From a virus: DNA of 35,273 bases. Made by a program: the position numbers and the translations under genes. The DNA is taken from the IMG/VR virus record IMGVR_UViG_3300025131_000194, positions 1-35,273 of that record; one strand, 5' to 3'. Positions 1 to 35,273 of the stretch are shown piece by piece (position 1 is the stretch's first letter; the number at the start of each line of letters is the position of its first letter). The notes under the pieces are model-generated. The model made no database searches. It had not been told where the DNA came from and was given only the letters and a program-made list of their open reading frames with translations.

Positions 1-2
1 TT

Positions 3-371
3 CCAAAGAAGCGAGGAGAGGGATATAACTATTGGATTCTCGACTGGAAGACGGCTCAATCCTATGGCTGGAGAAGAGAAAAGAAACAGAGCTTGCTAAT
101 GACAGCACAGCTTATTTTATATAAGCATTTCTGGGCAAGAAAGCATTCTATACCTCTCAAGGATGTGCGTTGTGGTTTTATCCTTCTTAAGCGCGGGGGT
201 AAGCCAGGACGTATCTGTGAGCTTGTTACAGTGGCTGTGGGACCAAAGACATTAGAGCGCGGGATTAAGATGATGAATAGCATGATCTCTTCTGTCTACA
301 GGGGGATGTTTTTAAAAAATAGAGACTCTTGTAGATACTGTCAATTTAAAAATACAGAACATTGTACCTGA
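3..371 (+). CDS. PD-(D/E)XK (RecB/Cas4/AddB-like) exonuclease, C-terminal part
   Basis: This is the 3' end of a gene whose start lies before the window; the frame is open from base 3 to the TGA at 369-371 (122 codons). Visible motifs are ILDWKTA, whose D-W-K (bases 42-50) fits the (D/E)xK metal-binding part of the nuclease core, and then QLILY, which fits the Q-x3-Y motif of RecB-type nucleases. The extreme C-terminus carries three cysteines spaced C-x2-C-x7-C. In AddB and Cas4 nucleases a similar C-terminal trio joins one N-terminal Cys to hold a 4Fe-4S cluster; the fourth Cys would lie outside the window. The likely role is processing of DNA ends in phage replication or recombination, which is inference. 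A TTG at 93 could be taken as a start, but the motifs upstream show that the true start is earlier. Confidence 0.75.
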   Translation, partial: PKKRGEGYNYWILDWKTAQSYGWRREKKQSLLMTAQLILYKHFWARKHSIPLKDVRCGFILLKRGGKPGRICELVTVAVGPKTLERGIKMMNSMISSVYRGMFLKNRDSCRYCQFKNTEHCT

Positions 372-420
372 TTTACTTTATAATATCTCGATGATAATAT
401 TTCACTGAGGTTTATAAAAT

Positions 421-1674
421 ATGTCAGAAAAAAAGAAAGTATTGGTGCTTTCTGACCACGCCTTAAGCACATCTGGTGTAGGCACTCAGACACGCCATCT
501 TTTAAACGGTCTTTTAAGACAGCATCCAGGACATTGGACTTTTAGACAGTTTGGTGCTGCACTAAAGCATTCAAACTATGACACAGTCCAGGTTCACGAT
601 GATTTTATCATAAAGCCAATAGACGGTTTTGGAAGTAGAGATATGATAAGGGTTGCGCTTGCAACAGAAAAGCCTGATATTCTTTTTATCTTTACTGATC
701 CAAGATTTTTTATCTGGCTTTTTGAAATGGAAGATGAGGTTCATCAAATGTGTCCAATTGTCTGGTGGCATGTTTGGGATAATGATCCATATCCAGATTT
801 TAATCATGTGCTATACGAGTCTACAGACTTGATTAATTGTCACTCTCACATGACGTATGACCTAATAAAAGATCGTGTTACACCTAAGGTTAACTTTATT
901 CCACACGCAGTTCCAGAAGAGCTATTTTTCCCTGTATCAAGTACTGAGAGGGTGTCATATAAGAGGCAGATCTTGGGAGATGACAGACTTGATCACTTTG
1001 TTGGAATTTGGGTCAATAGAAACGCAAAAAGAAAAAGACCTGCTGATGTTGTTGAATCATGGAAAAAGTTTTTAGAAATTTTAGAAAAGAAGCACGGACA
1101 TAGAAAGGCTACTTTGATCATGCATACAGACCCACACGATCAAGAGGGTCCCAACTTAATTAAAAATGCAGAGCTTCACGGAGTTGCAGATAGTATATTT
1201 TTCTCAAATGAAAGGCTTGAGTTTGAAAAGATGAACATACTATATAATATCTCAGATTTTTGTCTAAACATTAGTTACGCAGAGGGTTTTGGGCTTTCCA
1301 CTCTCGAAGCGATGATGACGGGATGTCCGATTGTCGCTCTAAAGACGGGTGGTCTAACAAGACAGGTTGTAGACCACCGCGATGGAACAGAGAATGGAGT
1401 TGCAATTCCAGTAGAGTTTAGATCCCTAGTGGGATCTCAGCAGGTTCCTTTTATCTATGAGGACTATTGCACTAATGAGACAACAGCTAAGTCTATTTTA
1501 AAGCTGCATGATTTATCTCCTGCTAAAAGGAAAAAATTAAAAAACAAGTGCCTTGATTATTCTAAGACAGAGTTTGGAATTGAAAAAACAGTCGATGACT
1601 GGCACAAAACAATGGATAGTCTTTTAGATAGCTGGAAAGAAGACTATAAGAGATATGAATGTTTTACACTATAG
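421..1674 (+). CDS. Glycosyltransferase, GT-B fold, GT4-like (first of a pair)
   Basis: A 417-residue protein with the two-domain architecture of GT4-type glycosyltransferases. The N-terminal Rossmann half opens with a beta strand (KVLVLSDHA) and a Gly-rich loop, SGVGTQTRHLL, at about residues 18-28. The C-terminal nucleotide-sugar-binding half holds EGFGLSTLE at residues 288-296, the classic E-x7-E motif, followed by a TGCPIVAL strand. ATG at 421 follows TGAGG (406-410) by ten bases. It probably transfers a sugar from a nucleotide donor to a glycan or protein; donor and acceptor cannot be read from the sequence. The next gene, 14 bases downstream, is a second enzyme of the same fold, so the two may act in sequence. 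Targets could be virion proteins or host surface polysaccharide. Confidence 0.88.
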   Translation: MSEKKKVLVLSDHALSTSGVGTQTRHLLNGLLRQHPGHWTFRQFGAALKHSNYDTVQVHDDFIIKPIDGFGSRDMIRVALATEKPDILFIFTDPRFFIWLFEMEDEVHQMCPIVWWHVWDNDPYPDFNHVLYESTDLINCHSHMTYDLIKDRVTPKVNFIPHAVPEELFFPVSSTERVSYKRQILGDDRLDHFVGIWVNRNAKRKRPADVVESWKKFLEILEKKHGHRKATLIMHTDPHDQEGPNLIKNAELHGVADSIFFSNERLEFEKMNILYNISDFCLNISYAEGFGLSTLEAMMTGCPIVALKTGGLTRQVVDHRDGTENGVAIPVEFRSLVGSQQVPFIYEDYCTNETTAKSILKLHDLSPAKRKKLKNKCLDYSKTEFGIEKTVDDWHKTMDSLLDSWKEDYKRYECFTL

Positions 1675-1688
1675 GGATTAATCAATAA

Positions 1689-2855
1689 ATGAAAAACGTT
1701 ATAATAAGGGCTCCTCTTTTATCTTACAGTGGTTATGGAACTCACTCTAGACAGATCTTTAAGTGGCTTTTAACAAGACCAGATTTCAATGTCTCAACTC
1801 AAATACTGCAGTGGGGCAATACTTCGTGGATGATAAATCCTGATATGGAGGATGGGCTCGTTGCTGATGTTATGAATAGGTCTGATCCGGGACAGTTAAA
1901 GTCTGACATATCTTTCCAGGTTCAGTTACCTGATGAGTGGGATGCAAGCATAGCTAATTTCAACGTAGGTGTTAGTGCATTTGTTGAGACTGATATGTGC
2001 AATTCTGACTGGATTGAAAAAATTAATCAAATGGATCTTGTTATTGTTCCGACTGAGCACATACGTGACACTATACTAAGAACGGGAAAACCGACCACAC
2101 CAGTTCACGTTGTTCCCGAGTCATATCTTGAAGAAATTGAAGAGAATCTAGATCCACTACCTCTCAATCTAGATACATCATTTAATTTTTTAATTGTTGG
2201 GCAGTTTACAGGCGGCTCACCAAGAAATGATAGAAAAAATCTTTTAAATACAATGAAGTGGATCTTTGAAGAGTTCTCAGACGATCCAGATGTTGGCCTA
2301 ATAATAAAGACAAATCATGGACGAGGAACAAGAATTGATAGAGAAATAACTAAGCAAAAAATTAAGCAGGTTATCTCTGAAGTCAGGCCCGGACCATATC
2401 CAAAAGTTCATCTCATACATGGAAATTTAACAAACAAAGAAATTGCATCTCTCTATAACGTAGATTCAGTAAAGTGCTTTGTAAGCTTGACAAGGGGAGA
2501 GGGATTTGGATTACCCCTTCTTGAGGCTTCTGTTGCAAAAATTCCAGTAATTGCAACTAACTGGTCTGGGCATCTGGATTTTTTAAACTCTGGAAAGTTT
2601 ATTCCTGTAAACTATAGACTTGTTGAGATACCTGATGATAGAATAGATGGAAGAATATTTAAGAAAGGATTTAGATGGGCAGATGCTGATGAGGAAGACT
2701 TTAAAAAGAAGATTAGAAAGTTTAGGCATAATTATAGCAAGCCTAATCAGTGGGCCTCTGACTTGTCTGATCGTCTAAGAAATACATTTTCTCAGAAAGC
2801 TGTCTGTGAGAAATATGACAGCCTGTTTGATAGTGCCTTCGGAGATAAAGCTTGA
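1689..2855 (+). CDS. Glycosyltransferase, GT-B fold, GT4-like (second of a pair)
   Basis: A 388-residue glycosyltransferase. Its N-terminus has a strand and a Gly-rich loop, SGYGTHSRQI, near residues 14-23. The C-terminal half starts at about residue 175 with a strand and loop (FLIVGQFTGG) and contains EGFGLPLLE at residues 271-279, an E-x7-E motif, followed by KIPVIATNWSG. It resembles its upstream neighbour in fold and length, but the residues differ widely outside the motifs, so this is a diverged pair rather than a recent tandem copy. Its stop codon overlaps the TTG start of the next gene. The substrate is unknown. Confidence 0.87.
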   Translation: MKNVIIRAPLLSYSGYGTHSRQIFKWLLTRPDFNVSTQILQWGNTSWMINPDMEDGLVADVMNRSDPGQLKSDISFQVQLPDEWDASIANFNVGVSAFVETDMCNSDWIEKINQMDLVIVPTEHIRDTILRTGKPTTPVHVVPESYLEEIEENLDPLPLNLDTSFNFLIVGQFTGGSPRNDRKNLLNTMKWIFEEFSDDPDVGLIIKTNHGRGTRIDREITKQKIKQVISEVRPGPYPKVHLIHGNLTNKEIASLYNVDSVKCFVSLTRGEGFGLPLLEASVAKIPVIATNWSGHLDFLNSGKFIPVNYRLVEIPDDRIDGRIFKKGFRWADADEEDFKKKIRKFRHNYSKPNQWASDLSDRLRNTFSQKAVCEKYDSLFDSAFGDKA

Positions 2856-3169
2856 CTTGGATCTGGGTTGCTATTTCTTGCACCCTGTTTCCACTTTTGT
2901 GTCTATCTGTTTACTATAATTACAAATTTGGAGTAATAATATTAAATGTCCAAGATGGAATTGAAGATTGTCTTGACATTCTTGACGAAAGATATATGAG
3001 TATGACTAAGATACTTGAAAAGCCTGTCTTTTTTGACAGTGTTGAAATTAGGCAGGTTGTTAGAGATATCAAAGATACAAGAGGATCAATTTTAAAAATT
3101 GCAAATATTCTTGGCGCTATCGATAAGAACTCCATTGAGAGCGATATGGATAAAATAGAAGAAGGTTGA
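2852..3169 (+). CDS. Small membrane-anchored protein of unknown function
   Basis: 105 residues. The first 25 or so are strongly hydrophobic (WIWVAISCTLFPLLCLSVYY) and look like a single N-terminal membrane anchor or uncleaved signal. The rest is charged and helical, with the segment CLDILDERY near residues 40-48 and a following helix containing FFDSVEIRQVV. The start is TTG, overlapping the upstream stop as TTGA, which implies translational coupling. From memory, small proteins of this plan occur in T4-like marine phages, but no function is known to me. The stop is followed after one base by the sigma-factor gene, so it probably shares that transcript. Confidence 0.7.
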   Translation: MTWIWVAISCTLFPLLCLSVYYNYKFGVIILNVQDGIEDCLDILDERYMSMTKILEKPVFFDSVEIRQVVRDIKDTRGSILKIANILGAIDKNSIESDMDKIEEG

Positions 3170-3170
3170 A

Positions 3171-3914
3171 ATGGAAAAAGCTAAGAAGAAAATTGTCAAA
3201 ATAAGAAGAAGAAAAAAGGGCGCAAAGAGAAATTTATATTTCCACTCAGGGACTCATGACGCAATTGTTAAATTTCAACAAGAAGAGTTAAATAGTGAAA
3301 AAGAAAAGCTATATGTCACTGATATACTTCCTGCATTTGATAAGCTTGTAGAAAATTTAATATTCATTCACGGATTTAAATCAAGCCACAGCTCATATGA
3401 AGATCTTAAAAGCGACTGTGTAACATTTTTATATGAAACACTTCATAAATTTGACCACAGCAGAGGGACAAAGGCGTTCTCTTACTTTAATGTTGTGGCA
3501 AAAAATTGGCTAATTATCAAAAGCAAACAACGAGCAAAACAAAATAGGCGACAGGTTAGCATAGATGATCCGTTTTCAATTAGTAAAAGGGATATGCGAG
3601 CAATAGAGACATATAAGATAGCACCAGAACAAGATGAGAGAATTTTGAAGAGAGAGTCAATTGAAAATATGTTCTCTCTTATGAAGGAGATAAAGGGAAA
3701 GCTTTCAAGTGAAAATGAAATTGCTTGCATTAATGCAATAATCTGCCTTTTTGAAAAGATTGACGATCTTGATCTGCTTAACAAACGTGCAATATTTGTA
3801 TATCTAAGGGATATATCAAACTTAAATCCAAAGCAGCTTTCAATTGCAATGTCCTCAATAAGAAAGCACTATAAGTCGCTGGTCAAACTAGAGGAGTTTG
3901 ATATATTCTTTTAA
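3171..3914 (+). CDS. 55: Late-transcription sigma factor, T4 gp55-like
   Basis: A 247-residue protein, longer than T4 gp55 (185 residues). It starts with a very basic tract (residues 2-20). The core at about residues 75-125 resembles sigma region 2: SYEDLKSDCVTFLYETL, HKFDHSRGTKAFSYF and VVAKNWLIIK, the aromatic-rich part that binds core RNA polymerase and opens the -10 element. A helical C-terminal half follows and ends in EEFDIFF at the very last residues. T4 gp55 also ends in a hydrophobic-acidic motif that binds the sliding clamp, so this tail is a good candidate for the same role. The gene sits directly before a gp33-like candidate and the baseplate genes. Identification rests on pattern recall and context, not on an alignment. 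Confidence 0.8.
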   Translation: MEKAKKKIVKIRRRKKGAKRNLYFHSGTHDAIVKFQQEELNSEKEKLYVTDILPAFDKLVENLIFIHGFKSSHSSYEDLKSDCVTFLYETLHKFDHSRGTKAFSYFNVVAKNWLIIKSKQRAKQNRRQVSIDDPFSISKRDMRAIETYKIAPEQDERILKRESIENMFSLMKEIKGKLSSENEIACINAIICLFEKIDDLDLLNKRAIFVYLRDISNLNPKQLSIAMSSIRKHYKSLVKLEEFDIFF

Positions 3915-3920
3915 AGGGGG
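3913..3920 (+). promoter_or_regulatory. Strong ribosome binding site deciding the start of the gp33-like gene
   Basis: The run AAAGGGGG lies seven bases before ATG 3928. It overlaps the stop of the gp55-like gene. It favours ATG 3928 over an in-frame TTG at 3898 that lies inside the gp55-like gene and has no such site before it. Confidence 0.65.
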
Positions 3921-3927
3921 ATTAAAA

Positions 3928-4293
3928 ATGACAAAAAAAATTGACAGGCTTCAAAAATCAATCAATAAAAAAAATAAGAAGATAGAAGACTTCGGTGACA
4001 TGCTTGACGCAATTGAGAGCACTGAAGATAAGAAACGGCTTTTGTGGAAAGAGATCTATGAAAATGCCCTAAATGATAGAGAGAATGCAGGCATGTTATT
4101 TATGGATCTCATGACTCAATCCCAGGGAAATCCAGGAAACCACACAACATTTGGACCAATCATGGCAAAATATCTTGAAAGGATGTCAAAGTCAAATGAT
4201 CAAATACTAAGACTAGCAGAGATCATTGATAAGGCTGAGTCAAAGGCAGAGGTAATAAATCCTGATGACATATTCAGCGAGATAGGCGGATAA
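3928..4293 (+). CDS. Candidate late-transcription co-activator, T4 gp33-like
   Basis: 121 residues from ATG 3928, close to the length of T4 gp33 (112 residues). The N-terminus is lysine-rich (KKIDRLQKSINKKNKK). The middle has an acidic helix and a segment with NHTTFGPIMAKYLERM, followed by NDQILRLAEIIDKA. The last residues are NPDDIFSEIGG. In T4, gp33 binds RNA polymerase and, through a hydrophobic-acidic C-terminal motif, the sliding clamp; DDIF near the end here would fit. The assignment is inferred from size, the C-terminal motif and its place straight after the gp55-like gene. It could instead be an unrelated small virion or chaperone protein. Its stop is one base from the start of the gp5-like gene. 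Confidence 0.5.
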   Translation: MTKKIDRLQKSINKKNKKIEDFGDMLDAIESTEDKKRLLWKEIYENALNDRENAGMLFMDLMTQSQGNPGNHTTFGPIMAKYLERMSKSNDQILRLAEIIDKAESKAEVINPDDIFSEIGG

Positions 4294-4294
4294 G

Positions 4295-5746
4295 ATGTCA
4301 GGAGCAGATCCTAATAGGCCGCTAGGAATAGGGTTTAAGGCAAAAGGTCCCTCATCTAGAGTATTCTATACTGCAGTTGTTGCTGACTTTTACTCAAACC
4401 CTTCTGATCTTGCAAACTATCATAGGATTTCTTTAGAAGGGAGAGGAGAGGGACCGGGTGTTCAAAACCCACAGTATGTTGATAAAATGCCAAGAAATAG
4501 CATATCAGCTTACATAGTCTCAGATAAAAAAGGAAAATTTAAGAAACCTTATATATTTTATCCTTTTTTCTCACCTCACCTTTGTCTACCAGTAAAGCCA
4601 GGAGAGCAGGTTTGGGTCATATTTGAGACCCTTCGAGGTAACGAGACACTAGGGTACTGGATTACTAGAAAGTGTGTTGACTTACAAGTAGATGATCTCA
4701 ACTATACACACGCAGATAGAATGGGTTCACCCCTACTATCAGACAGTCCTGAGGGTCAGTCTACAATAGGTGATCTTCCCCTCGGTAGCTTATTTGACGA
4801 TGAGGGATCTACTGATGAAAACTTTATAGGTCCGGGATTTCCAGATGGATCTCTTGGAAGCTCAACTAGAAGAACTTTGAGAGATGGTCTTCGACAGTAT
4901 AGCGAGATAATTCGTCTCTCTGAGGCTTTGGGTAATGTTGGAAGCTGTAATCAGTTTATTGGTGAGCCAGTCCCAAGATTCTCAAAAGCTGTAGGCGACG
5001 TAGTTCTTCAGGGATCTAATAATGCAATGATAGTTCTTGGGTCTGAAAGAATAGGCCCAATCAATACGGGTGCGCCTGACACAGAATCTATAAACCCGTT
5101 TCCAGGCGGACTGCCTGTGGGAGGTCAGGGTGCAATTGATATCGTAGTCGGACGAGGTCAAACTGAAGAGACATCAGCATTTAGTGCTCCCGATGGCGTC
5201 TTAAATACTCGTGGATATCATGAGATCCCAAAAAATGCAATTGAGAGTGAGTCAGGAGAGGAAAATACACATGAGGGAAATCCAGACTTTATAAATGATC
5301 TATCTAGAATATACATGTCAATGAAGACAAGCGCCGATCAGAACTTTTCTATCAACATTGAGAATGTAGAGCACACAGAGGGATCTAAGCCTGCAATTGT
5401 CTTAAAGACAGCTCAGTTGAGGATGGTTGCCTCAGAAGATCTAAAGATTGTGATTGGTGAGGAGGGGACGGGTTCAGCTGTTGTTCTCAAGGCGGATGGA
5501 AACATTGTCTTTGTCCCAGGCTCTGGGGGAATCATTAAGCTTGGAGGGGAGGATGCAGATAAGGCAATTCTGACAACTTCATCAACTGCAACACCCGCTG
5601 TCTCTAATAATGCTGGTACGATTACTGCAACACCTGTGATTACTTCTGCAGGAGGTCAGCTTGCTCTCCCTCAAAGCTCAGCAGACGTGGCAACTTCAGC
5701 TGGAATTCACACCAGTGCTTATGCGACTAAGGTCCTGGTGAAATAA
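4295..5746 (+). CDS. 5: Baseplate hub / central spike protein, T4 gp5-like, without a lysozyme domain
   Basis: 483 residues. The first 140 or so look like the OB-fold domain of gp5: short beta strands with VVADFYS, then KPGEQVWVIFE and ETLGYWITRK. A long Gly/Asp-rich region follows (to about residue 225), then VGDVVLQGSNNAMIVLGSER and IDIVVGRGQ, segments I associate with gp5 proteins of T4-like phages. The C-terminal 140 residues are beta-rich (ADQNFSINIE, AIVLKTAQLRMVAS, GSAVVLKADGNIVFV), as expected of a trimeric needle. T4 gp5 is 575 residues with a lysozyme domain between the OB fold and the needle; nothing lysozyme-like is visible here. Its stop overlaps the next ATG (TAATG). Confidence 0.8.
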   Translation: MSGADPNRPLGIGFKAKGPSSRVFYTAVVADFYSNPSDLANYHRISLEGRGEGPGVQNPQYVDKMPRNSISAYIVSDKKGKFKKPYIFYPFFSPHLCLPVKPGEQVWVIFETLRGNETLGYWITRKCVDLQVDDLNYTHADRMGSPLLSDSPEGQSTIGDLPLGSLFDDEGSTDENFIGPGFPDGSLGSSTRRTLRDGLRQYSEIIRLSEALGNVGSCNQFIGEPVPRFSKAVGDVVLQGSNNAMIVLGSERIGPINTGAPDTESINPFPGGLPVGGQGAIDIVVGRGQTEETSAFSAPDGVLNTRGYHEIPKNAIESESGEENTHEGNPDFINDLSRIYMSMKTSADQNFSINIENVEHTEGSKPAIVLKTAQLRMVASEDLKIVIGEEGTGSAVVLKADGNIVFVPGSGGIIKLGGEDADKAILTTSSTATPAVSNNAGTITATPVITSAGGQLALPQSSADVATSAGIHTSAYATKVLVK

Positions 5747-7062
5747 TGGCTGACTCGCTTGGGCCAGATACAGGTGGGCCCTTAGAAGAAGATGACTCAG
5801 GCAATCTTGTACTGTCAGATGATGCCAATAAGCAATATAAGCTAGATTCATTTGATATTCTAAAGTCGGGAACAGCTATTCCTACGCCTGCAACTTCTAT
5901 TCTTGGTGTGGTTGATGTTGGTGCAATCTTTAGAGATTATGACTTAAACATACCACCCTCACCTGATCTTGCAAATGCACTTGCATCTGATCCGGATAGC
6001 ATTACATCATTTGATGCTACTTTTTCAGAGTTTCTTGGATCTACAGCGTCATTTTTAAACCTTAGTATCGACGACCCGATCGGAAAACAGTTTGGAATCA
6101 TTGACCCAACGATAATAATTGCCAATGTAAAGACAGCAATTCAGGACTTTATTAAAAATATTGTCAGCCTGGTTTCAGATGCACTAGAAGAAGCAAGGGA
6201 AGCTCTGGGAGAAAAAATAGATGAACTACTTGAAAAGATTAATTTTGAGTTTAAAGATATTACAATCGGAGAAATATTTGAAAAGATCAAGGAAATCCTT
6301 GCAGCTTTTGCAATCCTCGCGCTGGGAAAATTTCGGAAAGGGCTTAAGGCACTCTTAGCAGTATTCAATATACCATGGATCGGGGATATCATTGACACAA
6401 TTGTGGAGGTTGTCCAGGCAATTCGAGCTTTTATAAATAATGCTGATATTGGCAGAAAAATAAGAAATAGGATTAAAGAGGCACTTCATAATATTGTCCA
6501 GAAAATTAAAGATGAGATAAAAGAAGCTGTAATGAATGCTGTTCTCGCTGCATTAGAAAATCTACTTTCTATACCGATACCAGATCTACCGCCCAAGCTT
6601 CCTGCATTCATACTTGAGTTACCTGAGAGAGCTAGGGAGCTTTTTAATATTGATATTTTACCCTTTGACTGGCCTCAGTTTTTTCAACTACCGCAGCCAA
6701 ATATCCTTTCAGAAATATATCAATTTTTTCAAAAGCTTATTGAATTCTTTACTACAAAGGTTCCAACACTTGCTTTTATCCAAGCACTCCTGGAGGCTCT
6801 TAAGGAGGGTGTTGTGGGTCTTATAAAGTTTCTTGTAGGCATAGTTGTTCAAATACTTGCAATAGTGTTTAGTGCAGAGCCTGGAATGTTTTTAAAGGTT
6901 GCTGCACTTATGGCACTTGTTGTTGCCGTTGTAAAATATCTTGCAACAACTCTTGTCGGACTTATAGTTGGAGATGGTATGATTTTTAGATCTGTCAAGG
7001 CCACAATTCTGGCAGGATTGCCAGAGGTTATTCAGGATGAACCTGAGACAGCCACAGCATAA
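5746..7062 (+). CDS. Hydrophobic helical virion-module protein, function unknown
   Basis: 438 residues. The first 120 are acidic and Ser/Pro-rich. From there on the protein is almost entirely amphipathic or hydrophobic helix, with breaks such as IPIPDLPPKLP near residue 280. Two stretches are hydrophobic enough to cross a membrane: about residues 355-376 (GLIKFLVGIVVQILAIVF) and 382-409 (FLKVAALMALVVAVVKYLATT). It sits between the hub/spike gene and gp25 and is coupled to the former by TAATG. Possibilities include a tape-measure or pilot protein expelled with the DNA, or a membrane-active baseplate component. The helical, hydrophobic-segment plan fits tape-measure proteins, but there is no direct proof and I do not recognise a family. 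Confidence 0.6.
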   Translation: MADSLGPDTGGPLEEDDSGNLVLSDDANKQYKLDSFDILKSGTAIPTPATSILGVVDVGAIFRDYDLNIPPSPDLANALASDPDSITSFDATFSEFLGSTASFLNLSIDDPIGKQFGIIDPTIIIANVKTAIQDFIKNIVSLVSDALEEAREALGEKIDELLEKINFEFKDITIGEIFEKIKEILAAFAILALGKFRKGLKALLAVFNIPWIGDIIDTIVEVVQAIRAFINNADIGRKIRNRIKEALHNIVQKIKDEIKEAVMNAVLAALENLLSIPIPDLPPKLPAFILELPERARELFNIDILPFDWPQFFQLPQPNILSEIYQFFQKLIEFFTTKVPTLAFIQALLEALKEGVVGLIKFLVGIVVQILAIVFSAEPGMFLKVAALMALVVAVVKYLATTLVGLIVGDGMIFRSVKATILAGLPEVIQDEPETATA

Positions 7063-7083
7063 ATTACTTAATTCTTTATTATC

Positions 7084-7091
7084 GATAAATT
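7084..7091 (+). promoter_or_regulatory. Possible phage late-promoter-like element upstream of gp25
   Basis: GATAAATT matches the T4 late consensus TATAAATA at six of eight positions. It overlaps a perfect 10-base palindrome, TTATCGATAA, at 7079-7088. It lies in the longest intergenic gap of the window (7063-7145), 54 bases before the gp25 start. The presence of gp55- and gp33-like genes makes a late promoter plausible. In AT-rich DNA such matches also occur by chance. Confidence 0.25.
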
Positions 7092-7145
7092 TCAGATCAC
7101 GATTACTTATTGAGGATAATAATTAATCTTTAGAGGCGACCGACT

Positions 7146-7619
7146 GTGAGTTCTATAAATTTTAAAAGTTCTGGTGATAGAAGCACTGATGCTAAATTTA
7201 ATAGAGAAGTAGATCCTCAACCGATTGGAATAAAAACACCTCTAAGATTTGGATCTGGAGTATCTGGAATCTTTGATATGCATACAGACATAGGTGATCA
7301 GATTCAGGATAATTTAAAAAATCTAATTTTAACAAATCACGGAGAGAGGCTTGGTATTTATAATTTTGGTGCCAATCTTAGGGAGCTAACTACGGAAAGA
7401 TTGGCAAAAGATGATTTTGATTCTGAAGTGATGAAAAGAATTATGACTGCAGTTGAAAGCTATATGCCCTATATTGAGCTCTCATCATTTGAATCAACAT
7501 TTAGTGATTCACCAACTATAGAATCTATTGCAGAGGTTAGTATTAAGGTGTTTTACAGCGTTCCAAAGCTAGGCCTTTATAATAAGGGAATAGAGATAAT
7601 TTTACATTGTATAGGATAG
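7146..7619 (+). CDS. 25: Baseplate wedge subunit, T4 gp25-like
   Basis: 157 residues; T4 gp25 has 132. The family pattern is clear: an N-terminal stretch leading into TPLRFG, then DIGDQIQDNLKNLILTNHGE, RLGIYNFGANLREL, and a final beta strand region (VSIKVFYSVPKL). In T4 and P2-type tails gp25 sits at the inner baseplate and starts the sheath lattice. The start is GTG at 7146, nine bases after AGAGG (7132-7136). It is followed four bases later by gp6, the standard order of gp25-gp6 (P2 W-J) in contractile tails. Confidence 0.9.
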   Translation: MSSINFKSSGDRSTDAKFNREVDPQPIGIKTPLRFGSGVSGIFDMHTDIGDQIQDNLKNLILTNHGERLGIYNFGANLRELTTERLAKDDFDSEVMKRIMTAVESYMPYIELSSFESTFSDSPTIESIAEVSIKVFYSVPKLGLYNKGIEIILHCIG

Positions 7620-7623
7620 TTTA

Positions 7624-9456
7624 ATGGCAATAAAGACAAAATTAAAAAAGAGCGAATTTAGATCTTATCTAAATAAAGATTTCGAAAGTTTCAGGGCTGA
7701 TCTTGTGTCCTATGCTAGAACTTTTTTCTCTGATAAGATTCAAGATTTCGGAGATGCAACAGTCGGAGGTCTTCTTCTCGATATGAATGCATACGTCGGA
7801 GATGTTATGAGCTACTATCTAGATCATCAGTTTAATGAGCTAGATATTGAAACAGCTGTTGAAGATAGAAACATTCAAAGACTTCTAAGAAATGCCGGTG
7901 TGAAAATAATGGGTGCAACTCCAGCTGTAGCGGATATTGACTTCTATATAAAAGTTGACTCTAATCCCGACGATACATCTCTTCCCATGCACTCCTATCT
8001 TCCCACAATTGTTCAGGGAACCATAGTCAGCTCTACAAATGGTGTTCTATTTACTCTTGCCGACGATATAGACTTTTCTGAAAAAGACTCTGATGGAAAC
8101 TATGCTTTTCAGCAGATTACACCTGCAAATGCATCGAGTCCGCCAAAGCAATATATCTTAAAGAGATCTGGAAGATGTATATCTGGATCTGTATCCAGAA
8201 AGGAATTCAGCATATCAGATAGTTTTGTTCCGTTTAGAAAACTTACTCTAAGTGGTGTAAACATATCAGAAATAATCTATGTAATGGACACAAGGGGAAA
8301 TAAGTACTATGAAGTTGACTCTCTTGTTCAAAATGTAGTATATAAAAGAGTTTCAAATCAGTCATCTGACAGCGTAGATGTTCCTGAAAACTTAGAACTC
8401 CTGCCATGTCCATACAGATATACTGTTCAAAGAGATGTAAATTCAGGAACAACGTCTATAAGATTTGGATCTGGAAGGGCAGACACTCTAGATGACGATA
8501 TTATTCCAGATCCAAGTGAGCTATCACTTCCAATGTATGGAAAAAAGGAGATAAAGAGATTCAGTATTGATCCAAACAACCTTCTAAGAACACAGTCGCT
8601 TGGAATATCACCGATAAATACAACAATACTTGTAGAATACAGACAGGGCGGCGGTCTTTCACATAATGTTTCTGCGGGATCAATAGTGGGAATTAAGACG
8701 CTACACACAGAGTTCAAAGCTAATCTACACGCTTCAGTTAAGACTAGAATTAGGGCATCTGTTGACTGTACAAATCCACAAGCTGCAGCAGGTGGAGAAA
8801 ATCAAGTCTCTCTCGAAGATATGAAAAGGTTACTTGTGTCTGCTAAAAATACACAGTCAAGAATTGTAACAAAGGCTGATTTAATTTCTCATATCTATAT
8901 GATGCCTTCAAGATTTGGAAGAGTCTACAGGGTTGGCGTTAGATCAAATCCAGACAATCCGCTCGCAACTCTTTTATACATTATTAGCAGAGACTCTAGC
9001 GGAAGATTGACAATATCTCCAGACTCTTTAAAAGATAATTTGGCACTATTTCTAAATGAAAATAGATTAATCTCTGATGCAATTGATATCCTTGACTCTC
9101 CAATTGTCCACATTGGAATTAATTATAGCATAGTAGTTAACAATATAGCCAACAAAAAAGCAACAATACTTACCATTAATTCTAAATTAAAGAAATACTT
9201 TAAAGTTGCAAACTTTCAGATAGATCAACCAATAATGACAGGAGACATTCAGAATATCATTTTAAATTCACCAGGGGTTATATCTTTATCTGAGCTTGAT
9301 ATTATAAATCTAAACGGATCAAAAGACGGAAGAGTTTACAGTGATATCATATTCAACATAGATCAAAACACATATAAGGGTATTATCTCTCCAGAGCCTG
9401 GTGGAATTTTTGAGATAAGATATCCTGATCTTGACATAACAGGTGTTGCAGAATAG
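7624..9456 (+). CDS. 6: Baseplate wedge subunit, T4 gp6-like (baseplate J family)
   Basis: 610 residues against 660 in T4 gp6. The N-terminus has the expected helical opening (FESFRADLVSYARTFF) and GGLLLDMNAYVGDVMSYYLD, followed by a segment, EDRNIQRLLRNAG, that marks baseplate J/gp6 proteins. Central beta-rich domains follow, and a C-terminal segment with GDIQNIILNSPGVISLSELD, typical of the gp6 dimerisation end. In the T4 wedge two gp6 copies clasp one gp7. It lies between gp25 and the DNRLRE-like and gp7/gpI-like genes. Confidence 0.9.
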   Translation: MAIKTKLKKSEFRSYLNKDFESFRADLVSYARTFFSDKIQDFGDATVGGLLLDMNAYVGDVMSYYLDHQFNELDIETAVEDRNIQRLLRNAGVKIMGATPAVADIDFYIKVDSNPDDTSLPMHSYLPTIVQGTIVSSTNGVLFTLADDIDFSEKDSDGNYAFQQITPANASSPPKQYILKRSGRCISGSVSRKEFSISDSFVPFRKLTLSGVNISEIIYVMDTRGNKYYEVDSLVQNVVYKRVSNQSSDSVDVPENLELLPCPYRYTVQRDVNSGTTSIRFGSGRADTLDDDIIPDPSELSLPMYGKKEIKRFSIDPNNLLRTQSLGISPINTTILVEYRQGGGLSHNVSAGSIVGIKTLHTEFKANLHASVKTRIRASVDCTNPQAAAGGENQVSLEDMKRLLVSAKNTQSRIVTKADLISHIYMMPSRFGRVYRVGVRSNPDNPLATLLYIISRDSSGRLTISPDSLKDNLALFLNENRLISDAIDILDSPIVHIGINYSIVVNNIANKKATILTINSKLKKYFKVANFQIDQPIMTGDIQNIILNSPGVISLSELDIINLNGSKDGRVYSDIIFNIDQNTYKGIISPEPGGIFEIRYPDLDITGVAE

Positions 9457-9464
9457 GTGAAAAA

Positions 9465-11003
9465 ATGTATAGAATATTAACAGCAAGCAAAGACACGTAT
9501 ATTACAAATAAAGTTATAAACAATGACTTCAGAGCTACAGATGCAAATGTTGGGCTTGCTGGCACACTTGATCTATTTAAACTATATGGTGAATCTACAT
9601 CCGGATCAAATACAACACCGAAAGAGCTTTCTAGGATCTTAATACAGTTTGACCTAGACCCGCTTAGAGCAATGACAGGATCGATTTTAGATATAAACCA
9701 CTCATCTTTTAAGTGCTTTCTCAAGCTTTCAGATGTATATGGGGGACAGACGACACCTTCTAACTTTAATGTTCTTGTTGCTCCGTTGTCAAAATCTTTT
9801 GACGAAGGTGTGGGAAAAGATATTATTTCATTTTCCGACATTGACTCTTGTAACTTTATTACAGCATCTGTCTCAGGTCAATCACCCACTCTATGGACTT
9901 TTACGGGATCAAATAAAGAGGGTCTTTTAGGAAGTCCTGATATAGACATTATTACATCTGGAAACTTGAACGATGGAAATGGTGTAGGATTTCTCTGGAA
10001 GTCACAGCTATTTGAGTCGGGCGACGAGGATCTTAATGTTGATGTGACAGCAATTGTCTCTGGTGTTCTAGCTAATCAAATACCTGATTGTGGATTTAGA
10101 ATTTCACTTAGTGGATCTGAAGAGACAGATGAGAAGACAAGATTTGTCAAAAGATTTGCATCTAGACATGCAACCACAGTTGAAAACAGACCAAGACTAA
10201 TAGTTCACTATAACGATGCACAACAAGATCATCATGAAAATTTCTTCTTTAATCTTACGGGATCTATTTTTCTAAATAATTTTCACAGAGGGCATCCTGC
10301 ACATATTCTTGATGGAAGAACAGGAAATGAAATAAAGGGTGCAAATTGCATAGTTCTAAGAGTAGAATCGGGCTCTCATGACAGAGGGACGTTTTTTACA
10401 ACATCTGTCACAGCATCTCAGCACAAGATAGGATTAAACTATATAACTGGGGTTTATTCAGCAACATTTGCAATAGGTGAATTTTCATCCGGAACTCTTA
10501 GGAATGAAATAGTTAATGCTGCTTCTGCAACCTTTAATACATACTGGGGAAGTACAGACTACAAGCTTGGCTTTCACACTGGATCTTTAATGGTCAATAC
10601 TGTTAAAAGAACTAGCTTTGATAATGCAACTGATAAGTTCTATCTAAACATTACAAACCTAAAGTCAAGGTATAGATCATTTGAGAAAACAAAGCTAAGA
10701 GTTTTTGTTGAAAATCTAGGAAGAGAGGTTATCTTTAAAAAATCACCAATTGAATCAAAAAGTGAAATATTTTCAAAAATGCACTACAGAATCAGAGATG
10801 CCCTAGACGGAAGAATAATAGTTCCTTTTGACAGGGCATATAAGGGAACTTTACTATCTACAGATTCTGATGGAATGTTTTTTGACTTTTACATGGAGTC
10901 TCTACCGACAGGAAGAACATACGTTTTTGACTTTTTAATTGAAGAGTTTGGTGTCGATAGAGTCTTTACAAATGTTGGATCTAAATTTAGGGTAGATGAA
11001 TAA
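9465..11003 (+). CDS. Virion protein with a DNRLRE-like domain
   Basis: 512 residues. The first 250 match the outline of the DNRLRE domain, found in surface-attached and carbohydrate-linked proteins: SKDTYITN near the start, an ANVG loop, LSRILIQFDL, then DVTAIVSGVL and finally RFASRHA and RPRLIVHY. The rest is beta-rich with repeated TGS/SGS turns and no family I recognise. ATG 9465 follows AGGTGA (9455-9460), which overlaps the gp6 stop. Its stop overlaps the start of the wedge protein (TAATG). Placement between gp6 and the gp7/gpI-like gene suggests it is a baseplate component, perhaps a connector or surface-binding arm. Confidence 0.65.
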   Translation: MYRILTASKDTYITNKVINNDFRATDANVGLAGTLDLFKLYGESTSGSNTTPKELSRILIQFDLDPLRAMTGSILDINHSSFKCFLKLSDVYGGQTTPSNFNVLVAPLSKSFDEGVGKDIISFSDIDSCNFITASVSGQSPTLWTFTGSNKEGLLGSPDIDIITSGNLNDGNGVGFLWKSQLFESGDEDLNVDVTAIVSGVLANQIPDCGFRISLSGSEETDEKTRFVKRFASRHATTVENRPRLIVHYNDAQQDHHENFFFNLTGSIFLNNFHRGHPAHILDGRTGNEIKGANCIVLRVESGSHDRGTFFTTSVTASQHKIGLNYITGVYSATFAIGEFSSGTLRNEIVNAASATFNTYWGSTDYKLGFHTGSLMVNTVKRTSFDNATDKFYLNITNLKSRYRSFEKTKLRVFVENLGREVIFKKSPIESKSEIFSKMHYRIRDALDGRIIVPFDRAYKGTLLSTDSDGMFFDFYMESLPTGRTYVFDFLIEEFGVDRVFTNVGSKFRVDE

Positions 11004-14000
11004 TGTCAAATGATAGAGTTCTTGTACAGTTCAAGCCTAGACTGTTTACCCCCACTGTTGTAAGGGGAATTCAAGACAATGGCTCTAGAACAAGAGAGAC
11101 ATCTCTATTTGAAGTAGCAGACTCCAATATTGAAAGTACTTCTTCATTTAGATATAGTGTACCTGGAGATGGAATAAAATCAACACAGCAGCTTAATGTT
11201 GACTGGTCTAGCTTTGAAAATCACACATTCTTTAACTCTGCTGTCTCTAAGGTAAATGTTGCATTTGATAAAATTGTAAATGAATTTCCATTTGATGGCA
11301 CCAATAGAGAAGTAGAGATGTATCTCGACTCTTTGACAGGATACGAAAACTATGTTCTTCAGCAATTTCCTAAGAATGTGGGATATCTTAATTTTCATGG
11401 AAGTAGCACAGCAGCCCTGGATCAGGGAATCCATATAAAGGTCAGAGATCAGGCGGGAAGCTTATATCCGCAATTTTCAAATCTTTCCACAGGCGAGAAG
11501 GTTCTAGATCCTGGAACAGATTCTTTTTCGATTGAGATGCAGCTCTTATCTGCAGCAGCCACAAATAACCCACAGGTCATATGTCAGAGATTACAGTCTG
11601 ACAGCTATGGATTTGGACTCTTTCTAGCTTCAAGTTCGTCAACATCAAATGTTGATTTGATATTCTCTGTTGCATCTGGCTCTACTTCTCTAATAGCTTC
11701 AGGAACCATTCAAAAGGGATCTTTTGAGCATGTATGCGCTGTATATGACAGGACAGAAGGTGTTAATAAACTTAGGCTGTATGTTAATGAATCCCAAGTG
11801 GGTGAATCAGATGGAGAAGTTGAGACAGGAAAGCTAGGCTTTACACCCGCAACTTTGTTTACAATCGGTACAGGGTCCATTCAACATCTTAGCGGAACAG
11901 ACGGAGGAAGTGCTTCAGAGTGGAAATTTACGCCACTAGAGACATTTTCAGGATCAATTGATGAATTTAGATTCTTTCACTCTGTTAGAGTTCTAGATGA
12001 TCAAGAAGAATATGCAACAAAAACAATCTACGCATCTGACGATCTTAAGCTTTACTTTAAATTTAACGAACCAAGTGGCTCAACAGGTATCAACGATGTT
12101 GTCCTGGACAGCTCTGGTAAGTCACTTCACTCAAGAATATCCAACTACTATAGCCTAAGCTCCGATATAGCTCTAAGAAGCACTAGCTCATTCTATGGAT
12201 CAGAAATAAAGTCTCCCATACTGTATGAAAATACAGAGCTATCTCCTGTCCTATTTCCTAAGTTTGCAAAGGTGACAGCACTCAACAGGGCACTTCTTCA
12301 CTCTGCAAGCTCTTATGATAAAATTAATCCAAACATGATCACAAAGCTTGTTCCCACTCACTATCTTGAAGAAGGGCAATACTTTCAAGGATTTAGGTCA
12401 ATAGATGGTGATATTGCTAATGACTATTCCGGATCATCTCTTCCTGGATCTGGTGAGCTAGGCACAGCACAACTCCTGTCTGCAATGCTGTTTATATACG
12501 CCAAACAATTTGATGAACTAAAGCTCATTATTGATGAAGTTTCAGAGCTAGTTCATGTTGATTACGATGGAGAAGACTCTGTCTCTGATCCTTTCCTGCT
12601 ATTTACAGCAAAATATATGGGAATTCAATTACCAAAAATATTCTCAGATGCAAGCCTTCAACAACAGGTTGCAGGAGAAAATCTCACACTCGACCCATCA
12701 AGATCAGGGGGTTCATTAAACTATATTCAGAACCAAGTGTGGAGAAGAATTCTAACAAATATGGGAGAAATTACAAAATCTAGAGGAACAATCCATAGTG
12801 TTAAGTCTCTTATACGGTCTATGGGAATTGAGCCAGACGGTCTGTTGCGGATAAGAGAGTACGGAGGTCCATCCAAGAAGACTTTGAGAAATCTTCGCGT
12901 AAAGAAAGCTGAAGTTTCAACGATGATAGATTTTTCAGGATCCTTTAAGTCAATCGGGGACTGGTCAATTGACATTCCAAACTATACACTAAGTGACCAG
13001 GGATTTCCTACAGGATCTCACAAGGTTCCGCGGATTATGTCTCCATATCTTAGTGCAAGTAGATTCGAAAGAGGTTATCCAAAAGTTCAAGGAAATATGA
13101 TCTTAAAGCATCCTGAATATTCATCAAGACCATCTGAGCCAAAGTCGGGATCACTCTTTAATCATAACGTCCACGGAATTTCAAATCAAAAAAATGACGG
13201 ACTATTTACATCGGGGTCGTGGACATATGAGGGAATATATCAAATTCCATCTCTGATAACCGGCTCTCATTTCTTGACACAAAGCCTTGTAAGGCTTCAA
13301 GTTACCGGATCAAATAGTGTATCAAAGAGTCATGGACTTGTTTTTAATCTTGTATCTTATTCCGGATCTAACAGGGTTGAGCTTTTTGGAAGACCTGGCT
13401 TAGATGCAAGCATTGTAACATCTCCAGAAATGAGACTTGTCCTAACAGGGCCGGATATCTATGATGGAAATTTATGGAATATTTGCTTTGGAAGATATCG
13501 ATCTGACGATCCAGTCTCAGGAAGCGGTCACAACTTAACATCTTCATTCTTCCTAAGGTGTTCTAGGCAGAACTATGGCGAAATAAAGGAGTACTTTACA
13601 ACTTCAAGCCTATTTGCTGCATCTTCTTTAAATAGTGCATTAACAACGGGAGGTTCTCAGCAGGTTGTTTCCGCAAGAAACACAGACGGAATGTTTGTTG
13701 TTATTGGATCTCAAAGCATTAATACAAATGGAAGTATATTTTTAAACTCCAAGACTCTTTTACCTGATGCTACCTATGGAGCTGCAAGGTCGACAAACTT
13801 TTCAGGAAGAGTCGGTCACATAAGGTTCTGGTCTAAGGGATTGACTGAGACTGAGTTTAAGGAGCATACTAGAAACTTTAAATCTCTGGGAGTTGATAAT
13901 CCAAAAGTTAACTTTAACTTTGATAGAATATCAACAGGATCATTTGAAAGACTAAGGCTTGACGCAACATCAGATCAACCAGTAACTAACTCTAATTCAC

Positions 14001-14743
14001 TAGGTGATATTGATATTACAGACTTTTCACAACAATATGTCTTCGGAAAGACTACAAGACCGTGGGAGTTTGTTGAAAAGTATGGGGGAGAAAGAGGAAG
14101 TGAAAGAAGATATTTCAACATGTCTGGATCTGGATTTGAGACAAGTAAGAGAGTAATTATACCTCATACATTTTACTATAGCTATCTTTCTCCAAGATTT
14201 GACATGCTTGAATCTGATGAAAAAGTCAGGATTAGAAGCTATATCTCTGACGACAGGGTTGAAGATAGTGACTATTCGTATAAGGCACCACTCTATGCTA
14301 TTCCTAGAGATGATATCCCAAAAGATGATACAAGGTTCTCAGTTGACTTCTCTGTTGTTCAGGCTCTAAATGAGGATATTATGACAATATTCTCATCTTT
14401 GGATTTCTTTGATAATGCTCTTGGTGATCCGAACTTAATGTTTGATGAATACTATCCAGATCTAGAGCAATTAAGAAAGATTTATTTTAACAGACTTGTT
14501 GATAAACTTAATATTAAGCAATTTTTTGAATTCTTTAAGTGGTTTGATAATACGATGGGACTTATGATAGAGCAACTAATTCCAAAAAAGACTACATTTA
14601 ATGGTGTCAATTTTGTTGTTGAGTCCCATGTCTTAGAGCATCATAGGATGAGATACCTATCGGATGAAATTTATTTAAAACTTTCTGAAAGAGAGCCTAG
14701 CTTTTATGACCTCTCTTCTAGATTGGATGAGCTGATGGAGTAG
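11003..14743 (+). CDS. Giant baseplate wedge protein, gp7/gpI-like core with two LamG-like domains
   Basis: 1246 residues. Residues 70-130 hold a helical segment with FENHTFFNSA and NEFPFDGT. Residues 170-375 form a LamG/concanavalin-like beta sandwich: FSIEMQLL, FEHVCAVYDR, NKLRLYVNE and FSGSIDEFRFFHSVR. Residues about 495-640 resemble the P2 gpI/T4 gp7 wedge family: FIYAKQFDELKLIIDEV, then RRILTNMGEITKSRGTIHSV and KSLIRSMGIEPDG, with the GT-x-H-S turn before the last helix. A second LamG-like sandwich runs from about 730 to 970 (ending GRVGHIRFWSKGL). The C-terminal 120 residues are helical, ending FYDLSSRLDELME. The order gp25-gp6-(one gene)-this protein mirrors W-J-I of P2. The gp7/gpI reading is from pattern, not alignment; an alternative is a pure adhesin. 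Confidence 0.65.
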   Translation: MSNDRVLVQFKPRLFTPTVVRGIQDNGSRTRETSLFEVADSNIESTSSFRYSVPGDGIKSTQQLNVDWSSFENHTFFNSAVSKVNVAFDKIVNEFPFDGTNREVEMYLDSLTGYENYVLQQFPKNVGYLNFHGSSTAALDQGIHIKVRDQAGSLYPQFSNLSTGEKVLDPGTDSFSIEMQLLSAAATNNPQVICQRLQSDSYGFGLFLASSSSTSNVDLIFSVASGSTSLIASGTIQKGSFEHVCAVYDRTEGVNKLRLYVNESQVGESDGEVETGKLGFTPATLFTIGTGSIQHLSGTDGGSASEWKFTPLETFSGSIDEFRFFHSVRVLDDQEEYATKTIYASDDLKLYFKFNEPSGSTGINDVVLDSSGKSLHSRISNYYSLSSDIALRSTSSFYGSEIKSPILYENTELSPVLFPKFAKVTALNRALLHSASSYDKINPNMITKLVPTHYLEEGQYFQGFRSIDGDIANDYSGSSLPGSGELGTAQLLSAMLFIYAKQFDELKLIIDEVSELVHVDYDGEDSVSDPFLLFTAKYMGIQLPKIFSDASLQQQVAGENLTLDPSRSGGSLNYIQNQVWRRILTNMGEITKSRGTIHSVKSLIRSMGIEPDGLLRIREYGGPSKKTLRNLRVKKAEVSTMIDFSGSFKSIGDWSIDIPNYTLSDQGFPTGSHKVPRIMSPYLSASRFERGYPKVQGNMILKHPEYSSRPSEPKSGSLFNHNVHGISNQKNDGLFTSGSWTYEGIYQIPSLITGSHFLTQSLVRLQVTGSNSVSKSHGLVFNLVSYSGSNRVELFGRPGLDASIVTSPEMRLVLTGPDIYDGNLWNICFGRYRSDDPVSGSGHNLTSSFFLRCSRQNYGEIKEYFTTSSLFAASSLNSALTTGGSQQVVSARNTDGMFVVIGSQSINTNGSIFLNSKTLLPDATYGAARSTNFSGRVGHIRFWSKGLTETEFKEHTRNFKSLGVDNPKVNFNFDRISTGSFERLRLDATSDQPVTNSNSLGDIDITDFSQQYVFGKTTRPWEFVEKYGGERGSERRYFNMSGSGFETSKRVIIPHTFYYSYLSPRFDMLESDEKVRIRSYISDDRVEDSDYSYKAPLYAIPRDDIPKDDTRFSVDFSVVQALNEDIMTIFSSLDFFDNALGDPNLMFDEYYPDLEQLRKIYFNRLVDKLNIKQFFEFFKWFDNTMGLMIEQLIPKKTTFNGVNFVVESHVLEHHRMRYLSDEIYLKLSEREPSFYDLSSRLDELME

Positions 14744-14745
14744 AT

Positions 14746-15711
14746 ATGGCTATTAGACCATTTAAAGATAGATTTGGAAAAGCATCGGCACTAACCGGAT
14801 CTGCAACATCGGGTTTAGGGCCCACTGTTGGCGTTAGTTCGTCATACGATCTAATAAATCAAGCAGCAGGCGGAATGCTTACTGCACCGTTTGATAGATT
14901 TAGACAGGGCGTTAGTGTAGTTTCAAGGAGATATATTAGAAGAGACTCACCTTCAACAGTGAGCATAACAAATAGCACTGCTGTAATTGGATGTCTTCCT
15001 ATACTGACATCAAATGGATTTGATGGAGAAAGGATTAAGGATATTCACGGTGTAGAGGTAAGAGACTTCGGTCAATCAAAATTGTTCAAGGATCATGAGC
15101 CATATGAAGATCTGGCAACAATGAGGATTAGTACAAAGATAGAGTCAAATGTTACCTCTGCGTACGGAGGGGCAATTGCATACATTAACGATTCAGGTAT
15201 GCAACAGTATCCAGTTATTCTCTCCAACGTCTCTATGAAATATCCTGATCAATTTGATGGTGTAATTGAGCCATTCCCAATTAGAGAGGTCATAAGCAAT
15301 AGATCTGCAGAGACGCCGTTTGTTGCCCACAAGATCCGTGCACACATCATGGATGGAAATATTGAAGAGACATATGGATCCGATTCAATTACACAAATAA
15401 TGGCAATAACGGGATCTCATGAAGTTGATCCGTTTATAGATTCTGCTGAAACAGCAATGTCTGATGGGACATTTACTCTTTTTGCACCCGGCTTTACTTC
15501 AGACATAGAGCGCTTATCACCACCGTTCCTCGATCGAGGTTCTCCTGGTGCTGAGGGAAAGGAGAGATTTTGTAAAATTCTTGTGGGTACAGGTTCACTA
15601 AGGGACTTTGGCCTAATTGACTCCCATCATAAGTCTGCAGGATCGGGCTTTACTTATGAAAACAATATAGAGGGAACGGATTCAATAGCATTCGGCGGAT
15701 TGAAAAGATGA
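14746..15711 (+). CDS. Virion structural protein of unknown function
   Basis: 321 residues, no family recognised. The N-terminal 40 residues are Gly/Ser-rich (ALTGSATSGLGPTVG). The rest mixes short strands and loops, with GGAIAYIND near residue 143 and GVIEPFPIREV near residue 170, and no hydrophobic segment or signal peptide. GGAG lies a few bases before ATG 14746, and the end overlaps the next start as ATGA. Its position between two giant LamG-bearing genes and the TGS turns it shares with them suggest a baseplate or fibre-attachment part. Confidence 0.6.
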   Translation: MAIRPFKDRFGKASALTGSATSGLGPTVGVSSSYDLINQAAGGMLTAPFDRFRQGVSVVSRRYIRRDSPSTVSITNSTAVIGCLPILTSNGFDGERIKDIHGVEVRDFGQSKLFKDHEPYEDLATMRISTKIESNVTSAYGGAIAYINDSGMQQYPVILSNVSMKYPDQFDGVIEPFPIREVISNRSAETPFVAHKIRAHIMDGNIEETYGSDSITQIMAITGSHEVDPFIDSAETAMSDGTFTLFAPGFTSDIERLSPPFLDRGSPGAEGKERFCKILVGTGSLRDFGLIDSHHKSAGSGFTYENNIEGTDSIAFGGLKR

Positions 15712-18700
15712 GCGATAATAGACAACTAGGGAATTTCAATAGACCTGTTGAAAATGTTAAAGAGTACCCAGACTTAAGATTAAACTTTACGACACTTGGA
15801 ATAGGGAGGTCAGCTGGAAGACAGGGAAAGACAGATCTTGAGTATGAGATTGGATCATTTCTTTCTGGATGGTGGGACTTTAGAAAGGTTAGTAATACAC
15901 CAACTGCTGTTAACATATACAATGGGGACCATAATGGAACACTTACGGGTGTTTCTAATATTAATCTAGAGTCCGACAATCCGTTTGATGTTAAGGATGG
16001 CCCAGATAGACCAAGACCAAGATCAGCGTCATTTAATGATAGCAGTACTGTGTATCTTATCGATAACGGCTCTGGCGTTGGAGATCCTGAGTATACACCG
16101 TCTGCATCTACGACTCTTGGATTTGCAGTTCAGGCTTGGGTAAATAGAACAGGGGGATCTTCAAATGATGACACAATCCTCTCGCTGGCAAGAAATAATG
16201 GAAATTTACCAACTCAGACAAAAATGGTCTATAGGCTTTATTTTGATGACGGCTCAGACAAGCTAACCTTTAGGCTTTATGAAGGATCTGCGGCACAGAC
16301 AGCTGACTACATAGAGGAAAAAGTGGATTCTACATGGGGACATGATGGGTCTTGGGCACACATACTTCTCTATGTAGATCAGACAGGAGCGGCATCAGAT
16401 CCATCGATAGCAATCTTTGTCAATGGAATTAGGCAATCTTCTACGACAACTAAGAGCAGCTGGGGAGGATTAACGCTACCAAGTCCGCTTCCACCTTTAA
16501 CAATAGGTGCTCAGAGAAATGTAGACGGAGCTGGTAGCTTTAGTTCAAATACATCATTTTTTAAAGGTGAGATGGCTGAAATAGCATTTTGGAAGGATAT
16601 TCCAAAAGGTGGTCGACTTATCAATGAGAATGCAGCTTCAGCACTATATTATGCAAGAAAGGGGTTTTATGCAAATAAGTCAGGAATCTTAAGTGAGCCA
16701 TATAGGCTTGAATTAAGAAGGCGTGACTCTGCTACTGGGTCCTATCCTACGATCAATAGAACTGGCGATAGAACTCGAATGGGAAAATATGGTATTTCAT
16801 TCGATGATAGAAAGACAGTAATCTTTGCAACAGCTCCTGCAGCCTATCCACAAGTCTTAAATTCTGACTCACCAAACTTTATATATCCAACGAGCTCAAT
16901 TGGAACAATTACAAGATCTCTGAGGAAAGGCATATCAGATGCCCGCGTTGAATTTACACCGGGAGAATCACTTGGGCCATATGATGACAGCCTTATAGAC
17001 CATCAAGATACTGACTTCTACATGACAGGAACTAAAAGAGAGATTATGGATGGATTTACATCTCCGCTAAAGAGCAAGACATCCATATTCTTTGATATAA
17101 CTCCCTCCGGTGACGAAGCTGTCCCACTAACACTCACAAGGGCGAATAGGCATAGAAATATTCTCCTTGAACCAAATCTCTCAGATACAAAACTCTCTAA
17201 GACAGGCTTTGCATACTGGAACAATGTTGCTAGAAAGTGGGACCAGATCGGTCTTACTGACCCACTTACAGGTCAGCCCATAAGGTACGACTACGCGATA
17301 AGGGGTGAAACTACAGCAATAAACTCTTGCACATCTGGTACAAATATGTACCCACAGCAATTCGTTCCCTGTAGGCACCAGCTTATTACAGATTCTATCC
17401 TTGACGCTACTAGCTCTCATGATCAAGGGCTAGATCCCTTACTTAAAATGTGCAATTATCATTTTATTGGCTCCCCCACGATTACATCTTTTGCACCCTT
17501 CAAGACAGTATATCACGCAACAAGTAGCAATACGATTAGAATGTCTGACTATATTTCACATCCATTTCTATTGGAGAAAGTTGTTGTCAAAATGGAGGGA
17601 AGGGCACAGAGGGTCCACTCTAAACCCAGGGAGGGATCAGCTAATCGACACCAAGATGACTATGTGTTCTTTATCTATAGACAGGAAAGGGCAAATATAA
17701 GCGGAAGCTTTAGAGGGGGAAGTCCAAACACACCTACACCTTCTAAATCATTCAGGATCGATTCAGCTGCAGATATCTCAGGAAGCCAAAGATTCTTAAT
17801 TTGCAGTGGTGTTATGTCATTCTACAATAAGCATTGCTATACATCAAACGGAAGAGGTCACTATATCTACAGGCCAATTAATTCACCAGCATTCTCACAT
17901 GATTTTGCTGTTGAGCAGGGCCCGACTGGTAGCCAGCTAATCCTTCAGTACACTGGGTCTTTAAACCTAGAGATTCAACCTGCTGTTGCCGGAAGAGGAT
18001 TTAAGGGAACATCTATATTACCAGAGTCATTAATTCAAGCAGATAGGACTACATCAGCACCCAAGGCAGTTTATCACTATTGGCCTGGAGGAACTTCTGT
18101 AAAACCGTTTATGCATGGTGATCGAAGGGCAGGTACAGACTCTTACGATACTATCGAGCCCTCTGAATACACAGGTAAGGTTGGAATTGATGCATCTTAC
18201 GGCGGTGATGACGGATTTACATTTAAGCAATACTATGAGGAGCATGTCGCAGCAGGATCTACCACTGGATTTCCAAATGAAGAATTTGCTACAAGAAATC
18301 TTTCAACTGAGATTGTTGATCCACGAACGCTAAAGCCATTGGGACCGCTTCAATCTTCTAGAACAACGTTTCTGACAAATGCTGCAGCGGAGCAAGGGTG
18401 GGCAACAACCCCAAATGAGAATCAATCAGCAATTTCACCCTACCTTCTCTTTCCTGAAGATGAGATAGTCTTCGGTCTAGAGGCAGCAATAGCTCCCGGA
18501 AACGTCTCTGAGCTAACCGGATCTGGAAATAGCGGAGGTGGGTTCGGCGGACAGAATGCCCTAACGGGTTCTTATCTAGAAATACCTCAGACAAGAAATA
18601 GACACACAATTGTATTCTACGGATCCATGGTGAGGGATGGTGTGGAGCATCATCATTCACTAAATCAACCTCTTTCATCTGATGCTATTCACGAGGCAAT

Positions 18701-19802
18701 ATTTGAACCGATCGTTGATCAGTGGGATATCTCTTCTGAAGCAGCAAATGCAGGAACCTATGTTGACAATTATATTACAGGTGCAATGATAGCAGAGCCG
18801 TGGCCTCATAATAATGCAGCTGATAATGATGGACTGTATTCCCACCTCTCAGAATCTAGAGGAGTTGTTGGAAGCTTTGTAAGGGGAACTGCACCAAATA
18901 GAGCAGGATCATTTCAGAGATCAGTGACACATGTTGACTTCTCTCAGAGATTTTATGATACAATTATGCCAGACATTCAAGAATATGCAAAGAGAGCTGG
19001 CGCTACAATGCTCACATCAGGTTCAGCAGTTCCAGCAATAGTTTTTGATCCGCCTGAGTTCTATATTGAAAGTCACCCACACGGTGAAAGCAATAGGTCA
19101 ACAATGCCATTTCCATATGAAGGAAATCCAGAAAGAAAGCTAGATGATACTACTAGTATGCAGATTGTAGGCAGGGGTGCTGGATTCTCTGGAATGGGAT
19201 TTCTATATGGAAAGAGTTCACAGTTACAGATAAAGCAGCTACTTTTTCAAATAGGATTTAAGGGTGGTGATATTACAACTTACTATACTCCCTGGCACGG
19301 TGCACAGACGTTTGAGTACACAATCAACTCATATGATCACGCACACCCACAGGCTACAGGTTCAACTGGGTTTAGATACGGAATTCAGAACATAGTTCCC
19401 GAATATCCAACAGTAGTTTTTAGAAGAGACAGGTATGGTCAATTTAGAGACATGCTTGAGCAAAGGACTGATGGAAGATTTTATAAGCCAAGATTAGATG
19501 ATAGTGATCTTATTAAAATAGCATCAAAGACTGGCACAAGCAATGCATCTACTGTAGGAGACCCTGTTGTTATATGCAAATTTACTCTTTCTAGTTCAAA
19601 TGAAGAAGTAAGTCCATATTTGACAACATGCTCTAATATGAGCTATGCTGCAACTTCATCTATTCCGTACATGGACGGAGAAATTGTCAATATTACAAAT
19701 CCAACTGAGCTTAAGACTGTTGCTGTTGTAAAAGGAGCTCTTGCAACATCTGTAAGAACCGCAACACAGACACCATCTATAAAGCTTGGTGGAAAATTTT
19801 AG
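15708..19802 (+). CDS. Giant LamG-like virion protein, probable baseplate/fibre adhesin
   Basis: 1364 residues. A LamG/concanavalin-like domain covers about residues 45-300: SGWWDFR, FAVQAWVNRTGG, WAHILLYVDQTG, SIAIFVNG, then GEMAEIAFWKD. The middle is long, beta-rich and without a family I know; it includes Cys, His and Tyr residues unusual among its Ser-rich neighbours. Near the C-terminus is VFRRDRYGQFRDMLEQR followed by SSIPYMDGE; I have the impression that such ends occur in other marine phage virion proteins but cannot verify it. ATG overlaps the previous stop (ATGA). The probable role is contact with cell-surface glycan, inferred from the LamG-like fold. Confidence 0.68.
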   Translation: MSDNRQLGNFNRPVENVKEYPDLRLNFTTLGIGRSAGRQGKTDLEYEIGSFLSGWWDFRKVSNTPTAVNIYNGDHNGTLTGVSNINLESDNPFDVKDGPDRPRPRSASFNDSSTVYLIDNGSGVGDPEYTPSASTTLGFAVQAWVNRTGGSSNDDTILSLARNNGNLPTQTKMVYRLYFDDGSDKLTFRLYEGSAAQTADYIEEKVDSTWGHDGSWAHILLYVDQTGAASDPSIAIFVNGIRQSSTTTKSSWGGLTLPSPLPPLTIGAQRNVDGAGSFSSNTSFFKGEMAEIAFWKDIPKGGRLINENAASALYYARKGFYANKSGILSEPYRLELRRRDSATGSYPTINRTGDRTRMGKYGISFDDRKTVIFATAPAAYPQVLNSDSPNFIYPTSSIGTITRSLRKGISDARVEFTPGESLGPYDDSLIDHQDTDFYMTGTKREIMDGFTSPLKSKTSIFFDITPSGDEAVPLTLTRANRHRNILLEPNLSDTKLSKTGFAYWNNVARKWDQIGLTDPLTGQPIRYDYAIRGETTAINSCTSGTNMYPQQFVPCRHQLITDSILDATSSHDQGLDPLLKMCNYHFIGSPTITSFAPFKTVYHATSSNTIRMSDYISHPFLLEKVVVKMEGRAQRVHSKPREGSANRHQDDYVFFIYRQERANISGSFRGGSPNTPTPSKSFRIDSAADISGSQRFLICSGVMSFYNKHCYTSNGRGHYIYRPINSPAFSHDFAVEQGPTGSQLILQYTGSLNLEIQPAVAGRGFKGTSILPESLIQADRTTSAPKAVYHYWPGGTSVKPFMHGDRRAGTDSYDTIEPSEYTGKVGIDASYGGDDGFTFKQYYEEHVAAGSTTGFPNEEFATRNLSTEIVDPRTLKPLGPLQSSRTTFLTNAAAEQGWATTPNENQSAISPYLLFPEDEIVFGLEAAIAPGNVSELTGSGNSGGGFGGQNALTGSYLEIPQTRNRHTIVFYGSMVRDGVEHHHSLNQPLSSDAIHEAIFEPIVDQWDISSEAANAGTYVDNYITGAMIAEPWPHNNAADNDGLYSHLSESRGVVGSFVRGTAPNRAGSFQRSVTHVDFSQRFYDTIMPDIQEYAKRAGATMLTSGSAVPAIVFDPPEFYIESHPHGESNRSTMPFPYEGNPERKLDDTTSMQIVGRGAGFSGMGFLYGKSSQLQIKQLLFQIGFKGGDITTYYTPWHGAQTFEYTINSYDHAHPQATGSTGFRYGIQNIVPEYPTVVFRRDRYGQFRDMLEQRTDGRFYKPRLDDSDLIKIASKTGTSNASTVGDPVVICKFTLSSSNEEVSPYLTTCSNMSYAATSSIPYMDGEIVNITNPTELKTVAVVKGALATSVRTATQTPSIKLGGKF

Positions 19803-19811
19803 TAGAGCATA

Positions 19812-20420
19812 ATGTCAACAGACCTAACAGCATCTGACTTAAGAAAAGTAGAATCAATCACAGTGAGATCTGGTTCTGACGAGGGAGATATTGATGTAAC
19901 AACGTTTCCCAATAGGATCCAGATTGGGCTAGACGATGATGAATTCAATCATGTCAATGTCATATCAGGAAGTCTCAAGGTAACTGATAATATTAACGGA
20001 AAAATACTTCACTATACACATCATAACTTTACAATAGCGTCAACTAGTGTGAATTATGTTCCTATAAACTCATATACAGAAACAACAACCGTAACAGATC
20101 AACAGGTGGGATTTCAAGCCCCGCACGACGGTCAGCTTAAGGAGGTCATGATAAAGGTAAACGTTGCGTGGGGTTCTTCACCGTTTCATTCAACAACTAT
20201 CGCTTTTCATAAGGGTCCAGATGGAACTGAGAGCGTTAGCGCAACGGCGACAGAGTCCAAGACCAAGGCAATGATAGTAGCAAATACAGCAAAAACTGCA
20301 TCCTTTTCAAGCTCAACATTTAACTCAGGAGACACTGTTGCCGTATCAATTGATCCATACGCTAGCACTTCTGGAAAAGTTAGAATAACTTGTGTGTGGG
20401 AATATGACACTAATACATAA
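19812..20420 (+). CDS. Small fibre-head-like virion protein
   Basis: 202 residues. The first 60 are short strands with VNVISGSLKVTDNING, resembling a fibre-shaft repeat. From about residue 65 a compact beta domain follows: NYVPINSY, VGFQAPHDGQLKEVMIKV, STTIAFHKGPDG, TFNSGDTVAVSIDP and a last strand VRITCVWEYD. This plan resembles the jelly-roll-like head found at the tips of short marine-phage fibres, as far as I recall. There is no signal peptide. It could be a fibre tip or a capsid decoration protein; its place among tail genes favours a fibre. Confidence 0.6.
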   Translation: MSTDLTASDLRKVESITVRSGSDEGDIDVTTFPNRIQIGLDDDEFNHVNVISGSLKVTDNINGKILHYTHHNFTIASTSVNYVPINSYTETTTVTDQQVGFQAPHDGQLKEVMIKVNVAWGSSPFHSTTIAFHKGPDGTESVSATATESKTKAMIVANTAKTASFSSSTFNSGDTVAVSIDPYASTSGKVRITCVWEYDTNT

Positions 20421-20439
20421 TTAGTGAAGAGAGGTAATA

Positions 20440-21414
20440 GTGGCAGGTATATTAGATAATAAGCTTCGGATAATGGATGTTATTGTAACCGAGGAAGGAA
20501 AGCGTCAGATTACTTCTGGTAAATTAAAAATTGAATTTGCAACATTTACAGACGGTCATACATTCTATCAAGGAGACATTGCAAGCGGATCAGCAGATGC
20601 TTCAGATAGAATTCTATTTGAATGTACATCCCTGCCCAGAGACCAGATTACATTTGAAACAGATGACTCTGGAAACCTAATAGCATTTACAGGCGGGGAC
20701 ATAGAGGTTGGATCTGATGGTACAATCTATTCAGGATCAGCAGACGGAAGGCTCGAACCAGTTACAAGTGGATCTATTTTTTCAAGCCTCGTAGACGGAG
20801 TTCTTTCATCATCAATTAATAATTTTAAAAGCCTTCAGACAATTGGATCAAAGACGTTTTACGATGATAGTGGATTTGAGACAGATGCTAACTTTGTTGA
20901 ATTCTATATATCAAACACATCTCCCTTTTCTGATCCCGACACTGCATCAATTAGTCTAGATAATATTGAACCACTGTTTATGGACTACAGGCTTGGTCAC
21001 ATTACAAATTTTGCCTTCTTGCCACCAGTTATACCTGGTGACAAGTCTAGCACAGGTAACGCAGAATCTTTTGGGGAATACACAGATATAAATCAAAAAA
21101 GAGTAGAAACATGGGAAGAGCTATTAGAAAAGCTGTGGCCAGGATATCCTGCAGAAGAGGCTACACCGCAGTATAAGACAATTAAATTTACAAAGACAAG
21201 TAATTCTAAAAATATTATGTGTCAATTCTTTGAATCAGGTGGCATAGTCGGTTCAAGTTTAAAAAAGCTTGATGTTATTGATTTTGGAATATTCACACTT
21301 GACGACGGAACAATAAAGCATGCATTCTTTGTGGGAAAGATATTTATTGACAGTGTCGGACAACCAACGTTTGTTAATTTATTTACCATAGTTTTTGACA
21401 AGGCTAGTCAATGA
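20440..21414 (+). CDS. Virion protein with N-terminal LD-x(n)-D-x-[IV]-[LV]-T-[DE]-x-G signature (paralogue A)
   Basis: 324 residues from a GTG start at 20440, preceded by AAGAGAGG (20427-20434). The N-terminus reads GILDNK, then IMDVIVTEEGKRQI and KIEFATFTDGHTFY. The same pattern recurs at the start of the gene at 31120. The rest is acidic with several GS turns. The end overlaps the following start (ATGA). Such proteins recur as uncharacterised virion proteins in large T4-like phages, to my recollection; no precise role is known to me. Confidence 0.68.
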   Translation: MAGILDNKLRIMDVIVTEEGKRQITSGKLKIEFATFTDGHTFYQGDIASGSADASDRILFECTSLPRDQITFETDDSGNLIAFTGGDIEVGSDGTIYSGSADGRLEPVTSGSIFSSLVDGVLSSSINNFKSLQTIGSKTFYDDSGFETDANFVEFYISNTSPFSDPDTASISLDNIEPLFMDYRLGHITNFAFLPPVIPGDKSSTGNAESFGEYTDINQKRVETWEELLEKLWPGYPAEEATPQYKTIKFTKTSNSKNIMCQFFESGGIVGSSLKKLDVIDFGIFTLDDGTIKHAFFVGKIFIDSVGQPTFVNLFTIVFDKASQ

Positions 21415-24305
21415 AAGTAAGCTTACCAACAATCTCAGCACTTCAGGATTCAGATAGCATCTGCACTATTGAAAGTAGTGAAACAACTTCAACTGGTGAC
21501 ATTGTATACAATTATAAATTTTCAATAGATGCTACAACTAATGATCTTTTAAATAACGATGTCGTTAGTATTAAAGTGTCACTTCTACCTGCAAAGACTC
21601 AAACACCTACAAATGATTTTAGAAAAATAGCATCGGGAGATACTGAGCCCATAACATCAGCCACGTCAAAGACTTTTTCATCTCTTGTTCAGAATAGTTC
21701 TGACATAGATCCAGTAAGCAGTAAAAACGCATCTCAGTCAGGAGGGATGACGCTATCTGACAAGAAGAAAGCAGCGTTTGGTAAGAATTCTACATTATCA
21801 ACTGCCCTATTAAAAAGTCATACACAGCTAAAGGAAGCTATTTCAGAAAATAAAATTCAAGAAGCTAATTCTCAAATAGGTGAAGCCACTATGTCTGTTG
21901 ATTCATCAATAAGCGATGAATCAAAAAAAGCTCTTTATAGGTCTAAGCTAGAGTCAAAAATTACTTCAAATACTGGAGATTCAATTTCACTAGGCGGAAG
22001 AGTATCTGATATATTCTTTGATGGTGGGTATAAGATATCAGCACAGTCAACTAGCAGTGTATCAAGATCATCTGCACTAAGCGAAACTACAATTCTTGAT
22101 ACTGTTCTTGTTCAGCAGGAATCCCCCAGCGTTCTTTCAAACGTCGGTGAGTCTAGTGTTGAGTATGAAGTTGACTCATCAGGAAGAGTAACGTATTCAA
22201 CAGGGTTTGGAAATATTAGTCAATCTACTAGTCAAGACTCTCTATCGGGCATTCTTGAAAGATCAGGAAATTCAAGATTAGGAAGATCATCTATAGATTC
22301 AACTGCAAAGATGGCTAGCTGGTCATCTATAGTTGGCTACGGTATATCTCCCACTGCTATTGTCTCTAGGGATATGGGAGAAATTTTATGCTCTGCACAA
22401 GAAAATTTTTCAGGAACTTCAAGAAGGATTGGGGGTCACTATAAGAATGATGATATTGATCAGCTATCTAGCACACTTAGAGCAAATATTGAAAAATTTC
22501 CATCGAAGTCTCCGTCAGCTGTATCTGAGATTTCCTCAAACAACATGGTTTCTACAAGAATTGACACAACATCAGAGAAAACAACATTTATGTCTGATGT
22601 TCAAGTCGCACAGTCGAAACTTTTAGATCCTGGAAAATATTATGTTGTAATAGACCTAATCAACAAGTCTGGAAGAATTGTTCAGACAAAGACAAGAGCT
22701 ATAGATCATAGTCAGAAAATTGAAGATTTATACAGGCTAAAGATACCTCCTTCAATTTTTGCATTTCAATCTGAAGATTCTGTGATTAATGTGACATTAA
22801 ACCAAATGGATCCAAATGGAAAAAAAATAAGACTATTTTCAAAACCCATGGAGCCTTCATCACTTTCCAAGGGTGCTGGGTTTAGTGAAATTGGAACATA
22901 TAATGCAACGTATAGGGGAGCATCTATCGCTCTATCTATAAACCCACATCCTGGAAAGACAGTAATATTTAGAGCCGTTGCAATTTCTAGAACTGGAGTT
23001 CTAGGAACATTTTCAGATACAGTAGTTAAATCAATAGCAAAGCCTCCAAATTTAAAGGCAGGAAACAATATTGGAATTGTAAATCTAATGTCTAGAAATA
23101 CAACATCTGGAATAGATGTTATGGCAAGGGGTGTTGCTGGAAATCCAGTGTCAATTTACTTCTTAAGAAAGAATCTGACATCAGGAGATAGAAAATTTGT
23201 GGCGCTTTCACCTAAGGATAGTGATCTTATATACAGAAATGGAAAAAGATATCAGCTACTGGATACACTAGTCTTTGATGGAAACACATATGAGTATAAG
23301 TGCAAAATGGTCTTTGCTGATGGAGTAGAGCGTATTTCAAACAGTAGTACAATTATTACAAGGACACGAATCCAGGAAAATATATCTGTTTCATCATCAA
23401 ATCCATCCGTTCGAAGCACCGGAAAGGTTGGCTCTTATGTTGTATCAATTTCTCCAAAAGTAGAGATTCCTACATCTGATGCAGACTTAGTTAAGTCTGC
23501 ATTTGAAAATCTGGGCCTTTCAGACTTATATTCAGAAGAAATTGAAGATATCAAGAGTGAATTTGAAAATATAACAGCTTTTAATGTAACAAGATTTGAT
23601 ACTGTAACCGGTGAGGAGGAGGATTTTGGAATAATTACCTCTAATAGCTTTGAGGATATGGGAGATCAGACAAGAGGAATTTCAGCACCAGCTGGGGGTC
23701 GGGAATATGTGTATAAATTTGATGCACTTGTTAGAATACCTGATGATATAATTAGCGAAATTAAAACAACACAGCCTTCTAGAAATATTAAAAAAATGTC
23801 AACATCTGTACTTACGGTTGCAGGAAGATCAAATAGTGCAGCTTCAGATAATATTAACTTTAATTTCTCACAGAAATTTACTTCTCCAACAGCAATTAGA
23901 AACGGGACACTTTCGTACGGAGGTGCTCTTGCATCTAGACATGCTGAAAATTCATTTGAAATGGGAATGACAGGAATATCAAAAACAGTCACAGTTAAGA
24001 CGCCTGACACAGAGATAAAAATCAAGACAAAGAGACCAAGAATTGCAAAAAGCGGAGGTGTTAAGCTTAAGTGGATAGTTGATGGAAATATAGATAAAAT
24101 AGATCATTTTATTATTATGGTAAGCAGGCTTGGAGTTACAGTTCCAGTGGGAACTCATCATGCTATATCAAAAACATCTGGGTTTGAATATACAGATGAA
24201 TCACAGATCGGAATTCTTGGTGATGTTGAATATAGCCTGGTACCAGTTTTTTCTGATTACACACAAGGATCCGTAAGTACTATGGGATCTGTTGTTATTC
24301 AATAG
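21411..24305 (+). CDS. Large Ser/Thr-rich virion protein with FN3-like segments
   Basis: 964 residues. The N-terminal 400 are rich in Ser, Thr and Asp with a Lys-rich helical patch (SDKKKAAFGK) near residue 120; parts look helical or disordered. From about 445 a series of beta-sandwich-like units follows: 445-545 (IPPSIFAF to RAVAIS), 545-650 (starting PNLKAGNNIGIVNL) and a last one near 874-964 (GGVKLKWIVDGN to VEYSLVPVFSDYTQG), which has the W and Y pattern of fibronectin type III repeats. No enzyme motif is visible. ATG overlaps the previous stop. A baseplate arm or fibre scaffold is the best guess. Confidence 0.62.
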   Translation: MKVSLPTISALQDSDSICTIESSETTSTGDIVYNYKFSIDATTNDLLNNDVVSIKVSLLPAKTQTPTNDFRKIASGDTEPITSATSKTFSSLVQNSSDIDPVSSKNASQSGGMTLSDKKKAAFGKNSTLSTALLKSHTQLKEAISENKIQEANSQIGEATMSVDSSISDESKKALYRSKLESKITSNTGDSISLGGRVSDIFFDGGYKISAQSTSSVSRSSALSETTILDTVLVQQESPSVLSNVGESSVEYEVDSSGRVTYSTGFGNISQSTSQDSLSGILERSGNSRLGRSSIDSTAKMASWSSIVGYGISPTAIVSRDMGEILCSAQENFSGTSRRIGGHYKNDDIDQLSSTLRANIEKFPSKSPSAVSEISSNNMVSTRIDTTSEKTTFMSDVQVAQSKLLDPGKYYVVIDLINKSGRIVQTKTRAIDHSQKIEDLYRLKIPPSIFAFQSEDSVINVTLNQMDPNGKKIRLFSKPMEPSSLSKGAGFSEIGTYNATYRGASIALSINPHPGKTVIFRAVAISRTGVLGTFSDTVVKSIAKPPNLKAGNNIGIVNLMSRNTTSGIDVMARGVAGNPVSIYFLRKNLTSGDRKFVALSPKDSDLIYRNGKRYQLLDTLVFDGNTYEYKCKMVFADGVERISNSSTIITRTRIQENISVSSSNPSVRSTGKVGSYVVSISPKVEIPTSDADLVKSAFENLGLSDLYSEEIEDIKSEFENITAFNVTRFDTVTGEEEDFGIITSNSFEDMGDQTRGISAPAGGREYVYKFDALVRIPDDIISEIKTTQPSRNIKKMSTSVLTVAGRSNSAASDNINFNFSQKFTSPTAIRNGTLSYGGALASRHAENSFEMGMTGISKTVTVKTPDTEIKIKTKRPRIAKSGGVKLKWIVDGNIDKIDHFIIMVSRLGVTVPVGTHHAISKTSGFEYTDESQIGILGDVEYSLVPVFSDYTQGSVSTMGSVVIQ

Positions 24306-24309
24306 AGGA
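24304..24309 (+). promoter_or_regulatory. Ribosome binding site deciding the start of the 1566-residue gene
   Basis: AGAGGA lies six bases before ATG 24316 and overlaps the upstream stop. It favours ATG 24316 over an in-frame TTG at 24292 that sits inside the preceding gene. Confidence 0.6.
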
Positions 24310-24315
24310 TTTAAA

Positions 24316-27300
24316 ATGGCAACAATTGACAAAATGCAAACTTCAATACCTATAATGACTTCATCTGACCTGTCATCAGCAAGGAGAGTAGCATCAGCAT
24401 CAGCTCTTAGTATTACATCTGGAAAATCTCTTGATGAAATTGGAACGACAGCAGGCCTACCAGTTCAGACATCTATATCTGATATTGAGGGAAGTGTTGA
24501 CTTTATTTCAACAACAGATGATGCGTTTACTAGCTTTACAAATCCTGCATCTGCATTGGGTCTTTCGACGCTTGCTCCTGAGATAATTGGATCATTTGAC
24601 TTTGTTCCACTTTATAAGGACAGTGCAGTTGGGTCGGAGCCTGCCACAGTTAATGCAAATGTCTATAATGCAATTTATCAAAATATGCTTTTTGACAGCC
24701 TTACAAGAGAGGCTGCTAGAAATTGCTTGCAGGCTTTGATCAAGAATGAGGGAGACGTCGTTGATACACTGATATCATCAATTTCAGAAACATCTTCTCC
24801 AAGCTTTACAAACTATTCTGAGTTCATGGCCGGTCTTACTCACATAGGACACTATTCTTACTTTGTTAGAAGATTGATGGCAGGCGGCGGATCACCTATG
24901 GCACAAGGCATTCAGCAGGAAGGGTCAGAGTCCGGATGGTATGATGGATATGCTCTTATTTATTCAATGTTTGACAGTCTAAGGTCAGCATTAAATTTTA
25001 GAAATATCGCCCCCTCTTCATCATCCTGTTTCGCAGCAGCCCGAAGTCTCGGAATAACCGATAATCAAGGGTTTTCAATATCAAATGAAATTGGAGATTT
25101 TGACACTATCATAGATATCTTGCAAGGTGTGTGTGGATACGAGGATTCTGAGCTAACAGCTGCATCCAACACCAGACAGGTTGCACAGATAGTACAGGAC
25201 CTGAGAAGAAGCATTTTACTTGCACCCATCGGGGCAAGCGATTCAAGAAGCTCGGATATAGAGGAGCCATATATTGTCATTGACGACATGGGTGATGAAG
25301 ATACACAGTACGCATTTGCAGAAATTTTATCTGGACTAAATTCTTTAAATACTACTTCTGAATCATCTGGTACTGATGTCGGAACAATCTCTGAATCAGA
25401 TTTTACATCATTTAGAAGCAGCGCAACAGGCCTTGAATTCTTTAAAAGAGCTACATCAATATGTGCATTAATCACTAGAGATGTCAATCTTTCTTTTAGA
25501 AAGAGAACGCAATATGTTCTAGAAAGTGCTGCTAGCATTACAGAAGATACAGCTGGAGTAGTATATGGATCGGGAAAAAATCCCGGATTGAGAGTCTTGA
25601 TTGATGATACAGTTGGAAATATTGGGGGTGATCTACTATCATCATCACCAGCGACTGAGTCAATCGCATCTCTTTTAAACCCAGATACCGGCGATGGATC
25701 AAAGATTCTTTCATTTGAAAAATTCTCAGTAGATTCATCTTTTGGTGATGGAATTGCTGGATTTGACGCATTCTCTGGAGACCTTGTGAACTGGCTTGAG
25801 AATATGGACGACAACGGCGCTGGATTAGGATTTTTGGATTTTGCCAATGATTTTAAAAGCAAGGCAGACAGTCTAAGAAAGATGGTTCCGATACTTATCG
25901 GAGGAGCTAGGGGATCTAATTCACTCTGGAGGAATCTTACAAAATATCTTGCAAACTATTTAATGAAACAAGGATTCTTTAGTGATTACACTAGTTCATC
26001 AGCGCTCGGAGGAACAGCGTCTGGAGTGACAATTGGAGAGTCTGATGCTCTTGAATTTGTTAGATTTGGAATAGTTGTAACAGCTGCTGATAATTCTGAA
26101 GTTGGATATCTTCTGACAAAATATCTTGATCTTAGGAACCTTGCAAAGAAGATGAGTCTTCTTCCGACTATTGCCGGATCCGGATCAGGAGTACTATCAA
26201 GTGTAGAAGGATCATCAGGAATAACTTCATTTGAAACAGACGAGAATATTTCAGCAATTGAACAATCTTACGATCAGTTTTATTCTGCAGCAAAAGATCT
26301 TGCTCAAAAGATTATAGATGTAACTACGACAAATGATGTTGTGAATGCGCTTCTTTTAGCAGCAGATGAGGATACTCTTGGTACCGGAACAAGACTTTAC
26401 AAAGAAAGTGCAACACAGTCAGTAGCCACAACAATTGACACATTTAGGGGAGAACCCTATGATGTCGATGCTGATGAGACTGCACAGTCTAATATTGATA
26501 TTATGGAGACACCTGTCGGTCTTGCCCTAATGACACTTTCACCAGAATCAGGAAATGAGAGTATCTTTGATATTCCACAAATAGTTCTAGACAGCTTCTA
26601 TGAAGATCTTGTTGAAAAAAATATGGTTTCTAGTACTGGAAGCTCTCTTACCGGTACAAGTCTAACTCTATGGGACATTATGAGACTAAATAGGGCGACA
26701 TCAAGTTCAATTAACATTCTGACGCCTGGTTCTGGAGAATTTAGCGATGAATATGTTGAGACACTTAAGACAATGCAGTCGGGAATTGAGACAGATTACA
26801 GAGGATGGTCAGATTCCCTAAGAAGAAGAGCAATAATGTTTCTTATATCAGATATCCTATCAGAGTTTACTGATAGCCAGATGCTTATAGGAATGGATGT
26901 AGGAGACTTCGCAGTAACCAGTGAGGATTCTTCAAAATCAGCAACAAAGTCTGCTTCTTACGCAGAGCAAGTAGAGTCATCAGGCGGAGGTCCGCCAGGA
27001 CAGATTGATGCCCCGTTTGGTGGTCCTGTAGGTAAGGCAGCTACAGTCATGTTAAGTGAATATGACACTTCTGAGGCAAATCTTGATATTACCTCTAATG
27101 TATTCCTTAAGTTCGACTCATCCAAGACAACACAGCTTTTGGCAATAATGAGAGACTTAAACGATGATAGCAAGGTATCTGACGAAACAACTTCAGTACT
27201 ATCGGGTGCAGGAAATGATGAATTTGATGGAGAAATATTTACTGAGACAAATTCTCAGATAAAGAAGACTCACCTGGCGCTTCTAAATACATACTTTAAG

Positions 27301-29016
27301 ACAGAGACACTCGCTGAAGCACTGTACGATATAGGAACATCTTTAGCCTCTGCAGCAGGAGAAATTCAAAACTATCGATACAATGCAGATGTCGAAGCCG
27401 TTTTCTCTCTATTTGACCTCATGGCAAAAAATGCTACTACGCACGCTGACGCAGGGACTATGTCTACTGATGATATTAGATCAGCAATAATTAGCACTTC
27501 AATGTTTCCTGAGACACTTAGCCTTAGGGCACACTTAGATGAGCAGGAATACAGAAGAGGTGCAAGAGCAGGATTTTTTGACGACGAGATTAGTCCAGAA
27601 GGTGTTCAACCTAGCTCTACAGCTCTATTAATTCCTCGAGGTAGTGTAATTGAGTCTAGCTTTTTATCAAAAAGAGTCATTCCTTCACTTGGTATGATGA
27701 CAATAAAGGGAAGAGAGCAATTGCCTTCATCCGCTTCTGAGCAAACTAAATCAGGAATAATTTCTATTTACGGCGATCCAAATGATGATAGAAAGGAAAT
27801 TGTCACTATAGGAATTCCTGTTGGACTTACCGAGAGACTTAGGGAAGAGGCGGCAAGCTATGCGTCAGAGGTTGCCGGATATGGTGAGGAAAGCTATGAG
27901 GAAAGCCCATTAATTTGCATTAAAATCTATAAGAAAGATCTCGACAGAGGAGATGTTGTTTACATTCCTCAATCATATGTCTTCGATACACGTGTCATGG
28001 GAATATGTTGTCCGACTGTCAGTACTGACACCAGTTACAACTCTGATATCGGCGGAATTGAAAAGATTCAATCAGATATCATATCTCAAGCAATGGCAGG
28101 CGCTGGAGATGGTGAAACTGAAAATCACACAAGTCACTGGAAGTCTAAGATATATTCGGGATATGATCTTGATGGTGATGGAAGCGCTATAACTGAAGTC
28201 GGTCAGGATAAAGCCATGAGTATGACGTTTGACGAAGAATTTACATATTCAGATGCTGATCAATATGACGATCTATTTAATGATGTTATTTTTTCATTAC
28301 TTAAAGTTAAACCACTTAGGGGCTATTCCAATAAACCATTGATGAAACACTATTACACACTGCCTGTGATGTTTCCATCTGATCCAGCAGAAGATGTTAG
28401 AAAAAATCATCTTAATGATGTATTTATAAAGCATTATTTAAAAATTACTGCAGGTATCGACGTGTCAGAAAAAGCATTTCCGCTATTTAGAAATGGAACC
28501 TCACCCATGTCATCTACAGACGGTGCGGGTTTGGGAACCGCATCTCGAGACTTTGAATTCATAGATAATATGATGCAAGGATTAAATAGACCATTTTCTG
28601 AAGAGTTTATATCTGATGACTATATTCAAAATGTCAGATCAGATATACTAAAGCTTGTTGATGAGGGAATTAAAAGTAATGCTCTAGGAAGCTTTGACGT
28701 TGATGAGTCAATATCTTCAAATGTTATAGCAAAATTAAAACAGTCTTATTTATTTTCTGCTGAGAAGTACTTTAATCAAACACATCTTCCACACCTATTT
28801 GAGAGAGTTTTCTGCGTCATGATTGATCCTGATGGATTTGACATTGACTTAGAAGAAACAACTGGAATAGATACAAGTGACGATGATGCTGTTCAATCGT
28901 ATATTACTGAAGTATATAACATATTTGCAACTATTGAAATTTTACCTGTCTCTTCGGGTGACGGAGTAGAAATGTGCAGTGACTCAAGTGTGGGCGATCT
29001 CGAACTCGATATTTAG
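24316..29016 (+). CDS. Very large acidic Ser/Thr-rich virion protein, unknown function
   Basis: 1566 residues from ATG 24316, the largest protein here. It is rich in Ser, Thr, Asp, Glu and Ala, low in Cys, and mostly helical with loops; no transmembrane segment, signal peptide or catalytic motif was seen. A Gly/Pro-rich hinge (SSGGGPPGQIDAPFGGPVGK) at about residues 887-907 may divide it into two halves. Around residue 1075 lies a basic/aromatic patch, EYRRGARAGFFDDE. It is preceded and followed by other large Ser-rich genes (21411 and 29040). Its length and helicity make a tape-measure role conceivable, but the even, acidic composition and lack of hydrophobic segments fit a baseplate or neck assembly better. 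I do not recognise the family. Confidence 0.6.
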   Translation: MATIDKMQTSIPIMTSSDLSSARRVASASALSITSGKSLDEIGTTAGLPVQTSISDIEGSVDFISTTDDAFTSFTNPASALGLSTLAPEIIGSFDFVPLYKDSAVGSEPATVNANVYNAIYQNMLFDSLTREAARNCLQALIKNEGDVVDTLISSISETSSPSFTNYSEFMAGLTHIGHYSYFVRRLMAGGGSPMAQGIQQEGSESGWYDGYALIYSMFDSLRSALNFRNIAPSSSSCFAAARSLGITDNQGFSISNEIGDFDTIIDILQGVCGYEDSELTAASNTRQVAQIVQDLRRSILLAPIGASDSRSSDIEEPYIVIDDMGDEDTQYAFAEILSGLNSLNTTSESSGTDVGTISESDFTSFRSSATGLEFFKRATSICALITRDVNLSFRKRTQYVLESAASITEDTAGVVYGSGKNPGLRVLIDDTVGNIGGDLLSSSPATESIASLLNPDTGDGSKILSFEKFSVDSSFGDGIAGFDAFSGDLVNWLENMDDNGAGLGFLDFANDFKSKADSLRKMVPILIGGARGSNSLWRNLTKYLANYLMKQGFFSDYTSSSALGGTASGVTIGESDALEFVRFGIVVTAADNSEVGYLLTKYLDLRNLAKKMSLLPTIAGSGSGVLSSVEGSSGITSFETDENISAIEQSYDQFYSAAKDLAQKIIDVTTTNDVVNALLLAADEDTLGTGTRLYKESATQSVATTIDTFRGEPYDVDADETAQSNIDIMETPVGLALMTLSPESGNESIFDIPQIVLDSFYEDLVEKNMVSSTGSSLTGTSLTLWDIMRLNRATSSSINILTPGSGEFSDEYVETLKTMQSGIETDYRGWSDSLRRRAIMFLISDILSEFTDSQMLIGMDVGDFAVTSEDSSKSATKSASYAEQVESSGGGPPGQIDAPFGGPVGKAATVMLSEYDTSEANLDITSNVFLKFDSSKTTQLLAIMRDLNDDSKVSDETTSVLSGAGNDEFDGEIFTETNSQIKKTHLALLNTYFKTETLAEALYDIGTSLASAAGEIQNYRYNADVEAVFSLFDLMAKNATTHADAGTMSTDDIRSAIISTSMFPETLSLRAHLDEQEYRRGARAGFFDDEISPEGVQPSSTALLIPRGSVIESSFLSKRVIPSLGMMTIKGREQLPSSASEQTKSGIISIYGDPNDDRKEIVTIGIPVGLTERLREEAASYASEVAGYGEESYEESPLICIKIYKKDLDRGDVVYIPQSYVFDTRVMGICCPTVSTDTSYNSDIGGIEKIQSDIISQAMAGAGDGETENHTSHWKSKIYSGYDLDGDGSAITEVGQDKAMSMTFDEEFTYSDADQYDDLFNDVIFSLLKVKPLRGYSNKPLMKHYYTLPVMFPSDPAEDVRKNHLNDVFIKHYLKITAGIDVSEKAFPLFRNGTSPMSSTDGAGLGTASRDFEFIDNMMQGLNRPFSEEFISDDYIQNVRSDILKLVDEGIKSNALGSFDVDESISSNVIAKLKQSYLFSAEKYFNQTHLPHLFERVFCVMIDPDGFDIDLEETTGIDTSDDDAVQSYITEVYNIFATIEILPVSSGDGVEMCSDSSVGDLELDI

Positions 29017-29039
29017 TAACATACTACGGAGAAATACCA

Positions 29040-31064
29040 ATGTCAGACCACTTATCAGACATAATTGACAACTATTCATACTCTTCAATGCAAAGTAAGG
29101 GTGTAAATCAGTCAGATATACCAATTCCAAATGATGTTGAGGCTACGTTCCAATATAACTACTTTGTATTTGATGAGACTACGTCTCGTAGTGTTACAGT
29201 GAAGGGAGATTCGTTAAATTCTTTTGCATCAATCTCAGAAGATGCTGATGAGTCAGCTAGGTTGGCAGCTTTAATTGAGTATGATGTTCCAAGGTTTAAT
29301 AGAATTTCATGGACACCTACTGTTCTTGAGTCATCTCTTATTGATGAGGGCTCTGAGGCTGAATCATCAATTGGAGTGACAATATCGGATAATTTAGAAA
29401 ATATCATATACGAAGAGGTCATGACAAGTAATCAGTATAGTGGAATTGGTATTCAAGATGCAGACGGTCTCGGAAGAATAGCAGATATGGCAAAAGTTGC
29501 AATAGGATCTTCTGATCTTCCATTTGAATTTGCAACATCGAGTACTGCTACTGTCAATACAGATTCAAATTTAGATGTAATTAATGGCTATCTTGATCTG
29601 GTTAGTGAGGGATCTTCTATAGATAAGACAGCAAAGGAGACATTGAGAAATGCACTAACCAGCTATCAATCACAGGGCGACCTAAGCTTTGCAAATCAGT
29701 CTGAGGAAAGACAGTCTGCAATCAATGATACTCTATCCGATACATCAGCTACTTTTGATATGGGAATTTCGATAAGCAACGTTCTTGCTAGTGCGTGTGC
29801 ACATGCGTGGACACAAGATGGTGGAAGCACATTTTTTGAAGAATTTTCTTCTATTAAGGGGTTATTAGAAAAAATTACAACACAGTCACTTGCAGATGAT
29901 GGTCTCGGAACTGTTAGTGATAATGACTATGATATTAGTGGAACTCCGGCAACGTATAGATCATCTGAAAATCTTGCAAGCCAGACGTCTGGTGATCAAT
30001 ATGTTGCACAGGTTGCTGGGTACATAATAGAAAAGCAAGAAATAGATGCATCAGGAACAGTGACAGAGCTTTCTCCCCTTATTGTTGAAAGTCCGATAGT
30101 TTCTGAACTTATAGATCCAAATATTATGTACGGAAAGGCTTATCGATACAGGATTAGAACTGTAGCATATCTTGAATTTAGTGCTATAAATGTCTATCCT
30201 GGAAATGAATCTAGAAACGAAACAATGATAGTAGGTGTATTTATAGCATCTAGAGCCAGTCAGGCTTCGACTGCCTTGTGCACAGAGAGAATTCCCCCAC
30301 CACCTCCTGAAGAAATTGAATTTGTGTATGACGGTGCTAAGGGTTCTCTTGATATATCGTGGGGATTCCCACTTAATCGACAACGAGATATTAAGCAGTT
30401 TAGAGTATTTAGAAGATCTACTGTTAGAGAGCAGTATAGCTTAATTAAAAACTATTTCTTTGATGACTCTACCACACTCACCAAGACAACTGAGATACCT
30501 GATCCAGATGCGCTTATTGCATCCACCCCTGCAAAACTTAGTGGCGCGTTAATTCAGGTAGTTAGTTCACCCACAACACTATTTGGTGATAAAGATTTTG
30601 ACACAAATTCTAGTTACATTTATGCTCTGACAAGCGTAGACGCACGCGGACTAAGCTCAAATTACTCTGCTCAGTTCCTGGTGTCTTATGATAAGTTTAA
30701 AGCAAGACTAAACATAACATATCTTTCAAGATCAGGTGCACCTATCCCGTATCCAAACATGTATCTTAGAAGAGACCTGTTTGTTGATACAATCAAAGCT
30801 TCAGGATTTGATCAGATGTCTATTTATTTTGATCCTGAATACCTAAGTGTTTCAAATTCTGATGAAACTAATCTAGATGTTTTATCTGATAGTTCCGACG
30901 AGCCTAGTTATAAGATGTCAATGATTAATCTTGACAACCAGAAGTCAAATATGATAGATATTTTTGTTAAAGATATTCGTACAGACGATCTATACGAGGT
31001 TGGGGAAGGTGTTGAATATGAAGTTAAAACAAAAGTTGCCACATTAATAGATACATCTGGCTAG
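29040..31064 (+). CDS. Virion protein with C-terminal FN3-like domains
   Basis: 674 residues. The first 320 are acidic, Ser-rich and mostly helical, much like the preceding large protein. Two FN3-like units follow: about 320-410 (VAGYIIEKQEID to YRYRIRTVAYLEF) and 418-545, which opens with PPPPPEEIEF, continues SLDISWGFP and IKQFRVFRRS, and ends SYIYALTSVDARGLSSNYS, the usual W-P and Y-x-Y pattern. The last 120 residues are beta-rich (MSIYFDPEYLSVSN). ATG 29040 follows ACGGAGAAA. FN3 domains are common surface-exposed modules of phage tails and are thought to help loose binding to cell-surface carbohydrate; that role here is inference. Confidence 0.65.
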   Translation: MSDHLSDIIDNYSYSSMQSKGVNQSDIPIPNDVEATFQYNYFVFDETTSRSVTVKGDSLNSFASISEDADESARLAALIEYDVPRFNRISWTPTVLESSLIDEGSEAESSIGVTISDNLENIIYEEVMTSNQYSGIGIQDADGLGRIADMAKVAIGSSDLPFEFATSSTATVNTDSNLDVINGYLDLVSEGSSIDKTAKETLRNALTSYQSQGDLSFANQSEERQSAINDTLSDTSATFDMGISISNVLASACAHAWTQDGGSTFFEEFSSIKGLLEKITTQSLADDGLGTVSDNDYDISGTPATYRSSENLASQTSGDQYVAQVAGYIIEKQEIDASGTVTELSPLIVESPIVSELIDPNIMYGKAYRYRIRTVAYLEFSAINVYPGNESRNETMIVGVFIASRASQASTALCTERIPPPPPEEIEFVYDGAKGSLDISWGFPLNRQRDIKQFRVFRRSTVREQYSLIKNYFFDDSTTLTKTTEIPDPDALIASTPAKLSGALIQVVSSPTTLFGDKDFDTNSSYIYALTSVDARGLSSNYSAQFLVSYDKFKARLNITYLSRSGAPIPYPNMYLRRDLFVDTIKASGFDQMSIYFDPEYLSVSNSDETNLDVLSDSSDEPSYKMSMINLDNQKSNMIDIFVKDIRTDDLYEVGEGVEYEVKTKVATLIDTSG

Positions 31065-31091
31065 GAAATATTTTACTATGTAACATGGAGA

Positions 31092-31107
31092 ATTGTATAT
31101 TTACAAT
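31092..31107 (+). repeat. Short inverted repeat before the 31120 gene
   Basis: ATTGTA and TACAAT form a perfect six-base stem with a four-base loop (TATT), just before the ribosome binding site AGGAG (31109-31113). The stem is AT-rich and weak and has no U-run, so it is not a convincing terminator. It sits in a 55-base gap, the second longest of the window. Confidence 0.3.
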
Positions 31108-31119
31108 CAGGAGTGAAAA

Positions 31120-31827
31120 ATGGGATTCTTAGATCACAGTACAAATAACATTATTTTAGATGCTGTTTTGACTGACAAAGGAAGAGAGCTGTTGTCTAGA
31201 AATGACGGTTCATTTCAAATCGTCAAGTATGCACTTTCAGATGATGAAGTTGACTATACTGTTATTGAAAAATTTGGAAGAACAGTTGGAAAAGAGAAGA
31301 TTGAGAAAAATACACCAGTCCTTGAGGCTGTAACGACTTCAAATCTGGCTCAAAAGTTTAGATTAAGAAGCATATCTGTTCCAAATCTTATTAGACTTCC
31401 ATATCTGTCTTTAGATGGTGTAACATCAGATACAATTACACTAAATACAGTCAACACTAGAAGTTCAACAGTTACTGTTAAACAGGGAATTGGAGGTGAC
31501 TCTCTGCTTCCTGTCGAGTTAGTTGATCAGGTCTATAGGGTTTCTGTTAATAATTTATTCTTACAGATATCAGGACAGAGACCCGTTTCAATTGACTCTG
31601 AGAACATTGCAACCTACTTGATCACCAGAGGATCTTCTCTGGATACAACAACAGGCGGCTCATCATGTTCTTTGACAGTTCAAATAAAGTCATCTTTAAC
31701 AACAACAATGTTTAGCACATTTGGTGTAGCAGACGATAAGACATTAATTAGATCATATATTACAGTCATAGGTCAGCAGTCAGGTGCTTCAAAAGACTTT
31801 CTAATTAAGATTAACAAGACAGCATAA
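31120..31827 (+). CDS. Virion protein with N-terminal LD-x(n)-D-x-[IV]-[LV]-T-[DE]-x-G signature (paralogue B)
   Basis: 235 residues. The N-terminus reads GFLDHSTNNIILDAVLTDKG, followed by RELLSRNDGSFQIVKYALSD, and matches in outline the start of the protein at 20440. A second recognisable block is FGRTVGKEKIEKNTPVLEA. The rest is beta-rich without Cys clusters. AGGAG precedes ATG 31120 by six bases. From memory, this protein and the one that follows travel as a pair in several large T4-related phages as uncharacterised structural proteins. Confidence 0.7.
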   Translation: MGFLDHSTNNIILDAVLTDKGRELLSRNDGSFQIVKYALSDDEVDYTVIEKFGRTVGKEKIEKNTPVLEAVTTSNLAQKFRLRSISVPNLIRLPYLSLDGVTSDTITLNTVNTRSSTVTVKQGIGGDSLLPVELVDQVYRVSVNNLFLQISGQRPVSIDSENIATYLITRGSSLDTTTGGSSCSLTVQIKSSLTTTMFSTFGVADDKTLIRSYITVIGQQSGASKDFLIKINKTA

Positions 31828-31845
31828 TATTTTAAGAGATAGAGC

Positions 31846-33150
31846 ATGGCCACATTTAAAGAAATTTCTTCTGCTGATATTAAAACAAGTAGATCAGTAC
31901 TAAATCAGTTAGTTGACATCATTCAAGAGGATATCTCAGGATCCACCACAAGAAAGAAGTATCAAGTCTTTGTAACAGGTGGCGTCGGTCCTGGTGTAAC
32001 TTCATCTCTGTTTCAGACAGTGTATGATCAGGACTACACACTTCAGACAGCTAATCCTGTTTTCGATATAACATATGGAATGTATTCCGGCAGTTCAGCA
32101 GTTGCTTCAGCATCTACTGGTCAGGATAGTGCAGGAAAGATACTGTTTCCATCACACTCTCTCATGATGAGAGAAAAGATGAATGTTTACAGACAGTTTG
32201 CACAACTTCTCTTAGGTGACGCAACATATCAGTTTGCATCACCGTATACAACAACTCAGCCGGTTGAATCAGAGGGTATTGACCACGCTCTATTCTTCAC
32301 ATTCAAGAGATTATTTTCTAGAGATAAGATAAAGCGTGAATCTTTTGCGATGAAATTTTATCAGTCTGCATCTCGAGCACCTGGTGATCCAACTGCATCT
32401 GGTCAATCTGTATTTTCAGGAAATATGGGTCCCAATCTTAACTTACCTACAGTTTCTGGATCTGCAATCTTTACAGATATAGGCTCTGCAACTGCAAAGG
32501 AGACGTCGATCGGGGGAGAGATCGGAAACCTGGTCGATTCATCAAACACAAATAGAAATGTCGGTCTGCTTTTCTATGACATGGGAATAGGTCTTCTGGA
32601 TGTTGAGAAAGTAATTTCAGCATCGCAAGCAGCCTCAGGTGTTATCGACGCAATGAAGAGCAATACATTCGACTCCATTCCGGGGGGTCAGATGATATTA
32701 GGATATGGCCCAGCAACTCCTGGAACAGGATCATCAGACGTAGCAGTATTTGGAGGACGAGGAAACAGAAACGCTAAATTCGTCCCAGACTTTGTTGTCT
32801 CCGCTTCAATGGATAATATCTTAGATCACTTTGCATCCGTTAGATTCCAGTCAGGATCACTCACAGCAATAACATTCCAGAATGTGACAAACATCAACTC
32901 AACACTGGTCTTCTGTAGGGCAACATCTGATGAGTTTAACTACTCTTCTAATCCCACGTTTAGTGACTCAACAGGAAGAATTAAGGTAATAGATGAGGGA
33001 GAGGAGAATACACAGAGAACTTTCTCCTTTGTTAGTACAATTGGTCTATATGATGGAAGAAATAATCTGCTTGCTGTTGCAAAACTTAGCAGACCTGTTG
33101 AGAAGAATGATGAGAAGGATCTGACATTCAGGATTAGGCTTGACTTCTAG
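31846..33150 (+). CDS. Conserved phage virion structural protein, role unknown
   Basis: 434 residues. The N-terminus has ISSADIKTSRSVLNQLVDII and then KKYQVFVTGGVGPGVTSSLF and YDQDYTLQTANPVFDITYG, a block I recall from uncharacterised structural proteins of large marine myoviruses. The C-terminal 100 residues contain SDEFNYSSNPTFSDSTGRIK, FVSTIGLYDGRNNLLAVAKL and a final LTFRIRLDF, a beta-rich end that also recurs in phage structural proteins. No sheath or tube motif is clear. It follows the 31120 gene closely and is followed by the truncated LamG-like gene. Confidence 0.7.
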   Translation: MATFKEISSADIKTSRSVLNQLVDIIQEDISGSTTRKKYQVFVTGGVGPGVTSSLFQTVYDQDYTLQTANPVFDITYGMYSGSSAVASASTGQDSAGKILFPSHSLMMREKMNVYRQFAQLLLGDATYQFASPYTTTQPVESEGIDHALFFTFKRLFSRDKIKRESFAMKFYQSASRAPGDPTASGQSVFSGNMGPNLNLPTVSGSAIFTDIGSATAKETSIGGEIGNLVDSSNTNRNVGLLFYDMGIGLLDVEKVISASQAASGVIDAMKSNTFDSIPGGQMILGYGPATPGTGSSDVAVFGGRGNRNAKFVPDFVVSASMDNILDHFASVRFQSGSLTAITFQNVTNINSTLVFCRATSDEFNYSSNPTFSDSTGRIKVIDEGEENTQRTFSFVSTIGLYDGRNNLLAVAKLSRPVEKNDEKDLTFRIRLDF

Positions 33151-33171
33151 TCCTGGCTGGAGGTTTAGCAA

Positions 33172-35273
33172 ATGTCAATTATTAAAATCACTCCTGACCT
33201 GATTGAGCAAGTTACATTAACGACTCATCCAAAGAGAACATTTGTCTCATCTTCTCAAAAATCACTCCAGGAGATCGAATCCCCTCGGATACCAGGTGGT
33301 AGAGCTCCTCCAACAGGATCAATTGGCCAGGTTAACCTTATGCCAAGAGCCAACACAGTCATTAAGAGTGTTAGGGCATTTGACCCAGAAAGCACAACTT
33401 ACAATGAGGATCAATCATCACTCCTTATCAATCTAAGAGCTGCAGTCGAGGCCACAGCGGCAGGTGAGGTAGATATCCAAGATTATCTCGGTGTCGCTTC
33501 CGCAAACCAGGACTGGTCGAGCGGACACGGCATAGATGAATCAAACCCTCCAGCCAAGGGATACATGGAGGGGGTTAGAAAAGCAAAGCGGCCTATTAAA
33601 AATTCAAAAGCATTTAGTATTACCAGATTTAGACCTCCGTTTCTTTATGAGAACACCGGTTTTTATGCTGCTTCTCCGAGAAATAAGTGGATAGTCCCAC
33701 AGGTCGCTGCTTCTAGCTTTGAGGGAAAGCTTAGATCTGTCAAGGACCAGGTTAGAAATATACTTCTTCCAGCAAATAGGGCTAGGATGAAGAATCCTGA
33801 TTACGCGTATACTAACTACCACAGCTTAAATTTCTTTACAGCGTCCATAAACCAGCAGGCATCTTCCATTGAAGCAGGACACAGTGTGATGTTAAGCTCT
33901 GTCTTGATATATCCTTCTATGACTGGAGCATATGAGACTTCTCCAACTCACTTTACTGGAAGGTACGCTCCCAAAGGTGCATTTACATTTGACTTCTATA
34001 TCAACCCGAGATATACGAATGACCTCTCAAAGGGATTCAAGACAAACGGTCACTTTCAAGCTGGAACAATATATCACATGAGCAGTACGTTTGCTGTCTC
34101 TCTCGTTACAGGGTCAAGTACAGCGGCAAATGGAACAGCTGACGGATATAGAATACTATTACAGCTTTCACAGAGTGCAGATTTTGCACCCTCTAAGTTT
34201 TTATTAACAGCTTCAAGTGATATTCCCATCTATAATGGAGATCTTTCCAGGTATAAGAAGGATCCCTATGATTATGCCTTTCTATCAGCTGATAACTCTC
34301 TTAAGAGAAACCACTGGCATCACGTTGCAATAAGGTGGAGTCCTAAGGTAAATGGCGGCACTGGAAGCTTTGTGATCGATGGAGAGGTCTCTTCTGAGTT
34401 TTCTATTACAGGCTCAGAATCTATTGTCCCAGAAGTTAGCTCCTCAACAGGCAGATCAGCAGCATTTGCCAGTAGAAATCTTGCTGACCCTGATGCCCTC
34501 TTCATAGGAAACTTTTATGAGGGGGCAAACGTATCTGGGTCTGCATCAGCTGGCTCCAATATCTCAAGATTTTTTAATACAAAGGCGAGCTCCATAGAGG
34601 GATTTACTGACCCAGGCCACGGCTTAATAGAACCGGTCCAGTCAAAAGACATGGGAAGGCTTGATCCAGCTGGATTTGCATTTAATCATCCCCTCAACGC
34701 TGAGGTTCATGATCTTAAGATCTACAACTCCTACAGGACGCTGACACAAATCTACACTTCTTCGATTGGAGGGCCAGAGGACTTTACAGACTTGTTGTTT
34801 TATCTTCCTCCGTTTTATATTAATGAGAGAAGAGAGCGTACATTCCTGGTAAATGCTGTTACGGGCGCATATAAGAGCTACTTTAGTGACACTGGTGGAG
34901 GTTCTGGAGAATACTCTGTATCATATCCCATTAGCAACTTTATAGATCCGTTTGTAACAATGCCGTTCAATGCTGGCCTGGCGATGACAGTGGATTCGAC
35001 ACTTATAAACCTAGATACATTCACAAAGGATCTTGTAAATAACATATATCCAAGGCTCTTATTTCTAACAGCATCTTCTGCATGTGATAAGGGTGATAGC
35101 AATCAGACAGATGTGCAGCTAAATCTATCCTCAGGCGTCTCATCGAGAAGAGTTTCAGAGTATCTATTTAACACTGCATCTTTAAGAAAAAGATGTCTTA
35201 CTGTTCTTCCCTGCGATAATGGAAGATTCAATCCAAACTATTCACTTGTGTATACCGGCTCTGAAACATTGCC
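33172..35273 (+). CDS. LamG-like virion protein, 3' end beyond the window
   Basis: The frame is open from ATG 33172 to the window end (700 codons so far), with GGAGG (33159-33163) eight bases before the start. The N-terminus reads DLIEQVTLTTHPKRTFVSSS and then NLMPRANTVIKSVRAFDPES. A LamG/concanavalin-like domain lies at about residues 250-520: GAFTFDFYINPRY, HWHHVAIRWSP, GSFVIDGEVSSEF and finally NAEVHDLKIYNSYRTL. A stretch with FTDLLFYLPPFYINERRERTF follows. It is the third LamG-bearing gene of the window and probably another baseplate or fibre adhesin. The C-terminal part is missing. Confidence 0.72.
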   Translation, partial: MSIIKITPDLIEQVTLTTHPKRTFVSSSQKSLQEIESPRIPGGRAPPTGSIGQVNLMPRANTVIKSVRAFDPESTTYNEDQSSLLINLRAAVEATAAGEVDIQDYLGVASANQDWSSGHGIDESNPPAKGYMEGVRKAKRPIKNSKAFSITRFRPPFLYENTGFYAASPRNKWIVPQVAASSFEGKLRSVKDQVRNILLPANRARMKNPDYAYTNYHSLNFFTASINQQASSIEAGHSVMLSSVLIYPSMTGAYETSPTHFTGRYAPKGAFTFDFYINPRYTNDLSKGFKTNGHFQAGTIYHMSSTFAVSLVTGSSTAANGTADGYRILLQLSQSADFAPSKFLLTASSDIPIYNGDLSRYKKDPYDYAFLSADNSLKRNHWHHVAIRWSPKVNGGTGSFVIDGEVSSEFSITGSESIVPEVSSSTGRSAAFASRNLADPDALFIGNFYEGANVSGSASAGSNISRFFNTKASSIEGFTDPGHGLIEPVQSKDMGRLDPAGFAFNHPLNAEVHDLKIYNSYRTLTQIYTSSIGGPEDFTDLLFYLPPFYINERRERTFLVNAVTGAYKSYFSDTGGGSGEYSVSYPISNFIDPFVTMPFNAGLAMTVDSTLINLDTFTKDLVNNIYPRLLFLTASSACDKGDSNQTDVQLNLSSGVSSRRVSEYLFNTASLRKRCLTVLPCDNGRFNPNYSLVYTGSETL

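Follow-up and report, generated by a model that had tools for sequence, protein, structure and literature searches.

We suggest that a 1246-aa protein encoded in the tail region of the window (the whole stretch of DNA analysed here, 35,273 nucleotides) is most likely an oversized wedge subunit of the gpI/gp7 kind, in which a pair of lectin-like domains is set between the conserved parts (Table 1). It is probable that the gene encodes the gpI/gp7-type (Tri2) subunit of the baseplate wedge of a contractile phage, whose LamG domains most likely form the rim of the baseplate and dock the fibres encoded downstream.

Table 1. Positions in the window of the wedge candidate, its predicted parts and the neighbouring baseplate and tail genes
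Feature	Position	Strand	Basis
gp25-like sheath initiator	7146..7619	+	PF04965 E 4e-5, phrog_43 E 1.5e-4
gp6/gpJ-like wedge protein	7624..9456	+	phrog_6 E 5e-16
512-aa conserved neighbour	9465..11003	+	weak DNRLRE match; found in 30/30 loci, 50% identity
Whole gene, predicted giant gpI/gp7-like wedge protein	11003..14743	+	1246 aa, single open frame
N-terminal helical block, aa 55-128 (DWSSFENHTFFNSA...)	11165..11386	+	mean pairwise identity 63%; helical in model
LamG1 sandwich, aa ~129-380	11387..12142	+	PF13385; whole-model Foldseek; profile match to PTX3
Predicted gpI/gp7-like wedge core, aa 415-645	12245..12937	+	PF09684 34/61; PF21428 7/61; hhalign to P2 gpI
NPNxITKLVPTHYL motif, aa ~441-457	12323..12373	+	at or beside relatives' Gp7_helical matches
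Tail_P2_I-like KGT helix, aa 577-610 (TKSRGTIHSVKSLIRSMG)	12731..12832	+	PF09684 positions 58-91, E 0.11
LamG2 sandwich, aa ~690-1005	13070..14017	+	hhalign to LamG1; beta-rich model segment
C-terminal block, aa 1096-1220 (RFSVDFS...FFEFFKWFDN...IPKKTTFNGVNFVVESH)	14288..14662	+	conserved 56%; hhalign to immuto
Fast-evolving LamG protein, 1364 aa, probable adhesin/fibre	15708..19802	+	PF13385 E 8e-10

The protein and its relatives

The translated gene has no internal stop, and relatives were drawn from the best 80 of 287 matching IMG/VR stretches, which are 40–94% identical to the window protein over most or all of its length. All 80 fetched loci carry the gene as one open frame (three are ended by a contig edge), which rules out a frameshift, pseudogene or artefact. 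A non-redundant set of 61 sequences was used for the family work. The source record is a 35-kb viral fragment; two more distant relatives come from complete genomes, those of Microcystis phage Mel-JY01 and Flavobacterium phage immuto.

The family is widespread in environmental phages and so far unannotated. No PHROGs match was returned for the whole 1246-aa protein, and no wedge protein was found in the PDB, either by phmmer with the protein or by hmmsearch with profiles of its core. This silence of the PDB is uninformative, since a profile of P2 gpI itself has PA0619 as its one clear match there, with gp66 Triplex 2 at E 0.1. Full-length structural matches were obtained among the viral proteins of BFVD, at 15–18% identity. 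Three window-clade relatives (L034, L057 and L069) lie on viral contigs of 190–320 kb, so that some such phages are jumbo-sized. Another, 44% identical (L154, 3001-6492), comes from a contig of 109 kb that binning assigned to Halobacteriovorax sp., which could be a hint of the host or a mis-binned phage.

Two LamG-like sandwiches

With refined boundaries, the protein divides into an N-terminal helical block, which is its best-conserved part, a first sandwich (LamG1), the core, a second sandwich (LamG2) between the core and the C-terminal block, and that block itself. LamG1 is recognised by Pfam as Laminin_G_3 (PF13385) at aa 161–329 (E 7.6e-11, 42.8 bits vs a cut-off of 27.6), and its profile (A1) matches PTX3 with E 2e-4. 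LamG2 gave no Pfam match with the single sequence of the window protein; its profile matches that of LamG1 (hhalign E 6e-5). An AlphaFold2 model of aa 50–1246, built from the 61 sequences (pLDDT 79, pTM 0.61), contains two beta-rich regions with helical regions between and after them. A Foldseek search with this model returned 61 PDB matches at E≤1e-3, and the 50 listed are all LamG/pentraxin/ConA-type folds or bigger proteins containing them. Both predicted sandwiches are thus supported: Pfam recognises LamG1, the profile match to LamG1 speaks for LamG2, and the fold search backs the model as a whole, in agreement with the preliminary description, which had placed one on either side of the core.

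Profiles of the window and Mel-JY01 clades align over aa 420–1216 (E 4e-30), and the N-terminal helical block is common to the Mel-JY01 clade as well (hhalign E 1.3e-5). Against the immuto clade, two blocks are aligned, 423–652 and 1101–1217, the latter with immuto 624–744 (hhalign E 1e-6); core and C-terminal block are spaced by only 10 aa in immuto vs 449 in the window protein. Profile comparison found LamG1 in neither the Mel-JY01 nor the immuto clade and LamG2 not in the immuto clade, so that Mel-JY01 keeps one LamG, and the immuto clade neither. The LamG2 of Mel-JY01 matches the LamG1 of the window clade better than its LamG2. Given this domain content of two distant clades, profile comparison places the LamGs as separable modules, either gained or lost, at the two junctions of a common three-part wedge scaffold.

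Evolutionary pace and the role of the sandwiches

Pace of evolution was measured as the median identity to the window protein or genes over 30 loci. This came to 43% for each LamG, 46% for gp25, 49% for gp6 and for the core, and 50% for the 512-aa protein. The next downstream gene reached 28%, the 1364-aa LamG protein 30% over 48% of its length and the downstream genes overall 25–30%, and the last four genes of the window were not found in the 30 loci. By this measure of identity, the LamGs evolve at the pace of the wedge and the adhesin-like genes further downstream do not, a contrast that favours LamGs with a structural part to play or one in docking fibres. The glycan-binding modules on the baseplate that the preliminary description proposed are not supported in that form, the two LamGs keeping pace with the wedge and not behaving like receptor-binding modules.

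Many LamG folds bind no sugar. If, within a wedge protein, the LamGs were nevertheless true lectins, they would bind a conserved host glycan and give the baseplate an adhesive rim comparable to an "evolved Dit". This reading, which we regard as doubtful though possible, draws on the LamG/pentraxin/CBM40-type folds found by Foldseek and on the carbohydrate-binding modules known from baseplate proteins of lactococcal siphophages (PMC6669499), but the LamGs have diverged no more quickly than the wedge and the immuto clade does without both. A more ambitious version seems to us unlikely: in a widespread lineage of environmental contractile phages, lectins built into the gpI/gp7 wedge itself would turn the baseplate ring into a rim that reads glycans, so that the cell surface is sensed and contraction set off with no fibre needed for the purpose (an "evolved wedge"); if true, it would be the counterpart of the evolved Dit of siphophages. 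Under the preferred rim and docking role, direct binding of host glycans by the LamGs is possible as a function secondary to docking.

A core resembling gpI and gp7

The core is conserved in 61/61 non-redundant sequences and contains the two motifs that had been quoted in support of a gpI/gp7 likeness, AKQFDELKLIIDEV (~aa 500–513) and SRGTIHSVKSLIRSMG (~aa 593–608). When the 61 cores were scanned against Pfam, Tail_P2_I (PF09684) was the commonest family (34 cores, best E 5e-4) and Gp7_helical (PF21428) the second (seven cores at E≤1, best 1.4e-3), the matches to each being weak in single core sequences. The PF09684 matches of the relatives fall on the same family positions as the KGT helix of the window protein. 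The window core itself scores 12.8 bits against PF09684, under the curated Pfam cut-off of 20.6, and the relative L069 scores 14.8 bits by hmmscan, reaching 20.8 only together with in-frame neighbours. For PF21428, none of 25 records searched gave a match over the cut-off (27 bits), and of the five matches in genomes, one is in a different frame. In T4 gp7, Gp7_helical occupies 643–689; the correspondence of the NPNxITKLVPTHYL motif to DPDLRPL..MMPDSYLL was drawn by eye.

Profile-profile comparison points more firmly to P2 gpI. The hhalign score against it was 28.6 for the window clade, 27.9 for Mel-JY01 and 29.5 for the combined profile, and in each of these three tests none of 300 column-shuffled profiles reached the observed value (maximum 23.9), which is why we take the gpI-like similarity to exceed chance. 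Reversed profiles scored 11–16, and the control pair of P2 gpI vs T4 gp7 gave 15.7. The aligned segment comprises an LPxLA-like stretch and the KGT helix, in register. Alignments to T4 gp7 were weak or out of register, that of the window clade not being in register. No wedge family was found in a Pfam scan of two immuto-clade cores, and a PHROGs scan of the core gave scattered families only. Modelled alone, the core folded poorly (pLDDT 66), and Foldseek with that model returned no wedge protein at significance, the best such match being a 1031-aa chain from the baseplate of a T4-like Klebsiella phage (E 9). We conclude that the gpI/gp7 likeness of the core, as read from family profiles, is supported but remote: the match proposed in the preliminary description is clear at the level of the family profile (0/300 shuffles) but borderline overall, the window protein taken singly staying below the cut-off and the core-only fold search, made with a poor model, being uninformative.

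Gene order and the sole candidate

The preliminary description had placed the gene after gp25 and gp6 with one gene intervening, and the matches of its neighbours to PF04965, phrog_43 and phrog_6 bear this out. The order gp25 – gp6 – 512-aa gene – wedge candidate is kept in nearly all of the 80 loci. Mel-JY01 and immuto have a similar order, in which the relative follows closely on gp25 and gp6. The Mel-JY01 counterpart of the 512-aa neighbour matches CBM96.

Searched with the PF09684 profile, 16 of 30 related phage records gave one match each (E≤1), always in the large frame of the wedge candidate; they span two distant clades, that of the window and that of Mel-JY01, which includes LR756508. 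Nowhere in the 30 records, among them immuto (160 kb), Mel-JY01 (190 kb) and LR756508 (484 kb), did PF09684 match any other gene, so that no second gpI-like gene of the kind that would have told against the preliminary description turned up in them.

These results bear on the idea that the protein is a separate peripheral platform of the baseplate or its adhesins, the true gpI being unrecognised (the 512-aa neighbour, for example) and the KGT helix convergent. One gene does lie between gp6 and the wedge candidate, the window core is under the Pfam cut-off and its fold search gave nothing significant, but a profile match that is in register and outscores every shuffle for each of two distant clades, the confinement of PF09684 to this one gene across the 30 records, and the weak resemblance of the 512-aa neighbour to a beta-sandwich (DNRLRE) instead make this improbable. 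A receptor-binding tail fibre or depolymerase, with LamGs as host-range domains and a gpI likeness due to a chance motif, would suit a large, LamG-rich protein of the tail region, but is very improbable and disfavoured by the shuffle-tested match to P2 gpI and the identity comparison over 30 loci, where conservation of the core and of the C-terminal block equals that of the wedge and the strongly varying, host-range-like genes are those downstream.

Other genes of the window were noted in passing. Two adjacent GT4-type glycosyltransferase genes (Glycos_transf_1; 421-2855) lie upstream of the baseplate genes and recur in ~25 of 30 related loci at 53–61% identity; glycosylation of the virion or of the receptor is possible. 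A 247-aa gene (3171-3914), conserved in most loci, has a weak likeness to late sigma factors (phrog_234 E 0.005; Sigma70_r2 E 0.02). Besides the 1364-aa LamG protein, which scores above the Pfam cut-off, a further LamG-containing protein is encoded downstream, of 700 aa (33172-35271), and falls just below it.

Proposed arrangement in the baseplate

The wedge scaffold would consist of the N-terminal helical block, the gpI-like core with its KGT helix and the C-terminal block, and, by analogy, each wedge would join it to a pair of the gp6-like proteins encoded upstream. The two LamG sandwiches, one at either junction between these parts, would project from the wedge, form the rim of the baseplate and dock the fast-evolving adhesin or fibre proteins encoded just downstream. 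We infer wedge stoichiometry, LamG placement and fibre docking from known baseplates, and favour the docking or rim role because of the precedents of XM1 gp17, A-1(L) and T4 gp7. In XM1, an insert and the C-terminus of gp17 hold the tail spikes (PMC10457771), and in A-1(L) an insertion domain of the wedge (gp31) and a C-terminal loop of gp32 hold the long fibre (PMC10966104).

A large family whose members are at present listed as hypothetical proteins (287 IMG/VR stretches and the Mel-JY01 and immuto clades) would thereby gain a likely function, and phages of all three clades their missing wedge subunit. The choice between fibre docking and glycan binding by sandwiches on the wedge also becomes open to test.

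Comparison with known systems

A literature search for LamG in the baseplate wedge returned no relevant paper; a giant gp7 is already known from T4, but the papers covered by that search describe no wedge subunit with LamG modules. T4 gp7, the wedge initiator, has 1032 aa and three peripheral domains (PMC3004832), as well as an fn3-like N-terminus according to Pfam, so that giant decorated wedge proteins have precedent, and the earlier picture of a universal wedge subunit turned giant becomes less striking. Like the window protein, T4 gp7 is a giant multi-domain wedge protein encoded after gp6, with non-core domains before its helical core, and some relatives of the window protein match Gp7_helical weakly; it differs in having the fn3-like N-terminus and domains V/VI where the window protein has LamGs. 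Members of the P2 gpI family (PF09684 Tail_P2_I; R2 pyocin Tri2 PA0619; XM1 gp17) share the KGT helix and the LPxLA-like segment in register, a gene near those of gp25 and gp6/gpJ and the status of single candidate in the genome. They are, however, of 176–242 aa vs 1246 aa here, and in the window protein a LamG separates the core from the C-terminal block. The "evolved Dit" of lactococcal 936/P335 siphophages is alike in having sandwich modules inserted into a universal baseplate protein, but its carrier is Dit, in non-contractile tails, and no homology is claimed.

The closest parallels are two unannotated proteins. WWT39511.1 of Mel-JY01 (1336 aa) shares the N-terminal helical block, core, one LamG and C-terminal block, but is without LamG1 and differs in its first 250 aa and in its C-terminal extension. 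Immuto gp109 (YP_010114574.1, 1265 aa) has a homologous core and C-terminal block and the same place in the gene order, but neither LamG was detected in it and it carries a long unrelated C-terminal extension. With two, one or no LamG, these proteins would be natural variants showing that a wedge core can gain or lose beta-sandwich modules, always at the same junctions.
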